This document shows positions 1-64,000 of a stretch of DNA of 64,000 nucleotides, piece by piece. A model generated the notes under the pieces. It ran no database searches, had not been told where the DNA came from, and saw nothing but the letters and a program-made list of their open reading frames with translations. The stretch is taken from contig DASRBN010000022.1 of assembly GCA_035653615.1 (NCBI GenBank), forward strand, positions 1 through 64,000, given 5' to 3'. The first letter of the stretch is position 1, and each line of letters opens with the position of its first letter. This DNA is from Ktedonobacteraceae bacterium (GTDB lineage: Bacteria > Chloroflexota > Ktedonobacteria > Ktedonobacterales > Ktedonobacteraceae). A program made the translations under genes and the position numbers.

Positions 1-79
1 GTTCATCTCGTTGGGCCAGTCGCTCATGCAAGTCTTTATTCTCTTGTCGAAGCTGAAGCAGTTCTTCTTCTGGCGTCAT
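1..79 (-). CDS. N-terminus of a protein running off the left edge, possibly an IS66-type transposase
   Basis: Read on the minus strand from an ATG at 79, the 26 visible codons are rich in Glu, Gln, Leu and Arg (MTPEEELLQLRQEN then KDLHERLAQRDE) and predict a coiled coil. Short N-terminal coiled coils of this style are common in IS66-family transposases of Chloroflexota, but the catalytic domain lies outside the window. No good ribosome binding site is visible. Any coiled-coil protein could begin this way, so the assignment is tentative. Confidence 0.4.
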   Translation of the reverse strand, partial: MTPEEELLQLRQENKDLHERLAQRDE

Positions 80-321
80 GCCCTTACTCTACAGGATGTT
101 GAACTCTTTGGCAAATCTCTAGGACACCTGAGTAGTTACAAGTTTTCTTTAAAGGTACAAGACACCGAATAGCCTAGGATTCCGATCTATGGATCCAACT
201 TAAAGTCCCGGATATGCTTTCTAATGACCGGGATTATTTTCAAATTGTCTCGTATCTGGTATATTGATACTCAGGTTTATGTGTATGTGGTCCTTTTCAA
301 GATTACTATGAGAAGTACACA

Positions 322-1364
322 ATGAATGTGTTACAAGCTGCTGAAAAAGTCCTTGAAGAAGTAGGGATGCCTCTCCACTACAAGGAGATTACCCGGCGTA
401 TGATTGATAGTAAGCTGTGGCAGACACGGGGTAAGACGCCTGATGCAACCGTCAATGCCGAGATCGCAAAAGATATTAAGCGCAAGGGAGAACATTCTCT
501 TTTCCAGCGTACAGATAAGGGCGTGTTTGCCTTGCGTAATTGGAGATTGCCTGAGTTTCTTGAATCAAGCGAGTCAAATAATAAGATGACACACAATCGA
601 CAACCTTTGATGTTTCTGCTACAAAGCTGTTTTCTTTTACTGAAGCTGCTGAGCAAGTACTGAGTCAGTTTAGCAATAGTAAGCCGATGCATTATCGAGA
701 GATAACTAAAAAGGCTCTTAAACTAAATCTTATCAAAACAAAAGGTCTGACTCCAGAAGCAACACTCTATTCACAAATTCTATCCGAAATTCGTCGTCAG
801 ACCCGTAAGGGAATCGTATCCCGTTTTGTCATATATAGAGGGGGATTGGTAGGACTATCTCGCTGGCAACCAAGTGAGGCGGTTGGCCTGGCGTCTCAGA
901 TAGAACGCCACAATCAAGACGCTCGTAAGAAAATTCATGATCGCCTTCTTAAAATGCCACCGAAGGAATTTGAGGAGCTAGTGAGTCAGCTATTGGTCGC
1001 TTTGGGCTTTGAGAATGTTATCGTTACAAACTATAGCAATGATGGCGGTATTGATGTGCGTGGAACCCTGGTTGTCGGAGATGTAATTCGTATCAATATG
1101 GCTGTGCAGGCGAAACGCTGGAAAGGCAATGTGCAGGCACCAGTAGTGTAGCAAGTGCGAGGTAGTTTGGGAACACACGATCAGGGGCTGATCATTACTA
1201 CAAGTGACTTCTCCTCCGGTGCAATTGAAGAGGCCCGGCGTCTGAATGCAGTTCCGGTGGCATTAATGAACGGCGATGAATTAGTCGCTCTGCTAGTAGA
1301 GCATAATATCGGCGTACATCGCAAATCATACGAGTTAATTGAGTTGAGCGAAACTGATGAGTAG
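322..1364 (+). pseudogene. Broken double HARE-HTH + Mrr-type restriction endonuclease
   Basis: Three consecutive pieces make one protein. Piece 1 (322-~590) is a HARE-type winged helix (ATG 322). The frame then shifts: a second HARE-like domain (…FTEAAEQVLSQF…MHYREITKKAL) is open in another frame from about 585. This continues into an Mrr-like nuclease domain with FEELVSQLL, the D of GGIDVRG and a QAKRW motif matching the D…QxK core of Mrr enzymes. A TAG at 1149-1151 interrupts this frame where a Gln codon is expected, and the rest (VRGSLGTHDQGLIITT…) is open to 1364. The two lesions (frameshift between 582 and 663, nonsense at 1149) make it a probable pseudogene, unless the assembly is wrong. 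Intact homologues would cleave (often modified) DNA. A TTTTCA/TATATT pair near 240-265 could be its promoter. Confidence 0.8.
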
Positions 1365-1808
1365 ACATTTCTGGAAGCTATATCTCATCAGCTAGGATCC
1401 TCCCCTGAAAGAGAAAGATCAGGCTACATAATATACCTCAATAGTTTCCAATGTGGGACATTTTCATATATCTCGTTCTAATTTTAATGAGAGTATATGT
1501 CCATTCAAATAAGTAGAGTTAATCAATTGCCACAAGTACTTTGATCTATTCATCCTTTTGTTATCACTTTTCCGCTTAGTAACGAGTATTTGGGCGTTTA
1601 AAAATGTCATTCGTATTATTTTATAATAATACGAAAGATATTGCTTAAAATGCCTCAATAACAAATGGCAGTAGCCAAATAGGGCGGAATGAGTTTCATC
1701 GGAACTCTCGCAAACTCTGCTATAACATGTGGAACTTATAGTGATATAATGCTCTATAATGCCAATGTAAGCAATGTTTCCATCAACGACAAAAGGAGAC
1801 TATCCAGC
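1365..1808. other. AT-rich intergenic stretch, no gene recognised
   Basis: Between the broken nuclease gene and the amidohydrolase. It is richer in A+T than the flanks. Short open frames exist on both strands (for example the complement of 1464-1664) but lack ribosome binding sites and protein-like composition. The amidohydrolase frame is open upstream to 1689, but that part does not look like protein. I see no RNA gene or clear promoter. Confidence 0.5.
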
Positions 1809-3191
1809 ATGCTTTTCACCAATGCTACCATCGTCACCATGAACCCTATGCGAGACATCATTACAGATGGCGCTATTGCCGTAAACGGTAATCGTATCGC
1901 GGCCATCGGCAAAACTGATGCGCTGTCGTCTCAATATCGGGACGAAGAAGTGATCGATGTGAAAGGGAAGCTCATCATTCCTGGCCTTATTGATACGCAT
2001 GTTCATCTTGCGCAGGCGTTGATTCGTGGCTGTGCCGATGATATGGCGCTGATACAATGGCTGTGCGAGCGCGTGTGGGTGTTGCAGGGCAATTTCACGC
2101 ATGACGATGGATATGTGAGCGCGCGATTGTGCATTGCCGAGATGTTGAAGTCCGGCACGACTACATTCCTCGAATCGATGCTGGCTCATCGCTATGGGTT
2201 CGATGGCATTGCGCGGGCCGTCGAGGAGAGCGGCATTCGCGCGTGCCTTGCCGGAATCGTCATGGATATCGGCACATACGCGACACAAAGCAACTCGATG
2301 TATCCCGGCATGATCGAGAGCCGTGAGACGAGCCTGTTCGGCGTGCTTGATATGCATAGCAAGTGGGAGGGTGCGGCCAATGATCGCATTCATGTCTGGT
2401 TTGGCCCGCGCACTCCGGGCGGTGTCACTCCCGAACTCTATCGTGAGATGAGCGATTATGCTCGCCAGCGCAATATGGGCATTACCATGCACCTGGCCGA
2501 GGTCGAGGCCGATAAAATCTTCTTGCAGGAAGAATATGGCCTCTCGCCGGTCTATTTTGCCGAGAGCGTCGGACTACTCGGTCCGAGAACTGTCCTGGTT
2601 CATATGGTCTGGCTGACGCAGGCCGATATTGAGAAGCTCGCGGAAACAGGCACTCATGTTTCTCACAATCCCTCGTCCAATAGCAAACTGGCGTCCGGCA
2701 TCTGCAAGGTGCCGCAGATGCTTGCCGGCGGCGTCAATGTCGCGCTGGGCTGTGATGGCGGCCCCAGCAACAATGATTATGATATGATTCGCGAGATGAA
2801 GCTGGCGGCGATTATTCATAAGGCCGTCACAAATGATCCCTTGATTGTTCCCGCGGAGACCGTGCTGGAAATGGCCACCATCAATGGCGCGAAGGCGCTG
2901 GGCCTGGAGCTGGAGATTGGTTCGTTGGAAGTTGGCAAAAAGGCCGACCTGGTGGTAATCGACCTTAACCGGCTGCATACGACGCCTTCGCCCAATCCAA
3001 TTTCAACGCTGGTCTATGCTGCGACCGGCGGGGAAGTTGATACCGTTGTCGTCGATGGCCAGATTGTCGTCGAGCAGGGCCAGTTGCTGACCATGGATGA
3101 GGAGGAAGTGATGGAGCAGGCGCAGCAGCATGCTGGCGCTCTCTATAAGCGGGCCGGTATCGAAATTACGCCTAAATGGCCGGTGCTGTAA
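1809..3191 (+). CDS. Amidohydrolase, ATZ/TRZ (MtaD/SAH deaminase-like) family
   Basis: A 460-residue metal-dependent hydrolase of the family that includes 5-methylthioadenosine/S-adenosylhomocysteine deaminase, guanine deaminase and the atrazine chlorohydrolases. Visible metal ligands are the HVH pair (residues 64-66), a His in MHLAE (about 227), the HNPSSNSKLASG stretch (about 285) and the Asp of LGCDGG (about 315). The C-terminus returns to the composite beta-sandwich (KKADLVVIDL). I chose ATG 1809 over the in-frame codon at 1689 because an AAGGAG lies at 1793-1798 and the protein then starts with the family's usual LFTNATIVTM strand. It precedes the kinase gene and could be cotranscribed with it. 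A deaminase acting on an N-heterocycle is likely; the exact substrate cannot be read from sequence. Confidence 0.85.
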   Translation: MLFTNATIVTMNPMRDIITDGAIAVNGNRIAAIGKTDALSSQYRDEEVIDVKGKLIIPGLIDTHVHLAQALIRGCADDMALIQWLCERVWVLQGNFTHDDGYVSARLCIAEMLKSGTTTFLESMLAHRYGFDGIARAVEESGIRACLAGIVMDIGTYATQSNSMYPGMIESRETSLFGVLDMHSKWEGAANDRIHVWFGPRTPGGVTPELYREMSDYARQRNMGITMHLAEVEADKIFLQEEYGLSPVYFAESVGLLGPRTVLVHMVWLTQADIEKLAETGTHVSHNPSSNSKLASGICKVPQMLAGGVNVALGCDGGPSNNDYDMIREMKLAAIIHKAVTNDPLIVPAETVLEMATINGAKALGLELEIGSLEVGKKADLVVIDLNRLHTTPSPNPISTLVYAATGGEVDTVVVDGQIVVEQGQLLTMDEEEVMEQAQQHAGALYKRAGIEITPKWPVL

Positions 3192-3275
3192 GTAACTGAA
3201 ACGGGGTCAATCCGTTTAATATAGTGTGGCACACGTGGCCCATTTGGCTTGAGTCTGATAACTGGAGAACTTGTA

Positions 3276-5252
3276 ATGGCGGCACTCGAAGGCAGAACCC
3301 TGAATCGCTACCAACTGCGAAGGATGGTTGGTAGAGGTGGTATGGCTGATGTCTACGAGGCATATGATGAACATTTTCAACGGAGGGTGGCCATCAAGGT
3401 CTTCAAGCGTGAAGAGGAAAGCATGCTGCTCCGCTTCATGCGCGAAGCACGCTTGATGGCATCGTTAAATAATCCGCACCTCGTACCTGTTTATGATATG
3501 GGCGAGTGCGAGATAGACGGTTTCACCCGCTACTATATCGTCATGCCGTTCATGGAGGGCGGCACATTACGCACGCGCATCCGGCGTTCGCCGCTGACTC
3601 TCGATGAGACCTGTACCTGCTTGCAGGATATAGCCAGTGCGCTTGATTATATACACGCCAGGGGCATTATCCACCGTGATATCAAGGCCTCCAACGTACT
3701 GCTCGATGCCGCCGGCAAATGCTATCTGACCGATCTTGGCATTGCGCACATCGTAACAGACGCCACGCAACTTACCACCACGGGCAATGTGCTTGGAACC
3801 GTCGATTATATCGCGCCAGAATTATTTAAGCCGAACCGCAAATCGGATGTCCGCAGTGACCTGTATTCACTCGGCGTATTGCTCTACGAGATGGTAACAG
3901 GTCAACTTCCTTTCACCTCAGAAAATCAGATTGCTGTCGTCTCGATGCACATGAACATGCCTCCGCCGTCACCACGCCTGCTCGCTCCACATGTCTCACC
4001 GCAGGTCGAGTGGGTCATGCTAAGAGCATTAGAAAAAGACCCTGAACAGCGTTATGCCAGCGCCGGTGAATTGGCGGATGCATTTTACCAGGCTGTGGCC
4101 CTGAGCAGCAATAGCAGCAGCCAGGAAGACAATAATGTCTCTACTATTGACGCGGATAGATTGGTTTTACCGCCGGCTATGGCTAATCCTTCCTGGCAGA
4201 ACTCTTTGCCTGTTGCAGGCGCCAGTCCTGCAAGAGGAAGGCCTTCTCCATTGAACGACGCGACGGAGGGTTATCGAAGGAGCGCGCCGGCACGTAGCGC
4301 GAACTCGCCTTCACAGAAGGCAATGGAAGACTTGCCCGCGTTTCCAGCAGACGAGCCGCCTCAACGCCGGCGTTCTCCGCTGGTCGCATTGCTGGCCCTG
4401 GTGGTGCTGATAGCGTTGCTCGTTCCCCTGGTCTACGCGCTGGTTCCGCGTGGTGATAGTGGAAATGGCAATAGCATTAATAATGCCGGGCAAACCTCGA
4501 CATCGGCAGCGAATTCGCCAACATCCAGGCCTTCTCCGACGCCGAACCTGACGGCTACGGCCCTGGCGGCCGCTGCTGCTACTGCTACCGCGCGTGCCAA
4601 TGCCACCGCGACGGCCATTGCTGCTGTTACCGCGACCGCGCGGGCGCAGGCTACTGCCACTGCCGGAGTCATCGTGACGGCAACATCCGGCAAGCCGGGT
4701 TACTCGGATGCATTGAATAATGCCAACAATCCCGCTACTGTAGCCGCCGATTGGGATCAGAGTAGTTCATGCGTCTTCCAGTCTGATGGCTATCACGCCA
4801 TATCGGGGGGTGGATTGCAGGGCTGCAAGGAAGCCGCGAATACATACCAGAATGTCGCCATCACCGTCAATATGCGTATTCTCAGCGGGCATTCCGGTGG
4901 CCTCTTTTTCCGCGTGAACACCAATTTCTTCGGCAGTTATTCCGGCTACCTGTTCGAGATAGACAGCACCGGCAGGTACAAGATTTCCCGCTCTTCGAAT
5001 TATTCGCTCAACATTACCACCTTGCAGGATTGGACGGCTTCATCGGCTATCAAGCAAGGTAATGCGGTCACAAATACCTTGCAGGTGATTGCGAAAGGAA
5101 ACAGCCTGTCTTTCTATGTGAACGGTGTGTTTCTCGTCACATTGACCGATTCAACCTATTCATCAGCTGGCGGAGTTGCCTTCCTCGCGTCAGGCTCTGG
5201 TACTCCAACCGAGGTGGTGTATAGTAATCTAAAGATATATCCGTCTTCGTAG
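3276..5252 (+). CDS. Transmembrane PknB-type Ser/Thr protein kinase with secreted LamG-like domain
   Basis: A 658-residue receptor-like kinase. The cytoplasmic kinase domain spans about residues 10-275: glycine loop GRGGMADVY, catalytic Lys in VAIKVFK (about 41), HRDIKASNVLL (about 133), DLG in place of DFG (about 152) and APE. A Pro/Ser-rich linker follows, then one membrane segment (about 368-390), an Ala/Thr repeat linker (about 425-468), and a secreted beta-sandwich of about 190 residues resembling LamG/DUF1080-like domains. The secreted part has a C-x-F…YH…C signature shared with three proteins at 53.9-57.6 kb. ATG 3276 has GGAG at 3264-3267; an in-frame TTG at 3249 has no such site. The stop TAG lies inside a dispersed repeat. 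It probably senses an envelope or extracellular ligand and phosphorylates unknown targets. Confidence 0.93.
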   Translation: MAALEGRTLNRYQLRRMVGRGGMADVYEAYDEHFQRRVAIKVFKREEESMLLRFMREARLMASLNNPHLVPVYDMGECEIDGFTRYYIVMPFMEGGTLRTRIRRSPLTLDETCTCLQDIASALDYIHARGIIHRDIKASNVLLDAAGKCYLTDLGIAHIVTDATQLTTTGNVLGTVDYIAPELFKPNRKSDVRSDLYSLGVLLYEMVTGQLPFTSENQIAVVSMHMNMPPPSPRLLAPHVSPQVEWVMLRALEKDPEQRYASAGELADAFYQAVALSSNSSSQEDNNVSTIDADRLVLPPAMANPSWQNSLPVAGASPARGRPSPLNDATEGYRRSAPARSANSPSQKAMEDLPAFPADEPPQRRRSPLVALLALVVLIALLVPLVYALVPRGDSGNGNSINNAGQTSTSAANSPTSRPSPTPNLTATALAAAAATATARANATATAIAAVTATARAQATATAGVIVTATSGKPGYSDALNNANNPATVAADWDQSSSCVFQSDGYHAISGGGLQGCKEAANTYQNVAITVNMRILSGHSGGLFFRVNTNFFGSYSGYLFEIDSTGRYKISRSSNYSLNITTLQDWTASSAIKQGNAVTNTLQVIAKGNSLSFYVNGVFLVTLTDSTYSSAGGVAFLASGSGTPTEVVYSNLKIYPSS

Positions 5253-5274
5253 GGGCGGTGGTTGTGGTCGCCCA
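5249..5274 (+). repeat. Family-B short palindromic repeat overlapping the kinase stop codon
   Basis: The pattern GTAGGGGCG…GTGGTCGCCC matches copies at 17721, 34506 and 46820, with variants at 11771 and 57754. Its first bases provide the TAG stop of the kinase gene. The outer GGGCG/CGCCC bases can pair as a weak hairpin. Confidence 0.6.
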
Positions 5275-5301
5275 TTTTATCGATAGTAAGGAGCTTAACA
5301 T

Positions 5302-6690
5302 ATGCGCACGCTTATCACCAATGGTCATATCGTCACTGCAACCGGTGATTTTCAAGGTGATATCCTCATCGATGACGAGCAAATCACGGCAGTAGCTTCG
5401 CCGGGGACTTTCTCGGCCCTGCAAACTGATACAGTGCTTGATGCGCAGGGCAAGTATGTATTTCCCGGCGCTATCGATGTGCATACGCATATGGAGCTGC
5501 CGCTTCCCACGACGGTCGCAAGCGATGACTTCGAGACCGGCACTATCGCCGCCGCCTGTGGTGGCACCACCACTATCCTCGATTTCGCCAACCAGCAGCG
5601 CGGGCATAGCCTGGCCGAAGCCCTTGAAGCCTGGCATCACAAAGCTGATGGCAAAGCTGTGATCGATTATGGCTTTCACATGACAATTACCGATCTCGCT
5701 GCTGCCCCTGAAGAAGCAATGGATGAGATGGTTGCGGCTGGCCTGACTACCTTTAAGCTGCTGATGGCTTATCCAAACACTTTCATGGTCGATGACGAGA
5801 CGATCTATCGCGTATTGCGCCGTTCAGCCCGGCTGGGCGGGTTAGTGATGGTACACGCGGAGAACGGTATCGTGATTGATCTGATAGTCAGGGAGGCTGT
5901 TGCGGCAGGTCATACCGCGCCGGTATATCATGCGCTGACCCGACCCGGCATTCTGGAGGGTGAGGCTGCCCAGCGCGCCATAACGCTGGCAACACTGGCG
6001 GAATCGCCTCTTTACGTGGTACATGTCAGTTGCGCGCACTCCTTGCGTGCCGTGGCTGCCGCGCGGGAAAAAGGCTTGCCGGTCTGGGGTGAGACATGCC
6101 CGCAATATCTCTTTCTCAATGATAGCTGTTATGCAGCCCCCGGTTTTGAGGGCGCGAAGTATGTTTGCACGCCGCCCATGCGCAGTCTTGCCGATAATGA
6201 GGCGCTCTGGCTGGGCCTGCAGCGTCGCGAACTCTCGGTTGTTTCAACAGATCACGCTCCATTCAACTTTCATGGTCAAAAAGAACTTGGTCTGCACGAT
6301 TTCACGAAGATACCCAATGGTCTGCCGGGGGTAGAGCATCGCGTCATGTTGCTCTACCAGGGTGTGCGCGAGGGGAAACTCAATTTGCAACACTTCGTTG
6401 ACCTGGTTTCGACCATGCCCGCCAAACTCTTCGGCCTTTTCCCGCGCAAGGGTACGATTGCTCCCGGCAGTGATGCCGACCTGCTGATCTTCGACCCCGA
6501 AAAAACGCTGACCATCAGCGTCAAAAACCAGCACCAGCGTGTCGATTACAATCCCTACGAAGGCATGCATGTGCAGGGCGTACCCGATACGGTGCTGCTG
6601 CGTGGCAGGCTAATTGTGCGGGATGGCCAGTACGTTGGTGGCAAGGGCGGGGGCCAGTTTTTGGCCCGCAAGACGTTTACCGAGCCTTGA
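5302..6690 (+). CDS. Dihydropyrimidinase / D-hydantoinase family cyclic amidohydrolase
   Basis: A 462-residue enzyme expected to open cyclic diamide rings (dihydrouracil, hydantoins) using two metal ions. The HTH pair (about 60-62), the lysine of TFKLLMAYP (about 152, normally carboxylated to bridge the metals), HAENG and the Asp of STDHAPF all match dihydropyrimidinases; allantoinases and dihydroorotases differ around these motifs. AAGGAG at 5288-5293 sits 8 bases before the ATG. It lies 49 bases after the kinase gene, with an upstream amidohydrolase beyond that, so a purine/pyrimidine salvage or degradation function for the group is reasonable. The length is normal for the family. Confidence 0.9.
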   Translation: MRTLITNGHIVTATGDFQGDILIDDEQITAVASPGTFSALQTDTVLDAQGKYVFPGAIDVHTHMELPLPTTVASDDFETGTIAAACGGTTTILDFANQQRGHSLAEALEAWHHKADGKAVIDYGFHMTITDLAAAPEEAMDEMVAAGLTTFKLLMAYPNTFMVDDETIYRVLRRSARLGGLVMVHAENGIVIDLIVREAVAAGHTAPVYHALTRPGILEGEAAQRAITLATLAESPLYVVHVSCAHSLRAVAAAREKGLPVWGETCPQYLFLNDSCYAAPGFEGAKYVCTPPMRSLADNEALWLGLQRRELSVVSTDHAPFNFHGQKELGLHDFTKIPNGLPGVEHRVMLLYQGVREGKLNLQHFVDLVSTMPAKLFGLFPRKGTIAPGSDADLLIFDPEKTLTISVKNQHQRVDYNPYEGMHVQGVPDTVLLRGRLIVRDGQYVGGKGGGQFLARKTFTEP

Positions 6691-6736
6691 TTATTTATGA
6701 TGAAAAAGTATCCTGGACGTGTCATTGATTATTTAC

Positions 6737-6863
6737 GATGAAAAAGTGTCCTGGACATGTCATTCTGAGCGCAGCGAAGAATCCAGAGGAACCACGGCGC
6801 GATCTGGCTCACGAGGGATTCTTCGCTGCGCTCAGAATGACATGAGAGAGAGACTTTTTCATG
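6737..6863. repeat. MITE-like inverted repeat (family A), possible bidirectional terminator
   Basis: A perfect 29-base inverted repeat (6756-6784 and 6816-6844; core CATTCTGAGCGCAGCGAAG) is separated by 31 bases. Outer arms 6737-6750 (GATGAAAAAGTGTC) and 6850-6863 pair at 12 of 14 positions. Just upstream, the left flank is duplicated: bases from about 6691 and from about 6726 share TTATTTA-GATGAAAAAGT-TCCTGGAC. It separates two convergent genes and could stop transcription from both sides. Related arms occur at 11794 and 14785-14965. Confidence 0.85.
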
Positions 6864-6869
6864 TTGCCA

Positions 6870-7634
6870 CTAAAAGTAATTCGACGAGATCCCGCCATCG
6901 ATAATCAACCAGGCCCCTGTCGTCCAGGATGACTCATCCGAGGCCAGGTACAGTGCCATGTAGATGATATCGTTGGGCTCGCCAAAACGTCCCAGGGGAA
7001 TACGGTTCAGGCGCAGGTTGCGTGCCTCTTCACTTGTCCAGAGCGTGCGCAGCAGGGGAGTCTCGATAGGGCCGGGACAGATGGCATTGCAACGAATTCC
7101 GTAGCGCCCATATTGAACAGCGAAAGACTTCGTCAGTGAAAGCAGACCCCCCTTGGATGCGGTATAAGCATCCTGTGGCACCGTACAGCCCATGAATGCA
7201 ACAAACGAGGCAATATTGATGATTGACCCCTTTTCCTGCTTCATCATATGGGGAATAACGTACTTGGAACACAGGAATGCGCTTTTGAGGTTCACATCCA
7301 GAATCCGGTCCCATGTGGCTTCACTGAGGTCAGTCACGCTGCCATCATCTTCCGGCATAATACCCGCGTTGTTATAGAGTACATCCACACGGCCAAATTC
7401 ATCGATAGCCGTGCTGACCATATGCTTCACCTCATCTTCAACTGCTACGTTCGCCCGCACGAAAATGGCCGTGCCGCCGGCGTCGCGTATGCCCCTGACG
7501 GTTGACTCGCCCATTTCCGCGCTGATATCCGTCACCACAACGCCCGCGCCTTCGCGCGCGAAGAGTTCCGCGGCTGCCTTGCCCATGCCACTGGCCGAAC
7601 CGGTAATGATGACTACTTTGTTGGATAATCTCAT
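6870..7634 (-). CDS. Short-chain dehydrogenase/reductase (SDR)
   Basis: A 254-residue classical SDR. The NAD(P) loop TGSASGMG is at residues 11-18, NNAG at about 88-91, and the catalytic Ser/Tyr/Lys set appears as NIASFVAF followed by YTASK (Tyr about 156). The Asp at the end of the second strand (VVTDIS) favours NAD over NADP. PGPIETPL and a glycine-rich C-terminus (LIIDGG) are family typical. AAGGAG lies nine bases before the ATG. No cofactor-pathway partner is adjacent, so the substrate (an alcohol or ketone) is unknown; 3-oxoacyl reductase-like or sugar/steroid dehydrogenase roles are possible. Confidence 0.9.
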   Translation of the reverse strand: MRLSNKVVIITGSASGMGKAAAELFAREGAGVVVTDISAEMGESTVRGIRDAGGTAIFVRANVAVEDEVKHMVSTAIDEFGRVDVLYNNAGIMPEDDGSVTDLSEATWDRILDVNLKSAFLCSKYVIPHMMKQEKGSIINIASFVAFMGCTVPQDAYTASKGGLLSLTKSFAVQYGRYGIRCNAICPGPIETPLLRTLWTSEEARNLRLNRIPLGRFGEPNDIIYMALYLASDESSWTTGAWLIIDGGISSNYF

Positions 7635-7908
7635 AACGATGGCTCCTTCTCAACAGGGCGAAGCAGGCCGACTACATTCTTGTCTTTCTCGCCCGGGGTG
7701 GGTTCATAATGGATAGCTGCCGCCCGGTACTGCATCATTGAGGGCCCATTGCTACTCATACTCGATTTCCCTCTGCTAGCCGGTTATACACATCTGAGGT
7801 TAAATCAACCATACCATCGGTCCCCAGCCGCGTCAATGGGCAAAGTAATGGTATTCGTTCATCACTGCATGGCTACTTTACCCATGCAATGTCCATCATT
7901 CTTGAAGT

Positions 7909-8847
7909 CTAGGGTAAGTGTATTATTGCGAGCACTATTGCCAGCGCGAACACGGCCCCAAACTGGAAGTGCAACATGGCCGTTCGCTTAATACCGGTAA
8001 TAAAAGCTCTACGTTCCGTTGCAGTGAGTACCGAGCGTACATTGGAGAATGCCAGGGGAAATGTAATCCAGACCAGCAGGCTAAAAAGTGGTAGGATGCC
8101 GGTTAAGGCAAAAATCGTTACGGCGACATAGCAGCCAATCAACAGTACTGCGTGGAAGATTTGCCCGAAGCGCTGACCAAAGCGTACCGGCAGCGTGCGT
8201 TTCTGCACTGCCAGGTCATCCGCATAGTCGCGCATGTTGTTCATGTTGAGTATGGCCGTCACCAGAAAACCTACCGGCACGCTTGCCGCAAACGCTCGCC
8301 ATGACCACTGCGGAATCTGTACGTAATACGCGCCCCAGGTCATCAAGAAGCCCATCGCTATATACACCAGAATATCGCCAAGACCACGGCTGGCGAATTT
8401 GAGCGGCCGGGCACTGTAGAAGTAGGCTATCACTATGCCTACCAGCCCGAATAAGAGGATCAATGGCCCTACCAGCAAGGCCAATCCCAGGCCCAATAGC
8501 GCGGCGAGAACAAAACAGGTGACACCTCCGGCCTGCACCTGCTTCTCCGTCATCTCATTGCGGAAGATCACCGTCATTGATCCCAGCGAGCCTGGATGGT
8601 CAAGCCCATAGCTGTAGTCAAAATATTCGTTAAAATAGTTCGTTCCAATTTGCAGGAACAGCGATGCGAACAACGCCAGCAGGAACGGCACGATATGGAA
8701 TACTCCCTCGTAAGCGGCCACCGCCGTTCCCACCAGCACAGGACTCACCGAGGCCGTCAATGAAAAGGGACGACTGGTTTTAAGCCACACCCTCCAGGAT
8801 GGAAAGCGTTTCTTAGAATCAGTTGTAGGAAATTGTTCCATGCTCAT
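7909..8847 (-). CDS. menA: UbiA-family prenyltransferase, probable 1,4-dihydroxy-2-naphthoate polyprenyltransferase
   Basis: A 312-residue polytopic membrane enzyme. The first Asp-rich motif, NEYFDYSYGLD, has the NxxxDxxxxxD spacing typical of MenA, and the second, NNMRDYADD, matches the MenA-type NNxRDxxxD. It would attach an isoprenoid chain to dihydroxynaphthoate in menaquinone synthesis. The ATG at 8847 directly abuts the stop codon of the large vWA gene upstream, so it may be translated from the same message; an alternative ATG lies two codons inside. No other men genes are in the window, so a different UbiA-type acceptor cannot be excluded. Confidence 0.83.
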   Translation of the reverse strand: MSMEQFPTTDSKKRFPSWRVWLKTSRPFSLTASVSPVLVGTAVAAYEGVFHIVPFLLALFASLFLQIGTNYFNEYFDYSYGLDHPGSLGSMTVIFRNEMTEKQVQAGGVTCFVLAALLGLGLALLVGPLILLFGLVGIVIAYFYSARPLKFASRGLGDILVYIAMGFLMTWGAYYVQIPQWSWRAFAASVPVGFLVTAILNMNNMRDYADDLAVQKRTLPVRFGQRFGQIFHAVLLIGCYVAVTIFALTGILPLFSLLVWITFPLAFSNVRSVLTATERRAFITGIKRTAMLHFQFGAVFALAIVLAIIHLP

Positions 8848-11733
8848 TTATTCCGTTTTCTTCGTCTTCGCCTGTTCGCGCTGGCGTTTTGCCTCTAACA
8901 GCTTGCTTGCGACCGGCGTGTCCTGTTGTTCTTCCGATGTCTCAGTTTTAACCGGGCTTTTCGGTGTTTTCTCAATAGCCGGTTTTGACTGTGATTGCCG
9001 CGGAATATTGCTCATCTGTTGTTTCACCTGAATGGGTGGAGATTGCGGCTTGAAACTCGTGGCACGATTCTGGCGCTCCTGGCGACTTGTGCGTATCGTC
9101 CCCAGCAGCGCGTTTCCTGCTGTTTCTGAAACGTCCTGTAGTGCCAGCCTTGAGCGATGCAGGCTTAGATGGGCAATCAACCATTGCCAGCTTATCACCA
9201 GGAATTCCAGGCTGGAAAGGCGACGTAAGGCGATATCTACCGGCAGGAGTAAGGCCGCCAGCGCCAGCAGCCAGAAGACAATTGGCACGGCAGCTGAGAC
9301 CGGCTGCAAATTATTCGCGAACGCAGCTGTGTAATCTGTTGGTCCTAGCAGATTGCCTCCATCAGCCGCGGCCAGCTGCGCCAGGAATGCCCGATTTGTC
9401 CCTGTATTCAGGTACTCTGGTGAGTAGGGAACTACTAACCCCGTGGTGCTTGCCAGCTGGCTTCCACCCTGGGATTTCCAGGTGACCTGCAACAGGTAAG
9501 CTCCGACCTGTTCAGCCGGAAAATTGCCCTGCCATCGCAGAGGCGCCGCTGGCTGTAATGTCACCGTTGATTTTGAGAGGTCGGGATTGATAATGGTTGC
9601 CGATACCTGCGCATTGCCTCCCGTCCCTGCTGTGCTACCGGATGGCAAGTCCACTGTTATCTGGCCCGTGCCACCCACTACCTGCGTATTCACATCTAAT
9701 GCGCTTTGCGCCGAAGGTAGCGTCCATGTCACCAGATTCGCCCACCAGCGTGCGGCATTGTTCCATCTCAACCAGTTTGCCGTCCACTGGCCGAGCGCGT
9801 CGCTTGTCCAGGCTACCACGCGTCCCAGGCCGTATTGCCATGCTGCCAGCACGGGGTCATCCTGGTCGCTGATCAACACCAGTTGCGCCGCCGGTTTAGG
9901 CGTCGTTGCGACATAACCGTTCAGCATGGGAAGATTGCCCAATCCTGTCAGAATGGGATTCGCTCCCACGATGGCCGGAAGGAAGGGCTCCTGGACGATT
10001 GCGCGTCGCGCCGCCTGCTGCGTCTCCTTGAGCAAAATCTGTGGAATGGTAGCCGGATTATCGGCGCGATAAAAACGCCCCTTACCCCATGCCGCGATCT
10101 GCTGCATGGTATTGAAGTCAGCGAAAGAGGATGCGTTCGTCTCTACCGTCGAAACCGTAATACCCTCTTTTGCCATCTTCGTCACTTGCGCGAAGTAGTT
10201 ATCGTAGGCATCGCCATCGCCCAGCAGGATCACATGCTTGATTTTAGCATTTGTGTGCAGCAGAACCTGTTCCGCGTTCGTCAGGTCGGGCATGTAGCTT
10301 GGCGGATCATCTGGGCTCATGGCATCGATGGTTTTATCAATGGCCGCCGGGTTCGTCACATGCTGCATCGGCACAACTAAGCTGCCATATGCGTCTGAGA
10401 CTCCCACCTGGTCGCGCGGAGTCAACAGGCTAATCACGCCTTTCGCGGCCACTTTCGAAATATTGATCTCGGCGTCATTCTCCAGGCTTTCAACGATCAG
10501 CACCACGGCGATGCTCGGCGTATCTTTGTGTTGCGGTATCTCCATGCTCACCGGCAGCGTCTCCTCAAGCGGCGTACCCGCGTAGCCTCCCACGCCATAG
10601 CTATTCTCGCCGCCACTCACCACCAGCCCGCGGCCAAGGTCGCGCACAAATGCCTGCAGCACCTGCATGCGCGCTGTTCCCAATTCGACAGCGGGCACAT
10701 CTGCCAGCACAACTGCGCTGTAACCTGCCAGCCCATCCAGTGTCACCGGCACATCGTTAGGCGTACCCAGCGTCACATTAATCTTTGTCGCCTGCAGCGC
10801 AGCCACGATATTGTGTCCCTCGCCGGGTTGTCCCTCGATCACCAGCACACGCGGCGGCCCCTGCACGTTTACAAAAGTCGAGGCCACATTATTTTGTGGA
10901 ATCGTATCCAGGGGGGCAGCCAGCGTTACACGAAATGTATGGAAACCCGGCGGCGGGGCCGATAAACTGAAGCTGACCTCCTGCTGACCGGCAACCATAT
11001 CAATGGTCTCCGTCGTTAGCAAGGTTTGATCAAGATACAGGCGCAGCGTTGCGTGCTGGGCAACGGTGCTGAAGAGGTTCACATGTAATAGAAAGCGTTC
11101 ATTTACCTGCAACTCGCCGGGCGCATTAAGACCATTGATGCGCGCCTCAGAGCCAGTAGAGGTTGGTAGGGGAACGATATCGAGCCGGATACCCTCCTGC
11201 TGCAATAATTGCGCTTCCTGCAGGGCGTCTCCCAGGTTCTGCTGCCCATCCGTCAAAAGCACGATGCGGCGCATACTATCCGTCGGCAAAATGGCCGCCG
11301 CCAGCCGCAAGCCAGCGGCCAGATCGGTGAAATTGGTATCGGGCGTAGACTCAAAGTGCGAGAAATCTACCTGTGAGCCTACCGATTGTTCTACCAGCGC
11401 ATTACGACCCACCGCCACGATGCCAACCTGGTCGTCAGTACTTTTATGTTGCAGCGCATTGGTGATCCATTGCTCGATAAAAGCGCGTTGCGAGGTCGTA
11501 CTATCGGAAATGTCGCCGACAAATACTACCGCCTGCCGCGATACTGGCATTGAGAACGCCGCACCCGCCAGCGCGCTGATCACCAGCACGAACAATGCTA
11601 GCCGGCAGACTAGAATCAAAATCTGCTGCCGGCGAGGGAACGGCAGCGACATATTGCGCCACGTGAGAAATACCAGTATTCCTATCGGTAGTAGTAGCAA
11701 CAACAGCCAGGGCTGTTCAAAGGTCAGCATCAT
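8848..11733 (-). CDS. Large vWA membrane protein with GATase-like domain (BatA/aerotolerance-like)
   Basis: A 961-residue membrane protein. Two N-terminal helices (about 8-24 and 38-60) precede a von Willebrand A domain with an intact metal-site start, DISDS (residues 74-78). A beta-sandwich region follows, then a class I glutamine-amidotransferase-like fold without an obvious catalytic triad (LVIEGQPGEGHNIVAAL…GLVVSGGENSYGVGGY). A second vWA-like region begins with ESLEN instead of DxSxS, so its metal site is probably dead. A late hydrophobic segment (about 815-835) and a charged Lys/Gln-rich tail end the protein. It is the last large gene of the MoxR/DUF58 cluster. The role is inferred to be envelope-protein assembly or quality control; an exact function is not known. 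Confidence 0.8.
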   Translation of the reverse strand: MMLTFEQPWLLLLLLPIGILVFLTWRNMSLPFPRRQQILILVCRLALFVLVISALAGAAFSMPVSRQAVVFVGDISDSTTSQRAFIEQWITNALQHKSTDDQVGIVAVGRNALVEQSVGSQVDFSHFESTPDTNFTDLAAGLRLAAAILPTDSMRRIVLLTDGQQNLGDALQEAQLLQQEGIRLDIVPLPTSTGSEARINGLNAPGELQVNERFLLHVNLFSTVAQHATLRLYLDQTLLTTETIDMVAGQQEVSFSLSAPPPGFHTFRVTLAAPLDTIPQNNVASTFVNVQGPPRVLVIEGQPGEGHNIVAALQATKINVTLGTPNDVPVTLDGLAGYSAVVLADVPAVELGTARMQVLQAFVRDLGRGLVVSGGENSYGVGGYAGTPLEETLPVSMEIPQHKDTPSIAVVLIVESLENDAEINISKVAAKGVISLLTPRDQVGVSDAYGSLVVPMQHVTNPAAIDKTIDAMSPDDPPSYMPDLTNAEQVLLHTNAKIKHVILLGDGDAYDNYFAQVTKMAKEGITVSTVETNASSFADFNTMQQIAAWGKGRFYRADNPATIPQILLKETQQAARRAIVQEPFLPAIVGANPILTGLGNLPMLNGYVATTPKPAAQLVLISDQDDPVLAAWQYGLGRVVAWTSDALGQWTANWLRWNNAARWWANLVTWTLPSAQSALDVNTQVVGGTGQITVDLPSGSTAGTGGNAQVSATIINPDLSKSTVTLQPAAPLRWQGNFPAEQVGAYLLQVTWKSQGGSQLASTTGLVVPYSPEYLNTGTNRAFLAQLAAADGGNLLGPTDYTAAFANNLQPVSAAVPIVFWLLALAALLLPVDIALRRLSSLEFLVISWQWLIAHLSLHRSRLALQDVSETAGNALLGTIRTSRQERQNRATSFKPQSPPIQVKQQMSNIPRQSQSKPAIEKTPKSPVKTETSEEQQDTPVASKLLEAKRQREQAKTKKTE

Positions 11734-11770
11734 CGTTCCCTTTATCTGATTTCGCTATCTGGCGAGCAAC

Positions 11771-11822
11771 CAGGGCGTACCCTTGCCGCCCGGCATGTCA
11801 TTCTGAGCACAGCGAAGAATCC
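11771..11822. repeat. Family-B variant fused to a solo family-A arm
   Basis: 11771-11793 (CAGGGCGTACCCTTGCCGCC plus CGG) resembles the family-B repeat. Bases 11794-11822 match the 29-base family-A arm at 6756-6784 with one difference (GCACAGCG for GCGCAGCG) but have no partner arm nearby. It sits in the 90-base gap between the two vWA genes and ends two bases from the stop codon of the upstream one. Confidence 0.65.
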
Positions 11823-11823
11823 C

Positions 11824-13866
11824 TTATCTTGACCGCAATCGAATGCCATTACGCCTCACCTGCTTGACTGTTTTAACAATACGACGCCTCGTCTCTCTAT
11901 ACTGCGCCTCTACTGCATCCTGTATTCCGCCGAAGAGTCCTGTATGCCTGATTAACTGTCCCTGCCCGTTATAGCGTGATAGATATCCTACACTTTGCCC
12001 TGTTCCGCTAGCCGCCTTACGCGCATAACCCCGGCTAAAGAGCCACCATTCGGCGCACAGGACCAGCAAGAAAAATGCCGCAATCCAGGGCCAGATTTCA
12101 CGTAACACACGTGGCACAGCGCTGCCATCCGTTGTGAAACTGCTGCTATGTATAATGGGCAGCGCGTTTGCCGGTGCCAGGCGCGATTGCGAAGGGTCGA
12201 ACAAATTCACGGCAAAGGCGCCATCCCGTACCTGACCCTGCACCTGCTGAGCCACCAGGTAGATGCCGGTAGCATCCGTCCGCGCGAAAGCCGTCGCCGG
12301 AAATGGGGGCGCAACCGTAACCGGCTTTTGACCCGGCGCGGTAATCGTCACCGAACTTGCTCCCGGCCAGGTCGCAATCGTCACCGGTGTGCCCGGTGAA
12401 ACCTGTCCATCTCCCGCCACCGGCTGTGGTAGAAACCAGTTGACCATGTTGTAGATCAGGATAGGGAAACTGGGCTGCAGCGGAAAATCACTATCATGCA
12501 GATCGAAACCCAACGCCGCCACGCGCCGGTTATTCGTGATGCCGGCGATCAGCAGCGGCGTCTGGGGAGTAGTAATCACCGGCTGTGCCCATGCTGCCGG
12601 AGTAAGTGGGTGGCTAGCACGCAACACATGAATGCTGCTCAAATCGACATCTTGCAGCAAATCGGCGCTATCATTACCGGCGCTAATTTGGCTCACGCTG
12701 ATGTCCTGCCCCGCTTTACCAAAGATATACGAACCTGCCGGGGGATTTACGAAGAACAATCCCCCGGGCGGCAATGCCGGTGGTACAAATCCGTCGAATA
12801 CCGTCAAATCAAACCCACCCGTATTGACGTATTTGGCCGGGGTCGTCTCATACAGATCGATATTCGATTGCAGGCGCAGGGCCGCTTCAAGGAAGCTATT
12901 GCCTTTCGTTACCAGCAATACTTTGCCGTGTAACGAACTGCCTGCAATGGCCCACGCATCGTGATCGACCGTCATCGGGTCCTGCACATCCAGCTTCGCG
13001 TGCAGGAAATGGGTCGTCGCGGGCAATGGCCCCCATTGCAAGGAACCGCTTGCTCCTGGCGCCAGTTCAATGTTTTGCACGCCAATCAGTTTGCCATCGG
13101 CATATAGCTCGACCGGTATCGAGCGCTGTGAATGACTATAATTGGCGACCTGCGCCAGCGCCGTTAAATTACCATCCAGGTTACGCGAAGCCAGGGCGAT
13201 CAACGCGACATTACCGGCATCAGTACCGATTTTCAAGTAACGCACGGGAACCGGCAGCGCCAATGCCTGGTCGGGCGACAGGACATGCCCATCGCCAACC
13301 ACTAAAATCTGCGTGTTCGGGCGCCCGGCCGCCAGCGCCGTTGCCAGCGAAAGCGCCTGCTCAATGTCGGCATCCTGGTTTGTTACCTTCGCTCGTTGCA
13401 GGGCCGCATCCAGCTGTCCCTTATCCTGTGAATTCGCAATCAACACCTGCGGCGTGCGTGCCATGGTAATCAGAGAAACGCGATCATTGGGGCCAATGCC
13501 CGCGATCAGATCGCTGATCTCGCTCTTCGCCTCCTCAAATCTACTTGGAGCTACATCGGTGGCCTGCATGCTCGCCGAGGCCTGTAAGATGATAATAGTA
13601 TTGCCGCTGATGGGACTGCTGAAAAAGGTCGCGGGACGTGCCAGCACCAGCACAACCACGCTTGCCGCCAGCAACTGCAACAGCAACAGTGGCGTAATGC
13701 GCAAACGCTGCCACGGGCGGCTTGCTTGCAAATCCTGCAAAGCCTGCTGCCATAACAGCGTACTGCTGACGACCCGCTCCTGCCGTTTGGGCCGCATAAA
13801 GTAGAGCAACAGTATGATTGGTATGATAATGCCGAAGGCCAATGCCGCCGGAACCAATAATGTCAT
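11824..13866 (-). CDS. vWA/BatA-type membrane protein
   Basis: A 680-residue protein starting with the BatA-like N-terminal arrangement: a helix at about 5-24 followed by MRPKRQERVVSSTLLW and a second helix at about 58-77. A vWA fold follows in which the metal motif reads QASAS (95-99), so the first Asp is replaced by Gln and metal binding is doubtful. Later beta-rich segments are predicted outside the membrane, and a last helix (about 594-612) precedes an Arg-rich cytoplasmic tail. Its ATG overlaps the stop of the DUF58 gene by four bases, so the two are probably translationally coupled. Such proteins usually work with MoxR ATPases in the envelope. Confidence 0.8.
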   Translation of the reverse strand: MTLLVPAALAFGIIIPIILLLYFMRPKRQERVVSSTLLWQQALQDLQASRPWQRLRITPLLLLQLLAASVVVLVLARPATFFSSPISGNTIIILQASASMQATDVAPSRFEEAKSEISDLIAGIGPNDRVSLITMARTPQVLIANSQDKGQLDAALQRAKVTNQDADIEQALSLATALAAGRPNTQILVVGDGHVLSPDQALALPVPVRYLKIGTDAGNVALIALASRNLDGNLTALAQVANYSHSQRSIPVELYADGKLIGVQNIELAPGASGSLQWGPLPATTHFLHAKLDVQDPMTVDHDAWAIAGSSLHGKVLLVTKGNSFLEAALRLQSNIDLYETTPAKYVNTGGFDLTVFDGFVPPALPPGGLFFVNPPAGSYIFGKAGQDISVSQISAGNDSADLLQDVDLSSIHVLRASHPLTPAAWAQPVITTPQTPLLIAGITNNRRVAALGFDLHDSDFPLQPSFPILIYNMVNWFLPQPVAGDGQVSPGTPVTIATWPGASSVTITAPGQKPVTVAPPFPATAFARTDATGIYLVAQQVQGQVRDGAFAVNLFDPSQSRLAPANALPIIHSSSFTTDGSAVPRVLREIWPWIAAFFLLVLCAEWWLFSRGYARKAASGTGQSVGYLSRYNGQGQLIRHTGLFGGIQDAVEAQYRETRRRIVKTVKQVRRNGIRLRSR

Positions 13867-14762
13867 TTCACCAACTCGACCTGTCGTAATAATCGTTGTA
13901 CAATATCAATCACTGCCGTATCGCTAGGGATCATCGTATACGTCATCGCCTGTGCATGGGCGAACGAGGCCAGTTCCTGCGTAAATTGCGCCAGGCGCTG
14001 CCGGTAGGCTTGTAAAACCGCTGACGAAGCGCTAACCTCGATGCTCCCCGCGCCCTCGCTGTCTTTCAATCGCCAATCGCCCTGCAAATCAGGTTCAAGC
14101 TCATCCGGCGCCAGTATTTGCAACAGCGCGACCTCCTGGCGCAGCTGCCTTACCGCTCGCAATCCGGTCGCGTACCCTCCTGGGGCCAGAAAATCTGAAA
14201 TGACAATCGTCAGTCCGGGACCGGTTGCCACGCGTCCCAGATCGTAGAGTGCCCTGTTCAAATCGGTCTCCCCGCCATGTGGCAGCCGTTGTAGAAATTC
14301 GCCGACCGTCCAGATGGCATGTTTGCCACTGCCAACGCGTCTCTGTGCTGCCATGCGGTTCGTCAATGCTCCCAGAATGACGCTATCCTCGCACTTCAAC
14401 GCCACATAGCATAGCGCGGCTGCCAGCCTCGTAGCTAGCGTAGATTTAGCCGGGGTTCCATACTGCATTGAATCGGAGCAGTCGATCAACACCGTAATTG
14501 TCAGATTTTCTTCCGCCTCAAAGATGCGCAGGAATAGGCGCTCGAGCCGCGCGTAGGCCCGCCAATCAATGCGCCGGAAATCATCCCCAGGAGCATAACG
14601 CCGGTAGTCGGCGAACTCCATCGATGATCCTGCCACCGGTGAGCGCCTGCGACCTGGTCTTCCGGTCGCCATCGACTTGCGTGTCATAAGTGCCAGGTTA
14701 TCCAGTCGCTGCAATATCTCGGCATCTAATGGGAAACGGGCCGGAGCGTTTTCATTGGGCAT
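13863..14762 (-). CDS. DUF58 domain protein with vWA-like fold
   Basis: A 299-residue protein with the diagnostic DUF58 stretch YAPGDDFRRIDWRAYAR (about 56-72) followed by an intact metal-binding motif, DCSDS (94-98). GAGGAG stands before the ATG. DUF58 proteins accompany MoxR AAA+ ATPases and vWA membrane proteins in very many bacteria. They are thought to be partners in a chaperone-like assembly machine, though the substrate is generally unknown. The preceding gap to the MoxR gene is occupied by a repeat array (14785-14965). Confidence 0.9.
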   Translation of the reverse strand: MPNENAPARFPLDAEILQRLDNLALMTRKSMATGRPGRRRSPVAGSSMEFADYRRYAPGDDFRRIDWRAYARLERLFLRIFEAEENLTITVLIDCSDSMQYGTPAKSTLATRLAAALCYVALKCEDSVILGALTNRMAAQRRVGSGKHAIWTVGEFLQRLPHGGETDLNRALYDLGRVATGPGLTIVISDFLAPGGYATGLRAVRQLRQEVALLQILAPDELEPDLQGDWRLKDSEGAGSIEVSASSAVLQAYRQRLAQFTQELASFAHAQAMTYTMIPSDTAVIDIVQRLLRQVELVK

Positions 14763-14784
14763 TGCAGGTGACTCCTCTTGATAA

Positions 14785-14965
14785 GATTCTTCGCTTCACT
14801 CAGAATGACAGGCACCTGGGCCTGTCTGGAGCCATGTCTTCTTCGTTCCACTCAGAATGACAGGCACCTGGGCCTATCCAGAGCCATGTCACTCTTCGTT
14901 CCACTCAGAATGACAGGCACCTGGGCCTATCTGGAGCCATGTCATTCTGAGCGAAGCGAAGAATC
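14785..14965. repeat. Tandem array bounded by family-A arms
   Basis: Three copies of a 52-53 base unit (TCAGAATGACAGGCACCTGG then GCCT…GGAGCCATGTC) start near 14797, 14849 and 14902. The array is bounded by 14785-14810 and 14940-14965, inverted copies of each other with one mismatch in 26 and close relatives of the family-A arm. It fills the gap between the MoxR and DUF58 genes, so it is transcribed if these form one operon. Confidence 0.8.
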
Positions 14966-14969
14966 TCTA

Positions 14970-16073
14970 TTATATTTCCTCCACAATCGCCTTAATCAAA
15001 TCCTCCGGCGTGATCCCATCGGCGAGGCCGTCAAAATTCAAAATAATGCGATGGCGCAGCGCGGGAAATGCTACCTCCTGCACGTCTTCCTGGGAGACGT
15101 TAAAACGGCCCTCCAGCAGCGCGCGCACCTTAGCCGCCAGAATCATGGCCTGCAGACCGCGAGGGCTGGCCCCATAGCGCACGAAATTACGCACTTTTTC
15201 GGGCGCATCTTCGTTATCTGGATGGGTCGCCAGCAGCAGGCGCACCGCGTATTCCTTGATGTGCATTGCGACCGGGACGGCTCGCGCCACCTCGATCATA
15301 TGTGCCAGCTGTTCGCCAGTCGCTACCTCGCTGGCATGCAGCGTCTGCGTACCCACCGTGGTATCGATGATGCGCATCAGATCTTGTGCATTGGGAAAGT
15401 TGACCAGGATTTTAAGTAGGAAACGGTCGAGCTGCGCTTCAGGTAGGGGGTAGGTGCCCTCCATCTCCAGCGGATTCTGCGTCGCAAGCACAAAAAATGG
15501 CCTGGGCAAAGGCCGCGTCGTATCGCCAACACTGACTGTGCGCTCCTGCATGCCCTCGAGCAGTGCCGATTGCGTCTTAGGCGTTGCGCGGTTCACCTCG
15601 TCGGCCAGCACAATGTTGGCGAAGATCGGGCCTGGCTGGAAGCTGAAGACGCGCTTGCTTCCCGATGGCATGGTGTCATCAACCTGCTCGGTCACAATCG
15701 TTGTGCCTACAATATCAGCCGGCATCAGGTCGGGCGTGAACTGGATACGCGCGAATTTCAACGACAGCGCGTCGGCCAGCGTGCGCACGAGCAACGTTTT
15801 ACCGAGTCCTGGTACGCCTTCCAGCAGTACATGACCGCCAGCGAGCAGGGCTAAAAGCAGTTCGCGAATCACCCGCTCCTGCCCTACAACGATAGAGGTC
15901 AGTTCTTGCTCCAATTTTTGCGCGGTTTCTACAAACGCGGTGATGTCTTCAACGCCTGGTTCTGTTGACACCGCTTCAGAAGAGGCATGATTTATTGCAT
16001 CGTCATCAATGGCTTCTTTGGACGTGACGAGTTGTTTCCCTACGGACGACGTATTTTCACTTTTCTTTGCCAT
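14970..16073 (-). CDS. MoxR-family AAA+ ATPase
   Basis: A 367-residue ATPase. Walker A GVPGLGKT spans residues 86-93, Walker B is LADEVNR, and ATPKTQSALLEGMQE and LATQNPLEMEGTYPLPEAQLDRF are characteristic of MoxR proteins. A C-terminal lid-like domain ends the protein. The first 45 residues are a polar extension. It starts five bases after the stop of the Gln/Gly-rich membrane-protein gene, so translation is probably coupled. MoxR ATPases form hexamers that act with vWA partners; here the partners are the three downstream genes. Confidence 0.93.
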   Translation of the reverse strand: MAKKSENTSSVGKQLVTSKEAIDDDAINHASSEAVSTEPGVEDITAFVETAQKLEQELTSIVVGQERVIRELLLALLAGGHVLLEGVPGLGKTLLVRTLADALSLKFARIQFTPDLMPADIVGTTIVTEQVDDTMPSGSKRVFSFQPGPIFANIVLADEVNRATPKTQSALLEGMQERTVSVGDTTRPLPRPFFVLATQNPLEMEGTYPLPEAQLDRFLLKILVNFPNAQDLMRIIDTTVGTQTLHASEVATGEQLAHMIEVARAVPVAMHIKEYAVRLLLATHPDNEDAPEKVRNFVRYGASPRGLQAMILAAKVRALLEGRFNVSQEDVQEVAFPALRHRIILNFDGLADGITPEDLIKAIVEEI

Positions 16074-16077
16074 ATGA

Positions 16078-17688
16078 TCAATGTTGTCCTTCTAAGGTAT
16101 CGAAATAGCCGTGAACGAGGTCTTTGAGATCGAGCGGTATATCGCTGTTATCAATGGCGTCGTGAGCCATAGTATTATATTCCTGGATCACCTGTGAGTA
16201 TGGGATGGATTGCCCAGGCTGCACTATACCGTTATTGCCGCCATTAGTTTGCGAACTGCTGCCCGAACCAACCTGCCCAGGAACGTATACCTGCTCGCCA
16301 TTTCCCGGCTTATTCCCGTTGTTATTTCCACCGCCGCTGCCTCCATGTCCCTGTCCGCCCTGTCCCTGGCCTTGTTGCCCCTGTCCCTGGCCCTGTCCCT
16401 GGCCTTGCTGCCCTTGCCCCTGGCCCTGCCCCTGGCCTTGCCCTTGCTGCCCCTGCCCCTGTTGCCCCTGACCTTGCTGCGCCTGGCCTGGATTACTACC
16501 ATCACCGGCCTGTGCAAGCGTATTTTGGGCCTGCTGCAAGCCCTGGGTGGCCTGATCGATACTGCCCTGGTTGGCAGTAGCGCTGGCAGTTTGGGAAGCC
16601 GCGTTCGCAACCTCTTGTGTGGCAGCATTTATATCGCTCGCATTGCCAGAGGCGACTGCCTTGGCCAGGTCATGCAGAGCGGAACTCAGAGTTGGATCTT
16701 GTGATGCCTGCCCCGCGGCCTGCTCAAGTTGTTGCGCGAGTTGGGCCCGCTGCGCCGGTGATAACTTACTGATTTGCGAAGCCAGATTTTTGAGCGCCGA
16801 GGCAAGCGCCTTACTATCGCCATTAGCAAGCGCCTGCCCCAGGGCTTGCAAGGCAGCATTTGAACTACTTTGTAGCGCGGAACTGGCGGCGGCGTTGGCC
16901 TGTATTTTATTGCCGTTCTGTGGATTGCTCAGTTGTGATAGTTTTGCCTGCGCCTGAGCAAGCGCCTGTTGTGCCTGGGCTTCATTCTTTGCGTTGGTCA
17001 GCTGAGCTTCCAGGTTCTTCAGTATCTGATCGATCATCTTGCGCTCTTCTGGAGAGGTCGTGGTTTGATGGTCAATTGCGTTGCGCAACCGCTCGATGGC
17101 CGCGATTTGCTTGTTGATGCGCGCCTGGAATGCCGCCTGTTGCTGGAGAATGGCGGTCATTGGATTGGGCAGCGTCAGCAACAGGACAAACGCAATGATC
17201 ACAATGGCGGCGATAATCAGGAAAGAACGGCGCGGGCGTAGAGAGATTGATCGCGCAGGTGCCTGCTTGCCTAATTGCGTCAGGGCATCACGGCGTTGCA
17301 GAATAGCCAGTGTAGACTCCTGGTGTTGAAATTCCCAGGCGGTACTCAGGCGGTCATGCAATGCCAGGCGCCTATCCACGATGCGAGCTGTACCGGCCAG
17401 CGAGGGACGCAACCATAAGGCCAGCGCCAGCGCGCACAACAGGCAGGTTGAGCCGGCTCCAATCGCCCAATAAAGAGCGCTTGCCCAGGGAACAAGGCGC
17501 GAGACTAGCAGCAATATTGATGCCAGGATCAGGCCGGTAACGAGACCTGTTCTACCCCATCCCAGCACTTGCTGGATGGTCAACTTCCTGCGCCAGGGAC
17601 GCAAGGCCGCTATTAATTGCTCGCTACTGGCCGGTTCAGAGGCTCCAGCCAGCACTTTTGCTATGCGCGATGGCGCGATAGTCGCCAT
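16078..17688 (-). CDS. Membrane protein with coiled coil and Gln/Gly repeat region (DUF4175-like)
   Basis: A 536-residue protein. It has two hydrophobic segments in the first 90 residues (about 47-90) and another near 155-175. A long Ala/Gln/Asn-rich helical region with coiled-coil character (about 185-390) follows, and then a low-complexity stretch made of GQGQQ units (about 400-450). The architecture resembles DUF4175 proteins, which also pair membrane helices with Gln/Gly-rich repeats, but I could not confirm a conserved motif. It lies directly upstream of, and nearly touches, the MoxR gene. It may be a membrane scaffold for the ATPase or part of the exporter encoded upstream. Confidence 0.6.
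   Translation of the reverse strand: MATIAPSRIAKVLAGASEPASSEQLIAALRPWRRKLTIQQVLGWGRTGLVTGLILASILLLVSRLVPWASALYWAIGAGSTCLLCALALALWLRPSLAGTARIVDRRLALHDRLSTAWEFQHQESTLAILQRRDALTQLGKQAPARSISLRPRRSFLIIAAIVIIAFVLLLTLPNPMTAILQQQAAFQARINKQIAAIERLRNAIDHQTTTSPEERKMIDQILKNLEAQLTNAKNEAQAQQALAQAQAKLSQLSNPQNGNKIQANAAASSALQSSSNAALQALGQALANGDSKALASALKNLASQISKLSPAQRAQLAQQLEQAAGQASQDPTLSSALHDLAKAVASGNASDINAATQEVANAASQTASATANQGSIDQATQGLQQAQNTLAQAGDGSNPGQAQQGQGQQGQGQQGQGQGQGQGQGQQGQGQGQGQGQQGQGQGGQGHGGSGGGNNNGNKPGNGEQVYVPGQVGSGSSSQTNGGNNGIVQPGQSIPYSQVIQEYNTMAHDAIDNSDIPLDLKDLVHGYFDTLEGQH
16346..16490 (-). repeat. In-frame Gln/Gly codon repeat tract
   Basis: CAGGGC/CAGGGA/CAAGGC-type units repeat in tandem inside the membrane-protein gene and encode the GQGQQ tract. 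Units are near-identical over about 140 bases, so the tract could change length by slippage without breaking the frame whenever three-base multiples are lost or gained. Confidence 0.75.
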
Positions 17689-17720
17689 GATCGTGAAACC
17701 TTTCCAGAATGACTTCCGGC

Positions 17721-17745
17721 GGGCGACCAGCAGGGTCGGCCCTAC
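17721..17745 (-). repeat. Family-B palindromic repeat
   Basis: Read on the minus strand this is GTAGGGCCGACCCTGCTGGT then CGCCC, the same family as 5249 and 34506. It lies in the 93-base gap between the ABC permease gene and the Gln/Gly-rich membrane-protein gene. Confidence 0.6.
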
Positions 17746-17781
17746 AGAGAATCATTCCCTATCCTGATGACTCGCCTTCAA

Positions 17782-18711
17782 CTATACTGGTGCTACATCT
17801 TCTTTCTCATCTTCATCGCTGTCTTCTTCGCTCTGGTCCTCTTCAATATGAGGGGTGGTGAACCATCTCGTATTGTTAAGCACAAATTTCAGCCGGCCAA
17901 CCGGATTAGGCTTGACGAACCACATACCCAGCACAAAGAAGACAAACGTCATCACAATGCTCAACACGCTGTAGACAGCCCACAGTGGGTAACTATGACT
18001 GCCTATCTGGTATGTACCGATGACGCTCCCGCCGGGAAGGGCGCTCACAAGTGCCGCGATTGGATTCCAGCCCAGCAGGTGTGGCGTTGTACCTGAGCCA
18101 AGCCCAAGGAAGGATGGCCCTCGCAGTAACAAAAGCGCTACCCAGGGTCCCAACATCCAGAGGACGCAGCCCATATACGTTATTGCCGTTGATACCGTGG
18201 GCCGGCGCACAATCGTCGAGCAAAACAGGCCAAACGCCCCGATAGGTATCGCTGTAAATACGAAAACGACAACAGCATTGAGTACCTGCGAGGGTGCGAC
18301 TCCACCGAAGAAAAAGACCAGGCTAAATAATGGTAGCGAGGCCGCGATCAGCAGAAATGTACTCGCCAGGCCTGCCACCAGCTTGCCCGCCAGCAATGAG
18401 AAAGAGGAGAGCCGCGAACATACCAGCATGTCAAATGTCTGCCGCTCCTTCTCACCGTTAATGCTGGTTGATGTGAATGCCGGTGCGATGAACACAACCA
18501 GAAAGAGCTGCACAATCGCCAGCAGGTTATACAACTGCGCCCCTATCTGGCTCAGCAGGTAATTCTGGTTGCCGTTGAACGCGCTGGCCTGGGCAAGAAA
18601 ACCAAAGCCTAACAGCCCCATCACGACCAGGTAGATGATAATGACCCATACCGAGCGCTCGCGACGCAGGCGCAAACGCAGTTCTTTTGTAAGTAATGCC
18701 GCGAATGTCAT
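17782..18711 (-). CDS. ABC-2 type transporter permease
   Basis: A 309-residue membrane protein with about six transmembrane segments and a short cytoplasmic N-terminus (FAALLTKELRLRLRRE), the usual start of ABC-2 permeases. The region after the second segment (FVAPAFTSTSINGEKERQTFDMLVCS is the region; key residues are the ExERQTFDML set) matches the coupling motif of this class, seen also in GldF and NosY relatives. The tail is unusually acidic (EEDQSEEDSDEDEKED). The ATG overlaps the stop of the ATPase gene by four bases. Together with the ATPase and the secreted GATase-like protein it resembles the GldA/GldF/GldG arrangement. Confidence 0.88.
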   Translation of the reverse strand: MTFAALLTKELRLRLRRERSVWVIIIYLVVMGLLGFGFLAQASAFNGNQNYLLSQIGAQLYNLLAIVQLFLVVFIAPAFTSTSINGEKERQTFDMLVCSRLSSFSLLAGKLVAGLASTFLLIAASLPLFSLVFFFGGVAPSQVLNAVVVFVFTAIPIGAFGLFCSTIVRRPTVSTAITYMGCVLWMLGPWVALLLLRGPSFLGLGSGTTPHLLGWNPIAALVSALPGGSVIGTYQIGSHSYPLWAVYSVLSIVMTFVFFVLGMWFVKPNPVGRLKFVLNNTRWFTTPHIEEDQSEEDSDEDEKEDVAPV

Positions 18712-19646
18712 GAAGGGAGACTCCCTTCTGTAATACTCATGAATACTTCTTCTAATACGCCACCACTGCTGCGTGGGGCGAAGGAGACAACGGGTATCTC
18801 CTGGGTAATCAGGTGTGCCAGAATTTTATGCAGCCCTCGATCATCGCCAGAAAATTCCGCCAGGATCAGATCGCCGTTTTCGTGTTCTACATTGCTGATT
18901 TCCGGTAACTCTTTCAGCATCTGAACAGCATCACCGGCGCGTTCCAGTACGCGAATTTCAAGTCGACGGCCCTTGCCCAGGCGCTGGGAAACCTCGTCCA
19001 TATTTCCCGCTAGTACGAGCTTGCCGCCCTGGATAATGGCGACGTCGCTGCACATCTCGGCCATCTCCAGCAGAATATGCGAGCTAATCACAATGGTCTT
19101 GCCCATTCCTTGCAGGGTGCGCAGCAATTCGCGCAGTTCCACGCGGGCGCGAGGATCGAGGCCCGAAGCCGGCTCATCCAACAATAATACTTCTGGATCG
19201 TGTACAAGCGCCCGCGCCAGGCACAGCCGCTGCTTCATGCCGCGTGAGAGCGTCTCGACAAGCGCCTCACGCTTCGATGTCAGGTCAACCAGCTCCAGCA
19301 GATCGTTGATGACGCGGGTACGTTGCGCGCGTGGCACGCCATGAATGCCAGCGTAGAATTCAAGGTATTCGACTGAAGTGAGATCGGGATAGACACCAAA
19401 GAAATCTGGCATATAGCCAACCTTGCGCTGGATGACGGAAGGCGCCTTGCTGATCTCCTCGTCGCCAAACCAGACCTCACCCTGTGTAGGGGGGATCAAT
19501 GCGGCCAGGATACGCAGAAGCGTCGTCTTGCCCGCTCCGTTCGGACCGATCAGCCCATAAATCGAGCCGTCTGGGATCACCATGCTCAGGTCGCGCAGCG
19601 CATCGACGTTGCGATAGCGTTTCTGTACATGTTCGACTTTGATCAT
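18708..19646 (-). CDS. ABC transporter ATP-binding protein
   Basis: A 312-residue ATPase with Walker A GPNGAGKTT (about 35-43), signature LSRGMKQRL, Walker B LLLDEPASGLD and the switch His in SSHIL. The roughly 90-residue C-terminal extension (GRRLEIRVLERAG…) is common in ABC-2 exporters of the CcmA/GldA class. Its start overlaps the stop of the 891-residue protein gene (ATGA) and its stop overlaps the permease start, so these three genes form one tightly coupled unit. Confidence 0.92.
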   Translation of the reverse strand: MIKVEHVQKRYRNVDALRDLSMVIPDGSIYGLIGPNGAGKTTLLRILAALIPPTQGEVWFGDEEISKAPSVIQRKVGYMPDFFGVYPDLTSVEYLEFYAGIHGVPRAQRTRVINDLLELVDLTSKREALVETLSRGMKQRLCLARALVHDPEVLLLDEPASGLDPRARVELRELLRTLQGMGKTIVISSHILLEMAEMCSDVAIIQGGKLVLAGNMDEVSQRLGKGRRLEIRVLERAGDAVQMLKELPEISNVEHENGDLILAEFSGDDRGLHKILAHLITQEIPVVSFAPRSSGGVLEEVFMSITEGSLPS

Positions 19647-22318
19647 TGTCCGACCACCCCCTGCAAATTCAGTGCCGGCTTGCCGAAGACTATTGTATTC
19701 GATGACGCGTTCTGATTACCAAATTGTACCAGCACCCGTCCACCCGGGCCAACATATGGCGCCGTATTTGCAGGTGAAAAGGTTTGCGCTATAAACGTAA
19801 TCTGGTCCCAGGCATGCGTCTGCCAATTGTATAACAAGGCCTGCTGGCTGCCGTCGGTCAATGGCCCCGATCCGGTTGGATTTGCTACCTGCGTCACATT
19901 GTTGGGTTCGGTCAAGATCAAATTTTCAGACTGCAGGTGCGCGGCATCAGGCAGGATGAATTCAAATGTGACAGTCCCCTGCGTCAGCGTGTAGAAACCA
20001 GGTACGGGCGATTGCACATTGCTGCCCTCAACGTCAACGATCTGCCCATTCAGCAGGCTTGAGGGCAGGTTCAGTGTGCCGGAATATTGCACGTCCAGCG
20101 GGGCCTGGATCATCGTTTCGTTCACGCCCGATGTGCTGGCGCCATTGACCGTGATATCTGAATTGTTGTTCAATCCGGGCGGTTGGGAGTTCGTCCAGCC
20201 GATTAACGTTGCCGGTGCCCCGGCGATCAACAGCGGGTCGCCGTTCGACACAGAAGAAATCGGACCGCCGGAATAGATGAATGTGCCCCCTCCAGGCCCA
20301 ATGATTACGCCGCGTTTATAAATCGTGACAGGGCACGGACTGCCGCCGCCGCAATAGTAGCCGGTATAAATACCATCCAACGCGGATAAGATGGCAATAT
20401 GGCGTTGCTTCTCTGTCTGCAGTTGCGAGTTTCCAACATAGCCATAGGGCATGCCGTTAGCAGCTGCGATTTGAGCGGCCAGGAGCATGCCTGGATTCGT
20501 CGCCGTGTTGAGTGGCAGGTTGACGAGCTTTGTCTCACCCGCCGCCAGATCGCCTATATTTACATAACTATTGGGCATCAGCACGTAGACATCGCTTAAC
20601 GCCGTTGGCAGGGTATTGGTGACTGTGCCGGTGAGGGTACCATTTTTCAGCGTCAGGTGAGAGACAATGCCCCCGGTAACCTGGCTATCCTGGTCAGAAA
20701 CCAGGGAGCGGAGCGTCCAGATATCTACCCCCTGCAAATTGACATCCGTCCCATCCTGGGATGGGGCGATAACGGTGTTTGGTCCTGAATTCGTGTTGCC
20801 GGATTGGTAATACTGGTCAGATGAGGGCTGCACCAGGCCATCGCCGGTGAAGTGGATGTGATAATCGCCCTGGTTTGGCACGAAGATACCCAGATAGGTT
20901 GTTACATGGCTGACCGATCCACCCTGGCTCAATTGCACGATGGTAATGCGATTGCTTACAATCGACGTTCCCTTCTGCTGCAGGGCCAGTCCGTAGGTGA
21001 GAACTGAGAAGACGACGACGCTGCTCAAAACGATACGCCAGCTCCAATCTCTCTTTTTACGCCAGCGCACAATGATCAAGCGCACCGGCCCCAGGATGAG
21101 GATATAGCCAATCAGCAGAATAGCCAGTACCCACGGCGATGGCAAGGAATTGGGTACCAATGATTGTAGGAGATTTGTAAAGGGGTTCGTTTGTCCCTGG
21201 AAAGAGACACCTCCAGCGCTGGTGTTCGCCAGCAGAGAATCGCCCAGGGTGCGCAGCAGCAAGCCTTTCCACAAATCGCTCGCCCCTGCCCATCCTACCA
21301 CAGGTTGCAAGGTAGGATCGAAAGCAACGTAGCAGACGGTGCCTTCACCGTAATTTCCTTGCGCAATCAATGGAGTATTACCCTGTGCCAGGATTGTTTC
21401 TCCAGAGGCAGTTACCTTGCCTGTACTGATCGTTATCGGCTGCTGAATCGTTCCATCCGGCGCCTGCTTTGAAGGACTACCCACCGGAAGCAGTCTCGTA
21501 CCCGTTCGTAATGTCGTTGCGCCGCTGACGCTTACGGGCAGCAAATTGCTCGGAAGCCCGGCTAATGTGCGCTGCCATTCAGGGCCGCCTGCGACAATCA
21601 ATGCGCCGCCGCCGTTTACCCATGCCTGTAATGCTTCCAGTTGTTTTGCACTCAGCGTACTCGTCGTGAAATTGTCCAGGATGATAAGATCGAAGTTCTT
21701 CAGCACCGTTGCCTTATCAGGGAATGTGCTGGCGTTCAGAAAATCAGTGATCAGCAGCGTACTGTTATTGAAAGGGGTATATGCGCTGAGCGGGCCAAAG
21801 CCCGTGTTCGTATCGGAAAGAATGCCGACAAAGACATCGCCCTGATTAAGCGGTTGTAGGACACTATTTTGCGTGCGAACCGTATTGCCATTGCTATCCA
21901 GCAAACGAACAGTAAGTCCCGTCGCGCTGCTATAGATGGGGAGATAGATCGTGACCTGCTTCTGGGAGCCATTCGGTAATGTAATCGGTATCTGGTAGGT
22001 GGATTGAGAGCCAGGGTTACCATAATAGTTCTGCGCATCAGGCGAAGCGATTGAAATAGTGCCCGTAAAGTCAGCACCATTATTGCTGAGTGCTATCTGA
22101 ACCGGAATCCAGTTTCCGCTCCGGTAGCGCGTGTTAAAACCGGCGTTCACCGAGAGTGTCGGCCCATCTGCCGCGCTAAAACCGGCCCTGGTATCTCTTG
22201 ATTGCGCCAGTGCGGGCGCAGGCAGAAGAAAAAAGCTAACGAATAGTGCGAAAAGGGCGCAAAATCCGGCGCAACGGAAAAACATCCTACGATGAGGCCA
22301 ATGGTTTATTATTTGCAT
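19643..22318 (-). CDS. Secreted/membrane protein with GATase-like domain, GldG/DUF4350-like
   Basis: An 891-residue protein with a signal peptide (hydrophobic 17-38, cut near ALAQS). A beta-sandwich domain (about 50-140) is followed by a GATase-like Rossmann fold (LIILDNFTTSTLS…WVNGGGALIVAGG), as in GldG and DUF4350 proteins that bind no amide donor. Hydrophobic segments near 395-415 and 425-445 flank a basic loop (RWRKKRDWSW), then a large secreted beta-rich C-terminus of about 440 residues follows. It is translationally coupled to the ABC ATPase and permease. I infer that it is the extracytoplasmic partner of that exporter. Confidence 0.75.
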   Translation of the reverse strand: MQIINHWPHRRMFFRCAGFCALFALFVSFFLLPAPALAQSRDTRAGFSAADGPTLSVNAGFNTRYRSGNWIPVQIALSNNGADFTGTISIASPDAQNYYGNPGSQSTYQIPITLPNGSQKQVTIYLPIYSSATGLTVRLLDSNGNTVRTQNSVLQPLNQGDVFVGILSDTNTGFGPLSAYTPFNNSTLLITDFLNASTFPDKATVLKNFDLIILDNFTTSTLSAKQLEALQAWVNGGGALIVAGGPEWQRTLAGLPSNLLPVSVSGATTLRTGTRLLPVGSPSKQAPDGTIQQPITISTGKVTASGETILAQGNTPLIAQGNYGEGTVCYVAFDPTLQPVVGWAGASDLWKGLLLRTLGDSLLANTSAGGVSFQGQTNPFTNLLQSLVPNSLPSPWVLAILLIGYILILGPVRLIIVRWRKKRDWSWRIVLSSVVVFSVLTYGLALQQKGTSIVSNRITIVQLSQGGSVSHVTTYLGIFVPNQGDYHIHFTGDGLVQPSSDQYYQSGNTNSGPNTVIAPSQDGTDVNLQGVDIWTLRSLVSDQDSQVTGGIVSHLTLKNGTLTGTVTNTLPTALSDVYVLMPNSYVNIGDLAAGETKLVNLPLNTATNPGMLLAAQIAAANGMPYGYVGNSQLQTEKQRHIAILSALDGIYTGYYCGGGSPCPVTIYKRGVIIGPGGGTFIYSGGPISSVSNGDPLLIAGAPATLIGWTNSQPPGLNNNSDITVNGASTSGVNETMIQAPLDVQYSGTLNLPSSLLNGQIVDVEGSNVQSPVPGFYTLTQGTVTFEFILPDAAHLQSENLILTEPNNVTQVANPTGSGPLTDGSQQALLYNWQTHAWDQITFIAQTFSPANTAPYVGPGGRVLVQFGNQNASSNTIVFGKPALNLQGVVGQ

Positions 22319-22588
22319 AGTCCTGAGCCTCTCTTAATGAATGAAATAAGGTAGGGTCGAACCCCAACAATTTATAGACTAGTATAGATGACGGCTTTCA
22401 TGACCATTTAGTTGCATCAAGAACCAGACGGCCATTGTGCCATTGAGAACTTGATTACCGCAAAAGACGCCACTGTGTTCTCTGGACTCTCCAGGCACAG
22501 CCCGCTATGAATACAATACGCTCATTGTACCCCATATGCTCTCGCTATGAGAAAAGAATGCGAGATGGCCGATAGAAACCAGTTAAAT

Positions 22589-23428
22589 CTAAAATGGTGC
22601 GAAGATATTGACAACGACGGCCACGGCGCAGAAGGCTATGACGAAGATGAGCGCCAGCACATCGAAGCGTTCAATATGGAGCTGGCGGCGCTTGCTGCGT
22701 CTCCATCCCCGGCGCCCTCCACTGTAGCAGCGCGCCTCCATTGCCATTGCCAGCAGTTCCGAACGCCGCAAGCCACTCAGGAAAAGAGGAATCAGTAATG
22801 GGCCGATTTTCATGGCCCGCCGGATGAAATTGCCCGAATCAAATCGCACTCCCCGCGCGGCCTGCGCCTTCGTCAGGCGCTCCACTTCCCCTACCAGGAT
22901 GGGGACAAACTTAAAGGCAATGACGAGTACCATAATGAAAGCATTCACGGGCAACCCCAGCCTTTGTAGCGGTGAAAGCAGCGCCTCCATGCCATCGGTA
23001 AGATCAACTAACGAGGTGGTGAAGAGTAGCAGAGCGGTCAGGTAATAGAGGAAGAGGGCGCGCACAATAGCTGATGCGCTATGTAAAATGCCCTCCTGCG
23101 AGATTGAAAAAATGCCCCAATGCCAGATCAAGGTGGTGTACTGAGTGGGCGAGGAGTAAAGCAGCACCTGAAACACGAAAATGAATAGCAAAAGGATCAC
23201 AATGGGCCGGAAGGTGCGCCAGATATAACTGCCAGGCAGCTGTGAAGCCCATTGCACTGCCAGGCAACCGAACAGGCAGACCGCAAAAGCTGCGTAAGTG
23301 CCAACGTAGGATACCAGGGCAATCAGCAAGATCGCGGACATAAGCTTGATGCGCGGGTCCATACGCGTCAGGCTTGAGCCATTATTGACGAATTGCCCGA
23401 AGGTAATGTTTCTGGAAAGCTCAATCAT
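22589..23428 (-). CDS. ecfT: Energy-coupling factor transporter transmembrane protein EcfT
   Basis: A 279-residue integral membrane protein. LTRMDPRIKL near the N-terminus and the cytoplasmic helices with AQAARGVRFDSG and AMEARCYSG carry the two small-residue/Arg motifs (ARG, ARC) by which EcfT grips the ATPases. I chose ATG 23428 (eight-base overlap with the EcfA stop) rather than 23461, which starts with an unlikely HLHQRYRQ extension. It is the third gene of an ECF module read S component, EcfA-EcfA, EcfT. Confidence 0.9.
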   Translation of the reverse strand: MIELSRNITFGQFVNNGSSLTRMDPRIKLMSAILLIALVSYVGTYAAFAVCLFGCLAVQWASQLPGSYIWRTFRPIVILLLFIFVFQVLLYSSPTQYTTLIWHWGIFSISQEGILHSASAIVRALFLYYLTALLLFTTSLVDLTDGMEALLSPLQRLGLPVNAFIMVLVIAFKFVPILVGEVERLTKAQAARGVRFDSGNFIRRAMKIGPLLIPLFLSGLRRSELLAMAMEARCYSGGRRGWRRSKRRQLHIERFDVLALIFVIAFCAVAVVVNIFAPF

Positions 23429-25283
23429 CTGCCTGTACCTCTGGTGGAGATGTAGTAGCACCCCTTGCCGGGGCCAGGCCCTCCCTTGAGCCTGCCGGAT
23501 ACCCTATCGCTGCCTCTAAATCTTCCAGTCGTAATACATCCACCGGCAAGGTCGGTATCACCTCTTGTAAGGTGAGAGCGATATGAGCGGGTTCAGGGAG
23601 CGCGATATCGCGGATCGCCAGTTCGCTGCCGCGGGCGAGTATCTCGCGCGCGGTTCCGCTCAAGATGATACGTCCCTCGTCGATGATGTAAAATATATCT
23701 GCCAGCCCTATGACATCTTCCAGGCTGCTGGACGTGTACACAATCGTCAGGTTATGATCTTGCTTCAGTCTCCTCAAAAATTCCAGCAGCTCTCGTCTTC
23801 CACGCGGATCAAGTCCTGCTGAGGGTTCATCAAATACAATTATGCGAGGCTGCAGCGCCAGCACGCCCGCGATTGCGACGCGGCGTTTTTCGCCTCCGCT
23901 CAGAGCATAGGTATAGCGCGTGCGAAAATCCTCGTAGGAGAGTCCAACTGCCTCCAGCGATTCGCGGACCAGGCGGCGCGACTCGGCCAGCGGAACTTTT
24001 TTGAGCCGCGGCCCAAAGGAGACATCCTTGCCGACCGTATCCTCGAAAATCTGCGATTCGGGCGATTGAAACACTACGCCCACATTCGACCGCAGGCGCT
24101 CAATCATCGTGGGAGTACTCACCTCAGTTCCCTCGTAGATCAAGCTGCCTGCCGCCGGTTTAATCAGGCCCGCCAGCAGGTCCACGACTGTCGATTTCCC
24201 CGCCTTTGTTGGCCCTACCAGTGCCACCAGCTGGCCTTCAGCTATGGAAAGCGAGACGCCTTTTAATGCTTCAACCGCGAAAGGCGTACCGCGTAAATGC
24301 GTGTAGCGCACGTCCCTTAGTTCAATAAGCGGCCTCGCTGAAACGTTGTCGCGTCGCGTGTTATCGCCTTGTAGTGTAGGGGAAAACATTGTGGTTGGGG
24401 TCGGGCTCGCATTGCTTGTGGTCGGTCTGATGCCGGGTGACCCGGCTTCTTGCGATAACATTGCATCCTTCAGCTGTTCAGCGGTCAGAACAACGTCTGG
24501 CAGTTTGCCCCATCCATGGGTCTTCAAATATCTCCCTAGACGAGTGACCGCCGGGACATCCAGGCCCACTGCCCGCAGCTCGTCTCCGCGCGCGAAGACA
24601 TTGGCCGGTGTATCGTCCATCAAAACGCGTCCCGCGTCCATCACGATCACGCGCTCAAAGGCCGGAATCTCGTGCATAAAGTGGGTAATATGCAGAATGG
24701 TAATGCCGCGTTCGCGCGCTAAACGCTGCACGGTCCGCAACAGTTGCTGCGCTGTATGGCGAGAAAGCATGGTCGTTGGCTCATCAAGCAGCAGGTAACG
24801 AGGGCGCATCGCCAGCACTCCGGCAATGGCAACGCGCTGTTTCTGTCCCACGGATAGCTCGTTGATTGCCATCTGCGTGTATGGTTCCAGTTGGAGTAAC
24901 ACCATTGCCTCTTGCACGCGTTCTTCGATCTCGAAGCGCGGCAGGCCAAGATTTTCCGGCCCGAAGGCGATATCGTCAATGACCGTGTTTGCCACCAGTT
25001 GATCGTCTGGATTTTGAAAAACGATGCCTACATGCTGGTGAATGGTCCATAGAGCTTCTCCGCCGGCAGTAGTCGGCACTTCGTCAACCAGGATCGAACC
25101 GCTCGTTGGTTGTAAGAGTCCCACCAGCAGCCGGGCCAACGTGCTTTTACCTGATCCATTCTGTCCAATGATAGCTATCGTTTCGCCGGCGCCGATGCGC
25201 AAAGTTACCGCCCGCAGCGCATCACGTACATCCTGCTCGCCGCGTTTGCTGTAGCTGAACGTGACATTATCGACTTCAATCAT
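23421..25283 (-). CDS. Fused double ATPase of an ECF transporter (EcfA-EcfA')
   Basis: A 620-residue protein containing two ABC ATPase domains. Domain 1 has Walker A GQNGSGKST (about 40-48), signature LSVGQKQR, Walker B LLLDEPTT and the switch His in ITHFM, but its D-loop reads MLSRH where MLDP is usual. Domain 2 has Walker A GPTKAGKST (about 357), a canonical LSGGEKRR, D-loop GLDPRG, but TSSSLED where a switch His is expected. So each half carries a deviation at a different position. The halves are joined by a Ser/Thr/Pro-rich linker (about 285-315). It powers vitamin or micronutrient uptake with EcfT and the S component. The start lies two bases after the S-component stop. Confidence 0.93.
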   Translation of the reverse strand: MIEVDNVTFSYSKRGEQDVRDALRAVTLRIGAGETIAIIGQNGSGKSTLARLLVGLLQPTSGSILVDEVPTTAGGEALWTIHQHVGIVFQNPDDQLVANTVIDDIAFGPENLGLPRFEIEERVQEAMVLLQLEPYTQMAINELSVGQKQRVAIAGVLAMRPRYLLLDEPTTMLSRHTAQQLLRTVQRLARERGITILHITHFMHEIPAFERVIVMDAGRVLMDDTPANVFARGDELRAVGLDVPAVTRLGRYLKTHGWGKLPDVVLTAEQLKDAMLSQEAGSPGIRPTTSNASPTPTTMFSPTLQGDNTRRDNVSARPLIELRDVRYTHLRGTPFAVEALKGVSLSIAEGQLVALVGPTKAGKSTVVDLLAGLIKPAAGSLIYEGTEVSTPTMIERLRSNVGVVFQSPESQIFEDTVGKDVSFGPRLKKVPLAESRRLVRESLEAVGLSYEDFRTRYTYALSGGEKRRVAIAGVLALQPRIIVFDEPSAGLDPRGRRELLEFLRRLKQDHNLTIVYTSSSLEDVIGLADIFYIIDEGRIILSGTAREILARGSELAIRDIALPEPAHIALTLQEVIPTLPVDVLRLEDLEAAIGYPAGSREGLAPARGATTSPPEVQADD

Positions 25284-25285
25284 CG

Positions 25286-25906
25286 TTAATAAGGCAATTC
25301 ATCGCGAGATTTCTTTTCGGGCGCGCGTACAACCCCGCGCCGGACGATGTCTACGGCACGTGCGATAATGACGGTTAAAATCGCAGCCAGCAGCGCTTCC
25401 GCGATTGCTTGTGGCAGCACTGCGACGATGATCACCGGAGCGGGAACGCCCGCAAACGGCGCATCTTGCCGCCAGATGCCGAAAGCTAGTACGAATACCG
25501 TGTTGGTTGCCGCGCCGATGATACCGGCGGCAAATGCTGCTACATCCCGGTTGACGCGCCTCAATCCTGCATACGTGAGCCAGGAGGTGAGGCCGATCAA
25601 AATGCGGGGCACGAATGCCACCAGCGGGTCTTTGAAAAGAGGGATTGGAGAACGTAAGAAGCTGATAAGACCGAAGAAAAAGCCGGTTACCATGCCCACA
25701 ACCGGGCCTTCCAGCACGCTGCCCAGGATAGTAGGTACGTGTTCGATGGTTGCGCTTGCTGTAAGATTAGGCACCGGGATAAACCCGAGTACAGGCACAA
25801 TGCCCATTATAATAGTGATCCCCACCAGCACGCCTGCCGCTACGATGCGTTCTGTCGTGAGCGTCCAGGTGCCGGTTGTAGAGGGCATACTTGTAGACTT
25901 GCGCAA
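25286..25906 (-). CDS. ECF transporter substrate-binding (S) component
   Basis: A 206-residue protein with about six membrane helices. The start is TTG 25906 because an AAGGAG (25915-25920) sits eight bases before it and a well-formed promoter lies upstream; the first ATG, at 25888, is too far from that site. An N-terminal strand with small residues, PTILGSVLEGPVVGMVTGFFFG, provides the typical S-component motif that contacts EcfT (key residues GPVVG). The fold resembles HmpT/pantothenate-type S components, but substrate choice cannot be read. No riboswitch is visible in the short leader. Confidence 0.85.
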   Translation of the reverse strand: MRKSTSMPSTTGTWTLTTERIVAAGVLVGITIIMGIVPVLGFIPVPNLTASATIEHVPTILGSVLEGPVVGMVTGFFFGLISFLRSPIPLFKDPLVAFVPRILIGLTSWLTYAGLRRVNRDVAAFAAGIIGAATNTVFVLAFGIWRQDAPFAGVPAPVIIVAVLPQAIAEALLAAILTVIIARAVDIVRRGVVRAPEKKSRDELPY

Positions 25907-25953
25907 GTTAGATACTCCTTAAAGGACTCGAAAAGGGAGCTACTATTTTCCCA

Positions 25954-25983
25954 AGTATACTCAGTATGATGAGCGAGTGTCAA
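25954..25983 (-). promoter_or_regulatory. Sigma70-type promoter of the ECF transporter operon
   Basis: On the minus strand TTGACA (25983-25978) and TATACT (25959-25954) are separated by 18 bases. Transcription would start near 25947, leaving a leader of about 40 bases that contains the AAGGAG of the S-component gene. Confidence 0.75.
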
Positions 25984-26010
25984 GAAAGCTAGCAGCCAGC
26001 AATCGAGATT

Positions 26011-26706
26011 TTAGAGGGAAATGAGCTTCACTCCATCCGGGCCGCCGATGATGGCTCGCTCGGCCATATGCAAAAATAATCCTGTCTCAACGACCCCGAC
26101 GATGGCGGAAATTTCCTTGTGGATTTCCCATGGATTGTCGAGGCCGTTGGCAAAGAAACAGTCTACAATGAGGTTGCCGTTATCCGTGCGATAGAGGCTT
26201 TCGCCAGCTTGTCTCACACGTACTGCGGCTCCTAATGCCTCTATATGCTGGCTGACCGGGGCTAGCGCGAATGGAATGACTTCAACCGGTACAGGGGTCG
26301 CCAGCCCCAATTTTTTCACCAGCTTGGTGACGTCCGCGATTACCACGAAGCGTCGTGAAGCAGCTGCCACGATCTTCTCGCGCAGTAGCGCGCCGCCCCC
26401 ACCTTTTATCAGATTCAACTGCTCGTCGATCTCATCAGCCCCATCGATGTCAAGGTCAAGTACCGGATGTCTATCCAGGTCTGTTAGCGGGATGCCCAGG
26501 CTGCGGGCCAGTTGTTCTGTAGCCTGCGATGTGGGAATGGCACCGGCAATGCGCAAACCGCCGGCAATACGCTGCGCAAGCGCATAGACCATATGCGTTG
26601 CGGTTGTGCCTGACCCCAGGCCGATCAGCATTCCATCTTCGACGAGTTTCGCGGCTTCCACGCCGGCCAGGTGCTTCCATGTTTCCTGCTGGCTATCGTG
26701 TTGCAT
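26011..26706 (-). CDS. rpiA: Ribose-5-phosphate isomerase A
   Basis: A 231-residue enzyme interconverting ribose 5-phosphate and ribulose 5-phosphate in the pentose phosphate pathway. GLGSGTTA (about 31-38), DLDIDGADEID and KGGGGALLREKIVA (active-site Lys and Glu) are diagnostic for RpiA. The length is standard. A TATAAT lies upstream on the minus strand near 26758-26763. It is co-oriented with the ECF operon but separated by about 105 bases that contain the ECF promoter. Confidence 0.95.
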   Translation of the reverse strand: MQHDSQQETWKHLAGVEAAKLVEDGMLIGLGSGTTATHMVYALAQRIAGGLRIAGAIPTSQATEQLARSLGIPLTDLDRHPVLDLDIDGADEIDEQLNLIKGGGGALLREKIVAAASRRFVVIADVTKLVKKLGLATPVPVEVIPFALAPVSQHIEALGAAVRVRQAGESLYRTDNGNLIVDCFFANGLDNPWEIHKEISAIVGVVETGLFLHMAERAIIGGPDGVKLISL

Positions 26707-26880
26707 GATCTTCTTTTCTTTCTCGCATGTTTAGACTTCAGAATTAAACCTGGTACAATTATACCGCAAGAGGGGCTATCCTGATGCCTGGCACCATGGG
26801 TAATCATCGGTGCTATCTACTTGTCATTCTATGCCCATCGTGATACACTCTTCCTTGCATAACAAAACAAAGGACATCGC

Positions 26881-26913
26881 ATGATCATGTCTGATGGTAG
26901 TAATCATGGCTAA
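26881..26913 (+). CDS. Possible 10-codon leader ORF overlapping the response-regulator start
   Basis: ATG 26881, seven bases after AAAGGA (26869-26874), opens a ten-codon frame (MIMSDGSNHG) whose TAA at 26911-26913 overlaps the ATG of the downstream gene at 26906. The good ribosome binding site belongs to this short frame rather than to either start of the next gene. It could couple translation, or be a trace of a frameshifted start. Confidence 0.3.
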   Translation: MIMSDGSNHG

Positions 26914-28894
26914 TCAATGGCGTATTCTCGTAGTTGAAGATGAGCAGAATCTCAACCGTTCTAGGATAGAACTCCTGCGTAAGGATGGCTATGCCGTCCA
27001 GGGAGTGGCGAACGGTGCTGAGGCGATTCGGCTCCTGTGGACCGAAAACTACGATGTGGTGATCTGCGACCAGAAAATGCCAGACGTGGATGGGTTAGAG
27101 TTCTTGCAGTGGATGCGAGCTTTTCGCCCTGATACACGCATGATCATGATTGCCTCCGCTGATTCCTCTATCACGCGAACGCAAGCTCTGGAGGGCGGTG
27201 TCGTTAGCTACCTGTTGAAGCCGGTAGATATCCATGTCCTCAAAGAAGAGTTGCGACGCCTGCTCCAGCAGACGGGGTTTTCTGCCAGCCTGGACTCCTT
27301 TGATTTACTCGACCTGATCCAGATCATCTCCATGAGCCACAAAACGATTGCGCTGGTGGTCAATACCGGGTTACAAGAAATGGGTACCCTGCGATTTCGG
27401 AATGGAGAATTGGTCTGGGCGGAATATGGCATGTTGCGTGGAGAGGAAGCCTTTTTCGCGCTGGCAGCATATAAAAATGGTACGGTCATACACCAGCCCT
27501 GGAATGGGCATATAGTATCCAATGTAACGCAACCCCTATCACGTCTGATTCTTCAGGCGCTCCAGTATCGCACCAAGTATGCGACTGTACAGCAACTGAG
27601 CGGCGAGCAGGAAGCAATCAGGCCCGCAGAGGTGCGCCAGGATGTAATAGACGATAGTCCTTTCCTTGTTCTATCAGAGGCCCCGCCGCCCGGTGCAGTT
27701 GATCCGGCGACCCCTATCACGCCGCTTATGCTGCCAGAAATAGAACCTGCCGCAGAGCCTGCCGTTGCGGCATCTCCTCAACCGGTAGCCAGTGAAGAAA
27801 AGGAATGGTGGCAAGAATCAAACGAACATAGAAGAATGATCCGTTCGCAGAAGGCGTACCGTGGAGAGGATGCCGCGGCTGCATCACCATCTCCCGGCAA
27901 TGGGCATAAGAGCAATAGTGATTTCCCTGCCGCGAGTATTTCGCCCTCTACAGCACGCCGGACAAATGCCGGCCAACGAACCGATCTGCCGGGATGGTTG
28001 TTAGAACAGCCAACGCAGTTTGATCTGCCCGCGATGCGCCTGAAACCTTCCGCGGCTACCGGCCATATACCCGCAACACCATTTCAAAAGCCGGTAAAGC
28101 CTTCACCCGCGGAGTGGCAACCACCGCAGGCGAATCCAAAAGAAGGGGAGCCACCAACTCCCAGGCAAATGACCGGCCCGCAGCCGGTACCAAAAACAGG
28201 CAGCGGACCTCAACCCCGGATTGCCAGGCAAAATATCTATAAAACAGCGAACGAGGCGGCGTCTCCTGAATGGCAATTGCCGGAAGATAATAACGCGACC
28301 ACCTTACGTCCTGGAGAGAGGCTTAAGAGTCTTACTCGCAAAACTGATGACTTGCATGCGGACGCTCTATACCAGCAGCATACTCCAGTTGTTGGGAAAG
28401 GCGATGCGCCCTCTCTAAATGGAAACCATGCGGTAGATCGAGCAGCCCCGCATCGGGAAGCCGGGGTAGCGCCGCTCTGGGGAGCGAATGGCTCGTCCAA
28501 TGGCTCTCTACACTCTCCCAGGCGCAACTATGCTGCCCTCGTCGCCGCTCTGCAAACACTGGGTTATTCTGTGCCCGGTTTTATAGCTTCGGCAGTGGTC
28601 GGCCTTGATGGACAACCCATTGCGCAGGTAGCGGTTGACGACCTGGATATCTCGTTGATGTGCGACTCATTCAGCACGATCATGCGGGGAGCGCTGCTCT
28701 CATTGGATCAGGGTAAATGGGGCCAGCTTGAACAGACGGTCATTACAAGCGCTACTCATCATATCCTGTTACGCCTTGTTGGCAACGAGAAAGAAGCCTT
28801 TCAAGTGCTGATTACCACGCATGAAATGAATCCCGCAGAAAGCCTGGCCATCATGACAAATGTCGAGGTTGCTATTGCCTCTGCTTTGGGATAG
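26906..28894 (+). CDS. Response regulator with receiver, PATAN (DUF4388) and roadblock/LC7 domains
   Basis: A 662-residue cytoplasmic protein. The receiver domain (about 5-118) shows the acidic pair ED (11-12), phospho-acceptor Asp55 in VVICDQKMP and the Lys of LLKPVD. A PATAN/DUF4388 domain follows (about 120-230), with SFDLLDLIQII and GTLRFRNGELVWAEYG. A long Pro/Ala/Gln-rich disordered linker (about 235-540) leads to a C-terminal roadblock/LC7 domain (FIASAVVGLDGQPIAQV…). Receiver-PATAN proteins are often linked to surface motility or exopolysaccharide signalling, and roadblock domains bind small Ras-like GTPases; neither a histidine kinase nor a GTPase is adjacent. ATG 26894 is an alternative start; both lack a strong ribosome binding site. 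Confidence 0.88.
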   Translation: MANQWRILVVEDEQNLNRSRIELLRKDGYAVQGVANGAEAIRLLWTENYDVVICDQKMPDVDGLEFLQWMRAFRPDTRMIMIASADSSITRTQALEGGVVSYLLKPVDIHVLKEELRRLLQQTGFSASLDSFDLLDLIQIISMSHKTIALVVNTGLQEMGTLRFRNGELVWAEYGMLRGEEAFFALAAYKNGTVIHQPWNGHIVSNVTQPLSRLILQALQYRTKYATVQQLSGEQEAIRPAEVRQDVIDDSPFLVLSEAPPPGAVDPATPITPLMLPEIEPAAEPAVAASPQPVASEEKEWWQESNEHRRMIRSQKAYRGEDAAAASPSPGNGHKSNSDFPAASISPSTARRTNAGQRTDLPGWLLEQPTQFDLPAMRLKPSAATGHIPATPFQKPVKPSPAEWQPPQANPKEGEPPTPRQMTGPQPVPKTGSGPQPRIARQNIYKTANEAASPEWQLPEDNNATTLRPGERLKSLTRKTDDLHADALYQQHTPVVGKGDAPSLNGNHAVDRAAPHREAGVAPLWGANGSSNGSLHSPRRNYAALVAALQTLGYSVPGFIASAVVGLDGQPIAQVAVDDLDISLMCDSFSTIMRGALLSLDQGKWGQLEQTVITSATHHILLRLVGNEKEAFQVLITTHEMNPAESLAIMTNVEVAIASALG

Positions 28895-28926
28895 GGACCA
28901 GCGCAGAGGCCTGGATGGAGAGACTT

Positions 28927-29046
28927 GTGAGCGAAACGAAACTACCACCAACTGAAGAAGAGAGACGCAATCACCGCTTTTCGTTCATTGTGGGTATGCT
29001 GATTGCGCTGGCGATCATCATCATTTTTGTCCTACTCTTCCATTAG
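28927..29046 (+). CDS. Small single-pass membrane protein (39 residues)
   Basis: GTG 28927 preceded by GGAG (28917-28920, six-base spacing) opens a 39-codon frame. A polar, charged N-terminus (SETKLPPTEEERRNHRF) is followed by one strong hydrophobic segment (about 19-38) ending in FH. It starts 32 bases after the response-regulator stop and is co-directional, so it may be its last cistron. Its 3' end overlaps the end of the pspA gene on the other strand by 15 bases. The topology suggests a small regulator or anchor, but no family is recognised. Confidence 0.65.
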   Translation: MSETKLPPTEEERRNHRFSFIVGMLIALAIIIIFVLLFH

Positions 29047-29883
29047 CTTTTTGATGCGCGCAATATCGAGTTCTTGCGCGGTATTGCTCGATGGTTTAGA
29101 CGGAGAAGATGGCCGCTCAAGTTTGTGCCCCGGGCGTTTCTTTGCCGGCGTGCCATTTTGTGGCTGGGGAGATATCAGCGGTGAAAGATGAGGGTTCCCT
29201 TCATCCAGGAGCGGAGTCTCGTTCGACAAGCTTGCCTGCGTTTTGAGGTCTTTCAACTGCTGCTCGACGATCTGCTCATCTGAAAGCTGGTCCAGCTGCA
29301 TATCCAGGTTTCGTTTGTGCAACTCTGCCATAGCACGGGCGCGCGCTTCTGCCTCTATCACAGCATCCTGGGCACGATTTGCCCGCTCCCTATCTTTCTG
29401 GCTGCCGGTTTTCCCAAGCGCATCGAAGACCCGTTGTTGCAGTAGCGCATTGCGCCTGCGCGTAACGAGCAGGTCGATAGTTGTTTCTACCTCAGAAATT
29501 TTGGCTTCGAGCTGGCGTAGGGCGCTCCTCATTGTTATGACCAGCTGCTCCTGTTCCTGCTGCTGCTGTTCGTAGCGCTGAGCCTGCCTGATATATTCAT
29601 TGTAGTGTGTAAGCGCGTCTCGTGCTGCCGGATCATTACTCTGCCGGATGGCCTGCTCTGCCTTCCTCATCCACGTTTGGGCCTCCGCCTTTCTCTCCTG
29701 GACGCGCGACTGTAACTTACGGCTCTGGGCGATAGCTGTGGCAACCTGCGTCTTGACCTGGACCAGTTGATTGCGCATATCAAGCTGAAGCTGGCGCAGA
29801 GCTTCTTCGGGATCGTCCGATTTCTCAACCACACTATTGAGATTGGCGCGCAACAAGGTGAGCACACGTTCCAGCAAGTTCAT
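29032..29883 (-). CDS. pspA: PspA/IM30 (Vipp1) family protein
   Basis: A 283-residue, almost entirely helical protein. LLERVLTLLRANLNSVVEK, DDPEEALRQLQLDMRNQL and the subsequent Lys/Gln/Glu-rich coiled coil match PspA/IM30 proteins, which coat and stabilise the inner membrane and are ESCRT-III relatives. A polar C-terminal extension (about 225-283) is longer than in E. coli PspA. It lies after the flotillin gene in the same direction, separated by a strong hairpin. Bacillus also links PspA-type and flotillin systems in envelope-stress responses, so a membrane-integrity operon is likely. Confidence 0.9.
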   Translation of the reverse strand: MNLLERVLTLLRANLNSVVEKSDDPEEALRQLQLDMRNQLVQVKTQVATAIAQSRKLQSRVQERKAEAQTWMRKAEQAIRQSNDPAARDALTHYNEYIRQAQRYEQQQQEQEQLVITMRSALRQLEAKISEVETTIDLLVTRRRNALLQQRVFDALGKTGSQKDRERANRAQDAVIEAEARARAMAELHKRNLDMQLDQLSDEQIVEQQLKDLKTQASLSNETPLLDEGNPHLSPLISPQPQNGTPAKKRPGHKLERPSSPSKPSSNTAQELDIARIKKLMEE

Positions 29884-29950
29884 TTAGGTCTCTCCCAGAT
29901 GATTCATTTGTTACAAATACTCTCACCTATCCTCCTGGAAAGGTATAGGC

Positions 29951-30012
29951 ATTCCAAAAATGGGAATTTGTACGTGACACAGATTACGCTGAGCAATCTG
30001 CGCCACGTACAA
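29951..30012 (-). promoter_or_regulatory. Strong hairpins between flotillin and pspA genes
   Basis: 29968-29976 (TTGTACGTG) and 30004-30012 pair perfectly over nine bases, and inside them CAGATT/AATCTG (29980-29985, 29995-30000) pair over six. An adjacent ATTCC/GGAAT stem covers 29951-29967. There is no T-run, so partial attenuation, RNA processing or protection of the flotillin message fit better than simple termination. Confidence 0.55.
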
Positions 30013-30032
30013 TGTTCGGCTGATTCCTGCGC

Positions 30033-31589
30033 TTATTCGGCTGCTGTAGTGTCGACGGTAGCCCCGGTGCTGTTCGCGCTGGCATTCGCTCCATTTGCGC
30101 TGCTCGCGCCATCCTGGCTATCTTGAGTAGACAGCGCGGGAACACGGCTCATCAGGTCGCCGATCCTGGTGCCACTGAGCAACTCGAAGAGCGCCGGTAC
30201 CTGCGCCACCATGTTCATGATGTCGCCGGTGATGCGGCTGGCTCCCATGCCATTGTTGCCGTTTCCGGTCGAGACAATCGTCACCTTGTCTACCTTGCTC
30301 AACGGCTCGGAAATGGCGCGTACAATTTCGGGCATTCCTGTGAGCAGCTTATCGAGAACGGCGGCCTGGTTGTATTCGTGGAATGCCGCGGCTTTGACTT
30401 TCATAGCCTCAGCTTCGGCTTCACCTTTAGCGCGGATGACCTCGGCTTCGGCCAGACCTCTGGCGCGGATGACTTCGGCTTCGGCCAGACCGCGAGCGCG
30501 ATTGGCCTCGGCGTCACCCATACCACGCGCCTTGGCGGCGTCGGCCTGGCCCTGAGCTTCCAGGATCAGGCGCTGGCGTTCTGCCTCAGCAACCGTCTCA
30601 ACGCGCCTGCGTTCTGCCTCGGCAGCCTTCTGGATTGTGGCTTGCAGCTCGAGTTCGCGACGCTGAATTTCGGCCTGTTGCACTTTGATTTGCGCCTGTT
30701 TCTCTACCTCGGTTACTTTGACCGCCTCGGCGATGACCTGCTGCTGCATCATGTTGGCCTGAATATCATATGCCTTATCGGCGGAAGCCTGCTGCTTCTT
30801 TACTTCTGCATCGAAAGCCGCTTTTTTCAGTGACAGATTACGCTGCGACTCCGCTTGCAGTGCCAGTGACTCGGTCTCAGCCTTCACACGCTCTTGATCT
30901 GCTGCTGACTTCGCAACAGCTGCCTCGCGAGCGGCATTGGCCTGCTGAATCTGCGTATCGCGTTGTGCCAGCGCCGAGGCAATATCCGCCTGCTTGCGAA
31001 TCTGCACGATCTGCGGGCGGCCCATGTTCGAGATGTAATCGTTCTTATCGCGTACATCTTTAATGGTGAAGGAGATGACTTCCAGACCCATCTTCTCCAT
31101 ATCGGGAGTCACGGTCTTGAGCATCTTGGCACCGACGTTCTCAGGGTCTTTGACCAGGTCCTCAACGGTCAACTGGCCGACGATACCGCGCAGGTGGCCT
31201 TCCATTACCAGGCGGATCAACGCTTCGCGTTCCTCCTGGCGTTTGCTGAGAAACTGCTCGGCGGCGGTTTTGACGCTCTCTTCGTCCGAACGTACCTTGA
31301 TCTGGGTGACGGCCTCAACATTGACGGCCACGCCCTGTGTCGTGTACAGGTCCTGCGATGGGGCAACGTCAAAGGACATCAGCTCGAGCGAGAAATCCTG
31401 GGCGCGTTGGTAAAGGGGAATTACGAAGTGCGAACCACCCGTAATCACTTTAGTACCCCCTGCTCCATAAACGATCAGCGCCTGGTTGGGGCCAACCTTA
31501 CGCAACAATCGCCCGATGGTCTGGATAACAATAATCACAACAACAACAATGGCGATGACGCCAACGATTAAAAGAACAATGGGATCCAT
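30033..31589 (-). CDS. Flotillin-like SPFH/Band 7 protein
   Basis: A 518-residue membrane-associated scaffold. One N-terminal hydrophobic segment (about 5-25), an SPFH domain (about 30-200; KVGPNQALIVYG…) and a long coiled coil with repeated EAEVIRARGLAEAE-like units (about 330-400) are the hallmarks of bacterial flotillins (FloT/YuaG). The C-terminus is Ala/Ser/Asn-rich. AAAGGAG precedes the ATG. The upstream NfeD-like gene corresponds to the YuaF-YuaG pairing of Bacillus. Flotillins organise membrane microdomains and control membrane fluidity. Confidence 0.93.
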   Translation of the reverse strand: MDPIVLLIVGVIAIVVVVIIVIQTIGRLLRKVGPNQALIVYGAGGTKVITGGSHFVIPLYQRAQDFSLELMSFDVAPSQDLYTTQGVAVNVEAVTQIKVRSDEESVKTAAEQFLSKRQEEREALIRLVMEGHLRGIVGQLTVEDLVKDPENVGAKMLKTVTPDMEKMGLEVISFTIKDVRDKNDYISNMGRPQIVQIRKQADIASALAQRDTQIQQANAAREAAVAKSAADQERVKAETESLALQAESQRNLSLKKAAFDAEVKKQQASADKAYDIQANMMQQQVIAEAVKVTEVEKQAQIKVQQAEIQRRELELQATIQKAAEAERRRVETVAEAERQRLILEAQGQADAAKARGMGDAEANRARGLAEAEVIRARGLAEAEVIRAKGEAEAEAMKVKAAAFHEYNQAAVLDKLLTGMPEIVRAISEPLSKVDKVTIVSTGNGNNGMGASRITGDIMNMVAQVPALFELLSGTRIGDLMSRVPALSTQDSQDGASSANGANASANSTGATVDTTAAE

Positions 31590-31679
31590 AGAATACTACT
31601 CCTTTTCTTCTCGTCTTTACCCATCGGGGCAACGCTTGTAGTCGCCCACGTGTGCCACATCGGGTGAGACGTGTAACGC

Positions 31680-32474
31680 TTATTGTGGATCTTTTCGTTT
31701 GATCAATTGCGTGTCTGGTTGATTAGATTCCTCAAGCAATGAACGTAACTTTTCTAACTCATCCGGTGCCGGTGAATTAAAGTGCGTTTCCTCCTCATTG
31801 ATAAAATGATCCCAGGTATCAACTTCCGCAACGCCGTGCGCGTAGTTAATCACGACTACTTCTGTATCGCGCTCGATACGTCGTCCATCTGTGCTGCGAG
31901 CCGCGATGCTCTTGCGCATGCCGCCCGGAGAAACGTAGAGGATTTCACCTATGCCCTGTTCCGGTATAGTCAGGCTGACTTTTCCGAGCAGACCTGTGCG
32001 ATCCGAGACATCCTGTATCGTCGCACCCTCGCTGTCCCCAAACAGGCGACTGAGCAAGAGTAAGAGCAACGCGGCGATAATTATTCCACTGGCGCCTGCC
32101 AGCACCAGCGTCACAGCAGACATCAGGTGGCCGGCAGTGTGAAACAGGTAGCCGAAGAATCCGAATCCCAGCAGGAAAAACATCACCGAGGTGATGTTGA
32201 CGTAAGAGAAAAAGGTTGCCAATCCTCCTGCTGAGTTATGCGCTGTGGAAGTATGGGCGTGCGCGTTTGTCGCGGGGGCATGAGCTATCGCATGACCATG
32301 AGCCGAGGTGTGCATCACTGCTGTATGATGGCCCACATGCACCCCTGTATGGTGTCCGGGACTATGCGCACTGCCATGCCCAAGGTTCCCCAGCAGGGCA
32401 GTCACGATGAAGAAGAGCAGCCCGACGAGGAAACAGGCAATAAAAACAAGTGATAACGGGTCGGTCGCAATCAT
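31680..32474 (-). CDS. NfeD-like (YuaF-type) membrane protein with His-rich loop
   Basis: A 264-residue protein with a hydrophobic N-terminal segment (about 9-29), a striking His-rich loop (about 33-80, more than 15 His), two further membrane segments (about 88-110 and 120-142) and a cytoplasmic OB-like domain (GLLGKVSLTIPEQGIGEI…EVVVINYAHGVAEV) typical of short NfeD/YuaF proteins that partner flotillins. GGAGGG stands eight bases before the ATG, which overlaps the preceding stop (ATGA). The His-rich loop might bind metal ions; it is not part of the usual family architecture that I know. Confidence 0.82.
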   Translation of the reverse strand: MIATDPLSLVFIACFLVGLLFFIVTALLGNLGHGSAHSPGHHTGVHVGHHTAVMHTSAHGHAIAHAPATNAHAHTSTAHNSAGGLATFFSYVNITSVMFFLLGFGFFGYLFHTAGHLMSAVTLVLAGASGIIIAALLLLLLSRLFGDSEGATIQDVSDRTGLLGKVSLTIPEQGIGEILYVSPGGMRKSIAARSTDGRRIERDTEVVVINYAHGVAEVDTWDHFINEEETHFNSPAPDELEKLRSLLEESNQPDTQLIKRKDPQ

Positions 32475-32800
32475 AAGATGTTCCCTCCTTTATATTCGGA
32501 AACATTTTTAGCACATGTACGGGAACGGTCCATACGTTCAATCAGACCAACAATACTGGTCAGTATACCAGATATGCCTAGAACCACTGCAAGCAACAGG
32601 CAAAGCAATTGAGATGGCATACCTATCAACGCCAGGAGTGGAAATAGATTGTTCGTATAGAAGCTGGCAATAAGCAGGAGAAGCGTGCATCCTGATAGCG
32701 TTAAGGGCACCAATACTGGATGCCTTCTTAGCAGAGCATGCCGTTGCAGCCTGCTCATGCCCTGTTGGCCAGAGGGGGGGATATGCTGGCCCTGGATCAT
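32471..32800 (-). CDS. Small membrane protein, first gene of the flotillin operon
   Basis: A 109-residue protein with a polar N-terminus and two hydrophobic segments (about 34-50 and 58-85), followed by a basic tail (ERMDRSRT). ATG 32800 is preferred to 32836 because AAGGAG (32807-32812) lies six bases in front of it. Its stop overlaps the NfeD-like start. No family is recognised; position and coupling suggest a role with the NfeD-like protein and flotillin. A partial family-B repeat lies upstream around 32848. Confidence 0.6.
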   Translation of the reverse strand: MIQGQHIPPSGQQGMSRLQRHALLRRHPVLVPLTLSGCTLLLLIASFYTNNLFPLLALIGMPSQLLCLLLAVVLGISGILTSIVGLIERMDRSRTCAKNVSEYKGGNIL

Positions 32801-32919
32801 AAGTGACTCCTTCGTTTCATCGAAAAGTAATGGCATTGTGACACGCTTGTAGGGGCGAACAGAAATTACCTCTACCCCAATACTATAGACGTAGTATCCT
32901 TACAAAATTACAATCTCGC

Positions 32920-33423
32920 TCAGGCAGCATCATCCGGTTCCGGCTCATCACCCGGTTCTGTTTTAATGGCGCTCAAGAGGGTTTCTAATGCCTCAAGAGG
33001 TATATCCATCAGCTCATAGAAAAGCGCAATATAACGGCGCGGTTCCTCGACGCCCGCAAGTCGTTCGAAAAATGCCTGGATCACGGGTTCGGCATGCCAT
33101 TCTTCTGCGCTTGCCTCCAGCCAGGTAATCAGGCGGTCGCTTTCATCCTGTATATCAGTCATCAGATCAGTGCTATAATCAGGAGGATCACTCACCAGGT
33201 ATCCTGGATGCACCTTAAAAAATCGCGACAGTAGATCGCGGCTCGATGCGGTCAAATGGACTCTTTTCCCGTTCTCTATTTGTGACAGGTATGCCTGGCT
33301 AATGCTTTCATTTAGCTCCTCTTGCATTGCTTTCACAACTTCCATCTGCGTCATTGGCCGGTTATAGCCGCGTAGCTCGCCCTCGACCTCGCGCAAGTGT
33401 TTGATTTTCTCAGAAAGGTTCAT
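32920..33423 (-). CDS. XRE-family DNA-binding regulator
   Basis: A 167-residue protein with an N-terminal helix-turn-helix (about 5-70; MTQMEVVKAMQEE…ISQAYLSQIENGKR) of the Cro/C1 type and a helical C-terminal domain with an acidic tail (EPGDEPEPDDAA), possibly for dimerisation or sensing. ATG 33423 is chosen because a promoter at 33462-33490 puts the earlier in-frame codon (33462) inside the -10 box, and GAGGATAG precedes 33423. It is divergent from the glycosyltransferase gene, which it may regulate, and may regulate itself. Confidence 0.87.
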   Translation of the reverse strand: MNLSEKIKHLREVEGELRGYNRPMTQMEVVKAMQEELNESISQAYLSQIENGKRVHLTASSRDLLSRFFKVHPGYLVSDPPDYSTDLMTDIQDESDRLITWLEASAEEWHAEPVIQAFFERLAGVEEPRRYIALFYELMDIPLEALETLLSAIKTEPGDEPEPDDAA

Positions 33424-33461
33424 TGTATTCTCTATCCTCACATAACTATCTGCTATACACA

Positions 33462-33490
33462 AATATAACTGATTGCTATGACTTTGTCAA
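33462..33490 (-). promoter_or_regulatory. Sigma70-type promoter of the XRE regulator
   Basis: On the minus strand TTGACA (33490-33485) and TATATT (33467-33462) are 17 bases apart. The start site would be near 33455. A divergent TATAAT at 33544-33549 may serve the glycosyltransferase gene, though its -35 region is poor. Confidence 0.75.
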
Positions 33491-33672
33491 GTAGGATTTG
33501 CTTACATCTATCATGGATTTTGCTCCCGTATCATAAGCTGTTGTATAATACGAGCGTATTGATTGGTCCCTCTGAATTCAGAAGAAACACGGAACTTTTA
33601 TCATTGGTTGTCGTTGATATTATCAAGAGTTTGGTGAAACGCGCTTTCGGGGGGGACCTGTCCCGGTTCAAT

Positions 33673-34509
33673 ATGCAGTTAGGAATATTCGCCTTGAAAA
33701 ATATGATCACGAGATGCAGCCTTTCCGCTGTTTTGCCGGCGCATAACGAGGAGGAGGCGATAGCCAGCACAGTGCATGGGGTCATCGACACACTTTCCGC
33801 CTGGATGCAAGACTTTGAGGTTATAGTTGTGGATGATGGCAGCCAGGATCGTACAGGCGTCATCCTGGATACTATCGCCGAGACGCATCCCTGCCTTAAA
33901 GTGATACGTCATGCTACCAATCAGGGATATGGCGCTGCTCTGGTGAGTGGCTTTGAGGCGGTTAGCAAAGACCTGGTTTTTTTCATGGATTCGGATGGCC
34001 AGTTTGACATCCATGACCTGGAGCGTTTCTTCCCACTGCTTGAAGAATATGATGCTGTCCTGGGGTACCGCATGAACCGCCAGGATACGTGGATGCGCAA
34101 GTTGAACGCCTGGGGCTGGAAAATACTGGTGGGCATGGTTTTTGGGGTCTACGTGCGTGACGTGGATTGTGCATTCAAGCTGTATCCGGCCCAATTTTTC
34201 CGCGAGCACCGCCTGGAGACGCGGGGGGCCATGATCAATACCGAGATCCTCTATAAGTTTATTCGCGCGGGCTATACTTATACGCAGGTCGGTGTGCATC
34301 ACCTGCCGCGCAAGGGCGGTCGCGCCACCGGCGCCAAACCGGCGGTGATTATGCGGGCATTTCGTGAACTGGTCGTCTTCGCCTGGAAATGGCATCGCGA
34401 AGAGAAAATGCAGGAGCGCGAGCAAGAGAAATTACTTCGAACACAGAAAAAAACGCGCCTGCCAGCGGTCGAGGTCCAGGCCGAGAAGGTCAAATCGCCC
34501 GATGTGTAG
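33673..34509 (+). CDS. Family 2 glycosyltransferase (dolichyl-phosphate mannosyltransferase-like)
   Basis: A 278-residue GT-A enzyme. SAVLPAHNEEEAI, VVDDGSQDRTG, MDSDGQFD (DxD-type metal site) and the GYR…R acceptor region match GT2 proteins acting on polyprenyl phosphates. There is no C-terminal membrane domain, and the C-terminus is basic and helical (EEKMQEREQEKLLRTQKK). The frame is open upstream to 33478, but that part covers the divergent XRE promoter and is not protein-like, so ATG 33673 (or 33703) is more probable; neither has a strong ribosome binding site. The stop TAG lies in a family-B repeat. Confidence 0.88.
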   Translation: MQLGIFALKNMITRCSLSAVLPAHNEEEAIASTVHGVIDTLSAWMQDFEVIVVDDGSQDRTGVILDTIAETHPCLKVIRHATNQGYGAALVSGFEAVSKDLVFFMDSDGQFDIHDLERFFPLLEEYDAVLGYRMNRQDTWMRKLNAWGWKILVGMVFGVYVRDVDCAFKLYPAQFFREHRLETRGAMINTEILYKFIRAGYTYTQVGVHHLPRKGGRATGAKPAVIMRAFRELVVFAWKWHREEKMQEREQEKLLRTQKKTRLPAVEVQAEKVKSPDV

Positions 34510-34529
34510 GGGCGCCACAAGGGTCGCCC
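34506..34529 (+). repeat. Family-B palindromic repeat overlapping the glycosyltransferase stop codon
   Basis: GTAGGGGCGCCACAAGGGTC plus GCCC. The first TAG is the stop codon of the glycosyltransferase gene, as at 5249. It separates this gene from the convergent penicillin acylase gene. Confidence 0.6.
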
Positions 34530-34539
34530 GCCTGGACAA

Positions 34540-36999
34540 TCAACGTTTGGGTGGTATCATCTCAAGCGTACCCTCGGCATTTTCCTCGATGGCACTGCGC
34601 TCGAAGAGCATGGGGTGGTGTTCGACGCGCCGCCAGGGCCGTATGAAGTCGGCATAATGTTTGCTGGCGGGATGACCGGATTGCCCCGGAGCATGGCCGG
34701 AAAGCGAGGCGCCCATATCCGCCAGGTTGACAATCTGCCGGTATGATGGCACGGTAAGCACGACTTCTGGCTGGTTGGGTAACGATGCCCCCATATTGAC
34801 CGTATTGATATCTCCCCCTATACCATATGGGCCGCGATTGAAGATTTTATCGAGCGGTTTTACCCTTCCCAATGGATGCGCATAAATCATTTTATGGATG
34901 TTGCCATATTTCCAGCGAGAAATATCTGGGCCAAATTTTTCTCGTAGGTCCTCGACGGCGGCATGAAACGCGCTTGAAAGTGCCGCATCCCATGATTTCG
35001 GGCCATTAAGAATGCTTGAGTTGGCAAACCAGGCATCGTCATGCTCGTTCATCAGGCGAATGAGGAGTGCCTTGTTGCGACTATCAAAGCCGTTGACGGG
35101 CGCGAGAATGGTTGTGCCGGTGCCAAGGTACATATTCAACAACTCCTCGTCGTTGCCGAGCACAGCACCAAAGACGAGGCGTTCCACTTTATAAAGGAAA
35201 GTGGCGTAGATTGCCGCGGCTGCGCTATCGGCGGACAATATGTAGTTCCACGCGCGAAGAGCGTCCAGCGCATCCTTTTCCAGCGGAGTAGTAGGCGACA
35301 GGTTTAAGATATGTGGAACGATCTCGACAGCAGGCAGAGAATAGTAATCGGCCTGGATAGCGGCCATATCCGAGAGGGCCAGCCTGCCCTTGCTGGTAAG
35401 CAGGTCACGTATTCTTTGCGCGCGGTAGCCATTCAACCATTCATGCGTAATATAGTAGGGATAGTTATCGTCTACGACGCGGTTATTGGCGGTAACGATG
35501 AAATGTTGAGCGGGATTGAATATCTGGGGCAGTTCGTCGAAAGGGATATAACCTTTCCATTCGTACTCCCCGGTCCAGCCGGGCGCGGGAAGTAGCGCCT
35601 GGCCTTTCGTGCGAATAGGAATAGCACCGGCCATGATATAGCCGATATTGCCCTCGATATCGGCATAGACGAAGTTTTGCGGGGGCGTGTCCCAATTTTG
35701 TAGCGCCTCGCGGAATTCTTCCCAATTTGTCGCCCTGTCCAGCATATGCGCGGCTGAGATGATCCTATGCGATTCTGCTCCTGTCCAACGGATTGCCAGG
35801 GGTAGCTCGGCCTGCTCTGCGCGCGAGCCGTTATTGCCGCTCTTGCCATTTGTGGAAGGTAGGGAAAGATGTGTCAGGATCGGGCCATGGCGAGTTACGC
35901 GCACTTCCTCAATCACGGGGTCTTTAGCGCCTTTTACGCGGATCTCTTCGCGAATAACCTGGGCGTCTTCCCATTGGCCTTGAAATTCATATTGGTTGGG
36001 ATTCTGTGGGTTGAATTTTTCGATATAAAGGTCTTCGATATCGGATATGGCATTGGTCACTCCCCAGGCTATGAAGCGGTTATGCCCGATGATAATCCCT
36101 GGCGTACCCGGAAAACTTGCCCCTACTGTATCTATATCCCCCGCGACCAGGTGGCATTCGTACCAGATGGAAGGAGCGACCTGCCCAAGATGAGGATCGT
36201 TACAGAGCATTGGCTGGCCGGTGGTGGTCATGGTTCCATCAACTACCCAGTTATTGCTTGCGCCCATCAGCCCAAAGCCGCTGAGTTGGCGCAGCTGCGC
36301 ATATTGTTCTAGAATTGTGGAGTTGACGCCCCGGTATTCAACGCCGGGTGGGATAATCAATGGATGCTGAGAGTCGTAGCCAGCCTCAAGTTTCGCCGCT
36401 CGTTCTGCTCCCACTTTTGCGACGATGCGGGCGCGGATCACCTCGGTTTCCCAGTTGCCGCCGAGGTTCCAGGCCATCATCTTCGACCATTGAATGCTAT
36501 CCTCGATGCGCCATGGCCCCGGTTTGAAACGCAGCAAGGTAAATTCGATGGGCAGCTTATGCGTGTGGTGTTCGATATAGGCATTAATGCCAGCGGCATA
36601 GGCTTCTAGAATGCGCTTGCTGTGTTCCGGCAATTGAGCAACAGCAGCACTGGCCGCGCGATGTAATCCCAATCTGCGCGTGAAACGGTCGGCTTCAAGC
36701 GCTACTTCACCGAATATTTCTGCGAGGCGACCGGACCCGATACGCCGGTTGAGTTCCATCTGCCAGAGCCGTTCCTGCGCGTGAATATAGCCCTGGGCAA
36801 AAAACAGATCATCCTCATTCTGCGCGTAGATATGAGGCACACCATAGCGATCCGTAATGACTTCAACGTTTTCGTGCAATCCCTCCAGGCGTACTTTTCC
36901 TTTCCTCTTTGGGAGTGGACGACGCATCAGCATATAGTAAGCTCCTCCGGTCAAACCGGCCAGACCTGCCGCTGCCGTTTTTTGCCACCAGGATGCCAT
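34540..36999 (-). CDS. Penicillin acylase (S45) family amidase
   Basis: An 819-residue Ntn-hydrolase precursor. The N-terminal nucleophile after self-cleavage should be Ser248 in GASNNWVV, preceded by the spacer GFGLMG. The oxyanion Asn and helper residues fall in ITANNR-type (VTANNRVVD) and GYRAQRI motifs in the beta chain. The N-terminus (WWQKTAAAGLAGLTGGAYYML) is a signal or anchor, so the enzyme is probably outside the membrane. Homologues hydrolyse beta-lactam side chains, acyl-homoserine lactones or other N-acyl amides; the natural substrate is unknown. GGAGG precedes the ATG. Confidence 0.93.
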   Translation of the reverse strand: MASWWQKTAAAGLAGLTGGAYYMLMRRPLPKRKGKVRLEGLHENVEVITDRYGVPHIYAQNEDDLFFAQGYIHAQERLWQMELNRRIGSGRLAEIFGEVALEADRFTRRLGLHRAASAAVAQLPEHSKRILEAYAAGINAYIEHHTHKLPIEFTLLRFKPGPWRIEDSIQWSKMMAWNLGGNWETEVIRARIVAKVGAERAAKLEAGYDSQHPLIIPPGVEYRGVNSTILEQYAQLRQLSGFGLMGASNNWVVDGTMTTTGQPMLCNDPHLGQVAPSIWYECHLVAGDIDTVGASFPGTPGIIIGHNRFIAWGVTNAISDIEDLYIEKFNPQNPNQYEFQGQWEDAQVIREEIRVKGAKDPVIEEVRVTRHGPILTHLSLPSTNGKSGNNGSRAEQAELPLAIRWTGAESHRIISAAHMLDRATNWEEFREALQNWDTPPQNFVYADIEGNIGYIMAGAIPIRTKGQALLPAPGWTGEYEWKGYIPFDELPQIFNPAQHFIVTANNRVVDDNYPYYITHEWLNGYRAQRIRDLLTSKGRLALSDMAAIQADYYSLPAVEIVPHILNLSPTTPLEKDALDALRAWNYILSADSAAAAIYATFLYKVERLVFGAVLGNDEELLNMYLGTGTTILAPVNGFDSRNKALLIRLMNEHDDAWFANSSILNGPKSWDAALSSAFHAAVEDLREKFGPDISRWKYGNIHKMIYAHPLGRVKPLDKIFNRGPYGIGGDINTVNMGASLPNQPEVVLTVPSYRQIVNLADMGASLSGHAPGQSGHPASKHYADFIRPWRRVEHHPMLFERSAIEENAEGTLEMIPPKR

Positions 37000-37045
37000 G
37001 GTTTGTGCCTCCTTATCCAGGCTAACAGAGGCTTCTTTTAAGCCT

Positions 37046-38491
37046 CTAAACTAACTCAGTTCCTTGAGCTGTATCGCGTACCTCAAAGCCAAGCGCCTTG
37101 AGTTGATCGCGTAATTGATCAGAACGTTTCCAGTCGCGAGCAGCACGCGCGGCATCGCGCTCGCGCACCAGTGCAAGTACCTCTTCGCTGAGCGCGCGCG
37201 GTGTTTTTGATTCGACGGTATCCAGGCGCAGGCCCAGTACTCGATCAAAGTCGAGGATCAGGCGATGTCGTTCTTCCGGCGCAATCTTATTGTTCCGCGC
37301 TACCTCGCGCGTGATGCTCAACGCGGTCGGCAGCTCCAGATCATCGTTGATGGCCATGTGGAAAGCATCGCGTACCTGCTGTGCTGCCTCCGACCATGGC
37401 TCCTGTAAAGAAGATGCTTCCACAGGTGGAAGTGAGGCAATATCGGCGCGCAGGTTGTTCAAGCCATTCTGCGCAGCTGTGATCGACTCATCTGTGAAGT
37501 TCAACTTTGAACGGTAATGAGCGGTCAGCAGCAGGTAACGATAAGCCATCGGATCGATTCCGGCTTCTTTCAGGGTGCTTACCAGGATCACATTTCCCTT
37601 GGAGCGGGACATTTTGGTTGTCTCGCCCTTGCCGATATTCAGGAACTCACCATGCACCCAGTACTGCACGGGCGGTTTGCCGCTCACGCCCTCGCTCTGC
37701 GCAATCTCATCTTCATGATGCGGGAAGATCAGGTCAATGCCGCCGGTATGGATATCGAATTGCTCGCCCAGGTATTTAGTCGCCATCGCTGAGCATTCGA
37801 TGTGCCAGCCAGGGAAACCAATGCCCCAGGGACTCGGCCAGTTCATCTGCCGGCTTTCATCTCCATGCTTCCAGAGGGCGAAGTCCTCCGGCGCCTCTTT
37901 ATCCTCGGCGATTTCTAACTGCACGCGTCCACTGCCTCCTGCTTGCAGGTTTTCAACCGTATTGCCGGAGAGCTGCCCGTAGAAAGGGAAGCTGCTGACA
38001 TCGTAGTAGACATTGCCATCTACAACATATGCCAGACCGCGCTCGATCAGCTTCTCCGTCATGACCTGCATCTCCGGGATATGGTCGGTCGCCTTCGGGT
38101 TCAACTGCGGCGGCAGGATATTCAGTTCAGCCGCGTCACGCATGTATTGACGCGTGTAGTAATCGGCAATTTCGTAAGCGGAACGACCTGTTGTACGCGC
38201 TTCGTACTCCAGCTTATCTTCACCGCTTTCCTCTGTATCATTTTGCAGGTGGCCGACATCGGTAATGTTGCGCACCAGTAAGACATCGTAGCCGTTGTAT
38301 TCAAGCATACGGCGCAGCCAGTCGGTCATGATAAACGTGCGGAAGTTGCCGATATGAATGTCTTTGTAGACGGTCGGTCCGCAAGAATAGATGCCGACCC
38401 GCGGTGGATGCAGCGGCCGGAACAGTTCTTTATTTCTAGTCAAAGTGTTATACAGGTAAACCGGTATGGTCGAAATGTTTGTCATGAGCAT
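37046..38491 (-). CDS. cysS: Cysteinyl-tRNA synthetase
   Basis: A 481-residue class I synthetase. HIGN (about 46-49), the zinc-binding Cys of YSCGPTVY, the WHIECSAM zinc/substrate site, [10 protein letters not shown] and KMSRSKGN (about 293) are all diagnostic. Two ATGs (38491 and 38485) lie 4 and 10 bases after an AGGAG, so either may start translation. The unusual structured leader at 38492-38750 suggests regulation at RNA level. The length is normal for bacterial CysRS. Confidence 0.97.
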
Positions 38492-38762
38492 ATATCTCCT
38501 CTAGATTGGTAGCGTTTTCACGCGTAAAGGTTCATTACAGTGAGGGGTAGTAGCTCAGACAGGGGACGTGCAAGAGGACGTTACGCGACGTAATATCTTA
38601 CGCTCCTAAAGAAAAGAAGGCACGTCTTTACGTTCGCAGAGTGCTGAGCTACCCGTGTTGCCTCTGCGAACGCCAGGACAGGTGCAATAATGTCTTTCGT
38701 AATTCACGATCTTCTCCAAACATGTTAGCTCAGACTTCAGAGTATCACTTGTAACCAGTATA
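38492..38762 (-). promoter_or_regulatory. Structured 5' leader of cysS with alternative pairings
   Basis: A TATACT (38762-38757) implies a start near 38750 and a leader of about 260 bases. It contains an 11-base perfect hairpin (38631-38641 with 38662-38672) whose 20-base loop holds segment B (38644-38654). Segment B can pair with segment C upstream in the RNA (38726-38733, eight bases) or with segment A near the start codon (38550-38558, nine bases). A 7-base stem joins 38565-38571 to 38620-38626. I do not see the T-box consensus, so this is an unassigned candidate regulatory RNA. Confidence 0.55.
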
Positions 38763-39091
38763 TCATATCTATCCCCGCCGGTATAGACCTATCTGGCCTT
38801 TATTTTTATGAATCTTTTAAAGCTCAAGAAGAAAAACGCTGCCTGCTTTGGAAGGACGGAGCAAGGAGACTCGGAACATAACGAAGGAGAAGCTCATTAA
38901 CTATTATACTTTAGATTTCCATTCGCAAATACATGTAATTGAGCATTTATAATTATGTAATGTTAAGAGCACTTTTGGGAATGATCATAGGTGAGCGATA
39001 TTGAGATACTATTCACTATTTCGAATGCTCATCGGTGCAAAGCGTTATAGTATTTTCAATTTCTTTAGCGATGTACGTCCTATATAAGTAG
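38763..39091. other. AT-rich intergenic stretch, no gene recognised
   Basis: This is the spacer between the cysS promoter region and the small plus-strand frame near 39.1 kb. It is AT-rich and contains no convincing ribosome binding site plus reading frame, RNA gene or repeat that I can recognise. Confidence 0.5.
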
Positions 39092-39181
39092 AGGAGTTAC
39101 AGGAAGGCGACCCCAGATTTTGACGGCTTATTTCTGCTTTCTCAAGTCGCTTTACAGCTGGCGCATCAAAAAAATTTGTCT

Positions 39182-39376
39182 ATGCCGGGAAATACTAATA
39201 AAGCATTTTTGAAAGGAGAACAGGCGTTGCAGCGCAATACACCTCGATTCCAGGACCCGCTGCCACCAGGCCCTGGACCCACCGACGACGACCCGGATGA
39301 CGAAGATGGTGATGGAGATCAAGAAGCCTCATATATAATTACTGTGTTGTCAGAGCTTCCTCAGCGATTGCTCTGA
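39182..39376 (+). CDS. Possible small protein with Pro/Asp-rich tail
   Basis: A 64-residue frame: a polar N-terminus (MPGNTNKAFLKGEQALQRN), a PLPPGPGPT stretch, an acidic run (DDDPDDEDGDGD) and a hydrophobic end. It overlaps the end of metH on the other strand. The same frame remains open upstream to 39092 with protein-like content (TPDFDGLFLLSQVALQLAHQ) but has no start codon there, although GAGGAG occurs at 39091-39096. It may be a decayed or non-ATG small gene. No family is recognised. Confidence 0.3.
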   Translation: MPGNTNKAFLKGEQALQRNTPRFQDPLPPGPGPTDDDPDDEDGDGDQEASYIITVLSELPQRLL

Positions 39377-42300
39377 TGGCGAAGTAGACAGCCTGCGGGT
39401 GATGCACGACAATAGCAGCCGTCGATTGCTCAGGAACTAACTGGTAGGCTTCTGTCAGGTTGACGCCAATGCTGGCCTGGACGGGCAGCAGTTGGAAAAC
39501 TTTTTCGTGGTCTTCAAGATCGGGAATGGCCGGATAGCCCCAGCTATAGCGCCTCCCTCGTGTGCCTTCCAGCCCGAGTTCCTGTCGAATCACGCGGTTC
39601 GTATATTCGGCCAATCCTTCCGCCATTTCGACTGCCAGCCCGTGAGTGTAATAGGCTTCGGCATAATTTCCTGCCTGCTGCAATTCATGCACATAATCGC
39701 TGGCCGATTGCCCCATGGTGACGACCTGAAGTGCCACCACATCGATTTTTCCGCTATCTACCGGGGCGAAATAATCGGCGAGACACAGGCGGTCGCGTTC
39801 TCCTTGCCGGGGAAAGTGAAATCGAGTGATCTCCCGCCCTTGCTTGCTGCTACCCGAGAAATTCTGTGGGTCATAGATGATCAGATCGTTGCCATGAGAT
39901 TGGCAGGGGAAGTAGCCATAGACCACTTTCGGCTGCAAGTAGCGGCGCTGCCTGGCTTCGAGCAGCATGCGCTCCAGCCTCGGCTGGAACTCCTCGTCGA
40001 CGAGGCGCGCGAATTCAGCTCCATGCGCTTTGCCACCCCAATGCAGCCGGTAGAGTGTATTGAGGTCCATACATGCCGCGACATCCTCGATGCCAATACG
40101 CTCCAACACTCTTGGACCCCAGAACGGTGGCTTTGGGATAGAGATATCGCGTCGAATGCTGGATGAAGGCACATCTGCGCCTCCTCTTGAACGAGCAGTA
40201 TCTTCTGATGCAGGAGCCGCCTTCTTGAAGCGTTCTCGCAGCGCCTCTTGCTGAATCTGCTCGACAAAGCTGGCTCGTTCTGCCGGATCGCCCGTCAGCC
40301 TGTCCACAATTTCCAATCCTTCGAAAGCGTCGCGAGCGTAAAACACGCCCGGTTGATAAGGGACAGGCGTTGAATCCGGTGCCTGTTCATCGACGAAGAG
40401 GATACGACGCCCATAGGAGCGATTGATGGCTGCACCACCCACGATAACCGGGAACTTCAGGTCGCGTTTGTGTAATTCTTTGACGCAGAGCGGCATCTGC
40501 TTAGATGTGCTGACCAGTAGGGCAGAGAGGCCGATGGCATCGGCATTGACCTCGATGGCCTTATCCAGAATAGTGTTGAGCGGCACCTGCTTGCCAAGGT
40601 CGTAAACGGTATAGCCATTATTGCTCAGGATGGTATTGACCAGATTTTTGCCGATGTCATGCACATCGCCAAAGACGGTGGCCAGTACCACCTTGCCTTT
40701 CGTATAGCCTTCCTTTTTCTCAAGGAAACATTCCAGGCAGGCTACCGCGCGCTTCATGACTTCGGCTGATTGTAGCACGAACGGTAGAATCAGTTCGCCC
40801 GCGCCGAAGCGGTCGCCCACGTCTTTCATAGCTGGCAGCAGAATGGTGTTGAGAACATTGACGGCAGCTTCGCTTTTAGGAATGCCCATCTCAGCGGCCC
40901 GTTCCTCGATGGCCTGCTCGATCAATGGCTCGATACCCTCTTTGCGGCGGTGCAGGATTTGCCAGTGAATGCGCTCCGCCGTATTCATACCTTCGGTTGG
41001 GTCGGCCTTTGTACTACTGTCACCTTTTTGCGGCTCGTGCGCCTCGAAGTAAGCAATGTAATTCGGCAGCGCGTCGGGGCGATTGTAGATCAGGTCTTCC
41101 GCCAGCTGGCGCTGTTCAGCATCTATTTCCGCGTACGGGGTGATGTGCGTAGGATTGACAATAGCGGCATCAAGGCCAGCTTTGACCGCGTGATACAGGA
41201 AAACGCTGTTGAGAACGGCGCGCGCGTGCGGCTTTAAGCCAAATGAAACGTTGCTGACGCCGAGAATGGTCAAGACACCCGGCAGTTCGGCTTTCACGCG
41301 CTTGATCGCCTCCAGCGTTTCAATTGCTGCCGTCTGCAACTCTTCCTGGCCGGTTGTAATGGGAAAGGTAAGCGTATCGAAGATGAGCGCATTGGGAGCC
41401 AGTCCGTATTCGTGGACGCAGATATCATAGATTTTGTGGGCGATTTCGACTTTGCGCGCGGTCGTTTTGCCCATGCCTATCTCGTCGATGGTGAGCGCGA
41501 CGACGGCAGCGCCATGTTCGATTGCCAGGGGAAGGACGCTCTCGATGCGCTGGCGACCGTTCTCCATATTGATGGAATTGATGATAGCGCGGCCAGGATA
41601 TGTCTCCAGGGCAGCTTTTATCACCTCCGGCTCGGTCGAGTCGATTACCAGGGGCGCTTCGATGCCCATGGAGAGCTTTTTAATGGTCTTTGCCATCTGG
41701 TCTGATTCGTCTACACGCTCGGTAAGCGCGACACACACATCCAGCACGTGCGCTCCACCCTCAACCTGTTCGCGCGCGATATTCAGCAGTGTGTCATAGT
41801 CGTCTTGAAGCAGCGCCTGTTTTGCTTTGCGGCTCCCCTGGCTATTGACGCGCTCTCCGACCAGCAATGGCGGTGGGTCTTGCTGCAAAGCGGTGGCACG
41901 TATGCCGCTGGAGACGAATGGCAATGATATATTCGCGAATACTTTGTTGTTGCAGTTGTTATCCGCTACAGGCCGTGGCCGGCGTGGAGCAGTGCGGCAG
42001 GCTTTAACGATGGCGCGCAGGTGCTCGTGGCTATTGCCGCAGCAGCCGCCAACGATGTTGACGCCAAATTCGGTGATGAAATCGCGCAGCGCCACAGCCA
42101 TTTCCTCCGGCCCGGTAGGATAGACGGCGAGGCCGTTGACGTTGAGCGGAATGCCGGCATTGGGGATGGTCGAGATGGGCAAAGGACAATTTTCTGCCAG
42201 GAAGCGTACCGGCTCGCGCATGTAATCGGGGCCGGTTGAACAATTCAAGCCAATAATATCGACTCGCAGGCCAACAAGCGTCGTCATGACGGCGGCGATA

Positions 42301-42926
42301 TCGGTGCCGAGCAGCATACGCCCGCTGGTGTCGAGCGAAACCTGGGCCTGAATAGGTACAGAGCGACCTACCTGTTGCATGGCACAGCGAAGCCCCGTAA
42401 TCGCGGCCCGTACCTCCAGCATATCCTGGCTGGTTTCGATGAGCAGCACGTCTACGCCGCCTTCCAGCAAGGCGGCTGCCTGCTCGCGGAAGATTTCTAC
42501 AAGCTGCTGGTACGTGATATTGCTCAAAAGCGGGTCATTGGATGATGGTAGCATACCTGTAGGGCCAATCGAACCGGCGACAAAGCGTGGCTGTTCAGGG
42601 GTGCTGTAAGCATCGACCAACCTTCTTGCCAGTTTTGCGGCAGTCAGATTAATTTCGTGCGTCAATGCGCCAAGGCCATATTCATCGAGTTTGAGACGGC
42701 TACCGGTAAAAGAATCGGTTTCCAGCACATCACAACCGGCTTCGAGAAAGCCGGTATGAATTTCTTCGATGACAGAGGGTTTTGCGAGTACAAGATATTC
42801 ATTGCAGCCCTCGGTCGCCTGACCGCCATAATCTTCTGCCGTCAGTTGATAGCGTTGTATATTCGTGCCCATGGCGCCATCGTAGATTAAGACGCGCTGC
42901 GCCAGGGCTTGAAGAAATCTACTCAT
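39339..42926 (-). CDS. metH: Cobalamin-dependent methionine synthase
   Basis: A 1195-residue four-module enzyme transferring methyl from methyltetrahydrofolate to homocysteine. The homocysteine domain (about 1-325) shows the zinc-binding GGCCGNS; the pterin domain (about 345-620) shows the folate-binding pattern. The cobalamin domain (about 650-880) carries GDVHDIG (cobalt-ligand His) and VGLSALL-type motifs. The C-terminal activation domain (about 960-1190) binds SAM. ATG 42926 is used because GGAGGG (42931-42936) precedes it; 42953 would add a nine-residue tail without a site. A TTGATA/TATAAG pair upstream is a possible weak promoter. Confidence 0.97.
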   Translation of the reverse strand: MSRFLQALAQRVLIYDGAMGTNIQRYQLTAEDYGGQATEGCNEYLVLAKPSVIEEIHTGFLEAGCDVLETDSFTGSRLKLDEYGLGALTHEINLTAAKLARRLVDAYSTPEQPRFVAGSIGPTGMLPSSNDPLLSNITYQQLVEIFREQAAALLEGGVDVLLIETSQDMLEVRAAITGLRCAMQQVGRSVPIQAQVSLDTSGRMLLGTDIAAVMTTLVGLRVDIIGLNCSTGPDYMREPVRFLAENCPLPISTIPNAGIPLNVNGLAVYPTGPEEMAVALRDFITEFGVNIVGGCCGNSHEHLRAIVKACRTAPRRPRPVADNNCNNKVFANISLPFVSSGIRATALQQDPPPLLVGERVNSQGSRKAKQALLQDDYDTLLNIAREQVEGGAHVLDVCVALTERVDESDQMAKTIKKLSMGIEAPLVIDSTEPEVIKAALETYPGRAIINSINMENGRQRIESVLPLAIEHGAAVVALTIDEIGMGKTTARKVEIAHKIYDICVHEYGLAPNALIFDTLTFPITTGQEELQTAAIETLEAIKRVKAELPGVLTILGVSNVSFGLKPHARAVLNSVFLYHAVKAGLDAAIVNPTHITPYAEIDAEQRQLAEDLIYNRPDALPNYIAYFEAHEPQKGDSSTKADPTEGMNTAERIHWQILHRRKEGIEPLIEQAIEERAAEMGIPKSEAAVNVLNTILLPAMKDVGDRFGAGELILPFVLQSAEVMKRAVACLECFLEKKEGYTKGKVVLATVFGDVHDIGKNLVNTILSNNGYTVYDLGKQVPLNTILDKAIEVNADAIGLSALLVSTSKQMPLCVKELHKRDLKFPVIVGGAAINRSYGRRILFVDEQAPDSTPVPYQPGVFYARDAFEGLEIVDRLTGDPAERASFVEQIQQEALRERFKKAAPASEDTARSRGGADVPSSSIRRDISIPKPPFWGPRVLERIGIEDVAACMDLNTLYRLHWGGKAHGAEFARLVDEEFQPRLERMLLEARQRRYLQPKVVYGYFPCQSHGNDLIIYDPQNFSGSSKQGREITRFHFPRQGERDRLCLADYFAPVDSGKIDVVALQVVTMGQSASDYVHELQQAGNYAEAYYTHGLAVEMAEGLAEYTNRVIRQELGLEGTRGRRYSWGYPAIPDLEDHEKVFQLLPVQASIGVNLTEAYQLVPEQSTAAIVVHHPQAVYFAIRAIAEEALTTQ

Positions 42927-42965
42927 TGAACCCTCCGATCTTATACCCTGCACTCAATAAGTGTA

Positions 42966-43196
42966 TCAAGCTCTTAAACGGGGAATAGTCACATCCATGT
43001 AGCGAGCCACAGCACGCGGTCTGGGAATTGGCCTGTGATTTGCGATCATTCCCTTTACATGCAATCCCATTGCTTCGCGCATGTTCTTTTCGACATCTTC
43101 TAATGTCTCGCCTGTCGCGACACATCCCGGTAAATCGGGGGCATAAGCGCTATAGTTATTCTCCCCTTTTTCAATGACGACGAGAAAGTGATACAT
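42966..43196 (-). CDS. HicB-like antitoxin family protein (orphan)
   Basis: A 76-residue protein with the HicB beta-alpha fold: YHFLVVIEKGENNYSAYAPDLPGCVATGETLEDVEKNMREAM, where key residues are the YAPDLPGC core. ATG 43196 follows AAAGGAAC and fits the family start. There is no DNA-binding extension and no adjacent HicA toxin frame, so it may be an orphan member or have another role. It is immediately upstream of metH on the same strand. Confidence 0.8.
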   Translation of the reverse strand: MYHFLVVIEKGENNYSAYAPDLPGCVATGETLEDVEKNMREAMGLHVKGMIANHRPIPRPRAVARYMDVTIPRLRA

Positions 43197-43301
43197 GATA
43201 TTTGTTCCTTTAAGCGGGGGTATTGTTTCAAGTATGCGGTTGTTTGTCTTGTTGGTACCTGCCATTATATCACGCGAGATTTATTGGTTGTCCTCTTATT
43301 A

Positions 43302-43751
43302 CTATGATGAGGAAGGTGAGTAGCTCTCTAATGTACGCACCCAATCCAGTTGTCCTTTTACTGATCTCCATAGCCGCGTATCGGATGTCCAGAGTTCGCA
43401 GCCTTGCTGTTCTGCAAATGCCAGGTAGTGAGCGCCGTATGAGGCTGGTAAGCCATAGTGCTCGGCCAATGCCATTGCTCGAATATTGAAAGATGAGTTT
43501 TTTGAAAGAACGAGCTTAACGGTTCTAAATATGAGTTTAATACCGATTTTTGCAGTATCCGAGCTGATTCTACCAGCACGTACCTCCCGATAGAGAATAT
43601 TGGTTATTTCATAAGCGAGCAAAGCAGGAGCTTTTATCTCCACACCCTGATTTACCCACTCTGCCAGTAATGCTCGGGCCGTCTTTGAGTCCGCTTCGGT
43701 AATTGCCCATTTGAGAGCGATGCTTGCGTCAACAACAACTATTTTATTCAT
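43302..43751 (-). CDS. PIN-domain (VapC-type) toxin with a substituted catalytic position
   Basis: A 149-residue PIN protein. Asp8 (VVDAS) and Glu48 (LLAYEITN) are present, as is the late Asp124 (WTSDTRLW). The third acidic position, expected at residue 106 in LPASYDAHYLA, is Gly (codon GGC at 43434-43436); one base change would restore Asp. PIN RNases need this set to bind Mg2+, so activity may be weakened or lost. The ATG overlaps the stop of the antitoxin-like gene by four bases. Confidence 0.85.
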   Translation of the reverse strand: MNKIVVVDASIALKWAITEADSKTARALLAEWVNQGVEIKAPALLAYEITNILYREVRAGRISSDTAKIGIKLIFRTVKLVLSKNSSFNIRAMALAEHYGLPASYGAHYLAFAEQQGCELWTSDTRLWRSVKGQLDWVRTLESYSPSSS

Positions 43752-44095
43752 TGTTGCTCTCTTAATTGCTCAAGATATCGAGCACGTTCTTCACGTTGTT
43801 GGCGAAGGACTTCAGCAGAATCTTCAAAGATGTGTCCTCCGCTTTCCCGTACGACCCGTGCATGTAAGCGGTCAACCTCTTCTAAAATATCGGGTGATAA
43901 AGGTTGCCAATCTTGTTGTGTTTCATCCTCATCATCAGGTACCGTCTCCTCCAGAATACGCCCCAGGTACTCGCTGATCGATAGATCGTTCTGTGCCGCC
44001 GCCAGTTTGATGCGCCGGCGCAATTCGGGCGTGACATCTATCGTGATGCGCGAGCGTTTTGCGGGCCTGTTTTCCGCGTCGTCTTTGTAGTACAT
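43748..44095 (-). CDS. VapB-type ribbon-helix-helix antitoxin
   Basis: A 115-residue protein. RSRITIDVTPELRRRIKLAAAQNDLSISEYLGRILEE (about 14-50) is a ribbon-helix-helix DNA-binding domain with a key strand RITIDVTP; the rest is acidic and helical, fitting toxin binding. ATG 44095 after GGAAGGAAG is preferred; 44116 or 44128 would add seven to eleven residues. It probably represses the promoter at 44161-44189. Confidence 0.82.
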   Translation of the reverse strand: MYYKDDAENRPAKRSRITIDVTPELRRRIKLAAAQNDLSISEYLGRILEETVPDDEDETQQDWQPLSPDILEEVDRLHARVVRESGGHIFEDSAEVLRQQREERARYLEQLREQQ

Positions 44096-44160
44096 ATCTT
44101 CCTTCCGTAGTGCCATGCTTGAATACACCTGCCTCTCTACAAGTTTTTCTAAGTAGGCTT

Positions 44161-44189
44161 ATTACAGCACATCCAGGGCGACACGTCAA
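44161..44189 (-). promoter_or_regulatory. Sigma70-type promoter of the antitoxin-toxin pair
   Basis: On the minus strand TTGACG (44189-44184) and TGTAAT (44166-44161) have 17-base spacing. A near-palindrome TTGGTGACGATATGACACCA (44215-44234; arms TTGGTG/CACCAA to 44235) lies just beyond the -35 box and is a candidate operator for it or the divergent acetyltransferase gene. Confidence 0.6.
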
Positions 44190-44368
44190 TAACTCTCCCT
44201 GGCTACATGTATATTTGGTGACGATATGACACCAATTTTTCAATTATGCTGCTATCATCTCATGTTTAAAATGGCTTATTCCGCGTGAGCTTTATTGGCT
44301 GTTGCCTCAGAGCTTATTTTCGGTAAAGATTGCTTACATGAATCGATACTACCTTTGGAGGTTTAAAT

Positions 44369-44812
44369 ATGGCTGAAGAATGGAAACGTGCAGAATATCT
44401 CATTAGCACAGATAAAAACAAGCTCGATCTCTCAGTAGTGCATGATTTTTTGACGACTTCGTATTGGGCAGCAGGCATCCCTATGGAAATTGTGAAAAAA
44501 TCTGTTGAGCATTCACTTAATTTTGGCGTCTACTACGAGAGGCAGCAGGTAGGCTTTGCCCGTGTTATCACGGATTATGCCACGTTTGCCTACATCGGCG
44601 ATGTGTTTATCCTTGAGGAATTTCGCGGGCGCGGTTTGAGCAAGTGGTTATTGGAGGTCATCGCGAATCATCCTGAACTGCAAGGACTGCGCAGGTGGTT
44701 GCTGCTGACAAGGGATGCTCATGGATTGTATGAGAAAACCGGATTCGTCAGGCCAAAGACGCTGGAGCGCTACATGGAGAGGCATTTCCCGGATGTTTAT
44801 AAACCGAGATAA
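44369..44812 (+). CDS. GNAT-family N-acetyltransferase
   Basis: A 147-residue GNAT protein. VFILEEFRGRGLSKWLLEVI contains the acetyl-CoA-binding motif (RGRGLS), and LTRDAHGLYEKTGFVRP is the usual motif B (Tyr general acid). A GGAGG stands upstream with 10-base spacing. The substrate is unknown; antibiotic, amine or amino-acid acetylation are all possible. It is divergent from the toxin-antitoxin pair. Confidence 0.9.
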   Translation: MAEEWKRAEYLISTDKNKLDLSVVHDFLTTSYWAAGIPMEIVKKSVEHSLNFGVYYERQQVGFARVITDYATFAYIGDVFILEEFRGRGLSKWLLEVIANHPELQGLRRWLLLTRDAHGLYEKTGFVRPKTLERYMERHFPDVYKPR

Positions 44813-44895
44813 TTGCAATACCTTATGAGCAGTCTGCAAGGTAAAGGCGCAGGTTCCAGGACAATCTCAATGATGTCCTGGAACCTGTATTTCTT

Positions 44896-45333
44896 CTAAC
44901 CCGCGGGGATCATCACACGGCCCTGTCCTGTTGGGGGCATGTTGGGGCCGCTGCCAACCCAGCGTACTGCCGTGCCTATAGCGGTCACTTCCATCCATTC
45001 GCTGTTATGCAAAAACTCTATCTTGATATCGACACCGATCACTCCGTCTGCTCCAAGCTGGTCGGCCTCGAATTGCATGCGGCTCAATGCCAGCTCGCGT
45101 GCCTGGTACATCAGTTGTGAATACTCTTTCAGTTCGCCCTGGAAATTGCTCTTGACTCCGACTAACCAGTTGCGAATCGCTCCCATCGAGTAGATGCAGT
45201 TCCCGATGACCAATCCCATCGGTTGAAAGCCTTTATCAACCACGAGCCAGAACTCCTGGCCGGTCAGGTCGGAGGTAAAGGCTCGTCCTCGATAGCCCGG
45301 TCGAATATCCATCGCGTTACGCGGTTCACCCAT
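44896..45333 (-). CDS. YbjQ/UPF0145-like protein
   Basis: A 145-residue protein resembling the YbjQ (UPF0145) family: FQGELKEYSQLMYQARELAL, ADQLGADGVIGVDIKI and EVTAIGTAV are the recognisable stretches. These proteins form pentameric rings and are sometimes annotated as heavy-metal binding, but their function is uncertain. ATG 45333 (MGEPRNAMD) is preferred to the in-frame ATG 45405, which adds a poor leader. Confidence 0.75.
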   Translation of the reverse strand: MGEPRNAMDIRPGYRGRAFTSDLTGQEFWLVVDKGFQPMGLVIGNCIYSMGAIRNWLVGVKSNFQGELKEYSQLMYQARELALSRMQFEADQLGADGVIGVDIKIEFLHNSEWMEVTAIGTAVRWVGSGPNMPPTGQGRVMIPAG

Positions 45334-45618
45334 AGTACTCTGCCTCGCTTTCCTTTCATATAGCCAGATCGCATCGCATAAAACAATACCTGTGCTTGCT
45401 AGCATAGGGTATCAATTGTAAGGATGTCAACAGTCGCAGAGCAATTTCTGATATGGTGTAGGGGTTTGGAGGGCGCGGGCGCAATCGATCTCATGTATGA
45501 CTGTGTGTAAAGGGGTTGGAGGGCGGCCATAAAGGAATGCGGAGATGTGATATGATGAAGAGTCATAGGTGCAACGGCTGTAGCAGCACGTTCTTTACGA
45601 GGTGTAACACAGATGAGA

Positions 45619-45638
45619 GGTTCGGTTGATGCCGAACC
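45619..45638 (+). promoter_or_regulatory. Short hairpin before a lipoprotein gene
   Basis: GGTTCGG (45619-45625) and CCGAACC (45632-45638) pair perfectly around a six-base loop, three bases ahead of AAGGAG. It could affect ribosome access or message stability. Confidence 0.4.
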
Positions 45639-45655
45639 AAAAGGAGAAGGTTCCG

Positions 45656-46228
45656 ATGAACCCCCATCACCTGGTTAGAGGGATATTCTGGTTCCTCTGG
45701 CTGTGCTCAGTGGCCTTAGTCCTCGGTGGGTGCGCACACGCCTCGTCTTCGGCTGGCTTGACACCGACCGTGCCAGCGCCACGGGTATCGCCTTCGGCTC
45801 CGGCTCCCTGTCAAACCCAGCAACTCCGGCTCGCTTTTGACAAAAGCGCTGCCGCTATGAGCAACGATGGCGCGCAGTTTGTCCTGGCGAACCAGTCGAA
45901 GGAGGGTTGTACGCTCTCCGGCTATCCAGCGCTCCAGCTCCTCGATGCTCGACACCAGCCCATCCGAGCACAGGTTGTGCCATCCACGGAGGCCTATCTG
46001 TATATCACACATGTGCCCCATCGGTTTGTCCTTCAGGCAGGGAAGAAGGCGTATTTCGTGGTCGAGTGGGGTAACTTAGGCGACTGTGCATCTGCGCCGG
46101 CGTTTCTGCGCGTCACGCCGCCGGGCAATCAGACGCCTCTGCTGCTCGCTTTCCGGTTCTGTCCCTACAAGGATGACGTGGAAATCTCTCCACTAGAGCC
46201 GGATCAGGTTCTGGGTGTGTTTGCCTGA
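45656..46228 (+). CDS. DUF4232 lipoprotein
   Basis: A 190-residue lipoprotein. A signal peptide ends in a lipobox-like LVLGGC (lipidated Cys about 26), a Ser/Pro-rich linker follows, then a DUF4232-like beta-sandwich with CQTQQLRLAF, FVLANQSKEGCTLSGYPALQLLD and a second Cys pair. ATG 45656 has AAGGAGAAGG at 45641-45650. The function is unknown; related domains are extracellular in Actinobacteria and Chloroflexota. Confidence 0.8.
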   Translation: MNPHHLVRGIFWFLWLCSVALVLGGCAHASSSAGLTPTVPAPRVSPSAPAPCQTQQLRLAFDKSAAAMSNDGAQFVLANQSKEGCTLSGYPALQLLDARHQPIRAQVVPSTEAYLYITHVPHRFVLQAGKKAYFVVEWGNLGDCASAPAFLRVTPPGNQTPLLLAFRFCPYKDDVEISPLEPDQVLGVFA

Positions 46229-46421
46229 GCAGGTGGTTCTTTATCGTTTTTCTCTCAACTCTCTACTTCCAGGCTGCTTAGAAGGCCTGGGCGAGTGAGA
46301 GAGGAACCTCTTGATCCTTGTCTGGAGCAAACGGACTCCCAATTGGAACGAGCCACGGCAGTCGGAGATTCCAGGCCTTCTGTCCTTCTTTTCACTCTTC
46401 CAGGCATAGCCAGAGGGCTCT

Positions 46422-46637
46422 TCACGGGCGGGAAAGGCTCTGGCGGATTTCCGCCGCGTGCTCCTGGAAATGGGCGCGATAGGAGCGCAGGATGATCTCA
46501 ATGGTGCGATATTCCCCGTGGAACGGCCCTCCAGTCGCAAGCAGAGCTAGAAAGTCGCTTCTAGTCGCTTCCAGCTCTGCCCGCACACTGTCTTGCAGGG
46601 AAGCAGAGGGAGAGGAAAAGGATTGCGACTCTGACAT
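46422..46637 (-). CDS. Small helical protein (71 residues), function unknown
   Basis: ATG 46637 is preceded by GGAGGAG with five- to six-base spacing, one of the better ribosome binding sites in the window. The protein (SLQDSVRAELEATRSDFLAL, then LLATGGPFHGEYRTIEIILRS) is helical and charged and somewhat resembles a fragment of DinB-like four-helix proteins. It is much shorter than those, so it could be a truncated or separate small gene. Confidence 0.55.
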   Translation of the reverse strand: MSESQSFSSPSASLQDSVRAELEATRSDFLALLATGGPFHGEYRTIEIILRSYRAHFQEHAAEIRQSLSRP

Positions 46638-47023
46638 GTCTTCTCCTCCTCATCGTCTGTGTAGGATTGTCCCCTCTCTCACTCGTCCAGACAAGCGCAG
46701 TGGCGCGAAAGTCGCCGCGTATCAGGAGGGGTGAAAAGCGCTCTGGCTATGTCTATCACTCTTCCTTATGCTCTCCCTATTGTACCATTATCCCGTGAGT
46801 CTTGTTTGGACGCATTTAGTAAGGGCGTACCCTTGTGGTCGCCCTAAGCTTGAGGCAGAGGAGGCCCTGGGATTCTCGTCGTGATCGCTCCAAGGGTACC
46901 GCTGAGTACCGGATTTTGACAAGATTGGCGGAATGATATAAAGTACAAGTGTTTCAATTGAGAACAGGTATTTTATGACAGGCAAATGATCGTATACTAA
47001 CCGGAAACGGTAAAAGGAAATAT
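46638..47023. other. Intergenic region with a family-B repeat and a possible mutS promoter
   Basis: Bases 46820-46848 are a family-B repeat (GTAAGGGCGTACCCTTGTGG then TCGCCC). A TTGACA (46916-46921) and TATAAA (46937-46942) with only 15-base spacing could promote mutS. No gene is recognised. Confidence 0.5.
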
Positions 47024-49774
47024 ATGTCGACGCCGGCCCGCAAACAATATCTGGATATGAAAAGTAACTATCCCGATGCGATCCTGCTCTACCAGGTCGG
47101 GGACTTCTATGAGACATTCGACGAGGATGCCTATATCGCTTCGCGCGAACTGCAGATCGTGCTAACTTCCCGCTCATATGGCGACGAGAAGCGGGTGCCA
47201 CTGGCAGGCATACCGCTGCACGCGCTGGAGAATTATGTTGGGAAGCTGGTGCAGCGCGGCTACAAAGTGGCGATTTGCGACCAGGTGGGCGAGGTCGGCA
47301 AGGGCCATCAACCGGTTGAACGGGCCGTGACTCGTATTCTGACGGCAGGAACCTTATCCGAGCCAAATCTGTTGCCCATGCGACAGAACAATTACCTGGC
47401 GGCCATTGCTCATGGACGCTCGCAAACAGGGCTGGCCTCGGTTGATGTGAGTACGGGCGACTTTAGCGTGACATGGTTTGCACCTGATGAGTTACCGGCG
47501 GCCCTGGAAGCAGAATTGCAGCGCATTGCTCCAAGTGAATGTTTGATTGCGGAGGACAGCAATCCAGATGCCTGGCAGTTTCCATCTGAGACGATGACGA
47601 AGACACAGTGCCCGCAGTATTTCTTTGAGCTAGAGGCTGCGCGCGCAAGGTTGTGCCGGCTCTTTGGCGTACAATCGCTCGATTCCTGTGGCTGTTCCCA
47701 GGTTCCACAGGCTATCGCGGCTGCCGGAGCAATTGTGGCGTATCTCGAGAAGATGAATGGGAAACTGCTCTCACTTTTGACCGGGCTGCGTTCGTATCGC
47801 ACAGAAAACTATATGGTGCTGGATGCCCATACACAGCGCAATCTTGACCTTTTGCAGGGGGCGCGCAGCGGCTCCGTACAGGGCAGCCTGCTAGGTGTGC
47901 TGGACCATACCCTCACGCCTATGGGAGCAAGACAGCTGCGAAGAGTAATTACCCAACCATTGCTCGACCTGAACCAGCTTGAGGCAAGGTTAGAGAGCGT
48001 GGAAGAATTGTATGAAAGTCCGGCCATGCGCAGCCGCTTCACCATATGCTTACAAAAGTTGGGCGACCTGGAACGTATCGCGGGGCGAGTGCGGCAGGGA
48101 ACAGCTGTACCGCGTGAAATGCTCGCCTTGCGCGACTACTTGCTCGTCATCCCACAATTGTATGAAATGCTGCGTGGCTGCGATTCGCCCTTGCTCCTGG
48201 AACTGGCCGCTGAGCTTGATGCAAATGCATGTCCGCAGGTAAGCGAATTGATCAATCGTGCCCTGACACGTGCCGGTGAGGAGGATGAACGGGAAGAAGA
48301 CGGTCGCCTGATACGTGCCGGATTCAATGCCGAACTTGATGAGCTAATCGCCTCGATTCGCGACTCGCGGCGCTGGATTTTGTCGCTGGAGGGGCGCGAA
48401 CGGGCGCGCACCGGCATTCAAAAGCATCTCAAAGTAGGCTTCAATAAGGTCTTTGGCTATTATATCGAGGTCAGCAATGGAAAATTGGGCATGGTTCCTT
48501 CTGATTATATGCGCAAGCAGACGCTGGTCAATGCCGAGCGCTTTATCACGCCTGAGCTGAAGGAACACGAAGCGCGTATTCTGAGCGCGGAAGAGCGGAT
48601 CGAAGAGATGGAGCGTAGTATCTATGCCGACCTGTTGCGCCAGCTGGGTGTCTACTATCCTCAACTGATGGCAATTGCCACTGCCGTTGCCCAGGTGGAT
48701 GTGCTCTTGAGCTTTGCGGAGGTCGCGGCGCGCCAGGGTTACGTGCGTCCGAAGGTGGAACAGGGAAGCAATATAGAAATCACCGGAGGGCGGCATCCGG
48801 TGGTTGAGTTCGCGCTCGATGGCGATGTTTTCATTCCCAACGATGCCTTGCTCGACGCGGAAAATGGGGCTCGTATCCTGCTTTTGACCGGCCCGAATAT
48901 GGCAGGAAAATCGACGTATCTGAGGCAGGTAGCGCTCATCACGCTCTTAGCGCAGATTGGTAGCTTTGTACCTGCACGCAGCGCGCGTATTGGGCTGGTT
49001 GATCGCATTTTTACGCGTGTTGGCGCGGAGGATGATATTGCGTCGGGCAAGAGTACTTTCATGGTTGAAATGGAGGAGACGGCCACCATCCTGCATCACG
49101 CCACGCGGCACAGCCTGATTATCCTCGATGAAATCGGTAGGGGAACGAGTACATATGATGGGCTGGCGATTGCGCGCGCGGTCGTCGAACACCTGCACAA
49201 TGTGACGGGGGCGCGCACGCTCTTCGCCACCCATTATCATGAACTGGCGCAAATGGCGGCGGAGTTGCCCCACCTGCGCGTCTATACCATGGCAATTAGC
49301 GAAGATGAGCAGGGAGAAGTTGTCTTTCTCCATCGCGTGACGCCGGGGAGCCTTGGACGTAGCTACGGCGTTCACGTGGCAAAGCTGGCCGGCATGCCCC
49401 TGAGCATCGTGCGCCGCGCCGAAGAAGTTCTGAAAGGCCTGGAGTCCGGTAAAGAGGCGGCTGCGCCCGCGATAGTTACAGGAAATGGGTACATGAGGGC
49501 ATCAAATGGGAATGGGTTATTGAAGGTTGCTGATGGAAGCGGTCACTATGCAATCATACATGACCACGGAGCAGAAAATGCTGCGTCCCAATTCATCGCT
49601 CCCACGAAAGAATACCGGTGGCAGAGCGAAGAGGCTCGCCTGGCTGCGCAGAGAATAGAGCAGGCCAGTGAAGCTCTGCCTGATCTTGATAGCGTTGATG
49701 TTTGTGCCATTACGCCGCTCGACGCCCTCAATCTGATTTTCGCCTTGCAGAAGAAGAGAAGATCGTTCAAGTAA
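47024..49774 (+). CDS. mutS: DNA mismatch repair protein MutS
   Basis: A 916-residue MutS. The mismatch-reading Phe28-Tyr29-Glu30 (GDFYETF) is intact, the connector and lever domains follow, and the ATPase has Walker A GPNMAGKST (about 623), DEIGRGTSTYDG (about 701) and the THYHELAQ motif. It recognises base mismatches and recruits MutL, whose gene starts 15 bases downstream. A Gly/Asn-rich insert near 825-850 precedes the C-terminal dimerisation tail. AAAGGAAATAT precedes the ATG. Confidence 0.97.
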   Translation: MSTPARKQYLDMKSNYPDAILLYQVGDFYETFDEDAYIASRELQIVLTSRSYGDEKRVPLAGIPLHALENYVGKLVQRGYKVAICDQVGEVGKGHQPVERAVTRILTAGTLSEPNLLPMRQNNYLAAIAHGRSQTGLASVDVSTGDFSVTWFAPDELPAALEAELQRIAPSECLIAEDSNPDAWQFPSETMTKTQCPQYFFELEAARARLCRLFGVQSLDSCGCSQVPQAIAAAGAIVAYLEKMNGKLLSLLTGLRSYRTENYMVLDAHTQRNLDLLQGARSGSVQGSLLGVLDHTLTPMGARQLRRVITQPLLDLNQLEARLESVEELYESPAMRSRFTICLQKLGDLERIAGRVRQGTAVPREMLALRDYLLVIPQLYEMLRGCDSPLLLELAAELDANACPQVSELINRALTRAGEEDEREEDGRLIRAGFNAELDELIASIRDSRRWILSLEGRERARTGIQKHLKVGFNKVFGYYIEVSNGKLGMVPSDYMRKQTLVNAERFITPELKEHEARILSAEERIEEMERSIYADLLRQLGVYYPQLMAIATAVAQVDVLLSFAEVAARQGYVRPKVEQGSNIEITGGRHPVVEFALDGDVFIPNDALLDAENGARILLLTGPNMAGKSTYLRQVALITLLAQIGSFVPARSARIGLVDRIFTRVGAEDDIASGKSTFMVEMEETATILHHATRHSLIILDEIGRGTSTYDGLAIARAVVEHLHNVTGARTLFATHYHELAQMAAELPHLRVYTMAISEDEQGEVVFLHRVTPGSLGRSYGVHVAKLAGMPLSIVRRAEEVLKGLESGKEAAAPAIVTGNGYMRASNGNGLLKVADGSGHYAIIHDHGAENAASQFIAPTKEYRWQSEEARLAAQRIEQASEALPDLDSVDVCAITPLDALNLIFALQKKRRSFK

Positions 49775-49788
49775 GAAAGCATACCCGA

Positions 49789-51567
49789 ATGTCTATAACC
49801 TACTCATCACGCGCACCTATTCTGCCCTTGCCCCAGGATGTTGCCGAACGTATAGCGGCGGGCGAAGTGATCGAGCGGCCTGTATCGGTGGTGAAGGAAC
49901 TGGTAGAGAATGCTCTGGACGCCGGAGCAAGCGAGGTTCGCGTAGAAATACGTGGCGGTGGCTTGCGGCTGATCCGGGTGACCGACGATGGCTATGGCAT
50001 TCCTGAAGATGAGTTGGACCGAGCCTGCGCGCGTCATAGCACAAGTAAAATCAATCGCGTCGAAGACCTGGAACGCCTGCATACGCTGGGTTTTCGAGGC
50101 GAAGCGCTGGCGAGTATTGCCGCCGTCTCAGAATTGACACTGCTGAGCCGCGCCATCGAAACCGAGACAATGGGCGAGGAACACCCGGCGATATTTGTTA
50201 CCTGGCGCGGGGGTGAAGTGACGCAGCGCGGGCGGAAAGCGCGTCTGCATGGCACGACAGTAACTGTGCGCGACCTGTTCTATAATGTGCCTGCTCGTTT
50301 GAAGTTTATGCGCGGCGCTCGTACCGAGGCCGGGCATATCGAGCAATTGTTGCGCCGTTACGCGGTGGGTTATCCAGGTGTGCGCTTTCACCTAACCCTT
50401 GAAGAACATGTGGCCCTGCAGACGGGCGGTTCTGGAAATCTCGCTACCACACTCGCGGAACTCTACCATCTTCCCCTTGCTGAAATGCTCAATCCAATAG
50501 CGGTCAATGCCGCTGAAGATTCTGCTCATGCGTTTGCTTTGCATGGCTACATTGGGAATCGCGCGCTGGCCCAGAATAATCGCCAGCATGTAACGCTGTT
50601 CGTCAATGGGCGCTGGGTGCAGTCCCGGCCATTGCAGGAAGCGCTCGAGGCGGGTTATCGCGGGTTGCTGCCAAAGGGCAAACACCCGTTGCTGGTGCTG
50701 CATGTCGATCTCCCGGCTGGGGATGTGGATGCCAATGTGCATCCTGCCAAGACAGAGGTAAAGCTGCTGCACGAGGCCGAGGTGATCGAGGCAGTGACGA
50801 AGGCGATACAGGGGGTGTTAGAACGAAGCCCTGCCTTACCGGAAGAGGCGCAGTTTCCCGGCCCTCAACTGGTTTATCAGCGTCGTTTACCTGGTGTGAG
50901 GCGACGAGGACTGCATGTTTCCGAATCGGCGGAGCATTACTCGGTCGAAAAGTCTGACCCGGGTGCAGCTGAGGTGCTGGCCACACTGCGTCCTCTGGCC
51001 CAGTTGCAGCAGGCGGTTATCCTGGCCGAGGCGCCGGATGGCAGTCTGTACCTGATTGACCAGCACCGGGCGCATGAGCGGGTCATTTACGAACACCTGC
51101 GCCGCACCTACGCCGGGGTAGGCTCGCAAGAAAATCAAGGCGAGGAATGGACCGGATCGCACCTGCTGTTGGAGCCGGTCATTGTTGAATTGAAGCGCCA
51201 CGAAGCTGAGTTATTCGAAATGCGCTTGCCATTGTTACGTGGCCTGGGGTTGGAATGCGAGCGTTTCGGCGGACGTAGCTTCCTGATTCGTTCGGTGCCG
51301 GGTGGTGTAGGGCAGGAGCAACTGGCGGGACATTTGTCGGAACTGGCGCGAATTGCCGCTGAGGATAGCGATGAGTGGGAGAACCACCTGCTTATAGGCC
51401 TGGCCTGCCGTTCGGCGCTGCGACGCGGGCGAACACTGGGCCTCGACGAGCAACGTTCGCTGATAAACGCATTGGCGAATGCCACCGCTCCGGCGGTTTG
51501 CCCCCATGGAAGCCCCATACTGCTGCATTATAGCCGGACATTTTTAATCGATAAGTTCGATTGGTAG
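49789..51567 (+). CDS. mutL: DNA mismatch repair protein MutL
   Basis: A 592-residue MutL. The N-terminal GHKL ATPase has ENALDAGAS, DDGYGIP and STSKI…HTLGFRGEALASI. The C-terminal dimer domain holds DQHRAHERVIYE (about 424), matching the endonuclease motif DQHAxxExxxxE except Arg for the first Ala, plus ACRSALRRG and CPHGSP metal-site motifs. It therefore probably nicks DNA itself, as in bacteria without MutH. ATG 49789 is chosen; an earlier frame inside mutS is unlikely. Confidence 0.96.
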   Translation: MSITYSSRAPILPLPQDVAERIAAGEVIERPVSVVKELVENALDAGASEVRVEIRGGGLRLIRVTDDGYGIPEDELDRACARHSTSKINRVEDLERLHTLGFRGEALASIAAVSELTLLSRAIETETMGEEHPAIFVTWRGGEVTQRGRKARLHGTTVTVRDLFYNVPARLKFMRGARTEAGHIEQLLRRYAVGYPGVRFHLTLEEHVALQTGGSGNLATTLAELYHLPLAEMLNPIAVNAAEDSAHAFALHGYIGNRALAQNNRQHVTLFVNGRWVQSRPLQEALEAGYRGLLPKGKHPLLVLHVDLPAGDVDANVHPAKTEVKLLHEAEVIEAVTKAIQGVLERSPALPEEAQFPGPQLVYQRRLPGVRRRGLHVSESAEHYSVEKSDPGAAEVLATLRPLAQLQQAVILAEAPDGSLYLIDQHRAHERVIYEHLRRTYAGVGSQENQGEEWTGSHLLLEPVIVELKRHEAELFEMRLPLLRGLGLECERFGGRSFLIRSVPGGVGQEQLAGHLSELARIAAEDSDEWENHLLIGLACRSALRRGRTLGLDEQRSLINALANATAPAVCPHGSPILLHYSRTFLIDKFDW

Positions 51568-51596
51568 ATGGCCCTGCTATGGCTTCTCTCAAAAAA

Positions 51597-52199
51597 TCAG
51601 CTTCCCTGTTTCAATGCATCTGCCTGTGATGGCTGCTGGTCTGATGAGTGAGTCGCGCTTTCTTCGTCCAGAGTTCTTAGCGGACTGAGCCAGCTTAATA
51701 AGCCAAATCTACGCGCGCCCAGCAGTTCCCAGGCACGAAAGAGACCAAGGGCATATACAATCAACATCAACTCCGTGAGTGCGATCAGACTTCCAACATC
51801 TCGGGGCTGCTTGATAAGGTTCACACCGAAGTAAAATTCGTATCCGTAGACAATGAAGCTGCCTGCAAGCAGCAGCATATTGCGCAGCACATTCTGCCAG
51901 CGCCTGCGGTGCCGTAACAAGTTCCATCCCATGCTGAGGCTGCCACTTACACCCATAAGGCTCATTATCACCGTCACCCACCCCAGGTTTGAAAAGGGGA
52001 TTAATGCTCCCAGGGAGATAAAGAATGCGTTCAGCAAGGAGGCAAAAGCGTTCGTAGCAACGGCCTGCCGCTCCAGAGGCGCCCCAACCATAACCGTATG
52101 TTCTGGCGCAATAGAAATCGCGACGAAAAGTAGTCCGACCAGGGCGGCGCCGGCGCTGGCACTGGCAACAAAAAAGTTCGCAAATGCTGGCAGGACCAT
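51597..52199 (-). CDS. Integral membrane protein of unknown function
   Basis: A 200-residue protein with about five hydrophobic segments (near 8-30, 50-70, 74-92, 105-125 and 135-155) and a hydrophilic C-terminus (SATHSSDQQPSQAD). No signature motif is recognised. It lies 23 bases downstream of the quinone reductase gene on the same strand and may be cotranscribed with it. Confidence 0.65.
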   Translation of the reverse strand: MVLPAFANFFVASASAGAALVGLLFVAISIAPEHTVMVGAPLERQAVATNAFASLLNAFFISLGALIPFSNLGWVTVIMSLMGVSGSLSMGWNLLRHRRRWQNVLRNMLLLAGSFIVYGYEFYFGVNLIKQPRDVGSLIALTELMLIVYALGLFRAWELLGARRFGLLSWLSPLRTLDEESATHSSDQQPSQADALKQGS

Positions 52200-52222
52200 G
52201 CTAAAGAGTCTCCTTCTACGCT

Positions 52223-53224
52223 CTATGCTTCATCACTCAGCTGGACTACCGTGCGTCCACGTACTTCGCCTTTCAGCAGCGAGGCGGTGACCTGTGGCAG
52301 CTCGTCCAACGTTACTTCATTGATCATACTATGGAGCGCGGCAGGTTTAAGATCGGTTGCCATGCGCTGCCAGAGTTTGCGGCGCTCATCCATCGGGCAA
52401 AAGACCGAATCGATGCCTAGCAGGTTGACGCCGCGCAGGATGAAAGGGAAGACGGTAGTATGCAGGTCTGTGCCACCGGTCAGACCGCAAGCTGCGACCG
52501 AGCCGCCGTATTTTGTCGTGCGGATAAGATAGGCCAGGGTGCTGCCGCCAACAGAATCGATGCTGCCTGCCCATAGTTCTTTCTCAAGCGGACGGTTGCT
52601 CTCAGCTGAGACTTCTTCACGACTGAGGATATTACTTGCCCCCAGTTCCTTGAGGTAGGCATGCTCTGACGTTTTACCTGTGCTGGCGATGGCTGTATAC
52701 CCTCGCTTCGCCAGCATGCCGACGGCCATACTGCCGACTCCGCCTGTCGCGCCTGTTACCAGAACAGGGCCTTGTTCTGGTTTGAGTCCCATTTTTTCCA
52801 GTTTGTCGAGTGCCAGAGCCGCCTCGAAGCCGGCAGTGCCGAAAGTCATGGCATCTTTGAGCGTCAGGCCTTCTGGCAGTGGTACGATCCAATCGGCTTT
52901 GACGCGCGCATATTCGCTGAAGCCGCCATAGTGGGAGACGCCCAGGTCGTAGCCTGTGACGATCACCTTGTCGCCCTCAGAAAAGCGGGCATCGCTTGAT
53001 GCGACGACGATTCCTGACAGATCGATGCCCGGCACAAACGGATAGCTGCGCACAATCCTTCCTTCTGGAATGCAGGCCAGGGCATCTTTATAGTTCACGC
53101 TTGAGTAAGCAATACGAATCAGTACTTCGCCGGCTGGCAGGTCATTCTGCGATAACTGCTGCACCTGGGCAGTAAAACTATCGCCGGTTTTATTGACGAC
53201 GAATGCACGAAATGATGTGGACAT
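52223..53224 (-). CDS. YhdH/YhfP-family quinone oxidoreductase (acrylyl-CoA reductase-like)
   Basis: A 333-residue zinc-independent MDR enzyme. NYKDALA, FVPGIDLSGIVV, the NADPH-binding TGATGGVGSMAVGMLAKRGY and LGASNILSRE are characteristic of the YhdH/YhfP group, some of which reduce acrylyl-CoA or quinones. A GAGAAGATAT precedes the ATG. Confidence 0.9.
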   Translation of the reverse strand: MSTSFRAFVVNKTGDSFTAQVQQLSQNDLPAGEVLIRIAYSSVNYKDALACIPEGRIVRSYPFVPGIDLSGIVVASSDARFSEGDKVIVTGYDLGVSHYGGFSEYARVKADWIVPLPEGLTLKDAMTFGTAGFEAALALDKLEKMGLKPEQGPVLVTGATGGVGSMAVGMLAKRGYTAIASTGKTSEHAYLKELGASNILSREEVSAESNRPLEKELWAGSIDSVGGSTLAYLIRTTKYGGSVAACGLTGGTDLHTTVFPFILRGVNLLGIDSVFCPMDERRKLWQRMATDLKPAALHSMINEVTLDELPQVTASLLKGEVRGRTVVQLSDEA

Positions 53225-53288
53225 ATATCTTCTCGCTTTCTGCGTATGATGTGATCGGAGTTTTGATAAAGATGGTCATAGATCGAGC

Positions 53289-53813
53289 CTACTTGACCAC
53301 AGAGACAGGTAGCCTCATGCCTGCCAGATAATGCCCGCGCATCTGGCAGGCCATCTCATAACGGCCCATGGTCGAAGGCGCGAATGTGTAGTTGATAGCG
53401 TCGACTGTTCCCGGATAGATAAGGTCAATCCCGATAAGCATGTCGTTATACTGCGTATAGATATTCTCCGGAGTGCCGTTGGGCTTGTCGGGTATGAAGG
53501 TGAAAGCATGATAGTTATTGCTGCCATTGGTAATAATGAAGTGGTAATGGACACCAACATGAAAAACGGTCACCGAGGAAATAATCTTGTAGTCAATCAG
53601 CAAGACGTGTACAGTTACCGAGCCTGGCAAGGGAGCCTGGTTATAAACTTGCTGGGTAGGAAAGGGATCGCTGACCTGGGTAGAGGTTGCTGCCGTTTGC
53701 GTAGATGAACCGGGACTGGACGAACTATGCGCGGCAATGGATATGCCCGCGAAGATGACGATGAGCAGAGAAAGCACCAGTAATGATATTTTCCCTATGA
53801 TCCGCTTGTTCAT
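53289..53813 (-). CDS. Membrane-anchored cupredoxin-like copper protein
   Basis: A 174-residue protein with an N-terminal membrane anchor, a Ser/Thr-rich spacer, and a cupredoxin domain. Candidate copper ligands are His in NNYHAFTF and the C-x4-H-x4-M set in ACQMRGHYLAGM, the arrangement of blue-copper sites. ATG 53813 has a GGAG ten bases upstream; 53849 would add twelve residues. It may shuttle electrons outside the membrane, and resembles COX-II or plastocyanin-like carriers, but no oxidase genes are adjacent. Confidence 0.8.
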   Translation of the reverse strand: MNKRIIGKISLLVLSLLIVIFAGISIAAHSSSSPGSSTQTAATSTQVSDPFPTQQVYNQAPLPGSVTVHVLLIDYKIISSVTVFHVGVHYHFIITNGSNNYHAFTFIPDKPNGTPENIYTQYNDMLIGIDLIYPGTVDAINYTFAPSTMGRYEMACQMRGHYLAGMRLPVSVVK

Positions 53814-53913
53814 GGATATCCAACTCCATTTCTTCACCGGTTTACTCATCTACCTGACTGAATGCTAATCTGGATGCATTATAGTTAATTATGATTGTTT
53901 GCGTCAATATCTT

Positions 53914-54948
53914 TCACAACTTCCACACCTGCGCGTTGCTGAACTCCACCTCGGTCGGCATACCATAATCAATTGCTGCCACTCCGATCTGCCCGGCGCT
54001 GAGCGCGCTATCGGTCGCAGCGGTAACCAGTTGTTGATTGACATAAAGATAGAGCAAGTTTTTATCGGCGAGAACAGCTACGTCGTTCTGCTGGCCATAT
54101 CCGGCGTTGATGGCGTCGCTGACTCCGCTGCTTAGCATCTTCACGGACGTATTATTGTTATAGATTTCAAGCGTAAAGGAACCATCTACCCCCACGCGAA
54201 AGAGGTAAAACTGGCCTTGTGACTTATTAGCACGGAACAGGATACCACCCTGGCTGCCCTGATCAATAGTCATCTGTATCTCATAGACGAAATTGCTGAA
54301 ATTGGTGGCATCCGCGTAGCAGGGTTGGAGGAAGTTGGTCTGGGCTTCTCGCGCATGGTAATCCTGGTTAAAGAAGCATCCAGTATTTCCGTTTCCTGTA
54401 AGACCCTCGTCCCAGCGGTTGCCGCCTGTATTGTCTGTCAAAGCGTCGGTGAGCATAGGGTTTCCGGTTGTATCATTGGACAGCAAATTTTCCAATGCTG
54501 TCGCCGTCGCCGTTCCTAAATTACTGATCGCGCCTGCCGTGGCGGTTGCTCCGGCCTGGGCGGTAGCAGTGGCGAGAATACCGGCCTGTGCGGTTGCCAG
54601 GGCCGAATTTGTCGCCTGCACCACCACCTGTGTCTTTGCCAGAGCCGTATTTTGCACCGACAGCGTTGACTGCGCCTGAGCTGTGGCCTGGGTCGTAAGC
54701 TGGGTGTGATACTGCGTGGTTGCTGCGTAGATAATAAGGCCCAGACCACCCCCTATCAGGGCGGTCGCAAGTACAATAATGAGGATCATCATACCCGGTG
54801 AAATCCCCTGGCGCTTCCTGATGGTTCGCGGCGGCGGGGGCCAGGAGTATGCAACTTCTTTGGGTAGAGGAGCCAGATCTTTTACTGTCGGTTGTTCGTG
54901 AAATGGCTCCTCTACTTTGTCTACGTGTGTCTGGGAATCATCGGGCAT
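53914..54948 (-). CDS. Membrane-anchored LamG-like ectodomain protein (short Pro-rich cytoplasmic tail)
   Basis: A 344-residue protein. A short Pro-rich N-terminus (about 1-48), one membrane segment (about 50-75), an Ala/Gln/Thr-rich linker (about 80-150), and a secreted beta-sandwich of about 190 residues follow. The signature TGCFFNQDYHAREAQTNFLQ ending in PCY, with VYEIQMTIDQGSQGGILFR, GVDGSFTLEI and NLLYLYVNQQ, matches the kinase ectodomain at 4.7-5.2 kb and the two upstream paralogues. AGGAATAAAG precedes the ATG. Confidence 0.8.
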   Translation of the reverse strand: MPDDSQTHVDKVEEPFHEQPTVKDLAPLPKEVAYSWPPPPRTIRKRQGISPGMMILIIVLATALIGGGLGLIIYAATTQYHTQLTTQATAQAQSTLSVQNTALAKTQVVVQATNSALATAQAGILATATAQAGATATAGAISNLGTATATALENLLSNDTTGNPMLTDALTDNTGGNRWDEGLTGNGNTGCFFNQDYHAREAQTNFLQPCYADATNFSNFVYEIQMTIDQGSQGGILFRANKSQGQFYLFRVGVDGSFTLEIYNNNTSVKMLSSGVSDAINAGYGQQNDVAVLADKNLLYLYVNQQLVTAATDSALSAGQIGVAAIDYGMPTEVEFSNAQVWKL

Positions 54949-54981
54949 CTTTATTCCTCACAACCTGTGTGCCGTAGATAT

Positions 54982-56064
54982 TTAATCCCAAAGGGTTTCG
55001 TTTGTAAATGCGATATCTGCCGAATTTGTATATATATCCGTACTCGCGAACAAAGCAAAGTATCCTCCCGTAAGGGTGGTCTCGGTCACCTTCGTGAGAA
55101 ACTGCCGGTTCGCGTACAGGTAGATATTACTTCCCTGCATTACCACGGTCAGAAGATTCGCCTGGTTCAGCCCTGCCCGGATCGCCGGGCTATGTCCTGA
55201 AGCTAAAGTAGCGGTGACGGCATTGTTTTCGATCATGGTCAGCAAATAGCTGCCATCTTTAGCGATAGCAAAGACATACGAGCTCAGCTGCGGCCCGGTT
55301 TCATGGAACAGAATACCCCCGGCGGAGCCCTGGATGAAAGTCATTTGTACCTGAAAAGCAAAATCGGTGTAGAATCCTACAGAAGAGCAGTAAAACCAGT
55401 GGTTTTGTGTTGAAACTCGTAAGTGATAAGCGCTATTGATGAAACTACATGAGGCATAAGGTCTGTTGATAACGTCCCAGAAACCGGCATCATTATTTGC
55501 AAGTGTCTGATTCACTAACACAGGCTGGTGAATGGCACGTTCGTATATACCCTGCGGTGATTGGGCGAAAGCTGTAGCCGATGCTTTCGCTATCACTTGA
55601 GCAGTGGCGGTTGCTTGCGCGTGTAGCTTTGCAGGTTGTGCTATGGCTGCGTAATAGAAAAGCCCGATTCCACTAGCAATAACGCAAAGAGCAACTACCA
55701 CTAGAAGAATAACCATTCCACGAGAAAGCCGTTGCCTCTGTGCTACTTTTGAGCCGTTCTCAATCTGGCCCGCGGGCATGGGAAATGGCCGGGCATATCC
55801 CGGAGGTACCTGTGGCATTGCTAAGGAAGGGCTCTGCGGCGGATAATTCGGAACAGATTCTGGCGCTTGACTAACGACATCAGGTACGCTAAATTCCATG
55901 AAAGGGCCGGGAGCATAGGATGGAGGGACAGCTTCCTGCGAACTGCTCTCCGCATTGACAGATACCAGGGTTGGAGTTGAAATGTCAGCAGGCGTAACCT
56001 TACCACACTGAGGACAGGTCTCCTGGTTTGCTGGAAGCCGAGATCCACACCAGTTACAATACAT
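54982..56064 (-). CDS. Zinc-ribbon + transmembrane + LamG-like ectodomain protein
   Basis: A 360-residue protein. The first residues form a zinc ribbon (YCNWCGS…CPQCGK, four Cys). A disordered Pro-rich region, one membrane segment (about 125-150), an Ala/Thr linker and the secreted domain follow (ASCSFINSAYHLRVSTQ; YC). The domain carries VQMTFIQGSAGGILF and NIYLYANRQFLTKV. The GGGGGAAGTAATTT before the ATG is a good ribosome binding site. It is the middle paralogue of the cluster. Confidence 0.82.
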   Translation of the reverse strand: MYCNWCGSRLPANQETCPQCGKVTPADISTPTLVSVNAESSSQEAVPPSYAPGPFMEFSVPDVVSQAPESVPNYPPQSPSLAMPQVPPGYARPFPMPAGQIENGSKVAQRQRLSRGMVILLVVVALCVIASGIGLFYYAAIAQPAKLHAQATATAQVIAKASATAFAQSPQGIYERAIHQPVLVNQTLANNDAGFWDVINRPYASCSFINSAYHLRVSTQNHWFYCSSVGFYTDFAFQVQMTFIQGSAGGILFHETGPQLSSYVFAIAKDGSYLLTMIENNAVTATLASGHSPAIRAGLNQANLLTVVMQGSNIYLYANRQFLTKVTETTLTGGYFALFASTDIYTNSADIAFTNETLWD

Positions 56065-56183
56065 AAATTACTTCCCCCTTTGATTAAAATTGCAATGTAC
56101 GCGATGATTTCAGGATGCCGATCATGCTACTGAACCCCATTTCACAATGATCGCCAGCATAGAAAAGAAAAATGAACCGGGTC

Positions 56184-57608
56184 TTATGATAACTTCCACA
56201 CCTGAAGGTTGTTGAACGCAACATCTGTGGATTTGGTATCACTCTCGGCGAACAAACCGATCTGCCCAGAAGTGTAGCGCGAATCGGTTGTGCCATCCAG
56301 GTACTGCTGATTAACGTAAAAATAGAGATTACCACGTTGGGCAATGATCGTAATCGTATTCGTCTGGTTTCCTGTATTGATAATGCTAGAGGAGCCGCTT
56401 AGCAAGTGTTGTGCGTGTGACCCCTGTGCATCTACATAAACATACAGGTCGTAAGCTCCGTTCTGACTGATGCGGAAGAGGTAAAACATAGAGCTTGAGC
56501 TATTTGCCCGAAAGACAATGCCGCCCTCATCTCCCTGCACTATCGTCATTTGCACCTGGAGCGCGAAATTATCAAAGTTTAATATCTGCGAGTAACAAGG
56601 TTGGAAAAGTCCCGTTTTGTTGATCATCGAATGATAGGCCCCGTTTGAGAATCCGCAACTGCCGCCACTGGGATTTGTAGGGAACTCGTCCCAGGTGTTA
56701 TTGTCTTGAGCATTCAGAGGGTCTGAAGTAGTAGGACTGCCGCTCGTAACCTGCTGGTAGAAGCTTTGTAAAGCTGTGGCGGTAGCTGAAGCGGCAGCGC
56801 TGGCGGAAGCCGCCGCGGTGGCAGTAGCTCCTGCGATCGCTTGCGAGGTGCTGATTGCATTCGCTGTTGCCTGACCGTTAGCCAGGGCAGTTCCGGTGAT
56901 CTGGGCCTGCGCAGTTCCGGTGATCTGAGTCTGAGCGGTAGCTGTTGCCTGCGCATTTTTTTGTGGCTCGTATACCTGGGTAATATAGACGGCCACGCTA
57001 CCCCCGATCAAAATCAGAACCAGTAGAACGATCAGCAAGGCAACACCGGCAGAAAACCCCGACCGTTTGCGCTGCGGTGGAACGGATGGCGGCGCTGCTT
57101 GCGTCCCTCCCTGGTTATATCCCGCGTAGCCGGCGGGAGCCTGGGCTTGATTGAGAAATAGCGGTTGCTGTCCTGAACTTTGTGCTGGAGCAGTATAATT
57201 GGGGTAATTGCTCTGTTGCCCCGGAGTCGCATAACTGGGAGAAGATGCAATCGTTGGCTCAACCGGCGCGTTTACATAATGAGGAAACGGAGCCGGTGAA
57301 GGCTGGATCGGCATGAACTCTGTCGCATTGCCCTGCCCGGCAGGATAATTTGGCTGGCTGCCAGACTGTTCAGGGGACGCAATAGAAACGGTGAGAATAA
57401 GATCACCCGGAGGGCCGCCATAGGGGCTCATATCGCCCTGTCCTCTCAGGCGAATCTCCTCACCATTGCGAATGCCTGCGCGTACAGGCACAATAATGCG
57501 CCGCCCGCCTGGTAAATTAAGCGTGCGGCTGCTTCCGGTTCTTGCCTCTTCCTGGCTGATTGCTAAAGTCGCCCGGATATCACCCGTTTGAGGTCCTTCA
57601 ATTGCCAT
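56184..57608 (-). CDS. DnaJ-C-like domain + transmembrane + LamG-like ectodomain protein
   Basis: A 474-residue protein. Residues about 10-80 resemble the DnaJ C-terminal substrate-binding fold (ATLAISQEEARTG, LNLPGGRRIIVPVRAGIRNGEEIRLRGQGDM, GDLILTVSI; key GDL and G-rich turn). A Pro/Gln-rich region, a membrane segment (about 187-210), an Ala/Thr/Gln linker and the shared ectodomain follow (SCGFSNGAYHSMINKTGLFQ; PCY). The DnaJ part has no J-domain or zinc centre. It could bring a peptide-binding module to a surface sensor. Confidence 0.82.
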   Translation of the reverse strand: MAIEGPQTGDIRATLAISQEEARTGSSRTLNLPGGRRIIVPVRAGIRNGEEIRLRGQGDMSPYGGPPGDLILTVSIASPEQSGSQPNYPAGQGNATEFMPIQPSPAPFPHYVNAPVEPTIASSPSYATPGQQSNYPNYTAPAQSSGQQPLFLNQAQAPAGYAGYNQGGTQAAPPSVPPQRKRSGFSAGVALLIVLLVLILIGGSVAVYITQVYEPQKNAQATATAQTQITGTAQAQITGTALANGQATANAISTSQAIAGATATAAASASAAASATATALQSFYQQVTSGSPTTSDPLNAQDNNTWDEFPTNPSGGSCGFSNGAYHSMINKTGLFQPCYSQILNFDNFALQVQMTIVQGDEGGIVFRANSSSSMFYLFRISQNGAYDLYVYVDAQGSHAQHLLSGSSSIINTGNQTNTITIIAQRGNLYFYVNQQYLDGTTDSRYTSGQIGLFAESDTKSTDVAFNNLQVWKLS

Positions 57609-57753
57609 CTCTTTACCCGTCCATTATTTGACCATGCTTCTGGTCAATCATGTGGTTATGATCAGCAATTATAGCACAAGTTTTGCGGCTTGAAAGCGGT
57701 TCTGGTACCTGTTACAGGGCGATTCAAAAGTTGAGCGAACAGGAATCCATTCT

Positions 57754-57779
57754 GTAGGGACAGTGGCTGGTCCCTGTCC
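57754..57779. repeat. Family-B-like palindrome
   Basis: GTAGGGACAGTGGCTGGTCC then CTGTCC lies between the divergent-looking ends of the SufT-like and DnaJ-C-like genes. GGACAG and CTGTCC can pair over six bases. It is a diverged relative of the 5249 copy. Confidence 0.45.
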
Positions 57780-57799
57780 TCGTTCCTCGACCTTGCCGG

Positions 57800-58111
57800 C
57801 TATACCATGCCGAGTTCCCATTTCGCATCTTCCGTCATGCGGTCAGGCGACCAGGGCGGGTCGAACGTCATGTTGACTTTGCACGATTTAACGTTCTCTA
57901 CTTCTCCCACGCGCATCTCGACCTCTTCAATCACTTCGCCTGCCATAGGGCAACCCAGCGCGGTAAGCGTCATCGTAACATCAACGTGGCCGGTCTCATT
58001 ATTGATATCAACATTATAAATGAGGCCAAGGTCAACAATGTTCACAGGAATCTCCGGGTCATAACATTCGCGCAGTGCATCCATGACCTCTGCTTCATTA
58101 ATCTCTGCCAT
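57800..58111 (-). CDS. MIP18/SufT-like Fe-S assembly factor (DUF59)
   Basis: A 103-residue protein. DPEIPVNIVDLGLIYNV, the conserved Cys in TALGCPMAG and the PPWSPDRMTEDA C-terminus are characteristic of MIP18/PaaD/SufT proteins, which help insert iron-sulfur clusters or assemble di-metal oxygenases. AAAGGATCTGGATAG precedes the ATG. No suf genes are adjacent. Confidence 0.92.
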   Translation of the reverse strand: MAEINEAEVMDALRECYDPEIPVNIVDLGLIYNVDINNETGHVDVTMTLTALGCPMAGEVIEEVEMRVGEVENVKSCKVNMTFDPPWSPDRMTEDAKWELGMV

Positions 58112-58220
58112 CTATCCAGATCCTTTCGTCTTATTCCAGGTAAATTGGTCGGAATTATTCCTTCTTAACTATAGCCTATATGCTGGGGATTGTCAAAAAG
58201 TTCATGATGAATTTTGATTA

Positions 58221-59165
58221 TTAAAACTCATCATGAAACGTTTCCCCAATCCGTTCCAGGTAAAAGCGGATAAAGCGCTCCGCGTCAACCCCTACAGAGG
58301 CAAGTACGTTGGGTGGGGGAGAGTCTGGACGGTTAAAATAAGCCACTGTCTCGCCTAAAGTGAGCGTGCCCGCCAGTTCCACATCCACAAAGGATGGCTC
58401 CCAGGTGATAAAATCCGGTTGGAGAGCAGCACCCAGGCAAAGCGGGTCATGCATCTGGAAAGCGGTAACGCCATACTGCGGCCCGAAGACATCGAAATAA
58501 TGATCCAGCATCTGCCGCATGAAGCGCGTAACCGGGCTGCCATTCTGCGCCAGCGCATCCACCTGCTCCCGCTGCAGCGATGTTATCGTCGTCACATCGA
58601 GCGAAACCAGGTGTATTGGCCAGCCGCCATGCAAGACAATATGCGCAGCGTGAGGGTCGGCGAAAATATTAAACTCAGCAGTAGGAGTATCGTTGCCTGG
58701 CACGCGTAATGCGCCACCCATAATCACCACCTCGCGTACAGCTTCAGCAATGCGCGGCTCGGTACGCAGCGCCAGCGCGATATTCGTCAATGGCCCAATC
58801 GGTACCAGCGTAATCTCTCCGGGTGCCGCCATAATCTTCTGGATAATCACCTCGACAGCGTGTTGTGCTACCGGCCGAGTGCGCGGTTCGGGCAGCATCA
58901 CTCCCCCAAGCCCATTATCCCCATGTACATGGCCGGCATTCACTATCTCTCGCACCAGGGGCTGCGCGCACCCACGCGCGACCGGGATATCCGTGCGCCC
59001 TGCCAGTTCCAATAATGCCAGTGCGTTGCGTGTCGTCAAATCGACATGCACATTGCCGCTAACGGTCGTAATCGCCTCGAGCTGTACTTCAGGCGAGGCC
59101 AGGGCCAGAAACAATGCGAATGCATCGTCGATGCCGGGGTCGGTGTCAAGAATGATGCGGGGCAT
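58221..59165 (-). CDS. Nucleoside hydrolase (IunH-type)
   Basis: A 314-residue enzyme cleaving the N-glycosidic bond of nucleosides. The Ca2+-binding DTDPGIDDA (about 7-15) is intact, with NAGHVHGDNGLGG, and a catalytic His in AFQMHDPLCL. AAAGGAAATAAATTT precedes the ATG. With the two amidohydrolases at 1.8-6.7 kb it suggests nucleoside and base salvage, but the genes are far apart. Substrate preference (inosine, uridine) cannot be read. Confidence 0.92.
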   Translation of the reverse strand: MPRIILDTDPGIDDAFALFLALASPEVQLEAITTVSGNVHVDLTTRNALALLELAGRTDIPVARGCAQPLVREIVNAGHVHGDNGLGGVMLPEPRTRPVAQHAVEVIIQKIMAAPGEITLVPIGPLTNIALALRTEPRIAEAVREVVIMGGALRVPGNDTPTAEFNIFADPHAAHIVLHGGWPIHLVSLDVTTITSLQREQVDALAQNGSPVTRFMRQMLDHYFDVFGPQYGVTAFQMHDPLCLGAALQPDFITWEPSFVDVELAGTLTLGETVAYFNRPDSPPPNVLASVGVDAERFIRFYLERIGETFHDEF

Positions 59166-59206
59166 AAATTTATTTCCTTTTAAAACGGGTTGATTAGATA
59201 ACAGAA

Positions 59207-59785
59207 TTACTCATAGACGGGAGGCCAGATGCTGGAAATGGGTACTTCCCAACCGGGGAAGAGTTCGGGGATGGTCAGCGTATCTCCATCGTGTAGCGTT
59301 ATTACTTTGGACGCAGGCTCTCCGGTATCGGCATGCTTATCTGGTGCATGGGCGCGGTAGATAGAAACGGTATGGGCATCAGGGTCGATGAGGATGCCTA
59401 CCTGTGTACCCTGGCTTAAGAATACAGCTATTTTCTCTTCCAGTTCACGCACGCGATCCCGGCTGGATTTGATTGCGACAATCAGCTCGGGAACAACGGA
59501 CAGATAGGTGCGAGGAGTTCGTTTAAGCCGCTCACGCGAGACAAAAGAGACATCCGGAGAAAGCAAATCGCCATTGGGCAAACGGAAACCAGAACTCGCA
59601 TCAAGAACTTGCCCCAGATTGTGGTTATATACCCAGTTACCCAATAGCAGACCGAAGCGCATTCCGATGACGCCTGATGTAGCGTCTGATGGACTCATAA
59701 GAATAATTTTACCTTCTCTCAATTCGATTTGATGCTCAGGATAGAGAGCCTGGAGCTTTTCGACATCGTGGTAGCTAATTGACAT
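59207..59785 (-). CDS. Uma2-family (DUF820) PD-(D/E)xK nuclease-like protein
   Basis: A 192-residue Uma2 protein. Asp78 (LSPDVSF) and Lys106 are visible in a fold that is otherwise typical (ELREGKIILMSPSD, GSGFRLPNGDLLSPD, TQVGILIDP). The position normally Glu in a VEVKSPSD-type motif is Ala104 in VAIKSSRD (codon GCA at 59474-59476). So a nuclease active site may be incomplete. AAAGGAG precedes the ATG. Uma2 genes are numerous in Chloroflexota and cyanobacteria and are of uncertain role. Confidence 0.88.
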   Translation of the reverse strand: MSISYHDVEKLQALYPEHQIELREGKIILMSPSDATSGVIGMRFGLLLGNWVYNHNLGQVLDASSGFRLPNGDLLSPDVSFVSRERLKRTPRTYLSVVPELIVAIKSSRDRVRELEEKIAVFLSQGTQVGILIDPDAHTVSIYRAHAPDKHADTGEPASKVITLHDGDTLTIPELFPGWEVPISSIWPPVYE

Positions 59786-59979
59786 GGTAGATACTCCTTT
59801 GCTCTGATTGTCCTGCTCTGAGGTTCGATTTTGCGAATATATTGTTATGGGATCACCTCTTCATTTCTTTGCTTGTAATAGAGGATAGCATATGCTGGAT
59901 GAAATTGCTATGAGGGGTTGGAAATGGGGTGTTGAGCAGGATGGTTGACGACAGGCATAGCAAGAAAAGTCATAATATG

Positions 59980-60013
59980 TTATACACAATATAAATCTTC
60001 TTCTAAGTTTTGT
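59980..60013 (+). promoter_or_regulatory. Regulatory segment shared with 61264-61297
   Basis: 34 bases (starting TTATACACAATATAAATC) match 61264-61297 at 26 positions. Both lie upstream of a gene of unknown function. A TTGTTA (60010-60015) and TATACT (60032-60037) with 16-base spacing form a possible promoter for the 60099 gene. Confidence 0.5.
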
Positions 60014-60098
60014 TATCCTATGAAAACATGATATACTCTTGATTGAGCTAGAAGCCAAAACGCTCTTGTATAGCCATCAGGAAAGGGAGGTTATCCAA

Positions 60099-60659
60099 AT
60101 GTCAACGAATGATCCAAAGCAGGTTATTATTGATTACCTTTCTAATACAAAATCACGGAGAGAGGAACGAGGAGTCCTCGCTCAAGTCGAAACCATTCTC
60201 TTTTTGAAAGAAAAAATTCTTCCAAATTTACAAGCCTATGCCGTCCGTTATATGAGTACAACAGGGCAACAATGGGATGAGGCGTATTGTATCCTACCAG
60301 CTTCAGATCAAGATGTCGCCGGTATATGGCCAACTTCATCCGGCTTTCGGCTGAAAACAGAGAATCGATTGGCCACGACTGAGGAGGAACGGGGCAAGCA
60401 TGGGTCTCAACCCTGGATAAAACTGTCAGGAGGGGAAGTAGTAGCTGGATATTGGTTTTTGTATGGCCACCTGATTGCCAATGGATATGATGTTGCGCAT
60501 GTGCGCATGATACCTGCTTCGGGGCCAGTGGAAGAAGATGAGGTCTATGACGGCGTTATCTTATTGCTCAGTCCATGTTCTCCTCCCATAGAGTTTGAAT
60601 TTTATAATCCATCTCATACCTTGATCGGTAAACAACTCTGGGATGTTGCTCCTTTGTAA
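60099..60659 (+). CDS. Protein of unknown function
   Basis: A 186-residue soluble protein. ATG 60099 has GGGAGG (60085-60090) nine bases upstream; the earlier in-frame codon at 60039 precedes this. The N-terminal half is helical (VLAQVETILFLKEKILPNLQ), the rest is beta-rich with many aromatic residues (AGYWFLYGHLIANGYD, PPIEFEFYNPSHTL). No cofactor, nuclease or membrane motif is visible. Confidence 0.7.
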   Translation: MSTNDPKQVIIDYLSNTKSRREERGVLAQVETILFLKEKILPNLQAYAVRYMSTTGQQWDEAYCILPASDQDVAGIWPTSSGFRLKTENRLATTEEERGKHGSQPWIKLSGGEVVAGYWFLYGHLIANGYDVAHVRMIPASGPVEEDEVYDGVILLLSPCSPPIEFEFYNPSHTLIGKQLWDVAPL

Positions 60660-60822
60660 TGTATCCGATATTAGCGAGTAGAGTACCTGATTATTGGAAC
60701 TCTCGGATATTGAAGAGCCGTGTAAACTATGTCATCACATTCACACGCACACCCTCGGCGCTCCAGGCGAAAAACAAAATTTCCAATGTCCCAGGTCATT
60801 GTTTAGATTGTGAGGGATATAG

Positions 60823-61140
60823 TTGTTTAATCATTGGATACCTCTTCTGGTCGTTATTGTAATCCTACTCATATGGGTCTGGATGCTTATTGATTGCGTA
60901 ACGAACAAAAGATTGAATATGACCGAGAAAATCCTCTGGCTGCTTGTCATCCTCTTTGCCCAACCAATCGGAGCATTCATTTACCTTTTCGTTGGTCGTT
61001 TGCTTGTAAGCAACTCGTGGCGTAAGCAGGAACCGCAAGTGGAACCGGTTTATCAACCTTACCAGCAAGGATACCAACCGCCACAAGAGCCACAGCAAAA
61101 TGATCAAGTACACGAACAGCAGCGAAACACGCAATCGTAG
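60823..61140 (+). CDS. PLDc_N-domain membrane protein
   Basis: A 105-residue protein with two membrane segments (about 5-24 and 36-58): WVWMLIDCVTNKRL and LLVILFAQPIGAFIYLFVGR match the PLDc_N domain of small membrane proteins and cardiolipin synthases. A GAGGG lies six bases before the TTG start. The Gln/Pro/Tyr-rich tail ends at a TAG, after which the same frame stays open for 17 more Pro/Tyr-rich codons, so the end may be a secondary truncation. Confidence 0.7.
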   Translation: MFNHWIPLLVVIVILLIWVWMLIDCVTNKRLNMTEKILWLLVILFAQPIGAFIYLFVGRLLVSNSWRKQEPQVEPVYQPYQQGYQPPQEPQQNDQVHEQQRNTQS

Positions 61141-61209
61141 TATGATCAACCTGAAGTGACCTACCCAGAAGCCCCTCAAATCTTTGATAGATAAGTATGG
61201 ACATGCAGT

Positions 61210-61297
61210 GGCTTTGGGCATAGAAACCAAATGAGAACAAATACGACAACATTGTCGTAACATGTATTTACAATATAAGTCATCTTGTAAATTTTGT
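61210..61297 (+). promoter_or_regulatory. Repeat, palindromes and promoter-like segment upstream of the 61509 gene
   Basis: 61210-61228 (GGCTTTGGGCATAGAAACC) recurs exactly at 63533-63551. 61242-61259 (TACGACAACATTGTCGTA) is an 18-base palindrome. 61267-61273 and 61285-61291 (TTTACAA/TTGTAAA) are a second dyad inside the segment shared with 59980-60013. These are plausible operator sites; regulators are unknown. This describes most of the gene-free stretch 61141-61508. Confidence 0.5.
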
Positions 61298-61508
61298 CGA
61301 GTTCAATATTTAAACGAGATTTTTATGGATATTTCCCGAAATGCAGGGTATACTGAGGATGTGTTAAACGTTTCTCATGGGAAGTGAGGCTTGAAGGTTT
61401 TCATGTTAGTGGGTCGCTATCCTTTTTATCGGAAACTCTGCAAGATTATATACCCTTTGCAAAGGGTGCAAGCAGGGAAGGTCTCGTAAAAAAGAAAGGG
61501 CGGATACT

Positions 61509-61964
61509 ATGACTGTGGATAAATCCAGGGATGAAATGGTTGAGACGAGACAAAGCTGCATTGATGCGTCCATCTTGAAGAGTCTTGCTCCAACGGGTTG
61601 TATTTTGGAGTTGAATGAAAATACCCATATGTTGAGTCTACTGAGCGCCGCTGTGCCTCATATCATTGCCCAACAGGAGTTCACGAGAAACGAATGGAAT
61701 ATTTTGCTAACCCTGCTCCAATCTTATCCGCATCACGCCCCTTATGAGCTCCTTCTCGCAAGCATTACCGCACTCTCGTCCGCAGCTTGCCGTTCAAGGA
61801 TACACAATGCTCAGCAAGCGGGAGCAGAGGCATTCAAACGAGAACTGAAACCGGTCTATCGAGCATTGTCTGGTGTTCGTACCAAATTGGCTAAGCTACA
61901 TTCCCAGTTACAAATCTTCTTGATGCGGGAGGTGGGGTATGTGCTTGTTAAAGTCTCCGAATAA
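61509..61964 (+). CDS. Protein of unknown function
   Basis: A 151-residue protein, mostly helical, starting at an ATG after an AAAGGGCGGA. The central region (WNILLTLLQSYPHHAPYELLLASIT) and the last third (FKRELKPVYRALSGVRTKLAKLHSQLQIFL) look like amphipathic helices. No family is recognised. Its upstream region is related to that of the 60099 gene. Confidence 0.6.
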   Translation: MTVDKSRDEMVETRQSCIDASILKSLAPTGCILELNENTHMLSLLSAAVPHIIAQQEFTRNEWNILLTLLQSYPHHAPYELLLASITALSSAACRSRIHNAQQAGAEAFKRELKPVYRALSGVRTKLAKLHSQLQIFLMREVGYVLVKVSE

Positions 61965-62044
61965 GGGACTTTGGTAACAAGTAAGGCCTTTATTAAGCCG
62001 GTTGTATGGAGGGAAAACTACTTTTGGGTGCAGGATTTCAGGTT

Positions 62045-62078
62045 GGGAACTAGTTCCCCAGAAAATGGGGATCAGTTC
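62045..62078 (+). promoter_or_regulatory. Palindrome and hairpin upstream of the protease gene
   Basis: GGGAACTAGTTCCC (62045-62058) is a perfect 14-base palindrome. Bases 62046-62060 can also pair with 62065-62078 (GGAACT with AGTTCC and CCCCA with TGGGG). It may end the upstream transcript or act as an operator for the protease gene, whose possible -10 (TATACT) lies near 62125. Confidence 0.45.
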
Positions 62079-62183
62079 CTCTAAAAGTCGGGTATAGATT
62101 ATCTCTTGTAGTTCTGTTTTTGAGTATACTCTTCTCAGATGCGTATTGACAATTCGTATAAGTTGCTTTTCAAGGAGGAAAAA

Positions 62184-62783
62184 GTGAGAAAATTTCTCTT
62201 GCCCATACCCCACCAGTTTGGTAAAAGACATACACTATTGCCAGCTACTGCAAGCCTTTTGAGTATCTGTATACTATTTCTGTCAAGCGGAAAAGTGTTG
62301 GCATACAATTTGGAGGGTCCTAAATGGGCTGGTCAACCAGCACCAGGTCATTGCTGTGCATACATTTACGTGCAGCGAGGACCTGCTACCACCTATGACC
62401 AGACGGCCTATACAAACGCTATTGCCGCCTGGAATAATGATGATCGTGCTTTAATCTTCTTTGCTTCGGGAGCAGGAATGGGTTATACTACTGACACATA
62501 CAATAGTGGTACATCGCTGGACGGTTGGACCAACTATGGGTCCAGCAACGGCTATTTCACCTACGCCAACACTTATCTAAACTATTACTTCACAGGAGAT
62601 ACGAAAAACTATCCGGACGGGAGAATACAGGGTATAGCAGTACATGAACTGGGTCACAGCGTGGGTTTAGCTCACGCAAGTGGTTGTGTTATCATGGTTG
62701 CTGCCTCCTACACACGCTGGTACACATGTGGAATTGATACTCCACAGACTGATGACGAAAACGGGATAAATGCACTCTATTAG
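62184..62783 (+). CDS. Secreted matrixin-like zinc metalloprotease
   Basis: A 199-residue protein starting at GTG 62184, five bases after AAGGAGG (62172-62178). A signal peptide ends near KVLAYN. The zinc-binding motif HELGHSVGLAH (His about 154) has the HExxHxxGxxH form of metzincins, with a possible Met-turn in VIMVAASY. The domain before it is aromatic and Gly/Ser-rich. Length and motif match small bacterial matrixin-like secreted proteases. An ATG at 62139 is in frame but has a weak site. Confidence 0.85.
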   Translation: MRKFLLPIPHQFGKRHTLLPATASLLSICILFLSSGKVLAYNLEGPKWAGQPAPGHCCAYIYVQRGPATTYDQTAYTNAIAAWNNDDRALIFFASGAGMGYTTDTYNSGTSLDGWTNYGSSNGYFTYANTYLNYYFTGDTKNYPDGRIQGIAVHELGHSVGLAHASGCVIMVAASYTRWYTCGIDTPQTDDENGINALY

Positions 62784-62875
62784 GATGGAGTGCTGATCTG
62801 TTTCGTTTTCAAGCAAGCAATGGTTTTCTTCAACAGAAGTAGGCAGAAAGGCATGAAGAGAAAGGAAAGGTCACA

Positions 62876-63484
62876 ATGAAAAAAGGATATCTGAAGCCAA
62901 CCTTTCCGGTAAAGAACCGGATATTCAGACGTGTGAGTATCGTGTTACTTAGCGGCTTTGCAATTTGGGGAACACTGCTCCTGAGTGGATGTACATCAGC
63001 CTCACAACCAGCACAGGGACAAAAGATGACAACCGTTACTATTTATCCAAGTTGGTCGAGGCTGTATCAGGATTTAAAAAGCCTCAAGCACGACTCAGAT
63101 GTTGCGGTGAGCGGAACTATTATGGGTATCTCGAAAACGATTCCATCACCGAGTCTTGTGATGACCGATTTTACCTTTCAGATTCAGAAAATTCTGTGGG
63201 ACCCACACAAAAGGATTAATAGTACAAGCATCATTGTTCAACAGGAGGGGGGAGTGACGAACAATACGCGCTACGTTGCCGAAGATGACCCGTTGTTCCA
63301 GGTGGGCGAAGAGGCAGTACTCTTTCTCCATGAGTTCAGCCCTGGCAATTACTATGTTGTGGGAGGCCCAACGGGAAGATTCCTTATTCGAGGAGAGGTA
63401 GTTAAACCCATCAACAACGAAGGGCTATCTCTGCCGTCTAACCTTTCTGAGAGTACCTTCTATACCGAGATTCAAAATTCCTAA
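62876..63484 (+). CDS. Lipoprotein of unknown function
   Basis: A 202-residue protein with a signal peptide and lipobox LLSGC (Cys about 39). The mature part is beta-rich (VAVSGTIMGISKTI, FTFQIQKILWDPH, EEAVLFLHEFSPGNYYVVGG). AAAGGAAAGG precedes the ATG. It is 92 bases after the secreted protease gene, so an envelope-associated pair is possible; no known family is recognised. Confidence 0.75.
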   Translation: MKKGYLKPTFPVKNRIFRRVSIVLLSGFAIWGTLLLSGCTSASQPAQGQKMTTVTIYPSWSRLYQDLKSLKHDSDVAVSGTIMGISKTIPSPSLVMTDFTFQIQKILWDPHKRINSTSIIVQQEGGVTNNTRYVAEDDPLFQVGEEAVLFLHEFSPGNYYVVGGPTGRFLIRGEVVKPINNEGLSLPSNLSESTFYTEIQNS

Positions 63485-63580
63485 AAATGATGTTGCTCTT
63501 TCCCGCCTTTTGTGAGGGATAGTATATTCAACGGCTTTGGGCATAGAAACCGCTCCCAATATGTTATAATCTGTAGCAGT

Positions 63581-63676
63581 ATGAAATCATTACCACTTAC
63601 CTCAACCGCATATATCTCCGGGGTGCGACCCGAACATCGCGCCACCGTCGAACGCTACCTGCTCGCCGCCGGGTAG
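63581..63676 (+). CDS. Short open frame (31 codons), possible gene remnant
   Basis: ATG 63581 lies eleven bases after TATAAT (63565-63570), so a transcript could be nearly leaderless. The short product (MKSLPLTSTAYISGVRPEH, then RATVERYLLAAG) ends at TAG 63674-63676, after which the frame stays open for another 35 codons. This is the only protein-like frame in the gene-free stretch 63485-63873. A remnant of a larger gene is as likely as a real small protein. Confidence 0.25.
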   Translation: MKSLPLTSTAYISGVRPEHRATVERYLLAAG

Positions 63677-63873
63677 CGACGCCTCGTCATACGCTCCAAC
63701 ATCTGTAGAAGCTCGCGGTATAAGAGCCTACCTGCATATTTTGCCGTTACTTTGCACCATTTCATCCGTCCCAACGTGTCTTAAAATGTGATACCATGAT
63801 GTACGAGGGTCACAAGCGCCATCATTCGCCGGTGCGCCTTGTTGGGGGATGAGGAGATTTTGGGAGAACCACA

Positions 63874-64000
63874 CATGGACTTGATGAATAAACTTGCCAG
63901 CCTGGCACAACGCTATGAAGAACTGAATACGCTTATGTCGCAACCCGAAGTACTCGAAGATATTTCGCAGTTGCAGCGATATGGCCGCGAACGCGCCGAA
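63874..64000 (+). CDS. prfA: Peptide chain release factor 1 (N-terminus, runs off the window)
   Basis: 42 codons are visible. The N-terminal helix MDLMNKLASLAQRYEELNTL and PEVLEDISQLQ match the start of RF1, which releases peptides at UAA and UAG codons. GGGAGA lies upstream of the ATG at 63874; an in-frame ATG follows at 63883. The GGQ domain lies outside. RF2 starts differ, and no programmed frameshift site is expected here. Confidence 0.8.

Follow-up and report, generated by a model that had tools for sequence, protein, structure and literature searches.

In a survey of Planctomycetota, single-pass kinases were found to carry DUF1080 more often than any other exclusively periplasmic domain (PMC11032199). 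These Ser/Thr kinases resemble the proteins described here in being single-pass kinases with a DUF1080 domain outside. They differ in that kinases were reported there, whereas TIR, TIR-NACHT, HTH, DnaJ_C, zinc-ribbon and tail modules are also found here, on heads that have a cysteine pair and occur in tandem clusters. The C-type lectin sensors of multicellular bacteria, diversified by diversity-generating retroelements, likewise combine one ligand-binding domain with exchangeable modules (TIR, NACHT, CHAT, kinase and others), but their lectin fold is different and unrelated (PMC10907252).

Other systems are comparable in the way they work. PknB/PASTA kinases have a cytoplasmic Hanks kinase, one helix and an extracellular wall-facing domain; here a single CBM66-like head is present and PASTA repeats are not. 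Plant lectin receptor-like kinases consist of an N-terminal, concanavalin-like extracellular head, one helix and a Ser/Thr kinase. They share these three elements with the kinases described here, but their topology is opposite and there is no sign of common descent of the architecture. The combination of a kinase with DUF1080 was already known in Planctomycetota. Neither a description of the wider multi-module family nor a paper on the Ktedonobacteria family was found, which is weak evidence, the literature having been searched largely without subscription journals.

Ktedonobacteria are a class of filamentous soil bacteria. Computation shows that a family of N-in/C-out single-pass proteins is expanded in this class, with a CBM66-like head borne on an Ala/Thr-rich stalk and an inner part that has been repeatedly exchanged. 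Four members are encoded in the window, the stretch of 64,000 nucleotides analysed here.

The four proteins of the window

The four open reading frames were found where the first-pass annotation had placed them. Three of them, the DnaJ_C-linked, zinc-ribbon and tail-type genes, are in tandem at 53914-57608. The features are as follows.

3249..5252, + strand: kinase member, 667 aa, TTG start; Ser/Thr kinase, membrane helix, Ala/Thr linker, ectodomain
3309..4058, + strand: protein kinase domain of the kinase member (Pfam PF00069, 165.8 bits)
4380..4436, + strand: membrane helix of the kinase member, aa 378-396, Arg-rich at its N side
4674..5243, + strand: ectodomain of the kinase member, predicted CBM66-like beta-sandwich (AlphaFold pLDDT 93.1)
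53914..54948, - strand: tail-type member, 344 aa, last gene of the trio; no cytoplasmic domain recognised
53917..54483, - strand: ectodomain of the tail-type member
54826..54843, - strand: conserved W-P-P-P-P-R motif of the tail-type member, preceding the membrane helix; common to the last cluster gene of relatives
54982..56064, - strand: zinc-ribbon member, 360 aa, middle gene of the trio
54985..55548, - strand: ectodomain of the zinc-ribbon member
55999..56061, - strand: N-terminal zinc ribbon (CxxC...CxxC) of the zinc-ribbon member (Zn_Ribbon_1, 24.2 bits, slightly below the cut-off of 25)
56184..57608, - strand: DnaJ_C-linked member, 474 aa, gene 1 of the trio (Pfam DnaJ_C, 40.4 bits, cut-off 26.6)
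56190..56750, - strand: ectodomain of the DnaJ_C-linked member (AlphaFold pLDDT 92.9, pTM 0.89); Cys pair at domain residues 32 and 52
56751..56987, - strand: Ala/Thr/Gln-rich linker of the DnaJ_C-linked member (31% A, 17% T, 15% Q)
56988..57044, - strand: membrane helix of the DnaJ_C-linked member, aa 189-207
57378..57578, - strand: cytoplasmic DnaJ_C-like single beta-domain of the DnaJ_C-linked member
57800..58111, - strand: SufT-like FeS_assembly_P gene, bordering the trio

As had been proposed, the four proteins share a C-terminal ectodomain behind one membrane helix and an Ala/Thr-rich linker (28-37% Ala, 9-22% Thr). Freed of their linkers, the ectodomains align over about 190 residues with 28-43% identity (BLASTP E 1e-9 to 1e-47, with low-complexity masking on). 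When a profile is built from any three heads, the remaining one scores 87-179 bits, compared with a maximum of 13 bits among 5000 shuffles. The similarity is therefore neither derived from the linkers nor due to chance, and a low-complexity match was rejected since the similarity persists with the linkers cut off, masking on and the shuffle control. Unrelated folds were rejected as well, since two structure models computed from different alignments show one fold. In the tree, the kinase ectodomain falls in a clade apart from the three tandem ones, and the loops of the heads vary strongly.

The signature that had been read across the four heads, from C-x-F...YH...C to a YVNxQ strand, is exact in the DnaJ-linked and tail-type proteins. 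The other two deviate, the kinase with VNMRILSGHSGGLFFR / YVNGV and the zinc-ribbon protein with VQMTFIQGSAGGILFH / YANRQ. Two cysteines occupy equal positions in all four heads, one of those in the tail-type protein being shifted by a column in the alignment. The Pro-rich tail that had been assigned to the latter corresponds to the conserved W-P-P-P-P-R motif, which is short and lies at the membrane rather than forming a long Pro-rich region.

The kinase is of the Hanks Ser/Thr type (Gly loop, catalytic Lys, HRD, D-x-G), with the Gly loop, the AIK Lys, HRDIKxxN and APE all present and DLG replacing D-F-G. An identity as a PASTA kinase (PknB/Stk1) was rejected: the NCBIfam PASTA-kinase model scored 310.8 bits, under its full-length cut-off of 450, over the cytoplasmic part and membrane region, and the Pfam scan found no PASTA domain. 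An operon of the kinase gene with metabolic neighbours was also rejected, the orthologues in L115, L120 and L163 having no flanking gene in common with the window. A DnaJ chaperone was discarded for 56184-57608, where the Pfam scan found no J domain and one half only of DnaJ_C (model positions 1-73 of 152).

Fold and distribution of the ectodomain

AlphaFold models were obtained for the DnaJ-linked head from a 43-row alignment (pLDDT 92.9, pTM 0.89) and for that of the kinase, with 14 rows of kinase-clade heads as input (pLDDT 93.1, pTM 0.89). The two alignments differ but have four rows in common, including the window kinase. For both models, the nearest solved structure found by Foldseek is the CBM66 of the Bacillus subtilis levanase (E 3.5e-10 and 1.3e-9), and the profile of the 43 heads detects CBM66 among PDB sequences with E 7e-10 to 9e-10. 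These matches indicate that the ectodomain is in all probability a distant PF06439 (DUF1080)/CBM66-like concanavalin sandwich. It resembles the SacC levanase module (PDB 4b1m/4b1l/4azz) in its beta-sandwich fold, with TM-scores of 0.72-0.84 normalised to the CBM, but the identity is 15-16%, and in the present family the domain forms the head of a membrane protein and has a Cys pair. PF06439 is the main Pfam family matching the heads, with weak Laminin_G_3 matches in some relatives; three of the four window heads nevertheless score under the cut-off of 26.8 bits (kinase 28.5, DnaJ-linked 21.8, tail 21.5, zinc-ribbon 12.6 bits). Since the CBM66 ligand differs between members, fructan ends for one, xanthan and not levan for another (PMC11002231), that of the heads cannot be deduced from the family.

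The ectodomain was found in 47 of the 47 genomes searched within the class, those of the window's family having 7-26 copies each. About 20 are encoded in the window's genome (6.59 Mb), nine of them on kinases by ORF count; kinase matches number 81 genome-wide. A second tandem cluster with this head in the same genome (L041:4243-10002) comprises two kinases and one Pro-rich member. Matches in the wider phylum come from 114 of 350 genomes, and those outside the class are no better than about 1e-30. In 10 genomes from outside the class, the proteins are mostly lipoproteins or signal-peptide proteins, by the appearance of their N-termini, and lack a cytoplasmic module. Zinc-ribbon and kinase versions of the head are also found there, and the head-plus-module arrangement is apparently older than Ktedonobacteria, or has spread beyond them. 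A mobile or phage origin was rejected, searches of phage and plasmid records giving no match.

Of 40 domain matches in these 10 outside genomes, some repeated across overlapping loci, none has both cysteines, which suggests that the pair arose on the Ktedonobacteria branch. Among 141 members, 98 have both cysteines, 37 neither and 6 only one. On the tree these states amount to only about seven changes, and the independent-pair test had no power and gave no significance; the co-occurrence is no more than suggestive of a possible disulfide.

Inner modules and possible roles

The 141 members come from the window's genome, from six relatives that were searched in full, from two additional tandem clusters and from named contigs. 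Their cytoplasmic parts are of at least eight kinds: 50 kinases, 8 kinases with DnaJ_C, 3 DnaJ_C alone, 3 TIR, 31 zinc ribbons and 46 others, which take in HTH, TIR-NACHT and caspase proteins, short tails and a few fragments. The earlier view of one surface domain with different inner modules is thus well supported. Profile search and tabulation of the cytoplasmic partners revealed a wider exchange than had been seen, adding TIR, TIR-NACHT, HTH and kinase+DnaJ_C versions. TIR_2 scores exceed the Pfam cut-off of 28 in L043 (32.7 bits), L085 (38.5) and L138 (49.9), and fall below it in L174 (22.8). The kinase+DnaJ_C architecture was recognised by Pfam in L042 and L103.

On a tree of 89 heads, many branches of which have weak support, at least 26 module changes are required, compared with 8 if each module had arisen once and 51 with shuffled labels. 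Exchange was therefore repeated, yet modules also follow head lineages.

Several architectures were seen in single loci or small groups. Five successive kinase+DnaJ_C+ectodomain genes are present in L103 (G035:C1:5906000-5924000). One ORF (L138:2198-5689, G036) encodes a ThsB-like TIR, a NACHT ATPase, several membrane helices and a terminal ectodomain that is apparently outside; the PADLOC defence models matched only the ThsB-like TIR, with weaker TIR/ATPase matches, in L138, and gave only generic kinase matches for the window kinase. In L090:6512-7564, L126:2053-3180 and L157:1959-3020, which form one clade (support 99), HTH_3 is joined to a membrane helix and the head; these are possible membrane-held transcription regulators. 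In the actinobacterium Kibdelosporangium banguiense (L094:6017-7579), a caspase-family (Peptidase_C14) protein has one helix and a related ectodomain.

Positive charge lies at the N side of the helix in 118 of the 135 helix-bearing members, which places the N-terminus inside and the head outside. The favoured reading, considered somewhat probable, is that these modular proteins, which cross the membrane once, are receptors or wall sensors and have a predicted, probably glycan-binding head. A receptor or sensor role would fit the predicted topology and fold. The head would bind a glycan of the cell wall, of the cell's own capsule or of a foreign polysaccharide. This binding, or clustering of heads on their stalks, would alter oligomerisation and thereby bring the inner module into action, possibly by kinase trans-activation or TIR assembly. 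The zinc-ribbon, tail and DnaJ_C members, which have no catalytic module, may be wall tethers or co-receptors, their genes lying together in one ancestral tandem locus. The first-pass annotation had supposed one common ligand, which is doubtful as the heads are merely 25-43% identical, their loops are highly variable and the kinase head belongs to a different clade.

Counted against this reading are the zinc-ribbon and tail members, which have no known output domain, so that some members may be anchors and not receptors. No phosphatase, substrate or regulon was linked, and outside the class the domain is mostly on lipoproteins or secreted proteins without a cytoplasmic module. The head might only tether the protein to wall-linked polysaccharide and position the inner module, passing no ligand signal. 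The many members whose inner part is just a zinc ribbon or a short tail would suit this, as would a head with the fold of a carbohydrate-binding module and the lipoprotein versions outside the class, which fit simple attachment. Pure tethering is nonetheless regarded as unlikely: repeated fusion to kinase, TIR, TIR-NACHT, HTH and caspase modules is typical of signalling inputs, and anchoring would not need as many as the 7-26 divergent copies found in each genome of the window's family.

The nature of the ligand was weighed in the same way. Thrombospondin C-terminal domains also obtain good Foldseek scores, so that the fold alone leaves the ligand class unfixed, and the variable loops too would be compatible with a head that recognises a protein or itself, in homotypic adhesion or assembly, instead of a sugar. 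As the closest profile and fold matches are carbohydrate-binding or glycan-acting proteins, such recognition seems quite unlikely. It is highly improbable that the head acts as an enzyme at the cell surface, belonging to the 3-keto-disaccharide hydrolase family (PF06439) and controlled by the cytoplasmic modules. PF06439 is indeed the Pfam match of the heads, a characterised member hydrolyses 3-ketotrehalose (PMC9007349), and BT2157 (3osd) is among the fold matches; but the kinase head alone passes the Pfam cut-off, CBM66 outscores the hydrolases by both fold and profile, and among polar residues conservation is limited to a few Asp, one His and one Arg, whereas no Glu is conserved.

If the receptor or wall-sensor reading is correct, it defines a coherent receptor family in a large filamentous group about whose perception of neighbours and surfaces little is known. 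It would provide an assayable function for many proteins whose one recognisable feature so far is a zinc ribbon, a kinase domain or a weak glycosyl-hydrolase-like match. Because kinases, TIR, NACHT and DNA-binding proteins have this outer domain in common, a ligand identified for a single head would allow all the others to be examined in the same way. With its sugar-module-like head, the family resembles a bacterial counterpart of modular cell-surface receptors. A bolder proposal, which is possible but doubtful, is a receptor superfamily specific to the Ktedonobacteria lineage with a logic like that of animal and plant pattern-recognition receptors. In such a filamentous bacterium, a disulfide-locked, diversifying CBM66-type glycan-binding head on a stalk would pass its signal to a kinase, a TIR/NACHT or caspase-type module or a DNA-binding domain held at the membrane, and would serve to sense wall integrity or to tell self from non-self.

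The tandem locus

The tandem trio is an ancestral locus beside the SufT-like gene, judging from the gene order in relatives. The SufT-like gene borders the ectodomain cluster in all seven relatives whose upstream flank could be read; the window copy is 75-86% identical to theirs, and identity between genomes is 68-91%. In relatives, the first slot holds a DnaJ_C, zinc-ribbon or short-tail member and the middle genes are mostly zinc ribbons. The last gene has the WPP-type juxtamembrane motif in most genomes, and the heads of this slot form one clade (9 rows, support 99). DnaJ-linked heads group with short-tailed heads from the same slot (support 91), which implies an orthologous position with an altered inner part and is the clearest sign of module exchange.

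In two loci (L084:7736-8623 and L056:2242-3129), a zinc-ribbon cluster gene matches the ectodomain over only about 60 residues and is perhaps frameshifted or broken. The far end of the cluster is usually near seryl-tRNA synthetase in those relatives whose far flank could be read; the window has there, downstream of the trio (53289-53849, - strand), a gene for a small membrane-anchored, cupredoxin-like protein with a weak match to the CopI cupredoxin model and a C-x4-H-x4-M end.
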